Source of the DNA: Arcobacter sp.
Lineage (GTDB): Bacteria > Campylobacterota > Campylobacteria > Campylobacterales > Arcobacteraceae
Direction: 5' to 3'
Length of the DNA: 64,000 nucleotides
Assembly (NCBI GenBank): GCA_002869535.1
Contig: PKUK01000009.1
Location: forward strand, 186,001-250,000
This document shows positions 1 through 64,000 of this stretch, in pieces. The position numbers and the translations under genes are program-made. The notes under the pieces were generated by a model. It was not told where the DNA came from. It was given only the letters and a program-made list of their open reading frames with translations, and searched no databases. Positions within the stretch are counted from its first letter, which is position 1. Every line of letters begins with the position of its first letter.

Positions 1-1382
1 AATTCATTTTGTTGCATTGAAATAGTTTTACCTGAAGTAAATTTTTCTAGAGGATTTAAGACATTTGTTGCACCACTTATGGCACCAACAAAAACTACAA
101 TACCATATATCAAAATCACTAAAGTAGTAAGTTTTATTAAAATATGTTCATATACTTTTAAATATATTGCACTTCCTAAAAGTAATAAAGCCCATAAATA
201 CATAACAATAGTTGGCTCAAGAACTCTATCTAACATCCAGATAGCAATTGCTAACATCACTATTCCAAATATTTTTGTAATAGTTTCCATCCAACCACCT
301 GGTTTTGGCATAAATTTTCCTGCACCAAGACCAATTAAAAGTAGTGGTAAACCCATACCTAAACTCATCACAAATAAGGCAGCTCCACCTAAGATAGCAT
401 CACCTGTTTGACCTATATAAACTAAAGCTCCAGCTAATGGTGGGGCAAAACAAGGACCAACTATAAGTGCTGATAGGAACCCCATAATTGCAATACCTAC
501 AATTCCTTGTTTCTCTTTTCCTTCTGTTGTTTTATTTATTCTATTTTGTAAACTTTGAGGTAGTTCTAATTTAAAATATCCAAACATTGAAAAAGCTAAA
601 GCCACAAAAATAGCAGCAAAAATAGTTAATACATATGGATTTTGAAGTGCAACTTGTAAGTTTGCACCAAAAATTCCAGCTATTACCCCAGCTATTGTAT
701 ATGCCAAAGACATTGCAAGTACATAAACCAAAGATAAAAAGAAACCTTTTCTTGCAGTTAATATCTCATTTTGCCCTGCTTTTACAATAATTGAAGATAA
801 AATTGGAATCATTGTAAAAACACAAGGAGTTAATGATAATAAAAGCCCAAATCCAAAAAATGTAATTAATACAATAAAAAAGTTTCCATCTTTTAAACTA
901 CTAGCAATGGTATCAGTCTCATTTAAATCTGTATTGGTCACAGTTGTAGTTGTAGTTTTAGCTACTATATTTTCAGGTATATTTACAATTGTTGTTTTAC
1001 TCATAGGAGCATAACAAAGCCCTGCTTTTGAACAACCTTGAAAGTTAAACTCTATTTCATACTCTTTTGCATCAACTTTTGATTTTAACAAAGAAAAGGG
1101 AACTTCAATTTTTAAATTGTAAAAATGTACTATAAACTCTTCATAGGGTACAGGTTCTTTTATATCTAACTCTTTTGTTAAATCAAATTGTTCTGGCTTT
1201 TTTATTTTTACGCTTACTTTATCAGCATATAGATAAATATCTTTACCTAACTCTAGGTTTATTATTAAACTATTGTTATTAGCTTCAAAACTCTCTTTAA
1301 ATGCCTCATTAGGAGGTAAAAAAGTTCTTTCAATCCCAAAGGCAAAAGCAAAAGTAAGAAGTAAAAATATAAGTTTTTTCAT
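1..1382 (-). CDS. dsbD: Thiol:disulfide interchange protein DsbD, C-terminal part beyond window
   Basis: Inner-membrane reductant conduit that carries electrons from cytoplasmic thioredoxin to periplasmic thiol proteins. Reading the minus strand from the ATG at 1382-1380 gives a signal peptide, a DsbD-alpha domain with the redox pair in GCSKAGLC (Cys117 and Cys123), and then a multi-pass membrane domain with the two expected cysteines in LTPCVF (Cys187) and GPCFAPP (Cys311). These positions match the family layout. About 460 residues are visible and the frame is still open at base 1, so the usual C-terminal thioredoxin domain should lie outside. The thioredoxin gene upstream ends 11 bases before this start, so the two are probably one operon that reduces or matures periplasmic proteins such as c-type cytochromes. 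Confidence 0.9.
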   Translation of the reverse strand, partial: MKKLIFLLLTFAFAFGIERTFLPPNEAFKESFEANNNSLIINLELGKDIYLYADKVSVKIKKPEQFDLTKELDIKEPVPYEEFIVHFYNLKIEVPFSLLKSKVDAKEYEIEFNFQGCSKAGLCYAPMSKTTIVNIPENIVAKTTTTTVTNTDLNETDTIASSLKDGNFFIVLITFFGFGLLLSLTPCVFTMIPILSSIIVKAGQNEILTARKGFFLSLVYVLAMSLAYTIAGVIAGIFGANLQVALQNPYVLTIFAAIFVALAFSMFGYFKLELPQSLQNRINKTTEGKEKQGIVGIAIMGFLSALIVGPCFAPPLAGALVYIGQTGDAILGGAALFVMSLGMGLPLLLIGLGAGKFMPKPGGWMETITKIFGIVMLAIAIWMLDRVLEPTIVMYLWALLLLGSAIYLKVYEHILIKLTTLVILIYGIVVFVGAISGATNVLNPLEKFTSGKTISMQQNE

Positions 1383-1393
1383 TTAGTTTCCTA

Positions 1394-1759
1394 TTATTTT
1401 AATAAATGTGAATTAACATTATCATTTATTTCATCTAGTGATTGAACACCTACTTTTAATTTTACTACTTTTCCATCATATACATATACCAGTGTTGGAA
1501 TACTAACCACTCCAAACTTACTTACTAATTCTCTTTGGTCATCAATATCAACTTTATATATTGTTATCTCTTCTGGTTTTGTTGAATCATATGTTGTTAA
1601 ATTTTTTGCAATCACTTTACAAGGAGGACACCATGTGGCATAAAAATCTATAATAACTTTTTTACCTTTGATTTTCTCATCAATATTATCAACAGTTAAA
1701 TGCTCAAAAGCAAACAAGCTTGAAGCAAATAAACAAAATATAATTAAAAGCTTTTTCAT
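1394..1759 (-). CDS. Periplasmic thioredoxin-like protein
   Basis: A 121-residue protein with an N-terminal signal peptide (hydrophobic to about residue 16, likely cleavage after SLFA) and a thioredoxin fold. The active site is WCPPCK at residues 43-48 and the conserved cis-proline is in the VSIPTLV segment. The CPPC dipeptide differs from the CGPC of cytoplasmic thioredoxin and fits a periplasmic reductase. It lies directly upstream of dsbD in the same direction, so it is a plausible acceptor of DsbD electrons. The ribosome-binding site is AAAGGAA ahead of the ATG. The exact partner cannot be told from sequence. Confidence 0.88.
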   Translation of the reverse strand: MKKLLIIFCLFASSLFAFEHLTVDNIDEKIKGKKVIIDFYATWCPPCKVIAKNLTTYDSTKPEEITIYKVDIDDQRELVSKFGVVSIPTLVYVYDGKVVKLKVGVQSLDEINDNVNSHLLK

Positions 1760-1816
1760 AAATAATTCCTTTGATATAAGTATAGTAAAAAAGTGTGTAA
1801 ATATTGTTTAGTCTTA

Positions 1817-1845
1817 TTAACTTTTTTTATATACTTTAGTATAAG
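1817..1845 (+). promoter_or_regulatory. Candidate sigma-70 promoter for the rhodanese gene
   Basis: TTAACT at 1817-1822 and TATAAG at 1840-1845 are separated by 17 bases, and the rhodanese ATG follows at 1887. It lies in the divergent interval between the thioredoxin and rhodanese genes. The call rests on motif match and spacing only, in very AT-rich DNA. Confidence 0.4.
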
Positions 1846-1886
1846 AATTATTTATGTAAGATTTTTAAAAACTATTAGGATTTTTA

Positions 1887-2243
1887 ATGAATAAAACTTT
1901 AAAGAATGTACTTCCACAAGATATACAACCCTTCATAGATGAAAATGTACCACTTATAGATATTAGAAGAGATGATGAGTTTAAAGCAACTGGTATCATA
2001 AAAGGAGCATACAAATTAACTTTTTTTGATGAATATGGTCGACATGATTTGGAAAAATGGCTAAATGATTTCAAAAAAATTGTAAAAAATAAAGAGGATA
2101 AGTTTATTTTAGTTTGTGCCCATGCAAATAGAACAAAAACAGTAGGAGACTATTTAGCAAATAAATTAGAGTATACAAATGCCTATCACTTAGAAGGTGG
2201 CATGGCATTATGGTTAGATCAAAATAAAGAAGTTGTTTACTAA
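1887..2243 (+). CDS. Single-domain rhodanese-like protein
   Basis: A 118-residue cytoplasmic protein made of one rhodanese domain. It has the typical LIDIRRDDEF segment near residues 23-32, then the candidate active-site cysteine Cys77 in the loop CAHANRT, and a C-terminal YHLEGGMALW segment that matches the family GG-W signature. Such proteins transfer sulfane sulfur to cyanide or protein thiols; the natural acceptor is unknown here. It is a monocistronic plus-strand gene with AGGA ahead of the ATG, and its stop codon runs into a strong bidirectional terminator. Confidence 0.85.
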   Translation: MNKTLKNVLPQDIQPFIDENVPLIDIRRDDEFKATGIIKGAYKLTFFDEYGRHDLEKWLNDFKKIVKNKEDKFILVCAHANRTKTVGDYLANKLEYTNAYHLEGGMALWLDQNKEVVY

Positions 2244-2273
2244 AAAAAGACCAAATCTCTTTGGTCTTTTTTT
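2242..2273. terminator. Bidirectional Rho-independent terminator
   Basis: A perfect 14-bp stem (left arm 2242-2255, right arm 2260-2273) with a TCTC loop. The core is GACC/GGTC and the arms are A- and T-rich on the outside, so each strand ends in a U run. It sits between the convergent rhodanese and 71-residue genes and serves both. Confidence 0.9.
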
Positions 2274-2274
2274 A

Positions 2275-2490
2275 CTATTTTTTTGCTTTTTGTAATACTT
2301 CTATTACTTCATCTAAATTTGCATAAGGAATATGAGATTTCCACTCAACTGTTTCTCCATTTAATGAAATACCAATACTAACAACATCATCAGTTCCAGC
2401 ACCATAAGGCTCTGTTATATTAGAAATAAAGATTTTTCCTTTTTTTGTCCCTGATAAAGAGATTTCTGCTAATTGTGTAGTTGTTGACAT
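2275..2490 (-). CDS. Small conserved-looking protein of unknown function
   Basis: A 71-residue soluble protein with no signal peptide, membrane segment or cysteine. It is not recognised. The composition is balanced, with beta-rich stretches such as KIFISNI and VSIGISLNG and a short C-terminal helix (LDEVIEVLQKAKK), which reads as a real folded product. A good ribosome site (AAGGAT) precedes the ATG, and the gene ends at the shared terminator with the rhodanese gene. The psd gene upstream ends about 80 bases away in the opposite sense of reading order (psd stop at 2572), so this gene may have its own promoter in the AT-rich gap 2491-2571 or be fed by read-through. Confidence 0.65.
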   Translation of the reverse strand: MSTTTQLAEISLSGTKKGKIFISNITEPYGAGTDDVVSIGISLNGETVEWKSHIPYANLDEVIEVLQKAKK

Positions 2491-2571
2491 ATCTTATCCT
2501 TTTGTTGATTTATAACATTTTACAAAAATAAACTTTTATAATGTTAAACTTATTTATTATAACTTACTTTT

Positions 2572-3381
2572 TTACTTTTCGTTAATAACTGTACCAAATA
2601 AAACTTTTTTATTTGTAAGTTTTTTTAGTTTGATGCTATCTTTTTCCCAAATCATTGCAATTGTTGAACCCATTTTAAAATAACCTAAACATTCAGCTTT
2701 TTTAATATTTAAATTATCATACTCATAAACTTTTATCTCTTTTGTATCAACATTTGTTTCAACTGCACTTTCAAACTCAAATACCATTTGCCCAACATTT
2801 AAAGCTCCAACAAATACCATATAAAATAGATTTGAATCTTTATCATAACACTCTAATATAACTCTCTCATTTTGACAAAATAGGTCTATCTCTTTATTTA
2901 GATATTTTAAATTTACGGGATAGAGTTTTCCTGGTACATGGATAAGTTTTGTTACCTTGAAATCACAAGGTGCATGATATCGGTGATAATCTTTTGGTGA
3001 TAAATAGAAGTTCATAAAACTTCCATCAATAACTTTTGCAAGATTTTCTTTACTAACATGATAAGTCAATAACTCTTCTACGTTATATTCCATACCTTTT
3101 ATTTGTAATAATTTATCTTTATCTAAATTTCCACACTCTGTAATCAAAGAGTCTGTTGGCGAAACTATAGAGTCTTCATTTGTATCTATTTCTCGCTGTA
3201 TTGCTAATTCTCTTGTGAAAAGATCATTTAAAGATTTATAGTATTTTGGATTTCTAAACTCACTCATATCTAAGCCTAAACTTTTTACGTATGTATTATT
3301 TATAGCTGTTTGAATAAAAGATGGGAACTCTTTTTTTTCAAACTTTCCAAAATATTGTGAAATCAAATTTGTAATATGCAT
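2572..3381 (-). CDS. psd: Phosphatidylserine decarboxylase proenzyme
   Basis: Converts phosphatidylserine to phosphatidylethanolamine at the inner membrane. The 269-residue chain has the family core, including the YLSPKDYHRYHAP segment (residues about 126-138) with the conserved histidines, and the self-cleavage site MGST with Gly238-Ser239, where the serine becomes the pyruvoyl group. The usual signature is LGST, and Met in place of Leu is a mild variant. Length fits the short Psd type of Campylobacterota. Start chosen at the ATG at 3381; the gene stands alone, with no pssA beside it. Confidence 0.92.
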   Translation of the reverse strand: MHITNLISQYFGKFEKKEFPSFIQTAINNTYVKSLGLDMSEFRNPKYYKSLNDLFTRELAIQREIDTNEDSIVSPTDSLITECGNLDKDKLLQIKGMEYNVEELLTYHVSKENLAKVIDGSFMNFYLSPKDYHRYHAPCDFKVTKLIHVPGKLYPVNLKYLNKEIDLFCQNERVILECYDKDSNLFYMVFVGALNVGQMVFEFESAVETNVDTKEIKVYEYDNLNIKKAECLGYFKMGSTIAMIWEKDSIKLKKLTNKKVLFGTVINEK

Positions 3382-3519
3382 TTTAATCCTTATAAAAAAT
3401 GTATTCTATCTAATTATCACTTGATTTTTAAACTTAATATTTAACTTAAGTTCCTAAGAATAAAAAAATATTAATTTGCTAATCTTCCATTATTAATAAA
3501 TAAAAAGGATAATAATAAA

Positions 3520-3774
3520 ATGCATACAATTAAAGTAGAACACGTTTGTGGTTGTTTTAAAAGAAGTGATTTAGAAAATAACGTACAATTGGAAAATAAA
3601 GATGATGCATTGGCAAAAGCAATGTCAATGGCAACAACTATGAATGAAGATTTCTGTGGTAAACATGATTTTCAACTTGTTGAAGATAACAATAACTTTG
3701 TAATCTCATTTAAACAAGAAGCTCCAACAAATACTACAAGCGGATGCTGTGGTGGTGGATGTGGAACACACTAA
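3520..3774 (+). CDS. Small cysteine-rich protein of unknown function
   Basis: An 84-residue soluble protein, not recognised. It has an N-terminal CGC pair (Cys10 and Cys12), a mid-protein cysteine in DFCGKHDF, and a C-terminal tail GCCGGGCGTH. The spacing CC-GGG-C followed by His suggests a flexible metal-binding or thiol-carrying tail, but this is inference. It has a good AAGGAT ribosome site and stands alone in its direction, facing mltA. It could be a metal chaperone or a redox-sensitive protein. Confidence 0.7.
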   Translation: MHTIKVEHVCGCFKRSDLENNVQLENKDDALAKAMSMATTMNEDFCGKHDFQLVEDNNNFVISFKQEAPTNTTSGCCGGGCGTH

Positions 3775-3790
3775 AGCTTAAGCTTTAGTT
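3773..3790. repeat. 18-bp perfect palindrome between convergent stop codons
   Basis: CTAAAGCTTAAGCTTTAG reads the same on both strands. It holds the final bases of the cysteine-rich gene and of mltA, so both stop codons lie in it. It has no U tract, so a terminator role is weak; it may simply slow convergent transcription. Confidence 0.6.
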
Positions 3791-4873
3791 GGGAACTAAA
3801 ATATATAGTTCCCCCACTTCCTTCATTCTTCCTGCATAATGTGCAGCTTCCTTTGCAAAACCCCAGAAAAAATCAGCTCTAATTTCACCTTTAATAGCCC
3901 CACCTGTATCAGCTGCTACCATTAATTGGTTTATCTCTTCATTTGTTACTGGATTTTTTGTATTTATAAATACAGGCATCCCAAGTTGAATATATCTAGT
4001 ATCTACTGCTAAGTTTCTTTGGGGAATTAATTCAACTCCTAAACTTCCCGTTGCTCCTTGGGATCTTTTCTCAAAGAAAATATAACTAGGATTTATGTTT
4101 AATACTTCATCTACTTTTTTTGGATTATCAATAAACCACTTTTTCATACCTTGCATAGAGGCGCTATAGCTCGTATTACTTCCAATATAACCTCTGTTTA
4201 TCATGTATTTACCAACAGAGTTATATTTTTGGCCATTTTGATTGGCATATCCAACATTTACAATATCACCATTTGATAATTGAACTTTTCCTGAACCTTG
4301 AATATGTAAGAAATACAGGTCTATTTTATTATCAACATATAATAAGATATCATCTTTTTGATTTTTATCAATTGTTTTTCTTGGTTCATAAGGTACAACT
4401 CTATTACCTTCAAGTTTACCTCTTAAAGTATACTTTCTTAAGGTAGGGTAAATACTTCTCAAGTCAATCGTTATCAAATCATCTGGAACTTTATAAACTG
4501 GATATTTAAACCTTTCAGTTTTTGTTAAACTCCCGTATAATAAAGGCTCATAATATCCTGTAATAGTTCCCTTATCACTTCCATCTTTATTATATAACTT
4601 ATATGGGGTGAAATTATTTTCAAAAAAGGCTTTTGGATTTGTAGCATCTTTTGCTTTTAAACAAACCTCTTCAAAAGTCTCTCGTCTTGCACTTTTTGTA
4701 CAAGCTTTTTTAAAAACATCTAAAGCAAAAGTTAAATCGTCTTTTTCAAAGTCTTTTATATCATTAAAACTCACCTTTAATAGGTTTGCTTTTGAGTTAT
4801 CTATCTTTTCAAATTTTGGAGAACAGCCAGTAAATATTGCGATTATTATTGTAGTAAAAATAAAAAATTTCAT
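3785..4873 (-). CDS. mltA: Membrane-bound lytic murein transglycosylase A (lipoprotein)
   Basis: Cleaves peptidoglycan glycan strands to 1,6-anhydro ends. The 362-residue product begins with a lipoprotein signal peptide ending in the lipobox IFTGCS (Cys16), so it should be lipid-anchored. The MltA domain shows GYYEPLLYGS and, near the C-terminus, the 3D-domain segment VAADTGGAIKGE with the catalytic aspartate, followed by ADFFWG. It begins 62 bases downstream of the small zinc-ribbon gene, so it could be the last gene of the heat-shock transcription unit or be read from its own promoter. Confidence 0.92.
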   Translation of the reverse strand: MKFFIFTTIIIAIFTGCSPKFEKIDNSKANLLKVSFNDIKDFEKDDLTFALDVFKKACTKSARRETFEEVCLKAKDATNPKAFFENNFTPYKLYNKDGSDKGTITGYYEPLLYGSLTKTERFKYPVYKVPDDLITIDLRSIYPTLRKYTLRGKLEGNRVVPYEPRKTIDKNQKDDILLYVDNKIDLYFLHIQGSGKVQLSNGDIVNVGYANQNGQKYNSVGKYMINRGYIGSNTSYSASMQGMKKWFIDNPKKVDEVLNINPSYIFFEKRSQGATGSLGVELIPQRNLAVDTRYIQLGMPVFINTKNPVTNEEINQLMVAADTGGAIKGEIRADFFWGFAKEAAHYAGRMKEVGELYILVPN

Positions 4874-4935
4874 AGTATTAATTCCTTTGATGAGATTCTA
4901 ACACTTTTTAGTTAACACAAATTTAATTATAAAAT

Positions 4936-5217
4936 CTAATTTGAAGAGTGAACTTCTTTTAGACCACAAGACTTACAACTGTATTCAATCTCTTTTAATC
5001 CTGAACAGCCATGATCTTTTAATAATCTTGCACTTATAATTTCATGTTTGAATCTAGTATTTGTATTTGTATCAAAAAACTCTTTTGCTTTTTCATGGCA
5101 AGAGGGACATTCTCCACTATTTAGTTTTTTTAATCTTGAGCTTTTATTGTTTATGTAAAGTAGAATTGAGAATACTACACCTAAAAAGAGTAGTAGTAAA
5201 AAAATAATTGTTTGCAT
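4936..5217 (-). CDS. Small membrane-anchored zinc-ribbon protein
   Basis: A 93-residue protein with one N-terminal transmembrane helix (residues about 3-23) and a cytosolic tail containing CPSC (residues 37-40) and CKSC near residue 81, with an extra cysteine in DHGCSG. The two CxxC pairs fit a zinc ribbon. The function is unknown. The start lies 11 bases after the dnaK stop, so it is almost certainly co-transcribed with dnaK, which makes a link to heat-shock or membrane protein quality control reasonable but unproven. Confidence 0.75.
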   Translation of the reverse strand: MQTIIFLLLLFLGVVFSILLYINNKSSRLKKLNSGECPSCHEKAKEFFDTNTNTRFKHEIISARLLKDHGCSGLKEIEYSCKSCGLKEVHSSN

Positions 5218-5228
5218 GAAGTAGAGAT

Positions 5229-7115
5229 TTACTCTACTTCAGCATCAATAACGTCATCGTCATCTTTTTTAGCTTTTGCATCAGGTTTTGCACCAGCTTG
5301 GTCGCCACCCTCTTTTTTATACATAGCTTCTGCTAACTTATGAGAAACTTCAGTTAAAGCTTTTACTTTTTCTTCAATTTGCTCTTTTGTAGCATTTTCA
5401 TCTTTTAATAACTCTTCTAAAGCAGCAGCTGCATCAACAATTGCTTTGTTCTCTTCTTCAGAAACAGCATCACCATTTTCTTCTAAAGTTTTCTTAGTAG
5501 AGTGTAAAAGTGCATCAGCTTGGTTTCTGATTTCAATTACCTCTTTTTTCTTAGCATCAGTCTCTTTGTTTGCTTCTGCTTCTTGTACCATTTTTTCGAT
5601 TTCTTCATCAGATAATCCAGATGAACCAGAAATAGTAATTTTATTTTCTTTACCAGTTCCTTTATCTTTTGCACTTACATTTAAAACACCATTTGCATCA
5701 ATATCAAATGTTACTTCAATTTGAGGTACACCTCTTGGAGCTGCTGGGATGTCAGATAATTCAAACATACCTAAAGATTTATTATCTTTTGCAAACTCTC
5801 TTTCACCTTGTCCTACATGAATAGAAACAGCAGGTTGATTATCATCAGCTGTTGAGAAAACTTGTGATTTCTTAACAGGGATTGTTGTACCTTTTTCAAT
5901 AAGTTTAGTCATAACTCCACCTAAAGTTTCAATACCAAGTGATAAAGGAGTAACGTCTAGTAATAATACATCTTTAACATCACCTTTTAATACACCAGCT
6001 TGAACAGCAGCACCAGCAGCAACTACTTCATCAGGGTTAACACCTTTATTTAAATCTTTTCCAAAGAACTCTTTAACAACTGCATTTGCTTTTGGTAATC
6101 TAGTAGATCCACCAACCATGATAATCTCTTGGATTTCACTTTTTTCTAAACCAGCATCTTTAAGTGCAGTTTTAATATGGTCTAATGTTTCAGTGATTAA
6201 ATCTTCTGTCATAGACTCAAATTTTGCTCTTGTAAGAGATTTAACTAAGTGAACAGGACCTGCATTTCCCATAGAGATAAATGGTAAGTTGATTTCTGTT
6301 GACTCAGCAGATGATAACTCTTTTTTAGCATTTTCAGCTGCATCTTTTAATCTTTGTAATGCCATTTTATCAGTTTTGATATCAAATCCGTTTTCGTCTT
6401 TGAACTCTTTTGCTAACCAATCAATGATTCTGTTATCAAAGTCATCTCCACCTAAGAATGCATTTCCATCAGTTGAAAGTACTTCAAATGTACCATCACC
6501 AATCTCTAAAACAGTAACATCAAATGTACCACCACCTAAATCGTATACAAGAACTTTTTCTTCACCTTTTTTATCAAGTCCATAAGCTAATGATGCAGCT
6601 GTTGGCTCATTGATAATTCTAAGCACATTTAGTCCTGCGATTGTTCCAGCTTCTTGAGTTGCTTTTCTTTGTGCGTCATTGAAGTATGCAGGCACTGTAA
6701 TAACTGCATCAGTTACAGCAGTTCCAAGATACTCTTCTGCATCAGTTTTTAATTTACCAAGAATTTTAGCTGAGATTTCTTGAGGAGTATAAACTTTTCC
6801 ACCAATTTCAACAGCTGCTGCTCCACTTCTATCTACGATTTTATATCCAACTTTTTCTTGTGCTTCTTTAGCATTTTCTTCATCCATCATAAGACCCATA
6901 ATTCTTTTAATAGAATATATAGTTTTTTCTGGATTTGTAATAGCTTGTCTTTTAGCTGAATCACCAACTAAAACTTCACCTTTATCTGTGAAAGCTACGA
7001 TTGATGGAGTTGTGTTTTTACCTTCTTTATTAGAGATAATTTTCGCTTCACCATTTTCGTAAACTGCCATACAAGAGTTTGTTGTTCCTAAATCTATTCC
7101 AATTACTTTACTCAT
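5229..7115 (-). CDS. dnaK: Hsp70 chaperone DnaK
   Basis: ATP-dependent cytoplasmic chaperone, 628 residues, of normal length. The ATPase domain opens with [14 protein letters not shown], includes [16 protein letters not shown] near residue 200, and [11 protein letters not shown]; the linker [15 protein letters not shown] leads to the substrate-binding domain, with a C-terminal lid ending in the acidic [11 protein letters not shown] tail. It is the third gene of hrcA-grpE-dnaK, with 71 bases between grpE and dnaK and no obvious internal promoter. Expression should depend on the CIRCE-controlled promoter upstream of hrcA. Confidence 0.98.
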
Positions 7116-7186
7116 TTTCTTTCCTTATCATTTTTTTATTAATTTTTAATTTTACCAAATAGTTTTTCGACATTGCGGTCAAAACT

Positions 7187-7792
7187 TTAGTTAGCTATAC
7201 TAACCATCGCAGGTCTTAAAAGTCTATCTTTTAACATATAACCTTTTTGCATAACTTGCACTATTTCACCACTATCTTTTTCTTCACTATCTATTTTCAT
7301 AATTGCATTATGAAAGTTCGGGTCAAATTCACCATCAGTTTCTACAACAGTAATATTGTGTTTTTCAAAAGCTGTATAGAAGTTCTTAATTGTAAGTTCT
7401 ACACCCTCTTTTAATTTTGCAAGTAACTCTTCACTACTAAGATTAGAAGCTGCTTCTTCAGCTGCTAATGCCATCTCTAATGTATCAATTGGAGATAATA
7501 AATCTTTTGCAAATTTTTCACTTGCATAATCAATTGCATTGTACTTTTCTTTTTCTAGTCTTTTTTTGATATTTTCAAAATCAGCATGAACTCTTAAATA
7601 CTTCTCTTCTGCCTCTTTTAATTTAGCTTCTAATTCAACAACTTTATCTTCTGCACTTAACTCTTTTACTTCTTCTGTAGTAGCTTGTTCTTCTTCATTA
7701 CAACATGAAGACTCATCTTTACAACACTCTTCTTCAGTTTGTAATTCTTGTTCTATTTCTTCATTATTTGTATTTTCTGTATCTTTACTCAA
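7187..7792 (-). CDS. grpE: Nucleotide exchange factor GrpE
   Basis: Releases ADP from DnaK. The 201-residue protein has a long acidic, disordered N-terminus, a coiled-coil helix (about residues 48-95, with [14 protein letters not shown]) and a C-terminal beta domain ending in [11 protein letters not shown], which matches the family signature. Unusually, the N-terminal tail carries two cysteine pairs in [15 protein letters not shown] (about residues 22-36). GrpE is normally poor in cysteine, so this could bind metal or respond to oxidation. It begins 10 bases after the hrcA stop and is co-transcribed with it. Confidence 0.96.
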
Positions 7793-7802
7793 AATAACTC
7801 TC

Positions 7803-8594
7803 CTAATTCATACTTATTTTATTATAAAAGAATTCATAATCTTTTGATAATTCTCCAACTACCAAAAGCTTAGATTCCTTGCTATTTATTACACAATCAT
7901 GACAAATCCCAATGTATCCTTCTGGAACAATGGTGTCAAAATATATACTATTTTCGATGTTGTCAAAAATAGTTCCTTTTAAAAACTTTTCAATGGTCTC
8001 TTCATCATAATTAAATCTCAACACCAATGAAAAAAACTCTTTAGTATTGTAAATTCTCAAATCTCTATTTTTCAAAAATTGATTTACTGATTCATATACT
8101 TCTAAAGCACCAACTTGCTTAGAAATATTTACAATATGTATCAGTTCTAAACCTATCATATCACTTAAAAATCTATAAAGAGCATCTGAAAACCTTACAG
8201 TAACTGTAAAAGTTGAAAACTCTAAAATCATATATCGATTTTCTACATTAAGTATATTTTTTAAAACATCGCTAGTCTGTTCCAATACAAATGCTGTCAA
8301 TCCAACTTGAGAAGAATAATAATCAACTGCTTTTTCATCTACAAAATTAAGTTTAAAGTTTAACTTTGAACTCCAATATTGTCTCAATGCTTCAGTTGTA
8401 GGAGTTCTACCGCTACTAACATGTTCTTGAGCCAAATAGCCCTCATCACCTAACTTTTTAAAGTATCCTCTAATAGTCGCTGGTGAATATGTGATATCAT
8501 ACATACTTTTAAGCTGTGAAGAACCAATAGGTTCTAAATGCTCAATATATGCTTTGATAATAGATTGTAGTAAAAACTCTTTTTTGTCAATCAT
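7803..8594 (-). CDS. hrcA: Heat-inducible transcription repressor HrcA
   Basis: Represses its own heat-shock operon by binding CIRCE. The N-terminal winged helix (residues 1-75) includes PIGSSQLK and [18 protein letters not shown], matching the family helix-turn-helix, followed by SSGRTPT. The rest is shorter and more diverged than in Firmicutes, as is usual for this phylum. The start is the ATG at 8594, giving 263 residues. An in-frame GTG at 8621 would add nine residues but lies inside the CIRCE operator, so it is rejected as the true start. Confidence 0.93.
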
Positions 8595-8614
8595 TTTCAA
8601 CCAATTTTGTTTAT

Positions 8615-8641
8615 TTAGCACTCATAATCTTAAACTGCTAA
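8615..8641 (-). promoter_or_regulatory. CIRCE operator (HrcA binding site)
   Basis: TTAGCACTC at 8615-8623, a 9-base spacer, and AACTGCTAA at 8633-8641. The consensus is TTAGCACTC-N9-GAGTGCTAA, so the left half is perfect and the right half has two mismatches. It lies between the -10 box and the hrcA start, the expected place for autorepression. Confidence 0.92.
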
Positions 8642-8644
8642 ATA

Positions 8645-8674
8645 ATTATACTCAATTGAGTGTTTATTTGTCAA
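8645..8674 (-). promoter_or_regulatory. Consensus sigma-70 promoter of hrcA-grpE-dnaK
   Basis: On the minus strand a perfect TTGACA (8674-8669), an 18-base spacer and a perfect TATAAT (8650-8645) stand just upstream of CIRCE. The spacer contains the 12-bp palindrome ACTCAATTGAGT (8650-8661), which could be a second regulator site. Confidence 0.88.
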
Positions 8675-8790
8675 GTACTTTTTAGCAATTCATTAATAAA
8701 AGTGCCAATTTGTTGTTTAGGGTTGAGTTAGTGGGCTTTGTTTGAGTTTATTTTTGTAACATATTTAAAATATAACTTTTGATTTTCCTC
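8675..8790. other. Intergenic stretch with no recognised feature
   Basis: AT-rich sequence upstream of the heat-shock promoter. It holds no convincing gene. Together with the repeat element at 8791-9213 it fills the gap between hrcA and the KAP NTPase gene. Confidence 0.6.
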
Positions 8791-9213
8791 TCATGAACAC
8801 CTGACGGTCTTCGCTTTTCTTACTTTTTGGTCTCGAAAAAGTAAGCAAAAAAGACTGCCAAGTTGATGAAGGCAAAGCTCCCCTACAGTTTTAAAAGTAT
8901 AAACTATCTAGTGTAAAGAAGCGTAGATAAAAGTAAAGAATCTAAACAAATCAAAAATGCAAATGTCCTTATCCAACCTTTGTTACCAACATTTGCAAAA
9001 GCCGAACGTTTATTTTTCTCTTTTCTAAACAAGATTGGCAACTGTTTGAGTGTTTAAAAGTTCCTAAACGGAAGTTTTAATAAACGAGTTTTGCCAAGCA
9101 GAAAAGATAAAAATAATAAGTGAGGGAACCCAAAGGGCTTTGAAACCGTTGGTGATTTTGCTTACTTTGTTCACACAAAGTAAGAGAAAGCGAAGACCTT
9201 TAGGTGTTTATGA
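8791..9213. repeat. MITE-like element with ~60-bp terminal inverted repeats
   Basis: The left end (8791-8850) and the right end (9151-9213, reverse complement) align over about 60 bases. Both start TCATRAACACCT, share GGTCTTCGCTTT, and contain their own hairpin: CTTACTTTTT with GAAAAAGTAAG on the left, CTTACTTTG with CAAAGTAAG on the right. Inside are more pairings, such as TGCAAATGT with ACATTTGCA (about 8957-8998) and TTGGCAA with TTGCCAA (about 9041-9102). No gene of useful length is present. This architecture is that of a non-autonomous mobile repeat or a structured RNA. The right end supplies the stop codon of the adjacent KAP gene. Confidence 0.7.
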
Positions 9214-10722
9214 AACTGTTTCAAAATTAAATTTATCTGCAAATTCAATTTTTTTGATAACGGTTTCAATTAAATTATTTAATTTGTAATCTCCCCAATC
9301 ATCATAAGTATGTTCTAGTCTCTTGATTAAATAATCTAATCTAGTAGCTTCTTCTCGTTTTTTTCCAAACTTTTGCCTTATCGTCTGTTCTTTTCCATCC
9401 TTATTATCTGTCTCATTATTTAAGTCTCTAATTTCTATTGGTTCCATGCTATTAATGGAACTCATATTTCTTATATATTCTTCTTTTCTTTTTTGTATCA
9501 ATTGATAATACTCTGTATCGTTTTTTCCCGTACTATCAATTAAATTTTCAAGAAAGATACTTACATCTCTGTAAGTATTATCATCTTTAAATATTGGCAA
9601 CACTAACTTTTTTATTGCCCTTCCATCAACTACTTTTTTGATTAAATTATAATACAACTTATTATCATATGCTTTTAACATTTCAAAAAATACAAATACT
9701 TTTAAATGCTCTCCAAATAATCGAGGTTCAATAATATTAAATAATATATGTATTTTTGTAAATATTTGTTCTATGTCTCTTAACTGCAATTGAAAAATAT
9801 TTGCTAGCTTTTTCATAATAGTTAAATGATGAAAGAATTCACTATCTTTAATAATAATACCTTTAGATAGTAAAAGCTTATCTATTTCAAACTCTCCATA
9901 TAAATAATCACAAAAATCATTAATATTAGGATTACTTAGCCAATACTCTAAATCAATAAACCTTTTCAAATAACTATTTGTATTTATATTTCCATATTGT
10001 GATTTAATTGATTCTGATAATTGGACTTTATCTATTGATAAAACAAAAATCAACCTTTTTATTCCAAATACATGTTTTATTCTTTCTAATAATTCTATTG
10101 AATATAAAGGTCTACATCTATCTAATTCATCAATAAATATTATAAAAGGTTTATCTTCATCCATTTTACTTAATACATTTTCAAGTGCATTTTTAAATTC
10201 TTTTAATACATCTTTGTCTCTAGAATAATTTTCTATTAACTCTTTTGTAGATTCTTCACTCATTGAAGATATAGCCTCTTCAATCCCCGAATCATAATCA
10301 AGTACTCCTGCTGTTGAACCTTTTATAAAAGCTGGTAATCCTCTTTTTAATACTTTTCCAGTCATTTTAATAGCTTTATTAAAACCTTGTGGTATAGGTG
10401 TATTTACTGGATAATTTTTTTCAATGTAATTATTTAATTCACCCAATATTGATATTAAAGGCTCCTTAGAAAAGTCATCTTCCCATGCACTAAAATATAT
10501 GCTATTAATATTACATTCATTTTTTATATATGCTTGCCAAAGTTTAACAAAAGTTGTTTTTCCTGAACCCCAACTTGCATTTATACTAAGTACTAATGGC
10601 TCTAAATTTGACTTAATCAATTGAGATAAATCTATTATAGAGTCTTTTCTTTTTAATTTATCATTTTTAAAAATATCATCTTCATTTATTTCAATTGGAT
10701 TATTCTTTTTGATTCTACTCAT
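9208..10722 (-). CDS. KAP-family P-loop NTPase
   Basis: A 504-residue P-loop ATPase of the KAP group of the STAND class. The Walker A motif is ASWGSGKTTF (residues 49-58) and the Walker B motif is IIFIDELDRCRP (194-205), both typical of KAP proteins. The usual membrane insertion between the Walker motifs is replaced here by a moderately hydrophobic segment (RGLPAFIKGSTAGV), so membrane attachment is uncertain. The C-terminal 250 residues are helical and unrecognised. Some KAP proteins, such as plasmid PifA, exclude phages, so a defence role is possible but unproven. The last codons and stop fall in the end of the MITE-like element, which may have reshaped the C-terminus. Confidence 0.85.
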   Translation of the reverse strand: MSRIKKNNPIEINEDDIFKNDKLKRKDSIIDLSQLIKSNLEPLVLSINASWGSGKTTFVKLWQAYIKNECNINSIYFSAWEDDFSKEPLISILGELNNYIEKNYPVNTPIPQGFNKAIKMTGKVLKRGLPAFIKGSTAGVLDYDSGIEEAISSMSEESTKELIENYSRDKDVLKEFKNALENVLSKMDEDKPFIIFIDELDRCRPLYSIELLERIKHVFGIKRLIFVLSIDKVQLSESIKSQYGNINTNSYLKRFIDLEYWLSNPNINDFCDYLYGEFEIDKLLLSKGIIIKDSEFFHHLTIMKKLANIFQLQLRDIEQIFTKIHILFNIIEPRLFGEHLKVFVFFEMLKAYDNKLYYNLIKKVVDGRAIKKLVLPIFKDDNTYRDVSIFLENLIDSTGKNDTEYYQLIQKRKEEYIRNMSSINSMEPIEIRDLNNETDNKDGKEQTIRQKFGKKREEATRLDYLIKRLEHTYDDWGDYKLNNLIETVIKKIEFADKFNFETVS

Positions 10723-10807
10723 TTACAACTCTTTAAATAAAATATTTATAAGTATGTTACATGAATGTTATTTAAAAATTAGCATTTCGACACTTTAACT
10801 CAAATAC

Positions 10808-10931
10808 AAAAAAGCCATATTTTTAGTAAGGTCAAGGAAGAGGAATCAATTTGGGAAGGAGCATACAAGTAGTATGTGACTGAGTAAATTTATTGTTCTG
10901 ACGCAGAAATTGCTAAAAAGATGGCTTTTTT
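10808..10931. ncRNA. Structured intergenic element, possible bidirectional terminator or small RNA
   Basis: Outer arms 10808-10826 and 10913-10931 pair over 19 positions with one mismatch (AAAAAAGCCAT, then TTTTTAG, against their complements). Each strand ends GGCTTTTTT, a terminator-like U tract. The enclosed 86 bases contain a small hairpin CATAC-AAGTA-GTATG (10862-10876) inside GGAAGGAG...TGACTGAG. The stop codon of the zinc-finger gene lies in the right arm. The enclosed sequence is long and well ordered for a simple terminator, so a stable RNA or a dispersed repeat is possible. Confidence 0.6.
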
Positions 10932-11286
10932 ATTCGATGTCGATGTCCCAGATGACAGATACTCCGTATTCTTGATTCAGCGTTATATACTTCTGATAAG
11001 TAACCTTCTCTTTATACTTCTTCGAATGAAAAGTAACAACAACATCCTCTCCCAAAAGCAAAGCTCTCACTTCTCGCTGTTTCAAATACTTCCCATACTT
11101 TCGCAAAGAATTTTGCCAAATCTTAAAATCACAAGTTGCATCAGGGGTAAGTTCAAAGAGTTCTCCATCTTCGCTGTACCATTTGGCATTGGAGCAAGCA
11201 TAAAGCTCTACTTTCTTGCCATTAACCTCTTTTTTTCTTACCTCTATTTGTCCATCTTTACAATAGGGACATTTTCCTAGTATCAA
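10930..11286 (-). CDS. C4 zinc-finger protein related to topoisomerase I zinc domain
   Basis: A 118-residue protein whose N-terminal half resembles the C4 zinc finger of type I topoisomerases: CPYC near residues 6-9, CSNAKWY near 31-37 and CDFKIW near 52-57. The C-terminal half (KREVRALLLGEDVVVTFHSKKYKEK) is unrecognised and basic. The start is TTG at 11286, overlapping the MFS stop as TTGA, with AAGG about 7 bases upstream; an ATG alternative is not available nearby. It is coupled to the MFS gene. Nucleic-acid binding is likely; the role is unknown. Confidence 0.75.
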   Translation of the reverse strand: MILGKCPYCKDGQIEVRKKEVNGKKVELYACSNAKWYSEDGELFELTPDATCDFKIWQNSLRKYGKYLKQREVRALLLGEDVVVTFHSKKYKEKVTYQKYITLNQEYGVSVIWDIDIE

Positions 11287-12431
11287 TTATATGCCTTAAA
11301 TATTTTTCTGTTTAAATATACAAAAATAAAGATTATAAAAAGTAAAAACATGCACAAATATATAGTTTCATCCCAACCATATAATTGATAAAACATTGGA
11401 GGAATTATTGAACCAACCGTTCCTCCTATGTAATAAAAGCTTAGGTACATCCCTGAAGTTAGTGATTTTTGTGACTCTTTTAGAGAATTTGCAATTCTAG
11501 TACTAACCGTATGAACTATAAACATACCTAAACAAAAAAGAAATACGTTTAAAAATATAATAAGAGGATTTTCTACTATATATAGTGTTGTTGAGATTAA
11601 GAAAATTGCTATACCAAATAAAATAGCTCTCATCTCTTTATTGAAAAAGTTTATTATTCTATGAATATAAAGAGATACCACAATACCAATCCCATATCCT
11701 AAATATAATAGTCCTATTTGACTCTCACTTGTAGTTGGGTCTAACTCTTTTAATCTAAATGGTAGGATATTTAAAACTCCAACAAATACAAAAAATATGG
11801 AAAACATCAATAAATATATAACTGTAAATCTTTTATCTCTTAATATATGTGTGATATCTTTTATGGTAGCTTTTGTTAAGTGTGCTTGGGCATCAAATCT
11901 TAATCTTGTAATTAAAAACAAGCCTATAATTGAAGCAAAAGATAAAGACAAGAAAACCATCTGCCAACCAAAAGTTGAGGCAATATACCCAGAAAATACT
12001 CTTCCAACCAATCCACCAAATACTGTAGATGCTACATAAATAGACATGTTTAGTTTCACATTTATTTTATCGATATTTGCCAAAATACTCATGGATGATG
12101 TTAATATTGCTGGAATTACCATAGCTTCTATTGTTCTTATTGTTAAAAACATCTCATATGAGCTTGAAAAAGCTAAACAAGTATTTGTTATAGCTAAAAT
12201 AACAGAAGCTATAAGAAGAACTCTTTTTGCATTTACTCTCTCTAAAATATATCCATAAATAATAGGAGCTATTGCTAAAAATAACATGATTACAGCAGTA
12301 AACTGTAAAGATTTTACAATAGATACATCAAACTCTTTTGCAAGTAGAGGTTGAAGGGGTTGAGTTGCATACATTACAGATAATATCACTACAATATTAT
12401 ATATGATTATAGAGAGTTCTTTTGTTTTCAA
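11283..12431 (-). CDS. Major facilitator superfamily transporter
   Basis: A 382-residue inner-membrane protein with about twelve hydrophobic helices and the MFS layout of two six-helix halves. The loop after helix 2 (GYILERVNAKRVLL) fits the degenerate MFS motif A. The first helix segment (VMYATQPLQPLLAKEF) resembles the YnfM-type drug/arabinose-efflux group. The substrate cannot be told from sequence. It is the first gene of a two-gene unit with the zinc-finger protein. No regulator gene is directly adjacent, though an OmpR-type regulator lies upstream across a terminator. Confidence 0.85.
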   Translation of the reverse strand: MKTKELSIIIYNIVVILSVMYATQPLQPLLAKEFDVSIVKSLQFTAVIMLFLAIAPIIYGYILERVNAKRVLLIASVILAITNTCLAFSSSYEMFLTIRTIEAMVIPAILTSSMSILANIDKINVKLNMSIYVASTVFGGLVGRVFSGYIASTFGWQMVFLSLSFASIIGLFLITRLRFDAQAHLTKATIKDITHILRDKRFTVIYLLMFSIFFVFVGVLNILPFRLKELDPTTSESQIGLLYLGYGIGIVVSLYIHRIINFFNKEMRAILFGIAIFLISTTLYIVENPLIIFLNVFLFCLGMFIVHTVSTRIANSLKESQKSLTSGMYLSFYYIGGTVGSIIPPMFYQLYGWDETIYLCMFLLFIIFIFVYLNRKIFKAYN

Positions 12432-12454
12432 TTTTATACGATTTTAATAGAAAT

Positions 12455-12486
12455 AAAAAAAGGTGAGAAATAATTCTCACCTTTTT
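12455..12486. terminator. Rho-independent terminator after the response regulator
   Basis: GGTGAGAA (12462-12469), loop ATAA, TTCTCACC (12474-12481), with A runs on one side and T runs on the other. On the minus strand it follows the response-regulator stop; it also separates that gene from the MFS gene. Confidence 0.85.
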
Positions 12487-12506
12487 AAAAGTTTTATAAA
12501 TATAGA

Positions 12507-13223
12507 TTACATATAAGGTAATTCTATAATATAACCGTAACCTTTTTGAGAGATGATAAAGTCATCATCAATAATTTTATCTTTTAATCTTTTCATTACT
12601 GTTCTAAATGCAGAATCATTTGTTGATAAGTCTCCCCAAACATCTTCTTTAAATTTCTCAACAGAAACAACTTCTCCTAAGTTTTTAATTAAAACTTCTA
12701 AAATATGAGACTCTTTTTTAGATAGTTTTACACTTAGTCCATCTTTGTATAATAGACTTCTAGATCTATTATATGTATATGTATTATTTAAAGCTAGTGG
12801 TGAATCATCTTCTGTACTATCTTTTTTTGCATTTAATAACTCTTCGTTTGCTTTTTGAAGCATATCCATCATATTGTCAACATTTAATGGTTTTACAAAG
12901 TATCCTAGGACTTTTAAGTTAATAAGTTTTAATAAATCTTCTTCATTTTTATGTGCAGAAACTATAATAAACTTTTGTTCTGGAACCAATTCCAAAATTT
13001 CATCAATCATTTCAATACCATCTTTATTTGGCATCTTAATATCTGTTAAGACTAAATCAAAACATCTATTATCATTGAAACTCTCTTTATAAAAATCAAT
13101 TCCCTCTTGTCCATCACTTGCTACAACAACTTCATCAAAAATTGTATTTAAATAAAAAGATAGTGTTTTTCTAGCAACTTCTTCGTCTTCTACGAGTAAG
13201 ACTCTAGTTGTATATGTACTCAT
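12507..13223 (-). CDS. OmpR/PhoB-type response regulator
   Basis: A 238-residue two-domain regulator. The receiver domain has the acidic pair in VEDEE (residues 11-15), phospho-acceptor Asp61 in LTDIKMP, the signalling serine in IIVSAHK and the conserved Lys112 in FVKPLN. The C-terminal winged helix (about 145-238) has LSKKESHILEVL and RTVMKRLKDKI, ending in GYGYII. It is an orphan: no histidine kinase lies next to it in this window, so the partner and target genes are unknown. The 5' side has an extended -10 box, and a terminator follows it. Confidence 0.92.
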   Translation of the reverse strand: MSTYTTRVLLVEDEEVARKTLSFYLNTIFDEVVVASDGQEGIDFYKESFNDNRCFDLVLTDIKMPNKDGIEMIDEILELVPEQKFIIVSAHKNEEDLLKLINLKVLGYFVKPLNVDNMMDMLQKANEELLNAKKDSTEDDSPLALNNTYTYNRSRSLLYKDGLSVKLSKKESHILEVLIKNLGEVVSVEKFKEDVWGDLSTNDSAFRTVMKRLKDKIIDDDFIISQKGYGYIIELPYM

Positions 13224-13263
13224 TTAGAGCTCCTATATTTAATTCTTTTATCTTATAATTATT

Positions 13264-13272
13264 ATTATAGCA
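13264..13272 (-). promoter_or_regulatory. Extended -10 promoter element of the response-regulator gene
   Basis: Read on the minus strand the bases are TGCTATAAT, a TGN-TATAAT extended -10, about 41 bases before the ATG. No good -35 box is seen, which fits an extended -10 promoter. AGGAGC is the ribosome site. Confidence 0.5.
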
Positions 13273-13327
13273 TTTTTTTGCTTTTTTTTATTAAACAAAA
13301 AAACTACATAAAATTATTTAATATTTA

Positions 13328-14056
13328 TTAAAAAAAATATTTAACTTTTGCTAAATATAATCCATTGGCAGGGGCTGGTATTTTATTTGTTATTTTTTTC
13401 TTTTCAAGTTGATTTTTTAAATCATCTTTTGATAATTTTCCATCAGAGATTTTAAGTAAAAATCCTACCATAAGCCTGATTTGTGACCTTAAGTATGAGT
13501 TTGCTTCAAACTTAAAAATATAAAAATCTTTATATTTATAAAATTTAGTATCATAAACTTCTCTAACTAGATTCTCCTTATCACTACCAAGCTTATGAAA
13601 ATATTCAAAATCATGCAAACCATTAAATAATTGTATGGCTTCTTTAATCTTCTGTTCATTTATACTTTTTACAAAGGTGACATAGTTTGCTAAAAAGTGT
13701 GTTATCTCTTTTGTACTTACTACATATCTGTAAACTCTTTTTTTTGCATGAAATCTTGAGTGAAACTCATCACTTACTTTTTTGATATTTTTAATTCTAA
13801 TGGAAGTTGGTAATTTGTGATTCAAAACTTTTTTTAGTTTTTTTAAATCTGACCAAAAAATAGGGATATTGATATTAAAAACTTGCCCTGTAGCATGAAC
13901 TTGTTTATCTGTTCTTCCACTTAAAATTATTTTAGGTTCTATATTTAAAAGATTGAAAACTTCTATAAGTTTGTTTTCTACACTTTTTTTATTGGGTTGT
14001 CTTTGGGAACCTTGATAAGAAAAGCCATCATAAGAGATGGTAATTTTTACGTTCAT
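13328..14056 (-). CDS. truA: tRNA pseudouridine(38-40) synthase TruA
   Basis: Makes pseudouridine at positions 38, 39 and 40 of the tRNA anticodon arm. The 242-residue protein has the TruA opening ITISYDGFSYQGSQRQ and the catalytic Asp50 in SGRTDKQVHATGQV, with the later conserved LRSQIRLMVGFLL segment. Length is normal. Its ATG shares a base with the stop of the permease gene upstream, so translation is coupled. It is the last gene of the glmU-coaBC-uppS-peptidase-permease-truA run. Confidence 0.95.
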   Translation of the reverse strand: MNVKITISYDGFSYQGSQRQPNKKSVENKLIEVFNLLNIEPKIILSGRTDKQVHATGQVFNINIPIFWSDLKKLKKVLNHKLPTSIRIKNIKKVSDEFHSRFHAKKRVYRYVVSTKEITHFLANYVTFVKSINEQKIKEAIQLFNGLHDFEYFHKLGSDKENLVREVYDTKFYKYKDFYIFKFEANSYLRSQIRLMVGFLLKISDGKLSKDDLKNQLEKKKITNKIPAPANGLYLAKVKYFF

Positions 14057-15075
14057 TAATATACTTTTTGAACATTTGACTTATATATATAGTATGATAA
14101 GATTGCCCAAAAAACTGCAACTACAATAATTGAAGCAAAACCTATTGCTTTTGTTAGTGGGTCTGAGATTAAATAAAAGCCAACAACACTAACAATTGCA
14201 TAAGCAACTGACCTATTCTTCTCATATCTGGGATTAAAGTATCCAAAAGCAACTACTAAATAAATAGAAATAAAAGGGAAAATAGAAGTTAAAACATAAA
14301 AAGAGAGTTTTGCAACATGACTTTTACTATTACTTCTTATATTCCAATAATCAAAGGCATCTGTAAAAGGTGTAATTGAAGACTCACTTAAAGTATCATT
14401 TATATGCATTACTTTATAATCAATTTGATTGATTTTATCTTTTTCAAAAAAGAAAGTTTTACCATCTTTTAAAACAAAACTTAAATTTCCTGAGTCATTA
14501 TTTAATCTAGCATTTTTAGCAATTATAAATTGGTCTGCATCTTTTTTTTGTGCTTTAAATAACTTTACCTCTTCATATAATTTATCATCTTTTTTACTAA
14601 TATATATAAGCCAGTCACCAAACTTTTGCCCAAATTCAGATGCTTTAATATTAAAATTAGCCTCTTTTGTTTTTTGATTAATCATCTCTTGGGAAAGGTA
14701 TTTTGTCTTTGGGATCAATCCAATAGAGATAATTAAAAGAGAAATAGACATTATAAAAGTGATTGGTAAAAATATCTTTAAAATATTTGTTGGGTTTAAC
14801 CCAAATGAAGTAATTACTATCAATTCATACTCACTAGACAACTTTGATAAGGTGATTACCAATGAAACAAAAAAAGATATAGGCATAGTATAAAATATAA
14901 TACTTGGAAGGTTATACGCATAGAGTGTAAGTAATTCAAATAAATAAATCGTAATAACTGATGTCACCGAAGCAATTCTTACTAAAAATATTATTGATGT
15001 AATAAAATAGAGTACTAAAAAAATAGGAAAAAATGTATTAGAAAATTGAGATAGTAAATACTGTTTTAGCTTCAC
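14056..15075 (-). CDS. LptF/LptG-family (YjgP/YjgQ) permease
   Basis: A 339-residue membrane protein of the YjgP/YjgQ family, which moves lipopolysaccharide from the inner to the outer membrane together with LptB and LptC. It shows three N-terminal helices (about residues 10-120), a periplasmic beta-rich segment (about 125-240, with NARLNNDSGNLSFVLKDG), then three C-terminal helices ending KSNVQKVY. Whether it is the F or the G subunit cannot be decided from this window, since the partner is not present. It overlaps the peptidase gene by 4 bases. Confidence 0.85.
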   Translation of the reverse strand: MKLKQYLLSQFSNTFFPIFLVLYFITSIIFLVRIASVTSVITIYLFELLTLYAYNLPSIIFYTMPISFFVSLVITLSKLSSEYELIVITSFGLNPTNILKIFLPITFIMSISLLIISIGLIPKTKYLSQEMINQKTKEANFNIKASEFGQKFGDWLIYISKKDDKLYEEVKLFKAQKKDADQFIIAKNARLNNDSGNLSFVLKDGKTFFFEKDKINQIDYKVMHINDTLSESSITPFTDAFDYWNIRSNSKSHVAKLSFYVLTSIFPFISIYLVVAFGYFNPRYEKNRSVAYAIVSVVGFYLISDPLTKAIGFASIIVVAVFWAILSYYIYKSNVQKVY

Positions 15076-15869
15076 AAAATAACCTTTGAAATTTGAAATA
15101 TATACTCAATAAAAAAACCTAAAGACAAATAAGGTATAAAAGCTGTCTGTCTTTCATTTTTTTTAGCGTTGTTATATATTGAGGGAATTATAGCAAAAAG
15201 TGCTGCTAAAAATATAGCAATGAGCCCAGAACTTAATCCTAACACTGCACCAATTACTGCAATTACTGGTAAATCACCCTCACCTAGTGCTTTTTGAGTT
15301 TTTAGAGTCTCATCTTTTAATATCTTTGATTTTATATTTTGAATATAAAAAGTAATAATAAAATCAAGTATTACAAAAGCCCCTGCAAAAATAAACCCGT
15401 ATTTTATAGAGTTTAAAAAGTCATTATGAATATAAGAAAAACCAAAAATAAGTACAAGTAATAAAATCCAATCAGGAACTGCTTTATATTCTAAATCAAT
15501 AAAAGATAATACAAGTAGAGTATAAAATAGTGCCAAAATCAAAAAATACTCTAAAGAAACCCCTATTTTTAAAAATAAAGCTAAAGCAACAAGGGCAGAT
15601 AAAACTTCTATAAAAAAATACTGCATAGAGTACTTTTCATCACAATACTTACATCTTCCTGCAAGAATTATAAATGAAACAATAGGAATATTATGATACC
15701 ACACTATAGTTTTTTGACAATTAGTACAATGACTTCTTGGGGTAATAATAGATTCACATTTTGGTACTCTATAAATAACTACATTTAAAAATGAGCCAAT
15801 AATTGCACCAAAAATAAATACAGAAATACTATACAGCTCCAAATCTTCTCTCTCTATTGGTATAATCAC
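15072..15869 (-). CDS. Type IV prepilin peptidase / leader peptidase (A24 family)
   Basis: Membrane aspartyl protease that trims, and usually N-methylates, type IV prepilins and pseudopilins. The first segment holds GSFLNVVIYRVPKCE, followed by two CxxC pairs (CTNC and CKYC) that form the zinc-binding loop of the methylase part. The catalytic aspartates are in SFIDLEYKAVPD and in LGEGDLPVIAVIG. About seven further helices follow. The longest start is the GTG at 15869, inside uppS; no ATG exists before the conserved region, so the start is uncertain (TTG or CTG nearer the uppS stop are alternatives). Pilin genes are not in this window. Confidence 0.85.
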   Translation of the reverse strand: MIIPIEREDLELYSISVFIFGAIIGSFLNVVIYRVPKCESIITPRSHCTNCQKTIVWYHNIPIVSFIILAGRCKYCDEKYSMQYFFIEVLSALVALALFLKIGVSLEYFLILALFYTLLVLSFIDLEYKAVPDWILLLVLIFGFSYIHNDFLNSIKYGFIFAGAFVILDFIITFYIQNIKSKILKDETLKTQKALGEGDLPVIAVIGAVLGLSSGLIAIFLAALFAIIPSIYNNAKKNERQTAFIPYLSLGFFIEYIFQISKVIL

Positions 15870-16509
15870 TTAATAAATCATCAAATTCATTTTTAGAAAA
15901 CTCAGGCCAATAGGTCTTTGTAAAAAACATCTCTGCATAGGCACATTGCCATAAAAGATAATTTGAAAGTCTAATCTCTCCACTTGTTCGTATAAGCATA
16001 TCCACATCTGGAATACCTGCTGTATCTAGGCAAGATTCAATATTATCTTGGTTAACTTCAAGTTTTTTATCAACTAGCTTTTTTACTGCCCTTGTTATTT
16101 CATCTCTTGAACCATAATTTAAAGCTAATACTTGAGTAAGACCTTGTCCATTTTTTGTTTTTTCTTGGGTATCATTTATAACTTTTTGTAAAGATTTTGA
16201 AAACTTTGACAAATCACCTATTGCTTTAAACTTCACACTATTTTCTAAATATATTGATAGCTCATTTTTTAAATATCTTTCCAATAGTTTCATCAAAAAT
16301 TCTACTTCAAGTTTTGGACGTGACCAATTTTCTGTTGAAAATGCATAAAGAGTCAAATATTTGATTCCCAAATTATTTGCATGGGTTGTAATCTCTCTTA
16401 CAGTTTTAGCCCCCTCTTCATGACCAGCAGTTCTATTTAACCCCTGCTCTTTTGCCCATCTACCATTGCCATCCATGATAATAGCAACATGTTCTGGCAT
16501 ATTATTCAT
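15829..16509 (-). CDS. uppS: Undecaprenyl diphosphate synthase (UppS)
   Basis: Cis-prenyltransferase that makes the C55 lipid carrier for peptidoglycan and surface glycans. The 226-residue protein opens with the signature IIMDGNGRWAKEQGLNRTAGH, holding the metal-binding Asp, and ends with the conserved RTSGEIRLSNYLLWQ and RERRFGAV segments. Length is normal. GGAG precedes the ATG by four bases, and the start overlaps the coaBC stop by 8 bases. It is useful context that the carrier lipid gene lies upstream of a large glycan locus, though on the other strand. Confidence 0.95.
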   Translation of the reverse strand: MNNMPEHVAIIMDGNGRWAKEQGLNRTAGHEEGAKTVREITTHANNLGIKYLTLYAFSTENWSRPKLEVEFLMKLLERYLKNELSIYLENSVKFKAIGDLSKFSKSLQKVINDTQEKTKNGQGLTQVLALNYGSRDEITRAVKKLVDKKLEVNQDNIESCLDTAGIPDVDMLIRTSGEIRLSNYLLWQCAYAEMFFTKTYWPEFSKNEFDDLLSDYTNRERRFGAV

Positions 16510-17764
16510 AAAACTCCAAAGATAAAGTATTTAAAAGATTTAAAGAGACATCTAATTTATCCCCCTCAAAACTTATTGTTTTATCATTTGTTATCAAATC
16601 AATCTTATTTGAACTAGAACCAAAAGAGTTATTCTCATCAATTATATTTAGACAAACTCCATCGATGTTTTTTTCACTTCTCATATTTTTTGCATTTTCA
16701 TAGGCAAGTTTTTTATCCATCTCAGCTTTAAAGCCAATAGTGTAAATATCGCTTTTTTCTAAATTTGATAGCAGGTCAATATTTTGTCTTAACTCTAAAT
16801 TCCACTTTTGTCCAAGTGCAGCTTTTTTTAGTTTTCCACTTTGTGGAAACGAAGGAAGATAATCACTCACTGCTGCTACCATAAAAAGATATGGTTTTTT
16901 TTGTATTAGACTTGGATTTGATTTATCCATTAAAGTGGTAGAACTCATTATTCCTTTTTTGGCAACTCTAATAGAATCTTCTAGATATTTATACATCTCT
17001 TGAGAGCTTTGTGCTTCTATTATATGTATCTCTTTTGGTAAATTTTCATGTCCTCTTGAACTAATCAAACAAACATCTGCACCTTTTAAATAAAGTGCTA
17101 AAGCTAAAGAAGCAGCCATTTTTCCTGAAGAAAAATTAGAGATATATCTAACATCATCAATTTTTTCTACACTTCCTCCACCACTTAAAACTACTTTCCT
17201 ATTTTCCCAATACTCATCTTTTAATAACTCTTTTAAAGTAGTATAATAGATATCATCAACTTCACTTAAAGCACCATTTCCTATATCTCTACAAGCTAAC
17301 TCTTTTGATACTGAGTCTATGATTTTATAATTACAAAGTTTTAGCATCTTCATACTTGCTTTTGTAATGGGATTTTGTATCATATTTGTATTTGCAGCAG
17401 GACAAAGAAGTTTTACTCTTGGGTAGGCTAACGCTGTTTGAGTTAATATATTATCTGCAATACCATTGCTTAGTTTATTGATTGTATTTGCGCTAGCAGG
17501 AGCTATGACAAAAATATCAGCCCACTTTCCAATTGCTATGTGATTATAGTGGGAGTCTTTATTCCAAGACTCATTTGTATCATCTAAAATTTGTGCTTGT
17601 GAAATAGTTTCAAAAGTTAAAGGTGTGATAAATTTTTTAGCAGAAGATGTCATAATAACTTTTACATTTGCCTCAGCTTTTATATATAATCTTATTAGTT
17701 CTAAGGTTTTATATATAGCAATTGAGCCTGTAACTCCTACTAAAATGTTTTTATCTTTAAGCAT
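16502..17764 (-). CDS. coaBC: Bifunctional CoaBC (phosphopantothenoylcysteine synthase/decarboxylase)
   Basis: Two steps of coenzyme A synthesis. The N-terminal flavoprotein decarboxylase (about 1-185) has [16 protein letters not shown], the active-site region [31 protein letters not shown], and the catalytic Cys in [11 protein letters not shown]. The C-terminal CTP-dependent synthase (about 190-420) has [20 protein letters not shown] and MVAAVSDY. The ATG at 17764 is chosen because GGA lies 9 bases upstream, giving 420 residues and an 8-base overlap with glmU; a TTG four codons upstream is less likely. Confidence 0.94.
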
Positions 17765-19058
17765 CTTTTTTTCCAAAAAATTTGTAAAAATATCCTTTTA
17801 CAACTTTTGTAGCTGCTCTTGTTAAGACTAAGTCACCCTTTTTCACATTTTTTGTAACTGTGCTTCCAGCTCCTATTAAAACATCATCTTCAATAGTTAC
17901 AGGAGCTACAAGTTGTGTATCACTTCCTATAAATACATTTTTGCCTATTTTTGTTTGATATTTTTTAATACCATCATAATTACAAGTAATTGTTCCACAG
18001 CCTATATTTGTACCCTCATCAATTTCACAATCGCCAAGATATGAGAGATGTCCAGCTTTGACACCTGTTAAAATTGCTTTTTTAGTCTCAACAAAATTTC
18101 CTATATGTGTATCTTTTATAATTGAACCTGGTCTTATTCTTGCCATTGGTCCCGCATCACTATTTGTTAGTATCGCATCTTCTATTACTGTATTTGTTTT
18201 TATATGGGAATTTTCTATTTTACTATTTCCTAAAATAGTAACTCCATTTTCAATAATACTCTCTCCACTGATTTCAACACCTGATTCTATATAAATAGTC
18301 TCAGGTAACTTCATGATAACTCCAGCTTTCATAAAAGATTCTTTTATTCTATTTTGCTGAATAACCTCAGCAAGGGCAAGTTCATATTTTGAATTAACAC
18401 CTTTAAAGTTTTCTTCATTTACTACTATTGGTTTTAACGTTTCTTTATTATTAATAGCTATTTCTATTAAATCTGTGATGTAGTACTCTTCTTGTGCATT
18501 ATCATTTGATAAAAGAGGTAATGAATTTAATAAAAATTCTGTACAAAATTGATAAATACCTGCATTTGCACTTGTGATTTTTAACTCTTCATCTCTTGCA
18601 TCTTTTTGTTCAACTATTTTTTTTACTTCACCATTTTTTATAACTACTCTTCCATATCCATCTGCATTTTTCAACTCTAAAACAGACATTACAATAGTAG
18701 CATCAAGGTCAAATTTTTTAAGCTCTTTTGCTTGAATTAATGGCATATCGCCATTTAATACTAAAGTTTTTTCATACTTTGGTTTTATCCCCATAACAGC
18801 GCCACCAGTTCCTGGAAAGTTTATATGGTCTTGTATTACAAAATTAACTTTATCTTGAAAATACTCTTGCATAGTTTCTTTTACTAAATCAGCTTTATGA
18901 TATAAAACTACAGTAATGTCATCACTTAACTCCAAAGCCTCTTTAATTGAGTAATACAACATAGGCTTACCAGAAATTTTATGTAATACTTTTGGTGTGT
19001 CAGATTTCATTCTAGTACCAGCCCCTGCTGCTAGAATAATAATAGATTTATTAAACAT
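17757..19058 (-). CDS. glmU: Bifunctional GlmU (GlcN-1-P acetyltransferase / GlcNAc-1-P uridylyltransferase)
   Basis: Makes UDP-N-acetylglucosamine for peptidoglycan and glycans. The N-terminal uridylyltransferase (1-220) opens with [18 protein letters not shown] and has VLNGDMPLI; the C-terminal left-handed beta-helix (250-433) has hexapeptide repeats, RIRPGS and the catalytic region [17 protein letters not shown] with [12 protein letters not shown]. Length is a little shorter than the ~455 of E. coli, as in related bacteria. It heads a chain of overlapping genes, starting 8 bases downstream of the ankyrin gene stop, so may be read with it. Confidence 0.95.
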
Positions 19059-19066
19059 TTTTACCC

Positions 19067-21010
19067 TTATTTTAATGCTTCTGCTACTTCTTTTCGCAAG
19101 TTATCTGCAACTTGTTGAAGTGCATTTTTCATTTTTTCATCTGTTATATTATTTTCAACTAATTTTGTCAAATTAGCCTCTTTTTCTTTAAAGAAAGCTG
19201 CCACTGCTTTGCTTTTTCTAGCTCTGTTATACATAAGTACTCCAGAAGCAATAAGTACCATAACAAGTTTTGCATGACCTAAAATTGCAGCATAATTTAA
19301 TATAGAAAATCCTGCATTATCTACTTCATTGATATCAGCACCTGCTGATATTAAAAGTCTTGCAATTTTAAAATTACCCTTCCATTGAGTATGATGTAAA
19401 ACTGTTCTTCCTTGTTTATCTTTAATATTCAAATCTGTTTTTTTAGATAAAAGTTTTTCCACAAGTTCATAATCATCTGCCATAACAGCTTTATGAAAAA
19501 TTGTTCTTCCATCTTTGTCAGTTATATTTACATCAACTCTAAATTTAAGCATAAAAACAACTCTCTCTAAGAACTCTTGTCTCTCTTTTTTTGTTTTTGC
19601 TTTTAAGCCCTCATCTATCATACAAGATAGTGGAGTATTTCCATCATTATCAAGTTTATTTATATCAGCACCATTATTTAAAAAAACTTTTGTAAGTTCT
19701 ATATTGTTGTAATGTATCGTATCAAAAATTATTGTTTTACCATCGCTTCTTGATTGATTAAGCTTAGGTCTTTTTATAATCAATCTTTTTAATAGTTTAA
19801 AATAATCTCCATTTTCAACAATATCTAAAAATCTTCTAGAGCTTGGTTTTTTACCATTATTTTGGATCAGTATCATCTCAGCTAAATCATCAATTACAGA
19901 TTTTTCATCAAAATCTCTATGGTCAATATCTATACCTTTTTCAAAAAGGTAATCAAGCATTTCATAATTTTGATATCCTTTTAAACACTCTTGAAAAAGA
20001 ACAGTTTTTCCATCTTTATCTTGAGTATTTATATCAGCACCTGCATTTAATAAAAACTCTATTGCTTCAAAATCTTTATTGTCAATAGCATAAAAAAGAA
20101 TACTTTTTCCATGTTCATCTTTTCTATCAATATCCAAGCCATATTCTATTAGTATTGTTAATAGTTTTTGATAGTTATTTTCTTTTTTTACATATTTATA
20201 ATCAGTCTGTCTATATTTATCCAAATTATTTTCACGTAAAATGTTAAATATTTTTATTATTTCATCTAAAACTGTTTTATTTTCGATATCTTTTTGATTT
20301 ACATTAATATCTCTTTGCAATAAAGCATCAACTGTATCTAGGTGAGTAGATCCTTTTAATACAACTTTAAACAAAACATTTCTTTTTTTATTATCCAAAT
20401 GATTTATATCTAAGCCATAATCAATCAAGTACTTCATAATCATTTGGTCATCTTTTAATGCAGCACTAAATAAGACTGTTTCACCTTCATTGTCAGCAAT
20501 ATTAACATCTTCAATGTTATTTAAAACCTCTTTTACAATTCTGATGTTTCCACCCTCAACTGCATCAAAAAGTACTGTTCTTCCATATCCATCTTTAAAG
20601 TTTAACTCAGCTCCTTGGGCAAGTAAAAGTTGAAAAACTTTTAAGTTTCCTTCTAAAGCTATATCTTGTATAAGCGTTCTTCCATAAGAATTTATATAAT
20701 TTAATGAGGCTTTTTTTTCAAGTAAGAATCTTATCATCATGCCATCTGCACTTGATGCAGCAATAGAAAGAGGAGTTTTACCTAACTTATCTTCATGGTC
20801 AATATTTGCACCATTTTTAAGTAAAATTTTCACACCCTCAATTCGTCTTTTATGTACTAGTTCAAAGAGTAGTGTTTTACCTTTTTCATCAGTTTCATTA
20901 ATATCTAATCCACTATCAATAAGTTTTTGTATTTTATCTTCATTTACATAGTCTTTCATCAACTCTTTTTGTAAAGTTGTACTATCATCTGATTTAAATA
21001 GATTAAACAT
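19067..21010 (-). CDS. Large ankyrin-repeat protein
   Basis: A 647-residue soluble protein made almost wholly of ankyrin repeats, about fifteen units recognisable by phrases such as [27 protein letters not shown] and [13 protein letters not shown]. Most repeats share a TxLF variant (phenylalanine after the leucine) rather than the usual TPLH. Residues from about 590 on are a helical C-terminal part with a short hydrophobic stretch ([14 protein letters not shown]). There is no signal peptide. It is likely a protein-binding scaffold; partners are unknown. The start is the ATG at 21010, preceded by GAGGGAAG; an in-frame TTG just before it is less likely. Confidence 0.85.
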
Positions 21011-21061
21011 CAACGCTTCCCTCTAATACTTTTAATAATGCCTGATTATATCTAAAGAAAA

Positions 21062-22600
21062 TTAAAATCTTCTCCTTCTCCTAAACTCTCGTGAATCTTT
21101 GGGAGGAAAATTTCTTCTGCTTGATTCTTGCTCTAATTTAATATCTTTTTTTAATGAATTCTCAATAAATTGATTAAATGAAGTTCTAGCAATTGTGGCT
21201 TTTATGGTATCAGGAAACTGTTCTGGTAACTTATATGATAACCATAAATACAAAGAAATCTTTTTTATCTCATCTTCTACAAGAAGCAAATCTTTTTGTG
21301 TTCTAGCAACTTTAGGCAGAGTTATAGATGGTCTATATCTTATAACTTTGTTTTTTAATACTGCTGATATATAAATATCATATGCTTGTAAAATAATTTT
21401 TGATTTTATTGAAATAGGTGCTTGGGAGAGCATATACTTATCTTCAAGTTTTAAATTAAACTTTTGATCAACAATAGTAGATGCACTAATCATAGAACCA
21501 ATATTTGCAGCGACAAAGGGTCCTTCAAACTCCATGTTAGAAGAGAAGAACTTTAGTACCTTTGTTAAAGATGTTGTTTTTAAATGCATTGCTAAATTAG
21601 AGAGTTGCTCATTATTGATTTTTACTCTAAAGGGAGGTTTTATTGTTTTTATAGGTTGTGCATACTCTTCTTTAATATATTTCAAACTATCTTTTGTAGT
21701 AGCTCCTATAAATCCTTTTTCATGGTGTCCATATCGTCCTGCTCGACCTGCTATTTGAACTATCTCATTTACACTTATACCTCGTCTTGAAATTCCATCA
21801 AACTTCATGTGAGTAGTAAAAAGGATTGTTTTAATAGGAAGGTTTAATCCCATAGCAATAGCATCTGTTGCTATTAAAATATCTGTCTCTTTTTCTCTAA
21901 ATCTCCTTGCTTCATCCCGTCTAACTTCAGGTGAGAGATTTACATATATAACTGAGACTTTATGTTTCTTTTGGAGTTTTTGTTTAAATTTTAGTACATC
22001 ACTTCTTGAAAAAGCGATTAATGCTGTTCCACTCTCTAAGTCACCTAAAGCTATATGTTTATCTAAAAGTTGTAATTCATTTTTTCTTTTGAATTTTTCT
22101 ATTATTAAATCTTCTTCTAAATATGCTGCTAATTTTTTAATGGCATCAAGGGCATTTACACTTCCTGTCATAATTATCTTTTTTGCAGGACAGCCAATAA
22201 TTGCATTTACCCAAGCCCAACCTCTGTCATCATAATCTAACATTTGAACTTCATCAATAATTGCAACATCAACATCCATATTAAAATCAATCATCTCTAT
22301 AGTTGAGCAAACATGCGCTGCATCTTCATTTAGATTTTGTTCTTCCCCTGTGATTAGTGAAGCGGGTATTTTTTCTTTTGTTAAGTCTTCATAACCTTCT
22401 AGTGCCAATAGTCTTAAAGGTGCTAAATACAAACCACAATCTGCTTTTTTAAGCTCTTGCATTGCTTTGTAAGTTTTACCTGAATTTGTAGGTCCTACAT
22501 AAAAGTGTAGCTCTCTTTTCATACTTCTAGCTAAGGGGTACAATGATTTTATATCACAATTTAAAAGCTCTTTTAGTTGTTCTTGCCAATTTGTTTTCAT
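21062..22600 (-). CDS. SUV3-like DExH-box RNA helicase
   Basis: A 512-residue superfamily 2 helicase resembling mitochondrial Suv3. Motif I is GPTNSGKT (residues 36-43), motif II is DEVQ (116-119, instead of DEAD), motif III is MTGSVNA, and motif VI is QIAGRAGRYG near residue 283. The C-terminal helical part (SYKLPEQFPD region) fits the Suv3 C-terminal domain, and the tail is Arg-rich (EFRRRRRF), suited to RNA binding. In mitochondria Suv3 unwinds RNA for degradation; a similar role here is inference. It stands 48 bases upstream of the ankyrin gene and may be co-transcribed with it. Confidence 0.85.
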   Translation of the reverse strand: MKTNWQEQLKELLNCDIKSLYPLARSMKRELHFYVGPTNSGKTYKAMQELKKADCGLYLAPLRLLALEGYEDLTKEKIPASLITGEEQNLNEDAAHVCSTIEMIDFNMDVDVAIIDEVQMLDYDDRGWAWVNAIIGCPAKKIIMTGSVNALDAIKKLAAYLEEDLIIEKFKRKNELQLLDKHIALGDLESGTALIAFSRSDVLKFKQKLQKKHKVSVIYVNLSPEVRRDEARRFREKETDILIATDAIAMGLNLPIKTILFTTHMKFDGISRRGISVNEIVQIAGRAGRYGHHEKGFIGATTKDSLKYIKEEYAQPIKTIKPPFRVKINNEQLSNLAMHLKTTSLTKVLKFFSSNMEFEGPFVAANIGSMISASTIVDQKFNLKLEDKYMLSQAPISIKSKIILQAYDIYISAVLKNKVIRYRPSITLPKVARTQKDLLLVEDEIKKISLYLWLSYKLPEQFPDTIKATIARTSFNQFIENSLKKDIKLEQESSRRNFPPKDSREFRRRRRF

Positions 22601-22682
22601 ATTATTCTTTTTAATTTTATAAGTATTAAATCGATTTTATCATAAAATATTAATATTATAATAAAGATTTTAAGGGATTTTG

Positions 22683-23804
22683 ATGACTTGTGATTATTTT
22701 GGGAAATGTGGTAGTTGTACTTTGTATAATATGGATTATTATGAGCAACTTGAATTTAAAATACAAAGAGAAAAAGAGAGATTCAACGATATAACATCAA
22801 TGGAATTTGAGATAATCAAAAGTGAAGAAGCGCATTTTAGAAATAGAGCTGAGTTTAGATTTTGGAAAAACTATGATGATGAAGATAATCCAACACTTTC
22901 ATATGCAATGACAAGCTTTGATAAAGATATTGTAGAAGTTGATAACTGCTCAATTGTTTCTAAACAAATTAGTGAGTTAATGCCAAAACTTTTAAAAAAA
23001 ATTTCTGAAGATGAAATACTGCACCATAAAATTTATTCTGTAGAGTTTTTAGGCTCTACTACTAATGATATGTTAGTAACTTTAATTTATCACAAAAAAT
23101 TAGATAGTACATGGGAAATAAAAGCTAAAGAGATACAAAAAGAGTTAAATATAAAAATAATTGGGAGAAGTCGTAAACAAAAAATTGTTTTAGAAGAAGA
23201 GTTTATAAAAGAAGAACTGAACATCAATAATGACAATTTTAAATTTCACTATAAAGAGGGAGGTTTCACTCAACCAAATACTAAAGTAAATATAAAAATG
23301 ATTGAGTGGGTTTTAAATAATATAGAGACAAAAGATGATTTATGTGAACTTTATTGTGGTGGAGGAAATTTTACCATTGCTTTATCAACTAAGTTTAATA
23401 AAGTATTAGCAACAGAGATTTCAAAAACTTCAATTAACTCAGCACTAAAAAACTGTGAACTTAATAATAGAACTAATATTGACTTTATAAGAATGAGTTC
23501 AGAGGAATTTGTTGAAGCTTTAAATGGTGTTAGAGAGTTTACAAGACTAAAAGATATTAATTTAAAAGATTATACCTTTTCCACAATATTTGTAGACCCT
23601 CCAAGATCAGGGCTTGATGAAACTACGAGAGAACTAGTTAAAGACTTTGAACAAATCATTTATATCTCATGTAATCCAGAGACATTACATAGGGATTTAA
23701 AAGAGTTAACTAAAACGCACCAAATCTTAAATTTAGCTTTATTTGACCAATTTTCCTATTCTAAGCATGTTGAAACAGGAGTAATTCTTAAAAAATCTTG
23801 TTAG
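22683..23804 (+). CDS. trmA: tRNA (uracil-5-)-methyltransferase TrmA
   Basis: SAM-dependent methylation of U54 in tRNA (or the rRNA uridine of the same family). The 373-residue protein has GGFTQPN (substrate and SAM region), LYCGGGNFTIAL (SAM motif I), VDPPRSGLD, and the catalytic nucleophile in SCNPETL. The N-terminus has Cys3, Cys9 and Cys12 in CDYFGKCGSC, which recalls the iron-sulfur ligands of RlmD-type relatives, so either TrmA or an rRNA enzyme is possible; length and order favour TrmA. The ATG at 22683 follows AAGGGA. It ends 34 bases before the first flagellin. Confidence 0.88.
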   Translation: MTCDYFGKCGSCTLYNMDYYEQLEFKIQREKERFNDITSMEFEIIKSEEAHFRNRAEFRFWKNYDDEDNPTLSYAMTSFDKDIVEVDNCSIVSKQISELMPKLLKKISEDEILHHKIYSVEFLGSTTNDMLVTLIYHKKLDSTWEIKAKEIQKELNIKIIGRSRKQKIVLEEEFIKEELNINNDNFKFHYKEGGFTQPNTKVNIKMIEWVLNNIETKDDLCELYCGGGNFTIALSTKFNKVLATEISKTSINSALKNCELNNRTNIDFIRMSSEEFVEALNGVREFTRLKDINLKDYTFSTIFVDPPRSGLDETTRELVKDFEQIIYISCNPETLHRDLKELTKTHQILNLALFDQFSYSKHVETGVILKKSC

Positions 23805-23838
23805 AATTTAGCATATAAGCTGTTACAAGGTTGGAAAA

Positions 23839-25455
23839 ATGAAAATAAACACAAACATAGCTTCGCTTAATGCACAAGAAGCAGCAACAAAGACTAATAG
23901 TAAGATTGCTAGTTCATTAGAAAAACTTTCTACTGGATTGAAAGTAAACAAAGCTAGTGATGATGCATCTGGGTTAGCAATTGCTGATAAACTTAGAACT
24001 CAAGCTACATCTATTGGTCAAGGTATTGACAATGGTAACTCTGCAGTTGCACTAATACAAATTGCAGATAAATCAATGGCAGAACAATCAAATATTCTTG
24101 ATATTGTTAAATCTAAATTAATTCAAGCAAATACAGATACTACATCTCCTGATGGTAGAGAAGCTATTAGAAAAGATATAGTAAAACTGTTAGAACAACT
24201 AGATAATATCGCTCAACAAACGAGCTACAATGGTATTACACTATTACAAGATAGTTATGACAGTATGCAAAGTTCAAGAGAACTAAGTTTTCAAATTGGT
24301 GGAAACAAAGATGATATTATGCAAAGTTCGTATATCCAATCAAATACTATTGGACTAGGTGGAGGAACTGAAGCCATAGATCAAGTTTCTGGATCAAGCA
24401 CTAGAGGTAACCTTATTTCACAAGGTTTATCAACAATTGTTAGCGCTGATGGAACAAATGCAATAACCCTTGATGGTTATGCTACAGGAACTGCAATAGA
24501 CGTAAATATTTATGGAATTACAAGTGAAATTACTTTTAATACATCATCAGGAACAATTAGTAACGTTGACACAAATACTCAATTAATTTTGGAAAGTTTA
24601 GCAAATATAAGCACAACAACAGCTGTTTCAGGTGGAAAGGTTAAGTTTACTCGAGTTGCAGCAGATGGAACAGAGACTAATTTAACAGTTGCACAAGCAA
24701 AAGTATTTACAGCAGCTTCTGGTACACTAAAAGCAACAGTAAAAGTTAGTGATATAAATGGAAATGTTTTAGGTGATTTTTCTATTAGTACATCGGGAGG
24801 AGCAGCGGGTATCTCTTCTGCTATTACAATTAATGCAGGAACAATTGTAAATGGTATTCAAGAGAATCCATCATTTAGTGTTTCAACAGGTACAACAATA
24901 GATTTAGGTGGTAATGCTATAAACACCTTAGCAATTGGCAGTACTATTGATACATATAGTGTAGGAGCCATGACCATAGAACAAAGTTCCGCATCTGGAA
25001 GTATAACCTTTGGGGCAAATGCACAAAACCTAATGATACAAAATAATAATGACCAAGTTGGAGAAGAACTAAAACTGACAACTGGTGTTAATAATGATGG
25101 AGCAACTGGTACAATTTATGGTGGTGGTTCACTTTCAGGATTAAAAGCATTAGCAACTGGACAATTAACAAAAGTTCAAGCAGATAAATATCAAAGTATA
25201 GTTGATGCAGCACTAAGTCAAATGAATATTTACAGATCTGACTTGGGTTCTACTCAAAATCAAATAGAATCAGCAGTTAGAAACTTAATGACACAAGAGA
25301 CAAATGTAAAAGCTGCTGAGTCAGTTATTAGAGATGTTGATTATGCTGAAGAGTCTGCAAACTTTAATAAAAACAATATCATCTCACAAGCAGGGTCATA
25401 TGCTATGAGTCAAGCTAACTCTGTACAACAAAACGTATTGAGACTTTTACAATAG
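23839..25455 (+). CDS. Flagellin (first copy)
   Basis: Main flagellar filament subunit, 538 residues, intact. The conserved N-terminal D0/D1 region (about 1-170) has NTNIASLNAQEAA and SSLEKLSTGLKVNKASDD, and the C-terminal D1/D0 region (about 440-538) has SDLGSTQNQIESAVRNL and ends QQNVLRLLQ. The middle 270 residues are Ser/Thr/Gly-rich and variable, the likely surface-exposed and O-glycosylated domain. The second copy downstream is nearly identical at both ends. GCATATAA at 23811-23818 weakly resembles a sigma-28 -10 box; this is a low-confidence promoter guess. A terminator follows at 25556-25584. Confidence 0.96.
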   Translation: MKINTNIASLNAQEAATKTNSKIASSLEKLSTGLKVNKASDDASGLAIADKLRTQATSIGQGIDNGNSAVALIQIADKSMAEQSNILDIVKSKLIQANTDTTSPDGREAIRKDIVKLLEQLDNIAQQTSYNGITLLQDSYDSMQSSRELSFQIGGNKDDIMQSSYIQSNTIGLGGGTEAIDQVSGSSTRGNLISQGLSTIVSADGTNAITLDGYATGTAIDVNIYGITSEITFNTSSGTISNVDTNTQLILESLANISTTTAVSGGKVKFTRVAADGTETNLTVAQAKVFTAASGTLKATVKVSDINGNVLGDFSISTSGGAAGISSAITINAGTIVNGIQENPSFSVSTGTTIDLGGNAINTLAIGSTIDTYSVGAMTIEQSSASGSITFGANAQNLMIQNNNDQVGEELKLTTGVNNDGATGTIYGGGSLSGLKALATGQLTKVQADKYQSIVDAALSQMNIYRSDLGSTQNQIESAVRNLMTQETNVKAAESVIRDVDYAEESANFNKNNIISQAGSYAMSQANSVQQNVLRLLQ

Positions 25456-25466
25456 TAAATAGTCGT

Positions 25467-25494
25467 TAAAGTAGTAGTTTTACTACTACGATAT
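25467..25494 (+). promoter_or_regulatory. Possible sigma-28-like promoter between the flagellin genes
   Basis: TAAA (25467-25470) and CGATAT (25489-25494) with 18 bases between recall flagellar sigma-28 elements. It stands just after the first flagellin stop and before the terminator at 25556, so it would make only a short RNA of about 85 bases, not the second flagellin. The stretch between also forms GTAGTA-GTTT-TACTAC, so the match may be chance within a hairpin. Confidence 0.25.
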
Positions 25495-25555
25495 ACGTTT
25501 CCTCGAAAACGTTCTTAGATTACTTCAATAAGAAGCAAATTTAACATTAAAATTT

Positions 25556-25584
25556 AAAAGAGAGCTTTTTAGCTCTCTTTTTTT
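25556..25584 (+). terminator. Rho-independent terminator after the first flagellin
   Basis: An 11-bp stem AAAAGAGAGCT (25556-25566) with AGCTCTCTTTT (25571-25581), a TTTT loop and a following T run. It separates the two flagellin transcripts. The next 160 bases to the second flagellin hold a palindrome GTGAT-TT-ATCAC (25709-25720) but no promoter that can be named with confidence. Confidence 0.9.
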
Positions 25585-25748
25585 ATTGCCAACTTATATT
25601 TTAAACTACTTTTAAGAATTGGTATGTAATAATTCTATTTACAAAGTAGGGATCAATTGATTCCAAAGAGTTTTACTCTATGCTCACTAACCTGAGAATG
25701 TTTCCGTCGTGATTTATCACAATGTGTCATAATTAAAAAGGATTTATT

Positions 25749-27242
25749 ATGAGAATTAATACTAACATTGCTTCATTAAATGCAAGAGAAGCAGCTACAA
25801 ATACGCAAAATAAAATTGCAAGTTCATTAGAAAAACTTTCTACTGGATTAAAAATTAATAAAGCATCTGATGATGCATCTGGTTTAGCAATTGCTGATAA
25901 ATTAAGAACACAAGCAAGTTCTATTGGTCAAGGTATTGACAACGGTAACTCTGCTGTTTCATTAATACAAATTGCTGATAAATCTATGTCTGAACAATCA
26001 AATATTCTTGATGTTGTTAAAGCTAAATTAATTCAAGCAAATACTGATACTACTTCTGATGCAGGTAGAGAAGCTATTAGAAAAGATATCAATAAACTAC
26101 TTGAACAATTAGATAATATTGCACAGCAAACGAACTATAATGGTACAACACTATTACAAGGTGGTTATGATGAAACTCAAGGGTCTAATCAATTATCATT
26201 CCAAATTGGTGGAAATAAAGATGATATTATTCAAGCAGAGTCTATTCAATCTAATACACTAGGTCTTGGTGGAGGAACTGAAGAGTTGGTTCAAACATCA
26301 GGTGCTAGTGATAGAAATAATATCGTTTCACAAGGTACATCTATCGTTGTTACTGGTGATGGTACAAATGATATTACAATTGATGGTTTCTCTTCAGGAA
26401 CTTCACTAGATGTAAACTTGTCAGGTATCTCAGGAGCTATTACATTTAGTGGTTAAGGAACAATTAGTAATACTGATGCAGTTACACAATTAGTTTTAGA
26501 AAAACTAGCTGCTGCATCTGGTGGTAAATCAGTAGAAGTAAGTGATATTAATGGGAACGTTATTGGTACATTCTCAATATCTTCAGGTGGTTCAATCACA
26601 AAAGTTCAAGCAAGTTCAATTAATGGTATTGCAGGAGCTATTACATTTACAGTAACATCTGGTACTACTATCAATCTTGGTGGTAATACTATTGATACAG
26701 TAAATAACTCATCTACTACTACAAGTGGAGCAAGTCCAGCATTATTAAGTACATTTAGTATTGGTTCTATGCAAATCACTCAAAGTTCTGCATCTGGAAG
26801 TTTAACAGTTAGTGGAAATGCACAAAACTTAAATATTACAAACTTAAATAGTGCAAATGGTGAAGAAATCACAGTTTCAACTGCTGCTTCTGGTGGTAAA
26901 ATTACAGGGGGAGGAACACTTTCTGGATTAAAATCTTTAGCGGCTAATCAATTGACACGTGCTCAAGCCGATAAATTCCAAGGTGTAGTTGATGCTGCAA
27001 TTTCTCAACTTAATACATATAGAGCGGACTTAGGTTCTACTCAAAATCAAATTGAATCTGGGGTTAGAAACTTAATGACCCAAGAGACAAATGTAAAAGC
27101 TGCTGAGTCTATTATTAGAGATGTTGATTATGCTGAAGAATCTTCAAACTTCAACAAACAAAATATTATCTCACAAGCTGGATCGTATGCTATGAGTCAA
27201 GCTAACTCTATCAAACAAAATGTTTTAAGATTATTACAATAG
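25749..27242 (+). pseudogene. Second flagellin, interrupted by one in-frame TAA
   Basis: The same reading frame runs from the ATG at 25749 to the stop at 27240-27242, 497 codons, with one TAA at 26454-26456 (codon 236). Both halves are well preserved: the N-terminal half matches the first flagellin from MRINTNIASLNA on, and the C-terminal half ends IKQNVLRLLQ. In the paralogue the aligned phrase is ITF-NTSSGTISN; here it is ITFSG, stop, GTISN, so the stop most simply replaces a serine TCA by one C-to-A change. A 235-residue product lacks the C-terminal D0/D1 half and could not assemble. The rest of the frame shows no other decay, so the change is recent, an assembly error, or read through. 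The ribosome site AAAAAGGA is intact. Confidence 0.9.
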
Positions 27243-27262
27243 TATTTGATCTTTTCACTTTT

Positions 27263-27295
27263 AAAAGTAGTATCCTTTTGGATGCTACTTTTTTT
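27263..27295 (+). terminator. Rho-independent terminator after the second flagellin
   Basis: AAAAGTAGTATCC (27263-27275), loop TTTT, GGATGCTACTTTT (27280-27292) with one G-T pair, then T residues. Confidence 0.9.
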
Positions 27296-27342
27296 ATTTC
27301 TATTTAAATCAGAAAAAATCTCTTTTTTTAAATTTTAATATA

Positions 27343-27370
27343 TTGTCAGAAAACATCAAACTCTTATAAG
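27343..27370 (+). promoter_or_regulatory. Candidate sigma-70 promoter for the manC-gmd-fcl operon
   Basis: TTGTCA (27343-27348) and TATAAG (27365-27370) are separated by 16 bases, 40 bases before the manC start at 27410 and after the flagellin terminator. AGGAAG at 27397-27402 is the ribosome site. Confidence 0.45.
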
Positions 27371-27409
27371 CTAAAATATCTAACAACATAAAGAATAGGA
27401 AGTGACATA

Positions 27410-28810
27410 ATGACTAACATAATACTATGTGGAGGAAATGGAACAAGACTGTGGCCAATAAGTCGAACACTCATGCCAAAACAGTTTGTAAAACTATTTA
27501 ATAAGCAGTCATTATTCCAATTAACAGTGCAAAGAAACTCAAAATTATGTGAAAGTCAATTTATAGTTTCAAACACTGAACAGTATTTTTTAGCATTAGA
27601 CCAATTAGAAGAGATTCAAAACACTATTCCCTATCTACTATCATCTAACAACTATTTACTAGAACCAATAGGAAGAAATACAGCTCCTGCTATTGCCTTA
27701 GCTTGTATGGCATTACCAAAAGATGAAATAGTATTAGTAACACCAAGTGATCATCTAATAAAAAATGAAAAAGAGTATGAAAAAGTAATAATTCAAGCAA
27801 AAGAGTTTGCCCTTGACAATAAATTAGTAACCTTCGGCATTACTCCAACCTTCGCAGAAACAGGATATGGATATATAGAATCAATAAATACCTTTGATGT
27901 AAAAGCATTCCATGAAAAACCTGATTTTAAAACCGCAACTAAATATTTAGAAGAAGGTAATTATTCTTGGAACTCAGGAATGTTCTGTTTTAAAGCAGGA
28001 GTTTTTCTTGATGAACTAAAAACTCATTCACCTGAAATTTATAATGATTCTTTAATAGCATTTAATAATGCTTCTGTTGAAAATTCATTAATTAGAATAA
28101 AACATGATGACATGTTAAATATCAAAGAAAATTCAATAGATTATGCAGTCATGGAAAAAAGTAATAGTGTAAAAGTAATTCCTTCAAATATAGAATGGAG
28201 TGATGTGGGAAGCTTTGATTCACTTTATGATGAACTTCCAAAAGATAAAAATAATAATACAATAAATGAAAATCATATTTCAATAGATTCAAAAAATAAT
28301 TTAATCTATGGTAATGATAGAAAAATAGCAACAGTAGATATGGAAGATTGTATTATAGTAGATACTGGAGATGCACTTTTAATATCTAAAAAAGGTTCAA
28401 GTCAAAAAGTAAAACAAGTTGTACAAAAACTAAAAGAGCAAAAAAGTGAACTTCATAATATTCACCTAACAGGTCATAGACCATGGGGAACATACACCGT
28501 CCTAGAAGATTCAAATGGTTATAAAATAAAAAAAATAGTAGTAAAACCAAAGTCAAGATTATCTTTACAAAAACATTTCCATAGAAATGAACATTGGATA
28601 GTAGTATCAGGCTGTGCAACAGTTACAATAGATGATAAAACTTTTATACTAAACCCAAATGAATCAACATACATAAAAGCAGGACAATTACATAGACTTG
28701 AGAATCAAGGTAGATTACCCTTAGTTATCATAGAAGCTCAAGTAGGTGAATATACAGGTGAAGATGATATTATTAGAATTGATGATGATTTTAGTAGAAA
28801 TAAAATATAA
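27410..28810 (+). CDS. manC: Mannose-1-phosphate guanylyltransferase / mannose-6-phosphate isomerase
   Basis: Bifunctional AlgA/ManC-type enzyme making GDP-mannose, 466 residues. The guanylyltransferase part opens with LCGGNGTRLWPISR and has PSDH and YGYIE; the C-terminal cupin isomerase part (about 350-466) has GHRPWGTYTVLED and the metal-site QKHFHRNEHW. Length is normal for the type II enzyme. It is the first gene of a plus-strand chain with gmd and fcl (33 and 17 bases apart), together forming the GDP-fucose branch. Confidence 0.95.
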   Translation: MTNIILCGGNGTRLWPISRTLMPKQFVKLFNKQSLFQLTVQRNSKLCESQFIVSNTEQYFLALDQLEEIQNTIPYLLSSNNYLLEPIGRNTAPAIALACMALPKDEIVLVTPSDHLIKNEKEYEKVIIQAKEFALDNKLVTFGITPTFAETGYGYIESINTFDVKAFHEKPDFKTATKYLEEGNYSWNSGMFCFKAGVFLDELKTHSPEIYNDSLIAFNNASVENSLIRIKHDDMLNIKENSIDYAVMEKSNSVKVIPSNIEWSDVGSFDSLYDELPKDKNNNTINENHISIDSKNNLIYGNDRKIATVDMEDCIIVDTGDALLISKKGSSQKVKQVVQKLKEQKSELHNIHLTGHRPWGTYTVLEDSNGYKIKKIVVKPKSRLSLQKHFHRNEHWIVVSGCATVTIDDKTFILNPNESTYIKAGQLHRLENQGRLPLVIIEAQVGEYTGEDDIIRIDDDFSRNKI

Positions 28811-28843
28811 TACAAATAATTAAGTAATAGGATAAAATAAAAT

Positions 28844-29965
28844 ATGACTCAAAAGAAAGTAGCACTAATAACAGGAATAACAGGACAAGATGGATCTTAT
28901 CTTGCAGAATTTTTACTGAAAAAGGGATATGAAGTTCATGGTATAAAAAGAAGAAGTTCACTTTTTAATACAGATAGAATAGACCATCTTTATGAAGATC
29001 CCCATGTGGAAAATAGAAACTTAATACTTCACTTTGGTGATATGACAGATTCTATGAACCTTACGAGAATTATCCAAGAAGTACAACCAGATGAAATCTA
29101 TAATATTGCTGCTATGAGTCATGTTGCAGTTTCATTTGAAACACCAGAATATGTAGCAAATGCAGATGGTACTGGAACACTTAGAATCCTTGAAGCTGTA
29201 AAACTTTTAGGACTTACAAATAAAACAAAAATCTATCAAGCATCAACTAGTGAACTATATGGAAAAGTACAAGAAACACCACAAAGTGAAACAACACCTT
29301 TTTATCCAAGAAGTCCATATGCAGTTGCTAAAATGTATGCATATTGGATAACTGTAAACTATAGGGAAGCCTATGGAATGTTTGCTTGTAATGGTATTTT
29401 ATTTAATCATGAAAGTCCAGTAAGAGGTGAAACCTTTGTAACAAGAAAAATCACAAGAGCAACATCTAAAATAGCCTTAGGACTTCAAGATAAACTATAT
29501 CTAGGAAATCTTGATGCAAAAAGAGATTGGGGACATGCAAAAGATTATGTACGAATGATGTGGATGATTTTACAAGCAGATGAACCAGAAGATTGGGTAA
29601 TTGCAACAGGACAAACTACAACAGTAAGAGAATTTGTAAAACTAAGTTTTACTTATGCAGGTATTACTTTAGAATTTAAAGGTGAGGGTGTAAATGAAAA
29701 AGCTTATGTTGCCTCTTGTTCAAACCCAGATTATAAAATAGAAATAGGTAAAGAAGTAGTTGCTGTAGATCCTAGATATTTTAGACCAACAGAGGTTGAT
29801 TTACTTTTAGGAGATCCTACCAAAGCAGAAACAAAACTTGGATGGAATAGAGAGTATAAACTACAAGATCTTGTAAATGACATGATGAAATCAGATTTAA
29901 AACTAATGACAAAAGATGTTTATCTTAAAGATGGCGGATATAAAACTTTGAGTTATTATGAATAA
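28844..29965 (+). CDS. gmd: GDP-mannose 4,6-dehydratase
   Basis: Makes GDP-4-keto-6-deoxymannose, the branch point to GDP-fucose, GDP-perosamine and related sugars. The 373-residue short-chain dehydrogenase has the NAD-binding motif [15 protein letters not shown], the active-site [10 protein letters not shown] with Tyr and Lys, and GHAKDYV. It lies between manC and fcl. A perosamine-synthase-like aminotransferase at 53.1 kb could also draw on its product. Confidence 0.96.
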
Positions 29966-29982
29966 GAAAGAATTGTAAGTAT

Positions 29983-31038
29983 ATGTCAATGAATAAAAAC
30001 TCTAAAATATATATAGCAGGACATAGAGGCTTAGTAGGTTCTGCAATAGTTAAAAACCTTCAAGAAAAAGATTATACAAACTTAATATATAAAACACATA
30101 AAGAATTAGACCTTCTAAATCAACAAGATGTAGAAAACTTTTTCCAAAATGAAAAACCAGAATATGTAATTCTTGCTGCCGCAAAAGTGGGTGGCATTGT
30201 TGCTAATAATACTTATAGAGCAGACTTCATTTATGAAAATTTACAAATTCAAAATAATGTAATTCATCAAAGTTATGTTCATAAAGTAAAAAAACTTTTG
30301 TTTCTAGGAAGTACTTGTATTTATCCTAAAAATGCACCACAACCTATGAGTGAAAATAGTTTATTAACATCTCCCTTGGAATATACAAACGAACCATACG
30401 CTATTGCAAAAATAGCAGGTATAAAGATGTGTGAAAGCTATAACTTACAATACGGGACGAATTTTATAAGTGTAATGCCAACAAATCTTTATGGACCAAA
30501 TGATAACTTTGATTTAGAGAAATCACATGTACTACCTGCACTTATTCGAAAAATACATTTAGCAAAACTTTTAAGTGAAGGTAAAACTAGAGAAGTTTTA
30601 GAAGATTTAAATCTATCAACTATTGAAGAATTGGAAATTTATTTAGCTAAATTTGGAATTCGAGAGAATCATGTAGAGATTTGGGGATCAGGAGAACCAA
30701 GAAGAGAATTCTTATATTCGAAAGATATGGCAGATGCATGTGTTTTTTTACTTGAAAATAGAGATTTTAAAGATACATATAATTTAAATAACAAAGAAAT
30801 AAGAAATACACATATTAATATAGGGACTGGAATTGATATTTCAATAAAAGAACTTGCAGAGCTTATTAAAAGTATAATAGGGTTTAATGGTGAGCTTTAC
30901 TTTAACTCTGATAAACCGGATGGAACAATGTTTAAGCTTACTGATTCTAGTAAGTTACATGATTTAGGATGGAAACATAAAATTAATCTTGAAAATGGTA
31001 TTAAAAATATGTACAATTGGTATTTAAAAAATAAATAA
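29983..31038 (+). CDS. fcl: GDP-L-fucose synthase (epimerase/reductase)
   Basis: Epimerises and reduces the gmd product to GDP-L-fucose. The 351-residue enzyme has [11 protein letters not shown] (NADP site), AAAKVGGI, the catalytic LGSTCIYP and [10 protein letters not shown] (Tyr and Lys), and YGPNDNF. A 30- to 40-residue segment (residues about 190-220, [16 protein letters not shown]) is longer than in E. coli Fcl and resembles the insertion found in several Campylobacterota homologues. Start: the first ATG at 29983, after GTAAG; a second ATG two codons on is possible. Confidence 0.93.
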
Positions 31039-31170
31039 AAACTATTATTCACTTATTAATTTTTAAAAAATCCACTTCAAATTCAGCTATCTTTAGAGCA
31101 AACATGCTAAAATAAATACCAAAATAATATTCTCTATTTACTGCGTAAAGGGATTTATCCAAGGTATAAA

Positions 31171-34100
31171 ATGTCATTAGATCAAGTTCAGCAAAAAGCA
31201 CTACAAACTTACAATGAAAACCTAGAATTTTTTAAACAAAATCATCCTGATATTTATAAAAATCTAGAACTTTATGCCACTGCAATTGATTTAGGGCAAG
31301 TAAAACCTCAATTTGAACTTCAATACTTAAATACACACTTTGATATAGTTAATCCAAATACAAAACAATTTTTATACACACAAAACTCAAATGAAGTTTC
31401 TCAAAAAATTGCTGATGATATAAACTTTGATGCGACTGTAAATAGTTTTAAGACATACTATGAATTTAAGTACAATGATGCTGTTGCAAAAAAAGCACTA
31501 GAACAAGATATCTTAGCACCTCATACAATTGGAAATGCTCCGGTAATAAATTTTGTTGATAAAAATTTACCAAGTCCTCAAAATCTAAAAGAAATTCACA
31601 AATTCATCATATTTGGAGTTTTATTAGGTATTCATATCCCATTAATTCATCAGAAATTAAATTCTAAGGTTTATTTAATAGTCGAACCAAATTTATAATT
31701 TTTTAGATTGTCTTTATTCGTTACAAATTATGCAAACCTATCAAAACAAACAAAACTTTTTTTCTCTGTTGCACAAAATGATTTTGAATTTAAAAAGACT
31801 TTTGAAGCTTTTTATGGAGAACTTTTTATTTTCAACCATTATTTAAAGTTTGTAAATTTATCAGCTGGATCTGATATATATATGAAAACTATTCAAAACT
31901 TCTTAGTATCACAAGGTCATTTATTATACTCATACGATAGGACATTTTTAAGTTTAAGTAGAACTAACTCTTATATTAGTCAAAACTTTAGATTATTAAA
32001 CATAAAACAAAAACAAAATCTTAAGCCTTTTGAAAAACCAGTACTTTATCTCTCAGCTGGTCCATCATTACAACATAATATTGACTTTGTAAAGAAAAAC
32101 CAAAACTATTTTACAATAGTAGCAATATACGCGACTATGCCAATTTTGGAGAGAAATGGAATAAAACCTGACATTATTACTCAATATGATGAGCAAGATG
32201 TACAAGTTTTAAATACGCTTGCTAAATTAAAAGATATAAACTATTTCAAGGACACTATATTTATTTTTGCATCTCATGTAAATGCAAAACTAATGAACTC
32301 TTTTCCAAAAGAAAATATTTTTATTTTTCAAGCGATGTTTGAATTAAAAGAAAATTTTGGGACTTTAACGAGTCCAAGTATTGGTGAGTTAACTTATGCC
32401 TTACTTCTTTTATTTCAAGCAAAAGAAGTTTATCTTTTAGGTCTTGATTTTGCTATGGACGTAGAGTCTGGTGATACACATATTGAAGGACACTCAGGGT
32501 CTGGAGCATTTAATAAACTAAAAGACTTAGAAGAATCTGATGATAAAAACTACTCATACAGAAAAAACACTATACTTGTAAAAGGTAACTTTTTAGCAGA
32601 AGTTAAGTCCGTACCAGTATTTAAAACTAATATTGATACATTTGCTCAGTTTTCAGAAATGTTTAAAGATTCAACTCAAAATATTTACAATCTGTCAAAT
32701 GGCGCTTATTTAAATGGTACAACACCATTAAAAATTGAAGATATTAATCTATCTAGTTTTTCTGTAAATGAAAAAGAAGCATTAAAAAACGAACTTTCCA
32801 ATGCTTTTATAACTATAAGTGAAGCTGGTTATAATCAAAAAGATTTAGAGAAACTAAACCTTAAACTAAGTAGTGTAAAAAAAATCAAGAAAAATTTAGA
32901 CCAATTTCAAAAAATGAAAAAATACAAAGATTTTGAAGAGTATAAAGGGCATTTAATTAACCTTATTCAAAATATTTTATTTGAGAAACATCAATGTGAA
33001 GATTTACAATCAATCTTAATCAACTACTCTTCACATAACCTTCATCATATTTTTTATCTTTTTGATTTAGAAAGTAAAAATGATAATAAAAAATATATCT
33101 ATGAAATAAATAAAAATTTACTTACTCAGCTAAATAAAATAGTTGATACTTATGTAATATCAATTTCATATTCACAAGATGAAAATAGTATTGCATTAAA
33201 GAAATTAAATAAATACTTAAAAGAGTATTCAATAAAAAATAGTATTTATTCAGAACCATTTTTCAAAGAGTTAGTAGAAACTTCAAAACAAGGTTATCAA
33301 TACGAATTTGGAATGAATTCAATCGGATTTTTTGCAATTGAAGATAACCTTTCTAATAAAAATTTTATTTGTTATGTAAAAGAGTTACTTAATAAATTCC
33401 CAGAAATTAAACTTAAACTTTTTTACTTTTTTGATTTTCAAAAAGTTCAAGCTCAATATATTTTTAAACAAGAATTATCTAGAATTGAATTAATAATCCC
33501 ACACAATATTAATACAATAACAAGCACTGTAGAACTATGGCTTGAAACATATAATAATACAATAAATGTGAAAAAGATAGATGACATTATATTAAATAAC
33601 TATGAGAATATTTACTCTTCTATGTTTACTCAGATTGAATATCAATCTGCCCTTAATAATATTGATGAAGAGAAAGAAGAATTTAATACTGATAAGTTCA
33701 CATTAACAAAAAAGATTAAGCACAATTTTGTCTTACCAAATACCAAATATTTTGAATTTGCAAATAGTTTAAAATTTGATATTGATAAAGATTTATTAAA
33801 TGAAAAATATCTAAAAGAGTATATAGGTTTTTTTGCAATTAAAGAGAATCTTCAACAAGAATTTGTAAATAAAATTGTAGAAATTTGTAATAAATTTCAA
33901 AATGTAAAATTTTCAGTATTTTATTTTGACGAAGTGGATGTAAAAGAGTTTATAAAAATTTTTGGAAGGGTTATCAATAGATTTAACTTTATTACACCAA
34001 AAAATATTTTTGATATTACAGATAATATAGAAGTTTGGGTACAAGCCTCAATTAAAAATCAAAGTTTTTTACATACTAAGATTTATGGATTAATCAATAA

Positions 34101-35379
34101 TACAGTTAATATTCATCCTATTGTTTTAAAAGAGGAGTATGCTATAAAAGATACTTCAACTAACTATTTAGAGTGTTTAATTGAAAACTACAATGAGACA
34201 ATTTTTACTAAGGCTCTAAATGATAATCTAGATGAAGAAAGATTACAAAATACAGACCCAGAAGACAACATTGGATTTTTAGCTACAGAAGATAATCTAG
34301 AAGATAAAGAATTTATAAAACTCATGTCCATACTTTTTGAAAAAAATTATAACATAAGATATAAAGCATTTTATTTTAATGAAGAACAAAAAGATTTAAC
34401 TTCGATAATTTTCGCAGACTATATTCAACAAATTGATTTTATCATCCCTATAACTATTTATGATATTGTTGAAAACATATCTACATATATTTACTCTTTT
34501 ATAAATTTTAAAAAACCTAAAACGTCTAATTATCATAAAATATGGCAAATTTTGAATGACACAAAAGTAAATTTATTTAAAATTCATTTATTTGAAGAAA
34601 TAAAAGATGAAAATATTTTTAATTATTCTCTTAAGTTAATAGATAAATCTAAAAGAAGCTTCACTAAATCTATTGTTTCTAATATATATAAAGATTCTTC
34701 AAGTTATGACATATTATTTTTTAAAAATATTTTTAATCAAAAAATTAAATTAGATAATTCAGCTAAAAATACTTTAGCATTTTTAGCTACTAATGACAAT
34801 ATTAATGATGATGAATTTATTAAATACTTGTTAAATTTAAAAAAAGTACACCCTTCTATAACTATTAATGCCTATTATTTTAATGATTCTGACAGTAAGC
34901 TAGTAAAAGAAAAGCTTCATAATACAAATTTTTCAATATTTAAATTTACTAAAGACAATTTTTTTAACAATTTAAAAATTTTTATAAATAATAAGAACTC
35001 TATTTTTTATACAGATATCGAACAAAAAATGTTACCATTTAATAAGAATGTTTTTTACTTAGCATATAATAGAGAGTTATCTAGAATAAACTTATCTGAA
35101 TGTGCAGTTAATAAAGATGATTTTTATCTAAATTCATTAAAAGAAATTGGTATTGATCCAAGTATTTTTGAAAAATTCAATTATAATTATCAAATAATTC
35201 TTGCCAATAATTTCTTAGAAAAGAATTCAAATGATATACAAGTTAATAATACAACCCTAGAATATATTATCCATTATATGCACATTGAGTTTGCACTATA
35301 TAACAATTCTTTTATAGAAAAGATTTATCAACTAAGAAAACTTCATTTACCAAATCTTTTTAAGTCTAATGAGGAATAA
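31171..35379 (+). pseudogene. Very long Maf-type motility accessory factor, interrupted by one TAA
   Basis: Maf proteins (DUF115) transfer nonulosonic acids such as legionaminic or pseudaminic acid to flagellin. One frame spans 1402 codons from the ATG at 31171 with a single TAA at 31696-31698 (codon 176), at the point where the family has EPNLE-FRLSLF: here EPNL, stop, FFRLSLF, so GAA to TAA by one change is likely. The transferase core has LSAGPSLQHN (about 295-304). Beyond it, four tandem units begin with IGFFAIEDNL (718), IGFFAIKENL (885), IGFLATEDNL (1034) and LAFLATNDNI (1202), each 149-168 residues apart. The typical family length is about 600-700, so this is twice as long. It overlaps legB by one base. 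Confidence 0.88.
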
Positions 35380-36560
35380 TGCTATATTTAATTGGAAGAA
35401 ATCAAGAGTTGTTTGAAAATGATATCCATAATAAAAAAGAGTGTTTAAAAGAAATTGTTACTTCATCTTCTTTTTTGGTACTTGGTGCAGCAGGGAGTAT
35501 TGGGCAAGCTGTTACAAAAGAAATATTTAAACGAAATCCTAAAAAACTTCATGTTGTTGATATTAGTGAAAATAATATGGTTGAGTTGGTTCGAGATATT
35601 AGAAGTTCTTTTGGTTATATAGAAGGTGAATTTGCAACTTTTGCCTTAGATATTGGAAGTTATGAATATGACGCTTTTATAAAAGCTGATGGCAAGTATG
35701 ATTATGTATTAAATTTATCTGCATTAAAGCATGTAAGAAGTGAAAAAGATCCTTTTACTTTAATGAGAATGATTGAAACTAATATATTTAATACAGATAA
35801 AACACTTAGACAATCTATTGAAAATAATACAAAAAAATACTTCTGCGTATCCACAGATAAAGCTACTAATCCAGTAAATATGATGGGTGCAAGTAAAAAA
35901 ATCATGGAAATGTTTGTTATGAGAAAATCAAAACAAATAAATGTTTCAATGGCAAGATTTGCAAATGTTGCTTTTAGCGATGGAAGTCTACTTCATGGAT
36001 TTAATCAAAGAATTCAAAAAAATCAACCAATCGTTGCGCCTAACGATATTAGAAGATATTTTGTTACACCTCAAGAAAGTGGTGAATTATGTTTGATGTC
36101 TTGTATATTTGGAGAAAATAGAGATATATTTTTTCCCAAATTAAATGAAAACTTGCATCTAATTAGTTTTGCTGAAATTGCTACCAAATATCTTAAGAAT
36201 TTAGGTTATGAACCTTATTTATGTAAAGATGAAGATGAAGCAAGAGAATTAGCAAAAACTTTACCATCTCAGGGGAAATGGCCATGTTTATTTAAAGCAA
36301 GTAATACAACGGGAGAAAAGGATTTCGAAGAATTTTTTACTGATAAAGAAGTTTTGGATATGGAAAGATTTGAAAATCTTGGAATTATTAAAAATGAAGT
36401 GCTCTTTAATGAAAATAAACTGAATCATTTTGAAACTAAAATTAGAAGTTTTAAACAAAATTTATCATGGACAAAAGATGATATTTTAAAAGAATTTTTT
36501 ATGATGATTCCAAATTTTGGACACAAAGAGATAGGCAGGTATCTTGATGGGAAAATGTAA
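35379..36560 (+). CDS. legB: Sugar-nucleotide 4,6-dehydratase, legionaminic acid pathway
   Basis: First committed step toward legionaminic acid: NAD-dependent 4,6-dehydration of GDP- (or UDP-) N-acetylglucosamine. The 393-residue protein has the Rossmann motif GAAGSIGQAV and the active-site STDKATNPVNMMGASKK, where Met replaces the catalytic Tyr position in the CapD/PseB style. The C-terminal extension (about 300-393) is that of the LegB/PtmB group. The ATG overlaps the Maf stop (TAATG) with GAGGAA upstream. The run of leg genes immediately downstream supports legionaminic rather than pseudaminic acid. Confidence 0.9.
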   Translation: MLYLIGRNQELFENDIHNKKECLKEIVTSSSFLVLGAAGSIGQAVTKEIFKRNPKKLHVVDISENNMVELVRDIRSSFGYIEGEFATFALDIGSYEYDAFIKADGKYDYVLNLSALKHVRSEKDPFTLMRMIETNIFNTDKTLRQSIENNTKKYFCVSTDKATNPVNMMGASKKIMEMFVMRKSKQINVSMARFANVAFSDGSLLHGFNQRIQKNQPIVAPNDIRRYFVTPQESGELCLMSCIFGENRDIFFPKLNENLHLISFAEIATKYLKNLGYEPYLCKDEDEARELAKTLPSQGKWPCLFKASNTTGEKDFEEFFTDKEVLDMERFENLGIIKNEVLFNENKLNHFETKIRSFKQNLSWTKDDILKEFFMMIPNFGHKEIGRYLDGKM

Positions 36561-36561
36561 C

Positions 36562-37698
36562 ATGCAAAATATTGTTGAATTTATACAAAAAACTTTTGAT
36601 ACAAAAAAATTTGTCCCACTTCATGAACCTAGGTTTATAGGAAATGAAAAAAAATATCTAAATGACTGTATTGATTCTTCATTTGTATCAAGTGTAGGAG
36701 AATATGTAGACGCATTTGAAAAAAAATTTGCAAAATTTGTACACTCTAAGTATGCAATTGCTGTAGTAAATGGCACAGCCGCGCTTCATATAGCACTTAT
36801 TTTAGCAGGTGTAAAAAAAGATGATGAAGTTATTACTCAACCACTTACATTTATAGCAACATGTAATGCAATTAGTTATATTGGTGCAAAACCAATATTT
36901 ATAGATGTTGATTTAAATACAATGGGTTTAAGTCCCAATTCTTTACAATCTTTTTTAGAAACTAACTGTGAAATAAAAAATAATGAATGCATAAATAAAG
37001 TAACTGGGAAAATTATAAAATCCTGTATACCAATGCATACTTTTGGTCATCCTTGTAGAATTGATGAGATAAAACAAATTTGTGATAAATGGAAAATAAC
37101 TTTAGTTGAAGATGCTGCAGAATCTTTAGGTAGCTATTATAAAAACAAGCATACGGGAACTTTTGGAAAGATTGGTATATTTTCTTTTAATGGAAATAAA
37201 ATAATAACTTCAGGTGGTGGGGGAGTAATTATAACTGATGATGAAATTTTGGCAAAAAAAGCAAAACATATTACAACTACAGCAAAAATTCCTCATCCAT
37301 ATGAATATACACATGACGAAATAGGATTTAACTACCGGCTTCCAAATTTAAATGCAGCACTACTTCTTGCCCAACTTGAGCAACTAGATAATTTTTTAAC
37401 ATCTAAAAGAGACTTAGCAAATATATACAAAGACTTTTTTTCAAACTATGACATAAAGTTTATAGAAGAACCAAAAGAATCTAAATCAAATTATTGGTTA
37501 CAAGCAGTTTTATTAAATAATGAAAAAGAGAAAAATAATTTTTTAAAATATACAAATGAAAATGGTGTCATGACAAGACCTATCTGGAAGCCTTTGAATA
37601 CACTCAAGATGTTCAAAGAATGTCAAAAAACTACTCTAAAAAATGTAAAATACTTGGAGAAAAGAGTTGTAAATATCCCAAGTAGTGTAAGAATATGA
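36562..37698 (+). CDS. legC: PLP-dependent aminotransferase, legionaminic acid pathway
   Basis: DegT/DnrJ/EryC1-type enzyme that aminates the 4-keto sugar made by LegB. It has LTFIATCNAISYIGAKPIF, the PLP aspartate region EDAAESLGSYY, and the Schiff-base lysine in FSFNGNKIITSGGGG. The C-terminal RPIWKPL segment is characteristic of the LegC/PglE group. The ATG at 36562 follows GGGAAAA and leaves a one-base gap to the legB stop; an ATG 15 bases upstream would overlap legB. It overlaps legH by 4 bases (ATGA). Confidence 0.9.
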   Translation: MQNIVEFIQKTFDTKKFVPLHEPRFIGNEKKYLNDCIDSSFVSSVGEYVDAFEKKFAKFVHSKYAIAVVNGTAALHIALILAGVKKDDEVITQPLTFIATCNAISYIGAKPIFIDVDLNTMGLSPNSLQSFLETNCEIKNNECINKVTGKIIKSCIPMHTFGHPCRIDEIKQICDKWKITLVEDAAESLGSYYKNKHTGTFGKIGIFSFNGNKIITSGGGGVIITDDEILAKKAKHITTTAKIPHPYEYTHDEIGFNYRLPNLNAALLLAQLEQLDNFLTSKRDLANIYKDFFSNYDIKFIEEPKESKSNYWLQAVLLNNEKEKNNFLKYTNENGVMTRPIWKPLNTLKMFKECQKTTLKNVKYLEKRVVNIPSSVRI

Positions 37699-38273
37699 AA
37701 AAAGAAAACATTATATTAGTAGGAGCGGGAGGGCATTGCCACAGTGTCATTGATGTAATTGAACAAGAAAATAAATATAACATAATTGGAATAGTTGATA
37801 AAAAGGGAAGCAATTGTAAAGAGATTTTCAATTACAAAACTATTGGATTTGATGATGACTTAGAAAATATTTACAAAACTTGTAAAAATGCAGTAATTAC
37901 GGTAGGACATATAACTTCAAACCATGCAAGAGTAAATTTATTTACAAAATTAAAAAAAATAGGTTTTAATTTACCTATAGTAATTTCTCCTCTTGCTTAT
38001 GTTTCAAAACACTCTTTCATCGAGGAAGGAACTATAATTATGCATCATTGTTTAATAAATGCAAATGTGAAAATTGGCAAAAATTGTATTATTAATACAA
38101 AAGCGCTTATTGAACATGATGCAATTATTGAAGACCATTGTCACATTTCAACTGCAAGCGTTATAAATGGAGCGGTAATAGTCAAAACAAATTCATTTTT
38201 TGGAAGTAATGCCACTTCAAAACAAAATATAACAATTAGTGGCTTTATAAAAGCAGGAGGTATTAGTAAATGA
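37695..38273 (+). CDS. legH: NeuD/PglD-type N-acetyltransferase, legionaminic acid pathway
   Basis: Acetylates the 4-amino sugar. The 192-residue protein has the N-terminal Rossmann-like segment IILVGAGGHCHSVIDVI and a C-terminal left-handed beta-helix of hexapeptide repeats (about 95-190: NANVKIGKNCIIN, EHDAIIEDHCHIS). The catalytic His is in the NTKALIEHDA segment. It is 4-base coupled to legC and to legI. The family also contains O-acetyltransferases, so the exact acceptor atom is inferred from the gene order. Confidence 0.85.
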   Translation: MKKENIILVGAGGHCHSVIDVIEQENKYNIIGIVDKKGSNCKEIFNYKTIGFDDDLENIYKTCKNAVITVGHITSNHARVNLFTKLKKIGFNLPIVISPLAYVSKHSFIEEGTIIMHHCLINANVKIGKNCIINTKALIEHDAIIEDHCHISTASVINGAVIVKTNSFFGSNATSKQNITISGFIKAGGISK

Positions 38274-39274
38274 GTGTTTTTATTATTGCAGAAGCAGGTG
38301 TCAATCATAATGGTTCAATTAAACTTGCAAAACAATTAATTGATGTAGCTGTAGAAGCTGGAGCAGATGCAGTTAAATTTCAAACATTTAAGACTGAAAA
38401 TTTAGTTTCCAAAAATGCACAAAAAGCAGAATATCAAAAAGAGACTACCAATAAAGATGAATCTCAATTTGATATGATTAAAAAACTAGAACTAGATATA
38501 GATAGTCATTACGAATTACTCAAATACTGTAAAATAAAAAATATTATATTCTTATCTACACCATTTGATCATGCCAGTATAGAATTATTAAATAAACTTG
38601 AATTAGATATTTTTAAAATCCCAAGTGGTGAAATTACAAATCTTCCGTACCTTGAACATATTGGTTCTCTCAATAAAAAAATTATTCTTTCAACAGGTAT
38701 GGCAACTATAGGTGAAATTGAATCTGCATTAGAAATACTTATTCAAGCAGGTACATCTAAAGATAATATTAGTGTGCTACATGCAAATACTCAATATCCT
38801 ACACCAATGCAAGATGTAAATTTAAAAGCTATGGTAACAATTGGAAATACCTTTAATATAAACTACGGCTATAGTGATCATACGTTAGGAATTGAAGTCG
38901 ATATTGCAGCAGTTGCATTAGGTGCTACAATTATTGAAAAACATTTTACTTTAAATAAAATGATGGATGGACCAGACCATAAAGCTTCCTTAGAACCTCA
39001 TGAATTAAAAAACATGGTTAATTCAATTAGAAATATTGAAAAAGCCTTAGGTAGTACTATTAAACAAATTACACAAAGTGAAGCACCAAATAAACTTTGT
39101 AGTAGAAAAAGTATTGTTGCAAAAACATTCATAAAAAAAGGTGATATTTTAACAAAAGATAATATCACAATTAAAAGACCAGGGAATGGGATTAGTCCAA
39201 TGAGATGGTATGAAATACTAAATACAAAAGCAATATGTGATTATAATGAAGATGATTTAATAAAATGGAAATAG
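38270..39274 (+). CDS. legI: N,N'-diacetyllegionaminic acid synthase (NeuB family)
   Basis: Condenses the six-carbon amino sugar with phosphoenolpyruvate to the nine-carbon legionaminic acid. The 334-residue NeuB-like barrel has AEAGVNHNGSIKLA, AVKFQTFKTENLV, and YGYSDHTLGIE, with C-terminal SAF domain (about 275-334) that closes the active site (SIVAKTFIKKGDILT). The ATGA overlap with legH and the 10-base overlap with the WbqC gene show tight coupling. Confidence 0.93.
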   Translation: MSVFIIAEAGVNHNGSIKLAKQLIDVAVEAGADAVKFQTFKTENLVSKNAQKAEYQKETTNKDESQFDMIKKLELDIDSHYELLKYCKIKNIIFLSTPFDHASIELLNKLELDIFKIPSGEITNLPYLEHIGSLNKKIILSTGMATIGEIESALEILIQAGTSKDNISVLHANTQYPTPMQDVNLKAMVTIGNTFNINYGYSDHTLGIEVDIAAVALGATIIEKHFTLNKMMDGPDHKASLEPHELKNMVNSIRNIEKALGSTIKQITQSEAPNKLCSRKSIVAKTFIKKGDILTKDNITIKRPGNGISPMRWYEILNTKAICDYNEDDLIKWK

Positions 39275-40002
39275 CATCTATTCATCAACCACCCTACTTA
39301 AGTTGGTTTGGACTACTTGACAAAATTATTAAGTCAGATATCTTTATTATAATGGATGATGTACAATTTAATAGGCGTGCTTTTCAACATAGAACTTTAT
39401 ATTCAAATCCCTCAGGAAAGCCTTCTTATTTAACTCTTTCTGTAGATGCAAAAAATCATCAACTCGATAATTTACTAATTAATGAAGTTAAAGTAAATAA
39501 TATTGAAATAATAAAAAAACACTACGAAATAATCTTAAATCGGTATGGAAAATTCAAAAGCTTTCAAAAATATAAAGAAGAAGTAGAATATATATTCAAT
39601 CAAAAGTATACTCATCTTTTAGAAATTAATCTTAAAATTTTAAATTTCATGTTAAAAGTGTTCAGTATAAATACTCAAATAATATATGCATCTGAATTTA
39701 ATACTCAATTAATTAAGTCAGACCGAATACTTGATTTAGTTAAAGCTTCAGGTTGTACCACTTATTTATCTGGAGTAGGAGCAAAAAATTATATGAATGA
39801 AGAGGATTTCAAAAATAATAATATTCAATTAAATTATCAAGATTTTTATCATATTCAATTTGATCAAAAAACAAAAAAAGACTTTCAAGATGGATGTTTT
39901 GCATTGGAGTTGCCATTTATTCATGAAGACTATATGGAACAACTATATACACATTATGAAAATATTAATCAACTTAATCAACTTAAAAGTATCAAATTTT
40001 AA
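39265..40002 (+). CDS. WbqC-family protein
   Basis: A 245-residue member of the WbqC family, found in polysaccharide loci, recognisable from the opening IHQPPYLSWFGLLDKI, the DDVQFNRRAFQHRT segment and the YLSGVGAKNYM segment. The biochemical role is not settled. Being translationally coupled to legI (10-base overlap) and followed by legG suggests a part in nonulosonic acid decoration. No membrane segment or signal peptide. Confidence 0.85.
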   Translation: MEIASIHQPPYLSWFGLLDKIIKSDIFIIMDDVQFNRRAFQHRTLYSNPSGKPSYLTLSVDAKNHQLDNLLINEVKVNNIEIIKKHYEIILNRYGKFKSFQKYKEEVEYIFNQKYTHLLEINLKILNFMLKVFSINTQIIYASEFNTQLIKSDRILDLVKASGCTTYLSGVGAKNYMNEEDFKNNNIQLNYQDFYHIQFDQKTKKDFQDGCFALELPFIHEDYMEQLYTHYENINQLNQLKSIKF

Positions 40003-40011
40003 AGGTAACTA

Positions 40012-41157
40012 ATGAAAATACTAGCTTTCAGTTCAATTAGATCAGATTATGACTTACTTTCTCCACTATATAAACTTTTAAACAATGATTCTTCCATAAA
40101 TTTTAAACTATTATTATCAGGATCACATTTATCGACTGCTTGTGGATATACAAAAAAATACATTATTGATGATGGTTTTAAAATATTAGCCTCAATTGAA
40201 ACTCTTATAAATTCTGATAGCAATAAATCACGTTTAAAAACTACTAGCTTACTTTTACAAAATAGTATTGATATAATAGATGAATTTAGTCCAGATTTAC
40301 TACTTTATGCTGGAGATAGAGAAGACGTAATCATTTATTCTTTAATAAGCCAGTTTTTACATATTCCAAGTATACATTTTTATGGTGGTGATCATGAAGA
40401 AGATGGTCACCAAGACACATATATAAGACATGCAACCTCTAAACTATCCACATATCATTTTGTTTCAACGAAAGAGCATAGAAATAGGCTATTAGCTTTA
40501 GGTGAGCCGTCATATAGAATACAAAATATTGGAAGTATTAGCTTAGACAAGTTCTTTGACTTTAATCTTTTGGATATTAAAAGTAGTTTTAATCTTTCTT
40601 TCCTGTCAAATTTTGCTCTAGTAATTTTTCATCCCATAGAAGGTGAAAATTCGGGTGAGATATTTAACAATATTCTTAAAGTTTTAGAATCAAAAAATAT
40701 ATTTTCTTTTATCAGTTATCCAAATACAGATCCTGGATATGAAAAAATTATTCAAATCATTGAAAATAATAAAGAAAACAAACAGTTTATTTTTTACAAA
40801 AATCTACCTAGAAACCTATTCTTAACTTTATTTAAAAAATGTGATTTTATTATTGGTAATTCCTCTGCAGGTATATATGAAGCAGCAACTATAAAAAAAG
40901 CAGCTATAAATGTTGGGAAACGACAAAAAAATAGACTTACTGTTAAAAATGTAATTTTTTCTGATATAAATATAGATAATATTTCAAACTCTATTGAGAC
41001 CATTTTTTCTGAAAAGTTTCAAGATAGCCTAAAAACAGTACAAAATCCATATGGTGATGGTAAGAGTGCACAAAAAGCATATAAGTTAATCAAAACGTTA
41101 GATTTTAAAAAAAATCTTATTAAATTTGAAGACCCACTAAAGGTAGCCCATGAATAA
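40012..41157 (+). CDS. legG: Hydrolysing sugar-nucleotide 2-epimerase (NeuC-like), legionaminic acid pathway
   Basis: Releases the nucleotide and inverts C2, giving the substrate of LegI. The 381-residue GT-B-fold protein has YAGDREDVIIY and GGDHEEDGHQD in the middle, FHPIEGENSGE, and the C-terminal GNSSAGIYEAATIKKAAINVGKRQ, all of the UDP-N-acetylglucosamine 2-epimerase NeuC type. It is 8 bases coupled to the deacetylase gene downstream. AAAGGTAAC is the ribosome site. Confidence 0.9.
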   Translation: MKILAFSSIRSDYDLLSPLYKLLNNDSSINFKLLLSGSHLSTACGYTKKYIIDDGFKILASIETLINSDSNKSRLKTTSLLLQNSIDIIDEFSPDLLLYAGDREDVIIYSLISQFLHIPSIHFYGGDHEEDGHQDTYIRHATSKLSTYHFVSTKEHRNRLLALGEPSYRIQNIGSISLDKFFDFNLLDIKSSFNLSFLSNFALVIFHPIEGENSGEIFNNILKVLESKNIFSFISYPNTDPGYEKIIQIIENNKENKQFIFYKNLPRNLFLTLFKKCDFIIGNSSAGIYEAATIKKAAINVGKRQKNRLTVKNVIFSDINIDNISNSIETIFSEKFQDSLKTVQNPYGDGKSAQKAYKLIKTLDFKKNLIKFEDPLKVAHE

Positions 41158-41806
41158 AGTTCTTGTAATAGCTGTTCACCCCGATGATGAAACATTAGGT
41201 TGTGGAGGTACACTTTTAAAATATAAAGCAAATGGAGATGAAATACATTGGCTTATATGTACAACTATTGATAATAAAGATGCATATTATGATAAAAGAG
41301 AAAATGAAATAAAAACTGTAAGTAAATTATATAATTTTAATAGTGTTCATAATTTAAGATTTAAAACAATGAAAGTTGATGGATATAGTACCAGTGAACT
41401 GATTGAGCAAATATCAAAAATTATAAATAAAGTCAAACCAAATATTATTTATTTACCTTTTCAGAATGATGTTCACAGTGACCATAGAATAATTTTTAAC
41501 GCTGCATTCAGCTGTACTAAAACATTTAGGTATCCATTTATCAAAAAAGTTTATATGATGGAAACATTAAGTGAGACAGAGTTTGCAAATGGAGATGCTT
41601 CTCAATCATTTAAAGCAAATGTTTTTGTTGATATTAGTGATTATTTTAAAAAGAAATGTGAAATTATAAAAGTTTTTCAAACAGAATTGGCTGAGCACCC
41701 TTTTCCCAGAAGTATAAAAACAATTGAAGCTCTTGCAATACTTAGGGGCTCTAGTGCAAACTGTACTTATGCTGAAAGTTTTGTTCTTTTAAAAGAAATT
41801 AATTAA
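41150..41806 (+). CDS. PIG-L/LmbE-family deacetylase
   Basis: A zinc-dependent N-deacetylase, 218 residues. The metal site is HPDDE (10-14) with HSDH (109-112). Family members deacetylate GlcNAc derivatives. In the middle of a legionaminic acid cluster it could remove an N-acetyl group so that a different acyl or amidino group can be placed; this is inference. The start overlaps legG by 8 bases. A short inverted repeat lies after its stop (AATTAATTAATTTC region). Confidence 0.85.
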   Translation: MNKVLVIAVHPDDETLGCGGTLLKYKANGDEIHWLICTTIDNKDAYYDKRENEIKTVSKLYNFNSVHNLRFKTMKVDGYSTSELIEQISKIINKVKPNIIYLPFQNDVHSDHRIIFNAAFSCTKTFRYPFIKKVYMMETLSETEFANGDASQSFKANVFVDISDYFKKKCEIIKVFQTELAEHPFPRSIKTIEALAILRGSSANCTYAESFVLLKEIN

Positions 41807-41879
41807 TAATAATTAATTAATTTCTTTTAAGTACTATAAGATAGAGTTCAATTTAATAAAGATAAGAAGAAAGGTCATT

Positions 41880-42974
41880 ATGAAAGATATTATAACAAAA
41901 GAAGAAATGAAAGAGTACATGAATACATTTGAGGGTATGCCAGATAGATTAATGAAATATATGGAGATACTATCATATGGAAAAGATGCTAGTCCATATT
42001 GTTATCAAGATACAATGTCTTTTAGACGAGTAGCTATAGCCATTACCACTTTTTGTAACTTAACTTGTACTTGGTGTTATCGATTTGATTCAAAATATAA
42101 GAAAATTTTAGATAAACATATGAAAATAGAGACTCTACAAAAAATCATTGATAATACAAAAGGAAATTTTAGACTTACTCACCTAGCAGGTTTAGGTGAG
42201 CCTCTTATGTATCCTCACTTAGAAGAAGCGATTAAAATAGTAAAAAGAAAATCTAAACATGTTAAAATTACAACTAATGGCTCTTTAATTACAAAAGATG
42301 ATGTTAATAGACTAAGTAAAGCAGGATTGACCCATATTGAATTTAGTATTGATGGATTTACTTTTGAAGATCAATTAAAATTTAGAGGGGCCGATTTAAA
42401 TAAAATGGTTGAAATGATAGAATATATTTCTAATCACACAAATTTACATTTACAAATTAATTCTGTAGTAAATAAACAAAATTATAATTCTTTATTTAAT
42501 TTAGTAAATATATTGAAAAATGCAAAAAATATTAAAATTATTCATACCATACCACTCTTTGTAACAGAACAAATGATAAAAGACGGAGAGAATAATGTAG
42601 TTGATAATGAGGAATATCAAAAATTATTAGTTAAAATAGAAACTGACATTCAAACCCTAGACTTAAAATGGGAACTTTCACCTACAAGTATTGGTGTAGG
42701 TATGGATCCAATAATTGAAATAAAAAAAAGACAAAAAATATGCTTTACTTGTTTTGAAGATCCATATATTGACGTTGAAGGAAGGTTAACTGTTTGTGGA
42801 AGAAGGGAATTTCATCCTATTGCTGATGCTACAAAAGGATTAGAAGTAGCTATGAATGAAAAAAAAGCAATAGGCTTTAGGAAAAATATGTTGGCAGGGA
42901 AATATGATAGTTTTTGTTCAAGATTATGTTATCTTCCTGATAAAAATATTGAATATAATCCTGATGAATTATAA
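41880..42974 (+). CDS. Radical SAM enzyme with C-terminal SPASM-like cysteines
   Basis: A 364-residue radical SAM protein. The 4Fe-4S triad is CNLTCTWC (Cys59, Cys63, Cys66), followed by GLGEPLMYPHLEEA and TTNGSLI. Extra cysteines near the C-terminus (KICFTCFEDPYIDVEGRLTVC and SFCSRLCY) point to auxiliary clusters of SPASM/Twitch type. The substrate is unknown. It lies in the sugar cluster between the PIG-L deacetylase and a methyltransferase, so an unusual carbon-centred modification of the nonulosonic acid is a reasonable guess. AAGAAAGG is the ribosome site. Confidence 0.88.
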   Translation: MKDIITKEEMKEYMNTFEGMPDRLMKYMEILSYGKDASPYCYQDTMSFRRVAIAITTFCNLTCTWCYRFDSKYKKILDKHMKIETLQKIIDNTKGNFRLTHLAGLGEPLMYPHLEEAIKIVKRKSKHVKITTNGSLITKDDVNRLSKAGLTHIEFSIDGFTFEDQLKFRGADLNKMVEMIEYISNHTNLHLQINSVVNKQNYNSLFNLVNILKNAKNIKIIHTIPLFVTEQMIKDGENNVVDNEEYQKLLVKIETDIQTLDLKWELSPTSIGVGMDPIIEIKKRQKICFTCFEDPYIDVEGRLTVCGRREFHPIADATKGLEVAMNEKKAIGFRKNMLAGKYDSFCSRLCYLPDKNIEYNPDEL

Positions 42975-43027
42975 TAATAACTTAAATATTTTACGATATA
43001 ATTTAATACTAAAAATGTAGGAGAGTT

Positions 43028-44020
43028 ATGACAATAAAAGAAGCAGACATAAGACCTACAATATTAATTAATTACAATAGAGAAGTTTTATTTTATGAAG
43101 ATATTGAAATTTTCCATAAAAAATTTCACAATAAACTTAAATATATTGATAACTGTATTGCTTGTGATTCAAACTTAGTCTATAATAGTTTTACAAAAGA
43201 TGGCTTTACTTTTCAAAAGTGTCCTCAGTGCAATACACTTTTTGTTAATCCTAGACCAGATGAATCACAACTTAAATGGTGGTATTCAAACTCAAAACAT
43301 GCACAACATTCTAATGAAATTCTTCAAAACACAGAAAGTAAACGTATTGAATTATATGAAACACGAATTAAAAACTTTTTAAATAGAGTCCCAACGCATA
43401 TAAATAAAATTCTAGAATTTGGATGTGGTAATGGCATTTCCTTACAGCTTTTAAAAAAAATAAATCCAAAATTAAATCTTTTAGGGATAGATTTAACTCC
43501 TGCATCTGTTGAATCTTGTAAAGAAAAAGGTATACCTTGTAAACTAGCAGATATTAATGACTTTGCTCTCGATAACAACCTTTCTTATGATGCCGTTGTT
43601 TCATTTGAAGTAATTGAACATCTAGTTAATCCTGAATTTGTTTTAAATAGTATAAATACTATTTTAAAAAAAGATGGTTTTGTCTATATGTCAATGCCTA
43701 ACTATCACTCCTATGACTTTTTGGAAATTGGAGAAGGATATAGAAATTTATTTGCACCTGGACATTTAAATTATTTTAATCCAGATTCAATAAAATTACT
43801 TTTGAAACGTTGTGGATTTGAAGATATTCAAGTTTTTTGTGATGGTGTTTTAGATACATCTATTGTTAAAAATTACAATTATATGAAAAAAATAAAATTA
43901 TCACCTTTTTGGGAAAATATCTACAATAATGAAAATGAATCCTTTTTAAATGAATTTCAAAAGCTTCTCTCTAAATATAATTTGTCTGGAAATATGACTG
44001 TTATTGCTAGGAAGAAGTGA
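43028..44020 (+). CDS. SAM-dependent methyltransferase with N-terminal zinc finger
   Basis: A 330-residue class I methyltransferase. The N-terminal C4 site is CIAC (43-46) and CPQC (65-68), then the SAM motif ILEFGCGNGISLQ (128-140), followed by SFEVIEHLVNPEF. The zinc-plus-methyltransferase layout is common in sugar methylation enzymes such as TylF/NovU relatives. It precedes legF by one base, so it belongs to the cluster. The target sugar is unknown. AGGAGAG precedes the ATG. Confidence 0.85.
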   Translation: MTIKEADIRPTILINYNREVLFYEDIEIFHKKFHNKLKYIDNCIACDSNLVYNSFTKDGFTFQKCPQCNTLFVNPRPDESQLKWWYSNSKHAQHSNEILQNTESKRIELYETRIKNFLNRVPTHINKILEFGCGNGISLQLLKKINPKLNLLGIDLTPASVESCKEKGIPCKLADINDFALDNNLSYDAVVSFEVIEHLVNPEFVLNSINTILKKDGFVYMSMPNYHSYDFLEIGEGYRNLFAPGHLNYFNPDSIKLLLKRCGFEDIQVFCDGVLDTSIVKNYNYMKKIKLSPFWENIYNNENESFLNEFQKLLSKYNLSGNMTVIARKK

Positions 44021-44021
44021 T

Positions 44022-44708
44022 ATGATTGCAATTATACCTGCCAGATCAGGTTCAAAAGGTCTAGCAAACAAAAACATTAAAAATTTACTTGGTAAACCAT
44101 TAATTGCTTATACAATTGAAGAGGCTTTAAAATCGAATTATATTACAGAAGTAATTATCTCTACAGATTGCAAAGAAATTGAAGATATTGCATTACAATA
44201 TGGAGCAAAAAGCTACTTTTTAAGACCTAAAAATCTTGCAACAGACAGTGCTAAAGTAATTGATACATATACATATACTATCGATAGGCTAAAAAAAGAA
44301 TATAACTTTGAAATTAATGCATTTGTAGTACTTCAAGTAACCTCACCTTTAAAAACGTCAAAAAACATTGATGAGGCGATTGAACTATTTAAAAATAAAA
44401 ATGCTGATTCTGTAGTAAGTTTTACCGAAGAAAGCCACCCAATTCAATGGAATAAGTATATTACTCTTGATAATAAGATTGAAGAAATTTTTCCAGAAAA
44501 AATCCAAAATAGACAAGATTTCAAGCCTTCATACTATCCAAATGGTTCAATTTATATTTATAAATATAGTATAATTCTAAATAAAACATATTATACAGAA
44601 AATTATTATGCATACATTATGCCAAGGAAACAGTCAATTGACATTGATACAATAGATGATTTTGAATATGTGGAATTCCTTATAAAAAAGGAAAATAACC
44701 ATGAATAA
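44022..44708 (+). CDS. legF: CMP-N,N'-diacetyllegionaminic acid synthase
   Basis: Activates legionaminic acid with CTP for transfer by Maf. The 228-residue acylneuraminate cytidylyltransferase has IIPARSGSKGLANKN, LQVTSPLKTSKNIDEAI, and SVVSFTEE, with a C-terminal IDIDTIDDFEYVE. The ATG at 44022 is chosen because AGGAAG lies upstream and the product begins at the family signature; an in-frame TTG six codons earlier is inside the methyltransferase gene. It overlaps ptmE by 8 bases. Confidence 0.92.
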   Translation: MIAIIPARSGSKGLANKNIKNLLGKPLIAYTIEEALKSNYITEVIISTDCKEIEDIALQYGAKSYFLRPKNLATDSAKVIDTYTYTIDRLKKEYNFEINAFVVLQVTSPLKTSKNIDEAIELFKNKNADSVVSFTEESHPIQWNKYITLDNKIEEIFPEKIQNRQDFKPSYYPNGSIYIYKYSIILNKTYYTENYYAYIMPRKQSIDIDTIDDFEYVEFLIKKENNHE

Positions 44709-45726
44709 ACTAGTACTACAGGATAATACTAATATTCAAGATGCCATTTCTCTTTTAGATAAAAATGGAAAAGGGGCTTTAGCTGTTGTAGATTTAGACA
44801 ATCAATTAATTGGCTTAATTACAGATGGTGATATAAGAAAAGCATTTTTAAATAATAACTTTAATTTAAATTCAATCATAAACAACAATCCACATAAAAT
44901 GTCTATTTCGTCTTCAAAATCACAAATTGTAGCACAACTAAAAAAAATTCATAGACGACATATGCCACTTGTAAATAACAATAATGAATTTGAAAAACTT
45001 TATTCATTAGATGAAGAAGAATTTAATTTAAAATCAAATTGGGTTGTTATTATGGCAGGAGGATTAGGTAAAAGATTAAAAGAGCTAACTAAAGATACAC
45101 CTAAACCTATGCTTAAAATTGGTAAAAAACCTATTTTAGAACATATTGTTGAACAATTTATTTCTTTTGGTTTTACAAAATTTATTTTATGTGTAAACTA
45201 TAAATCTGAACTTATAAAAAATCATTTTAAAAATGGCGAAGAATTTGGTGTTGAAATAGTTTACATTGAAGAAAAAACAAAATTAGGTACAGGTGGGGCA
45301 CTTAGTTTGTTAAATATGCAGATAAAAGACCCATTTTTTATTATCAATGGAGATATTTTAACAAATATTAATTTTAATGATTTATTAAATTATCATAATA
45401 AAAATAATTCTGATGCAACTATGTGCATAAAAAAAGACTTATTCCAAATCCCATATGGAGTCGTTGAAAAGAGCTCAGATAATATATTTCTAAATTTAGT
45501 AGAAAAGCCACAATATACTATCTTTTTTAATGCAGGAGTATATATATTAAACCCAGAAACAATATCTTTTATACCTCATAATGTTTATTTTGATTTGCCT
45601 AATTTATTTCAAATTTTAAATAAAAATCAAAAAAAATGTATTACATATGAAATTGAAGATTATTGGATAGATATTGGGAAAAAAGAAGATTATTTAAAAG
45701 CTAATGAATTTATTTCAAGTTTATAA
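44701..45726 (+). CDS. ptmE: Glucosamine-1-phosphate guanylyltransferase with CBS pair (PtmE-like)
   Basis: Provides the GDP-activated amino sugar that starts legionaminic acid synthesis. The 341-residue protein has two CBS segments (about 1-100, with ALAVVDLDNQLIGLITDGDI), then a nucleotidyltransferase (about 113-341) with VIMAGGLGKRLKELTKDTPKP and FIINGDIL. This CBS-transferase fusion is the known form of PtmE in Campylobacter jejuni. The CBS pair may sense a nucleotide. It is 8-base coupled to legF. The mutase and amidotransferase partners (PtmF, PtmA) are not in this window. Confidence 0.88.
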   Translation: MNKLVLQDNTNIQDAISLLDKNGKGALAVVDLDNQLIGLITDGDIRKAFLNNNFNLNSIINNNPHKMSISSSKSQIVAQLKKIHRRHMPLVNNNNEFEKLYSLDEEEFNLKSNWVVIMAGGLGKRLKELTKDTPKPMLKIGKKPILEHIVEQFISFGFTKFILCVNYKSELIKNHFKNGEEFGVEIVYIEEKTKLGTGGALSLLNMQIKDPFFIINGDILTNINFNDLLNYHNKNNSDATMCIKKDLFQIPYGVVEKSSDNIFLNLVEKPQYTIFFNAGVYILNPETISFIPHNVYFDLPNLFQILNKNQKKCITYEIEDYWIDIGKKEDYLKANEFISSL

Positions 45727-45740
45727 TTATTAGGAAGAAA

Positions 45741-47321
45741 ATGAAAATTGATGAATTATTCAAAAATATAAAGTTAAAAAACCAAAAAGATAAAAAGAAA
45801 GTTTTATTTGCCCATACTTTTGGAATATACGAACCTTGTTACATACATGATAGACTTCTCGCCTACTCTTTATATAAAAAAGGTTTTAATATTTTTGGAA
45901 CTTTTTGCGATGGATTACAAACAATAGAGTGTAATATATATGGAGGAATATGGGGAGGTAAAGAGAATTTTAATAATAACTGTCAGAATTGTCAAAAAAA
46001 ATCTTTTAACTTGTGGAATTTTTTAGATGAAAATAATATTCTCACTTATTCAAAATATATATCTGAAAAAGAAGTTTCAGATATAAATGAAACTATTACA
46101 AATATTAAAAATGAACAGGAATGGACTAGCTATACTTTTGATAATGCCCCTTTAGGTAAATGGGCTACAGATATTCTTAAAAATATGAATATGGCTAGCG
46201 ATTATACTCAAATTGAGAATTATAATAAGTTAGGTATTATTCATTTAAAGAATTTATTATTATCATATAAAGCTTCTAGTAATATAATTCATGCACTTAA
46301 ACCAGATCGAATTATATCAAATGATAGTTTTTATGGGATGTGGGCTATGTGGGAACATTTGGCAAAAAAGAAAAAAATTCCATTTTACTCATCTTGGACA
46401 GCTACAACTAAAGGTAGGTGGAGCTATTCATACAATCAGTCATGTTGTAGTTTAGATTTTTCAAAACCTTGGAAGGAATACAGTAAAATACCATTATCAA
46501 TAAATGAAACAAAAAGAATACATAAATGGCTAGAAGATAGAATAAAGGGGGGAAACTTAATAATTGACACCGCATCATTATCTTCCTTTAAAGAAAAACA
46601 TTTCGATTTATCAAAAATAGACCCAAAAAAACCAATTGCCCTTTTATGTTCAAATGTATCATGGGATTTAGCTGCATTAAATAAAGAGATTTTTACAAAT
46701 GGCATGATGGACTGGGTATTAAAAACTATTGAATGGTTTAAAAACAATCCTCAATTTCAATTAATAATTAAACCTCACCCTGGAGAAGTACATCCTCAAA
46801 TACCTAGAACAGAGGAGTCAGTAGAATATGTAATACAAAAGCATTATAAAGATCTTCCTAAAAATGTATTTATTTTACCCGCTGATGTTTCTCTAACAGT
46901 ATATGATTTATTCAAAACTATAAAGGTTGGATTAATATATACTACATCTGTTGGTTTGGAAATGGCTGCTTCAAATATACCTGTAATTACAGCAGCAAAA
47001 TCTCATTATAGAGGCTTTGGTTTCACAAAAGATCCTTCTTCTATTAATGACTATTATTTATTGCTAGAAAAAAACTTAACAAATAAAAATAATTATGATG
47101 AAAGAGCACTTGATTTAGCCTATAAATTTATTAAATTTAACTTTTTTCACTATTATACAAATATTGAAATCTTTACTTTCAATTATAGACAAACTCCAGA
47201 AATTAAAATTAATAACTTAAAAGAACTAGAAAAGAAATTTGAAAACTTCAACTATATTGTTAATTGTATTAGTAATGCAAAACCAATATTAGATGAGACT
47301 ACTTGGCCAAAGGAAAGTTAA
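45741..47321 (+). CDS. Capsule-polysaccharide-biosynthesis-like GT-B protein
   Basis: A 526-residue soluble protein with a phosphate-sugar binding pattern in IIKPHPGEVHPQIP (about 345) and a C-terminal VGLIYTTSVGLEMAASNIPVI, which recall the capsule synthesis/export family (KpsC/KpsS-like) and related glycosyltransferases. The N-terminal 120 residues hold a cysteine cluster (NNNCQNCQKK). Exact activity is not known. It ends at a TAATG overlap with the FkbM gene, so it is part of the same transcript. Confidence 0.6.
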   Translation: MKIDELFKNIKLKNQKDKKKVLFAHTFGIYEPCYIHDRLLAYSLYKKGFNIFGTFCDGLQTIECNIYGGIWGGKENFNNNCQNCQKKSFNLWNFLDENNILTYSKYISEKEVSDINETITNIKNEQEWTSYTFDNAPLGKWATDILKNMNMASDYTQIENYNKLGIIHLKNLLLSYKASSNIIHALKPDRIISNDSFYGMWAMWEHLAKKKKIPFYSSWTATTKGRWSYSYNQSCCSLDFSKPWKEYSKIPLSINETKRIHKWLEDRIKGGNLIIDTASLSSFKEKHFDLSKIDPKKPIALLCSNVSWDLAALNKEIFTNGMMDWVLKTIEWFKNNPQFQLIIKPHPGEVHPQIPRTEESVEYVIQKHYKDLPKNVFILPADVSLTVYDLFKTIKVGLIYTTSVGLEMAASNIPVITAAKSHYRGFGFTKDPSSINDYYLLLEKNLTNKNNYDERALDLAYKFIKFNFFHYYTNIEIFTFNYRQTPEIKINNLKELEKKFENFNYIVNCISNAKPILDETTWPKES

Positions 47322-48127
47322 TGAACTATTTATTTACAACTAAAGACAAAAATCTTTATAAAATAGAACAATCATTAAAAATGCAAGAAAAAATCGTAAA
47401 ACAACACTCTAAAACTTTAAATACAGTGAAAATTACAACAAATGAAGTTTTTTGGCCTTCTAATATCTCAGATACTGCTCTACCCTGGCTTCATCATGAA
47501 ATATTTGATTCCTTTGAAGATAATCCCTCTTCCTATAATCATCCACGTATGGAAATTGATAAAGTAGATTGGATTATAGATGCTGGTTGTTGTGAAGGAT
47601 ATTTTTCATTATTTACATTTCAAAAGAATTCAAATTGTAAAGTTATTGCTTTTGAGCCATTAAAAGAAATGGAAGAAGCATTATTGTATACATTTTCAAA
47701 AGAATTAAAATCTAAAAATATGATTTTAATTAATAAAGCATTAGGTAAGGAGACTGGAAAACTAAAATTTTTTAGTGGAGATACACATTTATGTGACTCA
47801 AAAATTTGTTTAGATACTCAAAAAGATGATCATTCATATGATGTAGAGATTACAACAATTGATCTTGTAAGTAAACAACATAATATCAATAAAAATGGAA
47901 TGATAAAAATGGATATAGAAGGAGCAGAGATGGATGCATTATTAGGAGCAACAGAACTCTTGAAAACATATAAACCTAAATTAGCAATTGCAGTCTATCA
48001 TGAATATGAAAATGCCATGCTTTGTAAAGAAATTATATTAAAAGCTAATCCAACATATAATGTTGAGTTCAGAGGTGAATATAAATACTTTACTCCATCA
48101 AGACCATATATGATATTTGCTTATTAA
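47321..48127 (+). CDS. FkbM-family methyltransferase
   Basis: A 268-residue SAM-dependent O-methyltransferase of the FkbM family. It has the SAM motif DAGCCEGYFSLFTF and the signature KMDIEGAEMDALLGA, both typical. Methylation of a surface sugar is likely, but the acceptor is unknown. The ATG at 47321 overlaps the previous stop (TAATG) with AAAGGAAAG upstream; a TTG further upstream is within the preceding gene and is rejected. It is the last plus-strand gene before the inverted two-gene segment. Confidence 0.88.
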   Translation: MNYLFTTKDKNLYKIEQSLKMQEKIVKQHSKTLNTVKITTNEVFWPSNISDTALPWLHHEIFDSFEDNPSSYNHPRMEIDKVDWIIDAGCCEGYFSLFTFQKNSNCKVIAFEPLKEMEEALLYTFSKELKSKNMILINKALGKETGKLKFFSGDTHLCDSKICLDTQKDDHSYDVEITTIDLVSKQHNINKNGMIKMDIEGAEMDALLGATELLKTYKPKLAIAVYHEYENAMLCKEIILKANPTYNVEFRGEYKYFTPSRPYMIFAY

Positions 48128-48301
48128 TATAATTTCATCTATTCAAAAAATAAATGCATACTTGTAATAAACCCTATTAATACTTTTACAAATTTATCAA
48201 ATAAAATTTCAGATGATTTTTATATCCAAAAGATTTTCTAGATCAGTAATTTAACTTGTTTGAAATGTTACCAAGAACTCTAGATCTATAAACAGGAATT
48301 T

Positions 48302-48820
48302 TCAATTCTTTTTTAATAATTTCTTTATACTATTGAGTATTAACCCTGTATTTTTTATCCGTTCCTCTACTTTATTATTAGTTAAATGTAAATGTGGAGT
48401 TTTTGGTTGATCATAATCTAATGTAACTCCAACTACATTATCTTCTGTCCCACATAATGCTTTTGAATACAATTGTTTTTTGTCCCTTTTGACAAGTTCA
48501 TCCATATCTACATCTAAAAAAACTTCAATATAATTTGAGAATTTATTTCGATTTAATTCATGAATTTCATAAAACAAACTCATTGTTGCGCAAATTACAA
48601 TCATACCTTCTTTATCTAGCATATTGCACAAACCGTGAATTTGTCTAGCACCAACTCTTCTTTCTTCAATAGTGTAACCATATGAGTGATTTAAGGCTTC
48701 TCTAATAATATCTCCATCTAATAAAACTGTATTAGGATAATCTTCTTTAAGACTATTATACACCTCTCTACTTATTGTTGTTTTACCACTACCACTTAGA
48801 CCTGTTATCCATATTACCAT
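48302..48820 (-). CDS. CysC-like kinase (adenylylsulfate kinase family)
   Basis: A 172-residue P-loop kinase of the APS-kinase family. It has GLSGSGKTTISREVY (Walker A), LLDGDIIREALNHS and YTIEERRVGARQIHGLC. No ATP sulfurylase, sulfotransferase or cysH is in the window, so true sulfate activation is doubtful. In Campylobacter jejuni the related Cj1415 is a kinase for a cytidine diphosphoramidate in capsule modification, so a glycan-linked kinase is an alternative. It is on the minus strand within a plus-strand locus. Confidence 0.75.
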   Translation of the reverse strand: MVIWITGLSGSGKTTISREVYNSLKEDYPNTVLLDGDIIREALNHSYGYTIEERRVGARQIHGLCNMLDKEGMIVICATMSLFYEIHELNRNKFSNYIEVFLDVDMDELVKRDKKQLYSKALCGTEDNVVGVTLDYDQPKTPHLHLTNNKVEERIKNTGLILNSIKKLLKKN

Positions 48821-48978
48821 TGTATTACATTTACCTAATTAAGATATTTCATTTTAAAAATAATTATATCTAAGAAGACTTAAAAATATTATCATATTAT
48901 CGATATTTTCTATACTACATAAATAATCTATTCTTTTCTTTAAATTGAAAAGTTCTAAGTCTATTTACTATTTTTATA

Positions 48979-51093
48979 TTATTCAATATTTTTAGGAAAA
49001 TAATTGTTTTTCATAAGATATAGACTATCTTTTTTAAAATATAGTTCCAGAGAGTTAGTATAATTGAAATTAATTCTACTAGCCTTTAAACATTGTAAAG
49101 AAAGTTCCTTAAATGATGTTATATCTTTATTGAGAATATCATTTAAAGTATCTTGATCAATAAAATGTTCTATTTTAATAATATTGAACCAAAATAAAAT
49201 TATTTGATAATAGTCAGCAAATATTGTTTCAATTTCATTATTAATTTCTTGATTTTCATATAGTAAAATTATATTGCTATATTGATCTCTTAATTCATTA
49301 TAAATTTCTTGCTCATACTTTTTACTTGAAATAATTATATAATCAGTACTCTTTATATCTAACTTTGAAATAATATTTATTCCGTCTTTTTCTTTTCCCC
49401 ATAATTCTTTATTAGAATCAGTAAAACAAATATTTAAATTTCTAAAGTTATATAGTTTTTGCAGTACATTATCAAAATGTTCTCCTGCCCCATAAATAAT
49501 AAGCTTATTATTTTTAATTAAATCAAAATATGTTTTTATTTTAGCCTTAGATAATTTTACTAACTTATCCTGATAAAATGATGTTAATTTATTTTTTGAA
49601 ACCAAATGAGAGTAATTATTCAAAAATTTTATTAGTGCATTTTTTGAATCACCAATATTTGAAATATTTTTGTTCCTAAATAATTCTATATCACGCGATT
49701 TTTTTTTCATATATTCAATGTCATTTAAATGTTTATTAATTAGTGAAAACAACTCATTTCTAGTCTCTGCAATGTCACCAATAACAGTTAAATTTTTTCC
49801 ATAAAATCCTTCCATTCGATTCAGATAATCTTTATTTGGTAAATAAAATATAACTGGTTTTAAAGTGGCTGTAGCATACATATAAACAGATGAACCAAAT
49901 CCTTCGGAAATCAATACTTGATTTTTAGATAATACATCAAAATATGATGATGAATCATCTAAGTAGAAATTATTGTAATTATTCAATCTATGAATCCTAC
50001 CTTTTACAATAGTATTACTTAAGGAAAAAGGGTGTGGTCGATATATTACTTTTTGATTGTAATATTTTTTGACAATGTCATCTAAAAAAAATTCATCAGT
50101 TTCAGTTGCACTGTATTCCAATGTTATATCACTATAAACACTAGCCATAAACACTATATTTGAAGTCTTTTGTTTATTAGTCTGATAATATTTTATAAAA
50201 TTATCTAATTTAGGATAGCCCAATGAGATACTTTGCCTATTTACATTAATTGCCTGTATTTTAAACCAAATGCAAGTACTAAATCTTTCAATAAACTTAT
50301 TAATAAAAATATTTTTCTTAACATGTTGATTAGCTTTAATGTGAAATTCTTCATGAATAAAAGAGTATTCTAACAAAAATCCATATTTACTACGAGAAGC
50401 ATATAAAGGACTTGCTAAGACACAGCAGTTATTAAACTTACGAATTAATTCTTCTCCATAAAATACCTTTTCATTTTCTTTGTTCAAAGATGTTTTAATA
50501 CCAGCAAAGGTCAACGAGTTATCGACTAATTATAGCAAATAATCAAAATCACTTCTATATTGAAATATTAAAGTATTACTATTTAAATAACCTGCTTTAT
50601 TTAATAGCTCATGAAACAGCTGAAAATAGGTGCTATATGATTTTCCTAATATATCTTTAGCTTGATTAACTGGTATAACTTTTACCAATTTTTCTATGTT
50701 ATACCAAAGTTTATGCTTAAATTCATTATTTGTTAGGAATATGCTTAAAGATAAATCATACATTAAATCTACAATAACACAATTATTTTCATAATGAGTT
50801 ACTAATGAATCTAGAAACATGGGATAGCCAAAATATATAATAACAATTGTCACTTTTTTCTTTGTATATTTACAGTGATGAGAAAAATCAATAAAGCTAC
50901 CATCATCAAAATTGTAAATATCTAGTATTTGTACATCATCCAATTCAGATATACTTTTCAATAAATTATTACAGTTAAATCCAATTGAATAAATTACAAG
51001 GTCTTTAACCTCTAAATTATTAAAATATTCTTTTATATTTTGCTTCGAATTATACTCAAGTTTTTTTCTTAATGTATCTTCTATAACATTCAT
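48979..51093 (-). pseudogene. GT-B glycosyltransferase-like protein, interrupted by one in-frame TAA
   Basis: One frame spans 704 codons from the ATG at 51093; a single TAA at 50530-50532 (codon 188) splits it into a 187-residue N-terminal piece and a long C-terminal piece whose first possible start is a TTG at 50514. The middle part has VIYRPHPFSLSN and SEGFGSSVYMYATATLKPVI, resembling CDP-glycerol glycerophosphotransferase/capsule GT-B proteins. The N-terminal segment (LVIYSIGFNCNNLL) and a later one (LIIYGAGEHFDNVL) both look like a small Rossmann-type sugar-nucleotide-like domain. There is no other disruption. The gene lies with the kinase on the minus strand. Confidence 0.75.
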
Positions 51094-51563
51094 TAAGATT
51101 CCCTTTAAATTTATTTTTGTTAGTTGTTATTTTAAATAAGAAATAGAGTTAAATAATAGTACACTTGTATTACTTTGAAAGCACTTATTGTTTAGTTAGA
51201 GATACCTATATAAATTTTGGAATATCCTAGTTAGAAAGTAAAAATAACAATATAATATGTTCAGAAGTATTAAGCATTAGAGAGATAAGCTATTATATTC
51301 TATAGAAATAAATCTTAGTAAAAACAAAATCATCCTAAATAAAAACCTTTTTATACCCAATTAAATCAAAGATATTTATCAAAACAAAAAAAAATTAAAC
51401 TGAGGATACAATATTTCTTTTTTTGACACTGTAGATTTATTATTAGAAGAAGAACGTAAAATAGATGAATTAAAATTTGAGTAAAAAAAATTTGTATTAT
51501 TCATTAATTATAAAGTTTTTTTATGGATAAATAACATTATCAATAAAAAAGGTTTATAGTACA
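51094..51563. other. Long AT-rich intergenic region with gene remnant
   Basis: The 470 bases between divergent genes are about 80 percent A+T. No gene with a start codon is visible. On the plus strand 51404-51484 is an open stretch of 26 codons ending in TAA that reads like protein (see separate entry). Promoters for both flanking genes must lie here, but no convincing -35/-10 pair could be picked out. Confidence 0.6.
51404..51484 (+). pseudogene. Possible remnant of a deleted gene (3' end)
   Basis: Between a TGA at 51401-51403 and the TAA at 51482-51484 the frame reads GYNISFFDTVDLLLEEER followed by KIDELKFE. The acidic helical composition is like real protein and unlike random AT-rich translation, but there is no start codon. 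It could be the tail of a gene lost when the minus-strand pair was inserted. The parent gene is not recognised. Confidence 0.3.
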
Positions 51564-52709
51564 ATGAAAATATTGTTTACATCACCAGTATTTGGTTTTC
51601 CATCAATAGGAGGACCCGAGTTAAGAATTGAAACATCAATTAAAGCATTATCTAAAATCAGTAACCTTGTATGCTATATTAGACTGCCCAAATTAAGGCT
51701 AACTAATGAATCTAATAATTTTTTAAATAATTTATCTGAAAAAGTTTATTATTTAGATCCTCATATTCCTAAAGATGTCTTTTGGCCACAAATTTTAGAA
51801 AATGAAAAACCTGATTTAATTTGGTTTGGCTATGGTAATATATCATATGTTCTAATGAAATACTTAAAGTCAATAACAAATATACCTTTAGTCTGTGATA
51901 CTGATAGCGTTTGGTCTAAATTCATTCTTAGAGAACTAGATGTAGAAAACAATCAAGAAAGAAGATTAGAAGTTGCAGAAGAAGGTAAAATTAAGGAACA
52001 TGAAGAAAAAGATTGGGTTAATTTTTGTAATGTAACAACTGCAGTTTCTGAAATTGATATGGAATATTATAAGTCACTAACAAAAAATAAAAATAAAATC
52101 CATCTTTTCTCTAATGTAATTGATTTATCATCATATCAAACTACTATAGAAAATATTTATAATATAACATCTCCTTCTTTATATTTAGCAGGAACTTTTT
52201 GGAAAAATTCTCCAATGGAAGATGCTACTCGTTGGTTTGTAGATAAAGTATTTTCAAACTTAATAATTAAATATCCAAATTTAAAATTATATATCTTGGG
52301 AAAAAAATCCACTGAAATAGTTGGTGATTTAAGTAATCAAAATATACATGTGGTAGGCAAAGTTGAAAGTGTATTACCATATTTAAAACATGTTGATGTA
52401 GTATTGGTTCCTTTACGTTTTGAATCTGGAACAAGGTTTAAGATTTTAGAGGCAATGGCTTGTAAAAAGGCAATAGTATCTACGACATTAGGTGCAGAAG
52501 GAATACCTATAACAGATGGTGAAAATATATTAATAGCTGATGAACCTAATATTTTTTATCAAAAAATTGTTGATTTAATTGAAAATAAACTAACAAAAAA
52601 TAATCTTGCTCAAAATGGATATAATTTAGTTAAAGAACAATATAATATTGAAAATCTTGCACTACAAGGAAAAATAATTTGCAAATATGTAGGTCTAATA
52701 AATGATTAA
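51564..52709 (+). CDS. Glycosyltransferase family 4 protein
   Basis: A 381-residue GT-B retaining glycosyltransferase. The N-terminal part has FTSPVFGFPSIGGPELR, and the C-terminal nucleotide-sugar site has VLVPLRFESGTRFKILEAMACKKAIVSTTLGAEGI, with the conserved Glu-x7-Glu-like region. Donor and acceptor are unknown. It is the first gene of the second plus-strand operon and overlaps the cupin gene by 8 bases. Confidence 0.88.
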   Translation: MKILFTSPVFGFPSIGGPELRIETSIKALSKISNLVCYIRLPKLRLTNESNNFLNNLSEKVYYLDPHIPKDVFWPQILENEKPDLIWFGYGNISYVLMKYLKSITNIPLVCDTDSVWSKFILRELDVENNQERRLEVAEEGKIKEHEEKDWVNFCNVTTAVSEIDMEYYKSLTKNKNKIHLFSNVIDLSSYQTTIENIYNITSPSLYLAGTFWKNSPMEDATRWFVDKVFSNLIIKYPNLKLYILGKKSTEIVGDLSNQNIHVVGKVESVLPYLKHVDVVLVPLRFESGTRFKILEAMACKKAIVSTTLGAEGIPITDGENILIADEPNIFYQKIVDLIENKLTKNNLAQNGYNLVKEQYNIENLALQGKIICKYVGLIND

Positions 52710-53130
52710 AACAATCATTCATGATAATCAACAAATAGCCATTATTATTAAAAACAATTACAAAAAAGAAGGTGTAGAGTTTTTTACGCCAAATGATTAT
52801 TATCAACAACTTGCTTATATGTCACATAAAAAAGGCAAAAAAATTGATGCACATATTCATAATAAAGTAACTAGAGATGTTCATATGACTCAAGAAGTTT
52901 TAGTAATAAGAGAAGGCAAGCTTCGTATAGATTTTTACACACAAGAAAAAGAATACTTAGAAAGTAGAATTCTTGAAAAAGGGGATGTAATACTACTTGC
53001 TAGTGGAGGACATGGATTTGAAGTATTGGAAGATATTGAAATGATTGAAATAAAGCAAGGTCCATACCTAGGAGATGAAGATAAAACAAGATTTGTCCAT
53101 ATTTCAAAAGAAAAGTTAGAAATAAAATAA
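52702..53130 (+). CDS. Cupin-fold protein
   Basis: A 142-residue single-domain cupin. The first motif region is GKKIDAHIHNKVTRD with His residues, the second is GDVILLASGGHGFEVLED. It resembles cupins found in sugar-nucleotide loci, some of which are sugar isomerases or epimerases, but no specific reaction can be assigned. It shares one base with the aminotransferase gene downstream, so it probably works on the same sugar. Confidence 0.75.
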   Translation: MIKTIIHDNQQIAIIIKNNYKKEGVEFFTPNDYYQQLAYMSHKKGKKIDAHIHNKVTRDVHMTQEVLVIREGKLRIDFYTQEKEYLESRILEKGDVILLASGGHGFEVLEDIEMIEIKQGPYLGDEDKTRFVHISKEKLEIK

Positions 53131-54236
53131 TGATACCAGTAAATACTCCAATCTTTAATGGTAATGAAAAAAAATATCTAAATGAATGTATAGATACAGG
53201 CTGGATAAGTAGTGAAGGTCCATTTATCCAAAGATTTGAAAAAGAAATGGCATCTTATATAGGACGAAAACATGCTACTGCTTGTGCAAATGGAAGTGCA
53301 GCACTTGATATAGCAGTAAAAGCCTTAAATTTAAAAAAAAATGATGAAGTAATAATACCCTCATTTACGATTATTTCTTGCGCACAATCTTTAGTTACAC
53401 AAGGCATTAAGCCCGTACTTGTAGATAGTCATTTTGATACATTTAATATGATAGTTGAAGATATTGAATCAAAAATAACAAAAAAAACAAAAGCTATTAT
53501 GATAGTCCATATATTTGGACTTGCCGTAGATATTGATCCAATATTAGAACTTGCAAAAAAGTATAACCTTAAAATTATAGAAGATGCAGCAGAAGTACAT
53601 GGACAAGAATACAAAGGTAAAAAGTGCGGTAGTTTTGGAGACATAAGTATATTTAGTTTTTATCCAAATAAACAGATAACTACTGGTGAAGGTGGTATGA
53701 TTCTAACAAATAATGAAAATATTGATAAAAGAGCCAAGAGTTTAAGAAATCTTTGTTTTACTCCTGATAGATTTATTCATGAAGAACTTGGATGGAATTA
53801 TCGAATGACAAATATGCAGGCAGCACTTGGTGTTGCACAACTTGAACAAATCGATACAGTAATTGAGAAGAAAAGATGGATAGGAAATACATATCATGAT
53901 TTATTAAAAGATATTGAGACAATTAATTTACCAATACAAAAAACAGATTATTGTAAAAATATTTATTGGGTATATGCGATTACATTAAAAGATACATGCT
54001 CAAAAAATGCAAAAGATATTATATCAGAACTTGGAGAATATAAAATAGGTAGCAGACCATTTTTTTATCCTATGCATAAACAACCAGTATTTAATAAAAT
54101 GGGATTATTTTTAGAGGATAACTTACCGTATAGTGAAAAACTTTATGAAAAAGGTTTTTATATACCAAGTGGTTTAGCTTTAACTATAGAACAAATAGAA
54201 AAAGTGTCAGAAGTATTACATAAGGTTTTAAAATGA
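53130..54236 (+). CDS. DegT-family aminotransferase, perosamine-synthase-like
   Basis: PLP-dependent sugar aminotransferase, 368 residues. The opening PVNTPIFNGNEKKYLNECID and WISSEGPFIQRFEK segments match GDP-perosamine synthase (Per/RfbE). EDAAEVHGQEY holds the PLP aspartate and FYPNKQITTGEGG holds the Schiff-base lysine. GDP-4-keto-6-deoxymannose from the gmd gene at 28.8 kb could serve as substrate, which would give GDP-perosamine; this is inference. The start has a one-base overlap (TAATG) with the cupin gene. Confidence 0.82.
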   Translation: MIPVNTPIFNGNEKKYLNECIDTGWISSEGPFIQRFEKEMASYIGRKHATACANGSAALDIAVKALNLKKNDEVIIPSFTIISCAQSLVTQGIKPVLVDSHFDTFNMIVEDIESKITKKTKAIMIVHIFGLAVDIDPILELAKKYNLKIIEDAAEVHGQEYKGKKCGSFGDISIFSFYPNKQITTGEGGMILTNNENIDKRAKSLRNLCFTPDRFIHEELGWNYRMTNMQAALGVAQLEQIDTVIEKKRWIGNTYHDLLKDIETINLPIQKTDYCKNIYWVYAITLKDTCSKNAKDIISELGEYKIGSRPFFYPMHKQPVFNKMGLFLEDNLPYSEKLYEKGFYIPSGLALTIEQIEKVSEVLHKVLK

Positions 54237-54988
54237 GTCAATTTGGAGATTTATATTCACAATACTACGATTTACTTTATAGTGACAAAGATTATGAAAA
54301 AGAAGTTGATTATGTAGAAGATTTAATTAAATCAAATTTTCCTCAAGCAAAAACTATTCTTGATATGGGTTGTGGAACTGGAAAACATGCAGAACTTTTT
54401 TGTAACAAAGGGTATACCATTCATGGTATTGATTTAAGTGAAGATATGCTTAAAGTTGCAAAGAAAAGAGCACAAGGGAAAAGGGACAGATTAACTTTCA
54501 GTCAATCAAAAATTCAAGATTTGAATTTGAATAAAAAATTTGATGTTATTATTTCCTTATTTCATGTAATGAGTTATCAAAACTCTAATGAAGAAGTTAC
54601 AAAGGCTTTTGAGGTTGCGAAAAATCATTTAAATACAAACGGTATTTTTATATTTGATTTTTGGTATGGACCAGCGGTATTAACTGATTTACCAACAACT
54701 AGAATAAAAAGATTAGAGAATGAAAATATTAATGTTACAAGAATTGCAGAACCAACATTAGAATGCCAAAAAAATTTAGTTAACGTTAGCTACAATATAT
54801 TTATTGAAAACAAATTATCTAAAAATATTATACAAAAAAATGAATTACATAAAATTAGATATTTTTTTGACACTGAACTTGAACTTGTTATTGAGAAAAC
54901 TGGTTTTAAAGTTCTAAATAGATATGAATGGCTAAGTAAAAATAAAATAAATTTTAAAAGTTGGAATGGTGTATGGATATTAAAATAG
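54233..54988 (+). CDS. Class I SAM-dependent methyltransferase
   Basis: A 251-residue methyltransferase. Motif I is ILDMGCGTGKHAELF (about residues 42-56), followed by GIDLSEDML and FDVIISLFHVMSYQ. It lies directly behind the aminotransferase with a 4-base ATGA overlap, so it may methylate an amino sugar (as in N-methyl- or dimethylamino sugars), but the substrate is not known. Confidence 0.85.
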   Translation: MSQFGDLYSQYYDLLYSDKDYEKEVDYVEDLIKSNFPQAKTILDMGCGTGKHAELFCNKGYTIHGIDLSEDMLKVAKKRAQGKRDRLTFSQSKIQDLNLNKKFDVIISLFHVMSYQNSNEEVTKAFEVAKNHLNTNGIFIFDFWYGPAVLTDLPTTRIKRLENENINVTRIAEPTLECQKNLVNVSYNIFIENKLSKNIIQKNELHKIRYFFDTELELVIEKTGFKVLNRYEWLSKNKINFKSWNGVWILK

Positions 54989-56247
54989 ATGATAATTATT
55001 TACATGAAGCAAGTCATTTAAGGTTACAAGCTCACTATGGTAAAGTATACATTTACAAAAATAAAAGAGTTTTTAGAGGTATAAATGATGATAAAATAGA
55101 AGAAATTCTACAATTGATGAATTCTGGCCTTATTGAAGAATTAGTAAATAAAAAACTGTTTCCTAAAACAAACATTGCAAATGTTCAATTAAAAGAATAT
55201 AAACTTGTTATAGAACATGAAAAGATACCATTAAGAAATATGTTTTTACAATGGTCTTTTGAGATGCTTAAAGATTCTGCAAAAACAACACTTTTAGTTA
55301 ATGAGATAGCTAATAAATATGGATATGAAATTAGAGATGCACATTTTTTAAATACAATGTTTTTTTATGGAAAAAGTATTTTTATTGATTTAGATAGTTT
55401 TGTAGTCACACGTAGTAGTAAATGGGTAGCGTATGAAGAGTTTATAAATAGTTATATGAAACTACTCCAACTTATGTCATTGGATGATAAGTATGAGTAT
55501 CAGGAATCAATTAAAGGAATGGCATATTATATTCCTAATGAAATTTATCAAAAAGTTATCCCACTTGACAAACAATATAACTTGAAACAAAGATTATCAA
55601 TAAAAGAACTAAAAGAAGATATTGAGATAATCAATTTAAAAAATCAAATTACTACATGGAGTAACTATCATGACAATTTTGAATCTGATTATGATTTAAA
55701 TAGTGAAAATAGAGTTACAAAAATTATTCAACAAATTAAACAATATAACCCAAAGAATATAATAGATTTAGCATCTAATGCAGGTATGTTTGCTAATATT
55801 ATATTAAATGAAATATCTTCTGTAAAACATGTAGTTTGTATAGATAAAGACCATAGTGCCATTAATAAACTTTTTCATAATATTGGAGATAAAAAAATTA
55901 CTCCTTTATATAATGATATAGTTGATGACTACTATTTAGTTTTATCAGACCGCCCTAAAGCGGACATGGTATTAGCCCTAGCACTTACTCACCATTTATT
56001 ATTAAGTTCATCTTATGATATTGATTTTATTTTTGAACTTATAGGTAGCTTTGGTAAAAAAAATGTACTTATTGAATTTATGCCATTAGGACTCTACGGT
56101 GGAGATTTAGAGAAAACTCCACCAGTGCCTTCATGGTATACGGAAGAATGGTTTCAAACAAAATTTTGTAGCCACTTTAAATTATTATATAAAGAAAAAA
56201 TAGAAATAAATAGAATTTTATTTGTTGGAGAGATCTTATCAAAATGA
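54973..56247 (+). CDS. Two-part protein with NoeA-like N-terminus and SAM-binding C-terminus
   Basis: A 424-residue protein. The first 230 residues look like a kinase-like fold (RDAHFLNTMFFYGKSIFIDLDSF resembles the catalytic and metal loops DxHxxN and DxDS). The C-terminal part (about 250-424) is a methyltransferase with IIDLASNAGMFANIIL, VVCIDKDHSAI and ALTHHLL. Similar two-part proteins are annotated NoeA-like (nodulation factor host-specificity). The start is the ATG at 54973, overlapping the previous gene by 16 bases; a TTG four codons earlier is the alternative. The substrate is unknown. Confidence 0.72.
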   Translation: MDIKIDDNYLHEASHLRLQAHYGKVYIYKNKRVFRGINDDKIEEILQLMNSGLIEELVNKKLFPKTNIANVQLKEYKLVIEHEKIPLRNMFLQWSFEMLKDSAKTTLLVNEIANKYGYEIRDAHFLNTMFFYGKSIFIDLDSFVVTRSSKWVAYEEFINSYMKLLQLMSLDDKYEYQESIKGMAYYIPNEIYQKVIPLDKQYNLKQRLSIKELKEDIEIINLKNQITTWSNYHDNFESDYDLNSENRVTKIIQQIKQYNPKNIIDLASNAGMFANIILNEISSVKHVVCIDKDHSAINKLFHNIGDKKITPLYNDIVDDYYLVLSDRPKADMVLALALTHHLLLSSSYDIDFIFELIGSFGKKNVLIEFMPLGLYGGDLEKTPPVPSWYTEEWFQTKFCSHFKLLYKEKIEINRILFVGEILSK

Positions 56248-57350
56248 AATCAGTAGCTATAGTAACTAATTATGGTTGGCTGGGGATATCTTCACCCTTA
56301 ATTAATACAATATTATTACTTTTAAAAAAAGATTATAACATTGACTTATATTTAAAACAAGACACTTTTTGTGACAATTTAAAAATATCAAATACATTTA
56401 TAAAACACAAAAACTTAAACTCTATTTATTACAATCAAAATATAAATTCCACAAACTTACTTAAAAAGCATATTTTAGAAATCAAAAATATGAAAAAAAA
56501 AATTTATAAATTTATAATAGCATTTGATATAGAAGGACTTATAAAAGCAGGGATTCTTTTTAGAAAAATGCAAAATTTAAAACTTGTTTACTTTTCATTA
56601 GAGATTTATGATATAAAAGATAAACTGAAAGACCTAGAAATTTATTTTAACAAATATGCAACAGTAACTATTACACAAGATAAATATAGGATTAGGATTC
56701 TTTCAATTCTTAATAAAATAGATAAAAAATCTTGCTCGCATGTATGGAATAGTTCATATGAAGAAACTCTAATAAAAAATAAGAATACCTATTTAAGAAA
56801 AAAATTTAATATTCCAAAAAGTAAAAAAATTATTCTAGCAACAGGAACATTACTTGAAACTACTGGAATAGATGAACTAATTGAATCAAATTTATTCCAA
56901 GATGAAAGATATGTAGTTATTTTACATGGCTGGATACCTAATGATAAATTTAGAAAGTATATATTATCAAAAGTTGATGACAAAAATATTTTTTTATCAG
57001 AAGATATCATACCATTCAGTGAAAAATATAAAATATTTTCATCTGCTGATTTTGGATATATTTCATATAATCCCCTTGATTTAAACTTAAAATATGCAGC
57101 AGGTTCATCTGGTAAATTATTTGATTTTATGCGATGTGGAGTTCCAGTAATAGGGAATAACATACCTTTCATGAAAAAATATATAGAGAACAATAATGTG
57201 GGAAAAGTTTTTAATAAAAAAGAAAATATTTTAAATTCAATAAATATTATAGACACAAACTATTCATATTTTGTAGAAAATTGTTTTAAAACTTTTAAAA
57301 ATTATTCATTTAAAAAAAGCTTTCAAAATGCACTAAAGGATATTTTATAA
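56244..57350 (+). CDS. GT-B glycosyltransferase
   Basis: A 368-residue protein with a GT-B-like design: an N-terminal NYGWLGISSPLINTILLL segment, ILATGTLLETTGIDELIE in the middle and a C-terminal AAGSSGKLFDFMRCGVPVIGNNIPFMKKYIE nucleotide-sugar binding region. It resembles family 4 transferases, though the N-terminal half is diverged. The start overlaps the previous gene by 4 bases. Donor and acceptor are unknown. Confidence 0.78.
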   Translation: MKSVAIVTNYGWLGISSPLINTILLLLKKDYNIDLYLKQDTFCDNLKISNTFIKHKNLNSIYYNQNINSTNLLKKHILEIKNMKKKIYKFIIAFDIEGLIKAGILFRKMQNLKLVYFSLEIYDIKDKLKDLEIYFNKYATVTITQDKYRIRILSILNKIDKKSCSHVWNSSYEETLIKNKNTYLRKKFNIPKSKKIILATGTLLETTGIDELIESNLFQDERYVVILHGWIPNDKFRKYILSKVDDKNIFLSEDIIPFSEKYKIFSSADFGYISYNPLDLNLKYAAGSSGKLFDFMRCGVPVIGNNIPFMKKYIENNNVGKVFNKKENILNSINIIDTNYSYFVENCFKTFKNYSFKKSFQNALKDIL

Positions 57351-57351
57351 G

Positions 57352-58119
57352 ATGACTGAAAAAAGATTTATTGATAGTGAATATAAAGAGTTAAGAAAAA
57401 TGGCTAGATTTAAAGAAGTTTCTTTAAATTTTTTTAATAAAAAAATTAAAGTACCAGATTCTGGATCCTTGATTTTTTTAAATAGAGAATTATTTGGTCA
57501 AGAAATATATAAATTTGAATCTTCAAGTAAAACTCCATTTATTATTGACTGTGGAGCAAATATTGGATTAAGCTTAATTTATTTTAAAAAAATATATCCA
57601 AATGCAAAAATTATAGCATTTGAACCAGACAAAAGAATTTTTAATTATTTAAAATACAATATTAATTCTTTTGAATTTAACAATATAGAACTTATAAATA
57701 AAGGTTTATGGAAAGAAGAAACTACTTTAAAGTTTTTTTCTGAAGGTTCCGATGGTGGAAGAATTGCCATTAAGGATGAAATGGATAATCTCATACAAAT
57801 AGAAACCGTAACATTAAGTACTTATTTAAGAAATAATAAAGTTGATTTTCTAAAAATTGACATTGAAGGTGCTGAAACAGAAGTATTATTAGAATGCCAA
57901 AATGAGCTTAAAAATGTAAAGAATTTATTTATAGAGTATCACTCTTTTAAAAATGAAAAACAATCATTGTCAGTTATACTTAATATATTAGAAGATAATG
58001 GGTTTAGATATTATATAGAACATGTAGGAGTAAAATCGGATCATCCATTTTGTAATATTTTAACTTCTGCAGGATTTGATAATCAATTAAATATTTTTGG
58101 ATACAAAAATGAAAAATAA
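57352..58119 (+). CDS. FkbM-family methyltransferase (second copy)
   Basis: A 255-residue SAM-dependent methyltransferase. Motif I is IIDCGANIGLSLIYFKK, followed by IIAFEPDKRIF and the family signature FLKIDIEGAETEVLLEC. It differs clearly in sequence from the FkbM protein at 47.3 kb, so the two probably act on different sugars. One base lies between it and the previous stop. Confidence 0.88.
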   Translation: MTEKRFIDSEYKELRKMARFKEVSLNFFNKKIKVPDSGSLIFLNRELFGQEIYKFESSSKTPFIIDCGANIGLSLIYFKKIYPNAKIIAFEPDKRIFNYLKYNINSFEFNNIELINKGLWKEETTLKFFSEGSDGGRIAIKDEMDNLIQIETVTLSTYLRNNKVDFLKIDIEGAETEVLLECQNELKNVKNLFIEYHSFKNEKQSLSVILNILEDNGFRYYIEHVGVKSDHPFCNILTSAGFDNQLNIFGYKNEK

Positions 58120-58741
58120 TAAGCTAATTCCTATTTCAAATGTATTTGGATTAGACAGAGGAACTGCAATTGACAGAGTATATATAGAAGATTTTTTAAA
58201 AAACAACTCAAGTGAAATAAAAGGTGTCACACTTGAAATTGCAGAAGATACATATAGTAAAGAATTTGGTTCAGAAATTGTAAGATATGAAATACTTCAT
58301 AATAATAATGAAAATCCCAATGCTACTATTGTTGGAGACTTAACAAATATTTCTTCTTTGCCAAAAGATGACATTGACTGTTTTATATGTACTCAAACAC
58401 TAAATTTTATTTATGACTTTCAAAAAGCCATTCTAGGAATCCACCATATACTTAAACCAAAAGGTATTGTGTTAGCTACAGTTGCTGGATTAAGCCAAAT
58501 ATCAAGATACGATATGGATAGATGGGGTGATTATTGGAGATTTACTGATTTATCCATAAAACTTGCTTTTGAAAATGTGTTTGGAAAAGGAAATGTTGAA
58601 GTAAATTATTATGGAAATGTTTTTGCTGCAAAATCTTTTTTAGATGGTCTAAGTGCAGAAGAGTTAACAAAAGAAGAATTATTCTACAAAGACAAAGACT
58701 ACCAGATTCTTATTACAATAAAAGCTACTAAAAATGCATAA
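58109..58741 (+). CDS. SAM-dependent methyltransferase-like protein
   Basis: A 210-residue protein with a degenerate methyltransferase fold: GVTLEIAEDTYSKEFG (motif I position, where the usual GxGxG is lost), TIVGDLTNISSLPKDDIDCFICTQTLNFIYD, and HHILKPKGIVLATV. The missing glycine motif means SAM binding is uncertain. It resembles Methyltransf_11-type proteins. The ATG at 58109 overlaps the FkbM gene by 11 bases; an in-frame TTG just upstream is rejected. Confidence 0.7.
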   Translation: MKNNKLIPISNVFGLDRGTAIDRVYIEDFLKNNSSEIKGVTLEIAEDTYSKEFGSEIVRYEILHNNNENPNATIVGDLTNISSLPKDDIDCFICTQTLNFIYDFQKAILGIHHILKPKGIVLATVAGLSQISRYDMDRWGDYWRFTDLSIKLAFENVFGKGNVEVNYYGNVFAAKSFLDGLSAEELTKEELFYKDKDYQILITIKATKNA

Positions 58742-59636
58742 TTTAAATATTTGTAAAATTTATATGCTTCATAGAGTCTTTCCCTTTGAAAATAATAAAC
58801 TTTTTCCAAATGAAAATATGAAAATTACACCTGAATTTCTAGAAAAATTCATAATTGATGCTAAAGAAAAGGGTTATGAATTTATATCTATGGATGAATT
58901 AAGTCAAATCTTAAAATATAAAACTACTGTTTCAAAAAAAATAGTAATGACACTTGATGATGGATACAAAGATAATTATACCCATGCATATCCTATTTTT
59001 AAAAAATATAATGTACCATTTTTAATATATATTACAACAAAGTTTCCTGATAAAAAAGCTATTTTATGGTGGTATAATTTAGAGGAATTAGTTATTTGTA
59101 ATAATGAAATTTCACTTAATAATTCCTCTTATTTTAAGTGTTTTTCAGAAGAAGAAAAAATAAATACTTTTATGAAAATAAGAGAGATAATAATGAACTT
59201 GGACCAAAAAAATCTATATGATGAGTTAAATAATCTTTTTAACTTATATTCTATAGACTGGTATAAATATTCAAAATTATTAACATTGGATTGGAATGAA
59301 ATACTAGAATTATCGAATGACTCACTTTGTACTATAGGTGGACATACAGTAAATCATTTTGTGTTAAGTAAATTAAATAAAGATGAAATAATAAATGAAA
59401 TTAATCTAGCAAATAAGACTATTACTAACTTTATTAAAAAAGATGTAAAGCATTTTGCATATCCTTTTGGTGATAAAAATTCATGTGGAAAAAAAGAATT
59501 TGACGTTGTTAAAGAATTAAAACTTTTGACTGCTACAACTACGATATCTGGACATGCAAGACATGGAGAAAATATTTATGAATTAAGACGACTTATGTTG
59601 TGTGAAGGTAATTATATTGAAAATACTAATAGTTAA
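58734..59636 (+). CDS. NodB-like polysaccharide deacetylase
   Basis: A 300-residue carbohydrate esterase family 4 enzyme. The metal and catalytic motifs are TLDDGYKDN (73-81, with Asp75 and Asp76), GGHTVNH (202-208, with His204 and His208), and FAYPFGDKNS. It lacks a signal peptide, so it probably acts in the cytoplasm on a lipid-linked or nucleotide-linked sugar. It overlaps the methyltransferase gene by 8 bases. Confidence 0.88.
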   Translation: MHNLNICKIYMLHRVFPFENNKLFPNENMKITPEFLEKFIIDAKEKGYEFISMDELSQILKYKTTVSKKIVMTLDDGYKDNYTHAYPIFKKYNVPFLIYITTKFPDKKAILWWYNLEELVICNNEISLNNSSYFKCFSEEEKINTFMKIREIIMNLDQKNLYDELNNLFNLYSIDWYKYSKLLTLDWNEILELSNDSLCTIGGHTVNHFVLSKLNKDEIINEINLANKTITNFIKKDVKHFAYPFGDKNSCGKKEFDVVKELKLLTATTTISGHARHGENIYELRRLMLCEGNYIENTNS

Positions 59637-61227
59637 CTCTTTTGATTCTAAAGGTGGTGCAGCAAGAGCAGCATATAGACTTTACAGTGGCTTATTAAAA
59701 TTTAATATAGAGGCTGAACTCCTTGTACAAAAAAGTACTTCTAATGATAATTCTGTATTAACATTTGATAACTCAGAGATGTTAACCTTTGATACTATAC
59801 TTTTAACTAATTATATAAATATAAAAACTTACTTTTCAAATTCAATAATTTCAAATTCTAATTTAATTAACTATATAAATGAAAGTGATGCAGATATTGT
59901 ACACCTACATTGGATAACCAATTCTTTTCTTTCAATTGAAGATATTGGAAAAATAACTAAACCAATTGTCTTTACTATGCATGATAATTGGCTTTTTACA
60001 GGTGGTTGTCACATTATGGGAGAATGTATTAACTACAAAAATGAATGTGGTAATTGCCACATATTAAATAGTAATGAAATCAATGATATTAGTAATATTA
60101 ATTGGAATAGAAAGAAAAAAGTATTTAATAACCTAAATAAAAATACATATGTTATTGGTTTAAGTAAATGGGTAACAAATAAAGCAAAAAAAAGTTCCTT
60201 AATAAATAAATTTAATATAATTAACTTACCAAATCCTATCAATTCAGAATATTATGTAAATATAAATAAAGATTCACTAAGAAAAAAATATAAAATTTAT
60301 AAAAATAAGAAAATTGTTATTTTTGGTGCAATGTCTTCAACATCTGATTTGAATAAAGGCTATCATTTATTACTAGATTCATTATCAAAACTAAAATCTA
60401 AAAATATTGAACTTTTAATTTTTGGAAATGATGACAATATTGAAAATTTTAATAATTTTCATATCAACTCTTTTGGTAAAATTGAAGATGATCAAGTCTT
60501 AATTGAATTATATAATCTATCTGATGTCATGATAGTACCAAGTCTTCAAGAAAACTTACCAAATGTTATTATTGAAGCCTTTTCTTCTTCTCTACCTGTA
60601 GTAGCCTTTAATATAGGTGGTATTCCTGATATAATTGACCATAAGATAAATGGATATCTTGCAAATGCATTTAATACTCAGGACCTTGCAGATGGAATTG
60701 AATGGATACTACATCACCCAAATTATGATGAACTTTGCAAAAATGCAAGAAAAAAGGTTCTAAGTAATTTCAGTGAAGAGATAGTTATTCCTAAGTATAT
60801 TAAACTTTATAAAAAAATATTAAAAGAGCTTAAATATTATAAAAATAATTTTAAAGAATCGACAGACATAAAACTATCTAATCTCTATATAGAGACATTT
60901 AACAAATACGTACAAAAAGAAAATTCAGAAAAAGAAATATACTTTTCTAAAAACTTTAATAAATTCTTTGAACAAATAAGTTTAATAGATGAAAATATTA
61001 TACTTTATGGATATGGAACTATTGGGAAAACCATTCAAAAACTAATTCCAGAAAAAATTATTGGATATATAGATATGAATGATAATAATAACCATCCTTC
61101 AACTTTAAGAAATATGAAATATGATAAAATCCTCATTAGTGTATTAGGAAGAGAAAAAGAAATTAAAAGATATCTTGTAAAAGAGCTCTCTGTTCCAAAA
61201 AATAAAATTATTACAATTGAATTATAA
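59617..61227 (+). CDS. Glycosyltransferase family 4 with C-terminal Rossmann-like tail
   Basis: A 536-residue protein. The N-terminal transferase (about 1-385) has VNSFDSKGGAARAAYRL, HLHWITNSF, MHDNWLFTGGCH and the donor site VPSLQENLPNVIIEAFSSS. The remaining 150 residues end in a small domain beginning IILYGYGTIGKTIQK (a glycine-rich P-loop-like pattern) and ending with ILISVLGREKEIKRY. The same tail style occurs in the 61.3 kb and 49-51 kb genes. The TTG at 59617 follows GAAGG; a GTG at 59602 is the alternative start. Confidence 0.82.
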   Translation: MKILIVNSFDSKGGAARAAYRLYSGLLKFNIEAELLVQKSTSNDNSVLTFDNSEMLTFDTILLTNYINIKTYFSNSIISNSNLINYINESDADIVHLHWITNSFLSIEDIGKITKPIVFTMHDNWLFTGGCHIMGECINYKNECGNCHILNSNEINDISNINWNRKKKVFNNLNKNTYVIGLSKWVTNKAKKSSLINKFNIINLPNPINSEYYVNINKDSLRKKYKIYKNKKIVIFGAMSSTSDLNKGYHLLLDSLSKLKSKNIELLIFGNDDNIENFNNFHINSFGKIEDDQVLIELYNLSDVMIVPSLQENLPNVIIEAFSSSLPVVAFNIGGIPDIIDHKINGYLANAFNTQDLADGIEWILHHPNYDELCKNARKKVLSNFSEEIVIPKYIKLYKKILKELKYYKNNFKESTDIKLSNLYIETFNKYVQKENSEKEIYFSKNFNKFFEQISLIDENIILYGYGTIGKTIQKLIPEKIIGYIDMNDNNNHPSTLRNMKYDKILISVLGREKEIKRYLVKELSVPKNKIITIEL

Positions 61228-61315
61228 CAAAATTTAAATCATTAAAAGACACAAAACAATTTAAATAATATTTACTAAAATCAAAATATCATTAAAACAT
61301 CAAAGGAACTAAAGT

Positions 61316-62368
61316 ATGAAACCGCCTCTAGTATCTATAATTACTGTAACATACAATGCCGAACAATTTCTTGAAAGAACTATAAAAAATATTATTGAAC
61401 AAAATTATAAAAATATTGAATATATAATTATTGATGGTAATAGTACAGATGGAACTATCGATATAATCAAAAAATATGAAAAATATATAAGCTATTGGAT
61501 TAGTGAACCAGATAATGGCTTGTATGATGCTATGAATAAAGGGATAGATATTGCAACTGGCTCATGGATTAACTTCATGAATGCAGGTGACATGTTTTCC
61601 GAAACAAATACGATTTCAAATGTTTCGAAAAATTTTAATGAAGACTATCAAATAATATGTGGAGATATTTTAAGGGGAGAAAACTACTCCGTATATCAAA
61701 AAACATTAGGTTTAGATTATGCCTATGATTCAGTATTCGTAAATCATCAAGCCTCTTTTACAGAAATGTCACTTATGAAAAAATTTATGTTTGATAGCAG
61801 TATGAAAATTTCTTCCGATTATGGTTTTTTCTTTCGTTGTTTTATTGAAGGATGTAAATTCAAGTTTATTAATATGCCCATTGCAAAATGTCTTGAAGGT
61901 GGTATATCACAACAAAATAATGTATTAGCATGGGCAGAAGCAATGCATTTACAAGCTAAATATTTAAAGGATCCTATGGATATATTTTCAAATAAATTTT
62001 ATAAAAATCTTATTTCTACACCAAATAATAATCAATTATTAATAAAATTCTTAAATAATCTTAATGTTCAACTATCAAATACTTTACAGAACAAACGATT
62101 TGTTTTATATGGATTTGGCAATATTGGTCAAATTATTTATCATAAATATAAAAAAAATATAGTTTGTATTGTAGATAAAAATTATAAGGTTTTAAAGGAA
62201 TAACACAATATTGATATTGTTAACCCAGATACACTAAAAGATATAGAAATTGGCTATGTTCTTATCTCTACTTTAGGAAAAGAAGCAGAAATAGAAAATT
62301 ACTTAATAAGTAAATGTCACATGAATAAAAAAAATATATTAAAACTATCAATTTCAAAGATTAAATAA
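61316..62368 (+). pseudogene. Glycosyltransferase family 2 with Rossmann-like tail, interrupted by one TAA
   Basis: The frame is open from the ATG at 61316 to the TAA at 62366-62368, 350 codons, apart from one TAA at 62201-62203 (codon 296). The GT-A transferase (1-240) has SIITVTYNAEQFLERTI, IDGNSTDGTIDII, and the DxD-like MNAGDMFSE, with SDYGFFFRC. The tail begins FVLYGFGNIGQIIYH, the stop falls after NYKVLKE, and the frame then continues HNIDIVNPDTL through GYVLISTLGKEAEI, matching the intact tail of the previous gene. The truncated 295-residue form keeps the complete transferase but loses half the tail, so it might still be active. Confidence 0.85.
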
Positions 62369-63141
62369 TGAAAAATATACAAATTATTGCAACCCTTACA
62401 ACACATAGCACAAGAATAAAAACAGTCCATTTAGCTATAGAGACAATTTTAGGCCAAACAGTTAAAGCTGATAAAGTTATATTGTGGTTAACTAAAGGTG
62501 AATACTTAGAAAGTGAAATTCCTAATGAATTAAAACTTCTTCAAAAAAAAGGTTTAGAAATAGAATATTGTGATGATATAAAAGTATTTCAAAAACTCAT
62601 TCCAACGTTAAAAAAATTCCCTAATGATTTAATAATTACTTTTGATGACGATATTTTTTATAAAAATACTATTATTGAAGAACTTTTAGATGCCTATGAA
62701 AAAGAACCAAATATTATACACTGTATGAGGGGACATAAAATTAAGTATACTGAAAATGGAGAATTAGAATCATATAATAAATGGGACTATTGTACAAACG
62801 ATTTTCAAGCAGGCTTTGATATTTTTCCAACAGGAGTTGGAGGTGTTTTATATTTCCCTGGTTGTTTTTATGAAGATGTTTTAAAATCAGATTTTTTTTT
62901 AAGTTTAACTCCTAATAATGACGACGTATGGTTAAAAGCTATGAGTTTAAAAAAAGATGTAAAATGTAAAATTGTTAAACAAGAAAATAATAAATATATG
63001 AATCTTGACTTTATTGATGGTACGCAAGAGATAGGCCTTTGTACAATAAATATTGATGAAGAAACAGGAAATAATTTACAAATAAAAAATGTGTTTACTA
63101 AATATAATATATATAATAAAAAATTAATTAATAAGCGTTAA
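62368..63141 (+). CDS. GT-A-fold glycosyltransferase-like protein
   Basis: A 257-residue protein with a GT-A layout: IIATLTTHSTRIKTVHLAIETILGQ, VILWLTKGEYL, and the metal-binding ITFDDDIFYK (Asp triplet). A second acidic patch, NNDDVWLKAM, matches the later conserved site of such proteins. Family assignment is uncertain. It starts at a TAATG overlap with the frame of the preceding gene, as is expected if that gene was once full length. Confidence 0.75.
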   Translation: MKNIQIIATLTTHSTRIKTVHLAIETILGQTVKADKVILWLTKGEYLESEIPNELKLLQKKGLEIEYCDDIKVFQKLIPTLKKFPNDLIITFDDDIFYKNTIIEELLDAYEKEPNIIHCMRGHKIKYTENGELESYNKWDYCTNDFQAGFDIFPTGVGGVLYFPGCFYEDVLKSDFFLSLTPNNDDVWLKAMSLKKDVKCKIVKQENNKYMNLDFIDGTQEIGLCTINIDEETGNNLQIKNVFTKYNIYNKKLINKR

Positions 63142-63154
63142 ATAAGGATAGATA

Positions 63155-63823
63155 ATGAAAAGATACTGCCCAATTTGTGAAACTAGCGCAGAAGAATTTA
63201 AACCTTATGGAGTAGCTATGAGAAAAGATGCTATGTGTCCTACTTGTAGATCAGTTGAAAGAGATAGATTAGTTTGGCTATATCTAACAAAACAGACAGC
63301 CATTTTAAATAATACACATATAAAAATGCTCCATATTGCACCAGAACAAATATTTCAAAAAATATTTAAAAACTTACTAAAAGATAGTTATATCTCAGCA
63401 GACTTACATGATGAAAATGCCATGGTAAAAATGGATATAACAAATATAAAATTTGAAGATAATAGTTTTGATGCAGTATATTGTAGTCATGTTCTAGAAC
63501 ATATTGTTGATGATAAAAAAGCTATGAGAGAGTTAAATAGAGTATTAAAAAAAGATGGCTGGGCTATTTTAAATGTTCCTATAGTTAATATAGACAAACC
63601 AACATTTGAAGATTTTTCTATTGTTGATCCTATTGAGAGAACAAAAGTTTTTGGACAAGCAGATCATGTTAGAAACTATGGTATAGATTATAAAGACCGA
63701 TTAGAAGAATCTAATTTTAAAGTTAATGCAATATATCCGGATGATTTTCTATCTCCTCAAGAAAGAGAAAAAATGGGTATTGGGGATTGTGGTGAAATAT
63801 ATTTTTGTACTAAAGATAAGTAA
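63155..63823 (+). CDS. SAM-dependent methyltransferase with N-terminal zinc ribbon
   Basis: A 222-residue protein. The N-terminus has CPIC (5-8) and CPTC (28-31), a zinc ribbon. The methyltransferase part has MLHIAPEQIFQ (motif I, degenerate), MDITNIKFEDNSFDAVYCSHVLEHI and RVLKKDGWAIL. The substrate is unknown. It overlaps the next start by one base (TAATG). Confidence 0.83.
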   Translation: MKRYCPICETSAEEFKPYGVAMRKDAMCPTCRSVERDRLVWLYLTKQTAILNNTHIKMLHIAPEQIFQKIFKNLLKDSYISADLHDENAMVKMDITNIKFEDNSFDAVYCSHVLEHIVDDKKAMRELNRVLKKDGWAILNVPIVNIDKPTFEDFSIVDPIERTKVFGQADHVRNYGIDYKDRLEESNFKVNAIYPDDFLSPQEREKMGIGDCGEIYFCTKDK

Positions 63824-64000
63824 TGAAAGTTCTTCATTTAAATACATTTGATTATAGTGGTGGTGCAGCTCAAGGTATGTTTATATTACATAAAAAGCTT
63901 ATAAATCTAGGTATTGATTCAATTTTATTAGTCCAAGATAAAGTTTTAAGAGATAATACAATTATTAAGATTTATGATGATAATGAGGTAATGATTAGAA
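63823..64000 (+). CDS. Glycosyltransferase family 4, N-terminal part (cut by window end)
   Basis: The frame from the ATG at 63823 is open to base 64000. The visible 59 residues, beginning VLHLNTFDYSGGAAQGMF, resemble the N-terminus of the 59.6 kb transferase (SKGGAARAAYRL phrase). Start is coupled to the previous stop by TAATG. Nothing can be said of the C-terminal donor site. Confidence 0.7.
   Translation, partial: MKVLHLNTFDYSGGAAQGMFILHKKLINLGIDSILLVQDKVLRDNTIIKIYDDNEVMIR

Follow-up and report, generated by a model that had tools for sequence, protein, structure and literature searches.

The locus studied here raises the question of what a run of tandem repeats is doing at the C-terminus of a Maf-type protein, and whether it serves the flagellin side or the sugar side of flagellar glycosylation. 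It lies in a 64,000-nucleotide stretch of contig PKUK01000009.1 from Arcobacter sp. (assembly GCA_002869535.1), hereafter the window. The maf frame starts at 31171 and reads through to 35379, codon 176 being TAA in the assembly, and it is linked both to flagellin genes (23839-27242) and to nonulosonic-acid (leg) genes (35379-41806). The parts of the locus are as follows.

23839-25455, + strand: flagellin 1, intact, upstream in the same locus
25749-27242, + strand: flagellin 2, split by a single in-frame TAA at 26454-26456
31171-31695, + strand: Maf N-terminal domain (PF20157, E 6e-6), the 175 codons before the stop, with 76-90% identity to G002 per 50 residues
31696-31698, + strand: in-frame TAA splitting the maf frame; copies are intact in same-genus relatives
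31699-35379, + strand: rest of the maf frame, 1226 codons with no further stop
32011-32457, + strand: Maf catalytic core (PF01973 region), residues 105-253 of the 1226-aa frame
35379-41806, + strand: legionaminic-acid-type block directly 3' of maf, with a 4,6-dehydratase (PF02719), LegC, NeuD-like, NeuB, WbqC-like, NeuC and PIG-L

The Maf-type assignment made in a first-pass annotation of this DNA was borne out. The N-terminal domain scores 26.3 bits against a PF20157 cut-off of 23.5 (45.7 bits in the intact protein of G002), the MptE-like/Maf core (PF01973) is matched at E 6e-31 with 107.9 bits where the cut-off is 34.6, and PDB 5mu5 can be aligned to this core. These two domains, as well as a flagellin/nonulosonic-acid locus, are shared with the Maf of Magnetospirillum magneticum. 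The solved Maf has three domains, the C-terminal one being helical (PMC11339370), whereas the window Maf adds ~700 residues of repeats that are missing from other Mafs of ~680 aa. Across 104 genomes of the family, the frames of ordinary Mafs come to about 620-700 aa and end ahead of the first repeat. The single open chain of about 1400 residues described by the first-pass annotation is not present as such, the TAA at codon 176 leaving frames of 175 and 1226 aa; in the same-genus relatives G001 and G002 the gene is uninterrupted and encodes about 1,220-1,230 residues. A second PF01973 match in the same genome, 5.9 kb past the window (L012:4831-6528, G000:C4), sits in a 566-aa frame whose start resembles a GT2 glycosyltransferase; the genome therefore probably has no true Maf besides the long one.

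Selection on the gene is equal on either side of the stop (dN/dS 0.09/1.23 before and 0.13/1.53 after, a ratio of about 0.07-0.08 on both sides), and the stop is therefore recent or an artefact. A control covering 340 kb of this genome found four unrelated genes, each cut by one in-frame stop with matching Pfam parts on either side, namely those for an ammonium transporter (TGA) and for a NuoL-like subunit, an RlmI-like methyltransferase and a CofH/MqnC-like protein (all TAA). A GAF histidine kinase is a probable fifth, and TAA, TAG and TGA are all present among the candidate stops. Since unrelated genes are likewise cut, the maf stop is part of a genome-wide feature of the assembly and carries no particular message about flagella; on the same ground, phase variation and recoding were rejected as its specific cause. 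The stop-cut genes (at L100:14666, L102:2573, L094:12844, L098:4058 and L088:4189) add up to a nonsense load that is out of the ordinary and suggests either sequencing error or a mutator. The lesion in flagellin 2 at 26454 leaves both halves otherwise intact, and relatives with intact copies exist; a loss of the filament, which this stop had suggested, was dropped once the control had found like stops in unrelated genes. Elsewhere in the window, on the reverse strand at 48979-51093, adjacent frames of 187 and 511 aa lie in the same frame a few codons apart without a Pfam match, and could be two genes or another interrupted gene.

The repeats themselves are marked by the motifs IGFFAIEDNL, IGFFAIKENL, IGFLATEDNL and LAFLATNDNI. 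The positions given for them in the first-pass annotation are exact: residues 718, 885, 1034 and 1202 of the read-through frame (33322, 33823, 34270 and 34774 in the window), with spacings of 167, 149 and 168 residues. We refer to the repeat as the tail unit, and its four copies are as follows.

33238-33738, + strand: unit 1 (IGFFAIEDNL), with positional orthologues in G001/G002 (70%) and in G067 and G057 (39-40%)
33739-34185, + strand: unit 2 (IGFFAIKENL), with orthologues in G001/G002 (70%) and G057 (50%)
34186-34689, + strand: unit 3 (IGFLATEDNL), missing in G001/G002; its nearest relative is the first unit of an other-family Maf (L061, 56% over 166 aa)
34690-35376, + strand: unit 4 (LAFLATNDNI) plus a C-terminal tail found only on last units, 74-75% identical to the last unit of G002

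The four are related beyond chance. In pairwise comparison, with E values that refer to a small search space, unit 1 matches unit 2 (37% over 76 aa, E 6e-13), unit 3 (37% over 87 aa, E 7e-11) and unit 4 (33% over 42 aa, E 9e-5), while unit 3 matches unit 2 (34% over 142 aa, E 3e-13) and unit 4 (38% over 48 aa, E 3e-6). The likeness of unit 4 to the others is clear in its first third, and a profile of 22 units recovers all four at E 1e-35 to 1e-48. Within a unit the first half is conserved and the second half extremely variable. Last units have ~200-247 residues and internal ones 145-170, the full tail being present only on the last copy. All units are under purifying selection (dN/dS 0.04-0.33); because this includes the internal ones, these are not mere relics.

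A search of other Mafs, as the first-pass annotation had advised, found the tail unit across Campylobacterota, where it recurs either joined to long Mafs, in one to four copies, or encoded by a gene of its own. Of 399 genomes sampled from the order, 23 had it, as did 22 of 397 from the phylum, and 40-odd units were collected altogether. The carriers belong to families f1, f6, f10, f16 and f20; in these two samples of ~400 genomes we could not find it outside these families, and two single-protein scans of viral contigs detected no relative of it. Homologues of comparable length do carry the repeats, three in G001, G002 and G057 and two in G067, though not four; the refuting condition named in the first-pass annotation, that such homologues would lack them, was thus decided in its favour. 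Taking all fused forms, the window Maf has four copies and others have three (G001, G002 and G057), two (G067, G250, G306 and G579) or one. The separate unit proteins are mostly 320-350 aa long with an N-terminal extension, and their usual neighbour is a Maf without units. In eight genomes (G016, G010, G032, G033, G018, G009, G059 and G085) the unit gene lies directly 3' of, or overlaps, a Maf gene on the same strand; in three others (G011, G068 and G064) the adjacent Maf gene is on the opposite strand. A second unnamed domain, with the motif YG.VHTENYFSF.GF.KK and no Pfam match, precedes the unit in separate unit proteins (for example L046:6003-7013 and L045:7344-8882), and also stands between core and unit in several Mafs of f16 and f20 and in L005 (1341-3671). 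From its sequence pattern, this second domain or N-terminal extension looks like a beta-sandwich.

No Pfam family was found at a meaningful E-value for 22 units, and no PDB sequence matched the unit. The first-pass annotation had also advised an AlphaFold check on one repeat. In a model of unit 3 built from a five-row alignment, the best-predicted part (residues 31-80, pLDDT 83-93) forms a block of the order beta-alpha-beta-alpha-beta, and the second half of the model is mostly below pLDDT 50; the tail unit is thus predicted to be Rossmann-like. The model of unit 2 had a pLDDT of 49 and its Foldseek search was uninformative. Structural matches of unit 3 were weak (best E 0.8, best Z 5.3). OGT was among the best trimmed matches (residues 20-95, Z 4.6, rmsd 2.3 Å over 73 residues), and the strand-helix-strand-helix-strand order is like that of the C-lobes of GT-B enzymes (OGT, TarM, LpxB and WaaC). 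However, those of OGT, TarM and LpxB rank beside methyltransferases at Z 4-5, the ordinary Rossmann level and no better than unrelated Rossmann proteins, and there is no sequence match, so that a relationship to the GT-B C-lobe is possible and unproven. Compared with the N-terminal, core and C-terminal domains of Maf, the unit gave hhalign probabilities of 0.2-1.6% (with shallow profiles), leaving the idea of a duplicated Maf domain without profile support. No residue of the unit could be assigned to catalysis or ligand binding.

The variable halves are where related Mafs part company. For example, identity between the Mafs of G001 and G002 is mostly 90-98% as far as mid-unit 2, and 21-40% beyond that point. 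In genus g39, identity among three Mafs is mostly 85-97% over the core and linker and 8-36% in the last unit, with downstream genes that differ in each; genera g69 and g9 have the same type of drop from a lower starting identity. In the window Maf, units 1, 2 and 4 match G002 at 70-75% and unit 3 is nearest to a unit from another family. Taken together, these alignments show recombination that swaps or adds units with the changeover inside a unit, the second halves moving among species and families. As a separate observation, two unit genes of G073 (L047:6980-7624 and L048:1-603) share identical first 42 residues, diverge after that and precede different sugar loci; each is located at the end of a contig, where repeated DNA would be expected to fall. 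The repeats are real, and constitute an exchangeable accessory domain of long Mafs that has no name as yet.

What the last unit follows when it is exchanged bears on its role, for which the first-pass annotation had offered binding of flagellin or another acceptor, or recognition of the donor. Were they an acceptor module, the units would engage flagellin, alone or complexed with a chaperone, and their variable half would follow the variable domain of flagellin. Maf does act on flagellin, several loci have flagellin genes directly upstream, and the C-terminal domain of the solved Maf has been noted to resemble flagellin and FliS weakly (PMC11339370); the tail unit, however, shows no kinship with that domain in the shallow profiles compared. 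Within the genus of the window, G001 and G002 have Maf cores ~97% alike and flagellin middles 82% alike, yet their last units differ, and the genes downstream are of the heptose type in G001 and of the NulO type in G002. Conversely, the window and G002 share last units that are 74-75% identical although their flagellin middles are just 46% alike, with NeuB-type genes downstream in both. In this trio the last unit tracks the sugar locus and not the flagellin middle, which, for three genomes, favours the sugar side. The first-pass annotation was justified in seeing repeated modules on a Maf-type protein and in suspecting a part in recognition. The flagellin half of its proposal fares worse, and an acceptor module seems to us quite unlikely, while the sugar half has gained support in two lineages. 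Co-travel with sugar genes can also stem from physical linkage, and donor binding is putative. Since G001 retains a NeuB gene elsewhere in its genome, the Maf core may keep its usual donor while the tail may concern a further sugar.

For a wider comparison, each locus was labelled from the genes within 10 kb downstream as having a GT56-like next gene (PF07429), heptose genes (GHMP kinase, nucleotidyltransferase and SIS), an SIS, Gfo/Idh and DHQ-synthase-like set, or NeuB. Between genera, the second halves of last units were more similar within a label than across labels, a level reached by 3 of 5000 permutations and, when run earlier, by 1 of 2000; no association with the label was seen for the first halves (1743 of 2000). 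Seven of the ten between-genus pairs with z >25 share a label; G010 is a member of each remaining pair, and it has a GT56-type second half but a different gene adjoining. Two genomes were held out. The last unit of G579 placed this genome in the GT56 group (z 50), and the gene that follows is GT56-like, as predicted; the tail of G567 matched nothing. By sequence comparison, then, near-identical second halves found across families usually precede the same gene, of GT56 or heptose type. The association is carried by the GT56 group, in two sub-types, together with one heptose pair. With the GT56 group removed the permutation test is negative (1632 of 5000), and the NeuB/NulO (legionaminic-acid) group, to which the window belongs, is not uniform and has no such pattern; for the window itself, the link to the sugar would therefore hold by analogy.

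This confinement of the association to two groups is what would be expected if maf were simply the edge gene of an exchanged glycan island, its second half varying because the breakpoints fall there, with no sugar-specific role. Breakpoints within maf followed by different gene sets are likewise the expected outcome of a long conversion tract. Against this, the second halves are 8-40% identical where the preceding sequence is mostly 85-98%, and so are not ordinary diverged alleles; they are under purifying selection, and separate unit genes are retained beside Maf. We consider such a boundary effect unlikely.

Another potential role is that of docking, in which the last unit would bind the product of the next gene, a transferase or sugar enzyme, and so bring it into a working complex with Maf. 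In three families the unit gene is accompanied by the GT56-like gene, with an overlap of as much as 51 bases between them, and units also occur as proteins in their own right. The next gene of heptose and NulO loci, however, encodes a sugar-biosynthesis enzyme instead of a transferase, and the contact is hypothetical; on the whole we rate docking as unlikely.

The reading we prefer, at a little short of an even chance, is that the tandem units all represent a single Rossmann-like domain without a name, the Maf tail unit, serving Campylobacterota Mafs as an exchangeable accessory, and that the last unit is its glycan-side specificity part. Being the sole copy with a complete tail, the last unit would act in that capacity, either by recognising the sugar made by its neighbours or by working with a neighbouring sugar transferase on flagellin modified by Maf. 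Crossovers between conserved first halves would append a new unit behind older ones and so give rise to the tandem array of the window. More tentatively, and with considerable doubt on our part, flagellar sugars would be switched when such a crossover replaces the variable half of the last unit along with the adjacent sugar genes, the internal repeats being earlier modules that were kept.

Other flagellin glycosylation systems offer comparisons. The flagellin-binding TPR part of Caulobacter FlmG is helical, whereas the tail unit is predicted to be alpha/beta and tracks the sugar genes better than flagellin. FlmG has been described as a modular flagellin glycosyltransferase, and its substrate specificity has been dissected (PMC7591256). 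In C. jejuni, certain maf genes are found together with pse or leg biosynthesis genes and undergo phase variation (PMC13130089); there the maf paralogues vary as whole genes, whereas here parts of one protein are exchanged.

How Maf enzymes match their donor, their acceptor and further glycan enzymes is poorly understood, and the tail units bear on that question. Mafs with near-identical cores (90-98%) but differing tail halves and sugar neighbours, such as those of G001/G002 and of G445/G262/G152, provide natural pairs in which specificity could be located. The exchange of tails points to a within-gene mechanism for changing flagellar glycans. Relatives gain, lose or swap copies of the unit, in some lineages together with the neighbouring sugar genes, and these bacteria may therefore change the sugar coat of their flagella by exchanging the tail of Maf.
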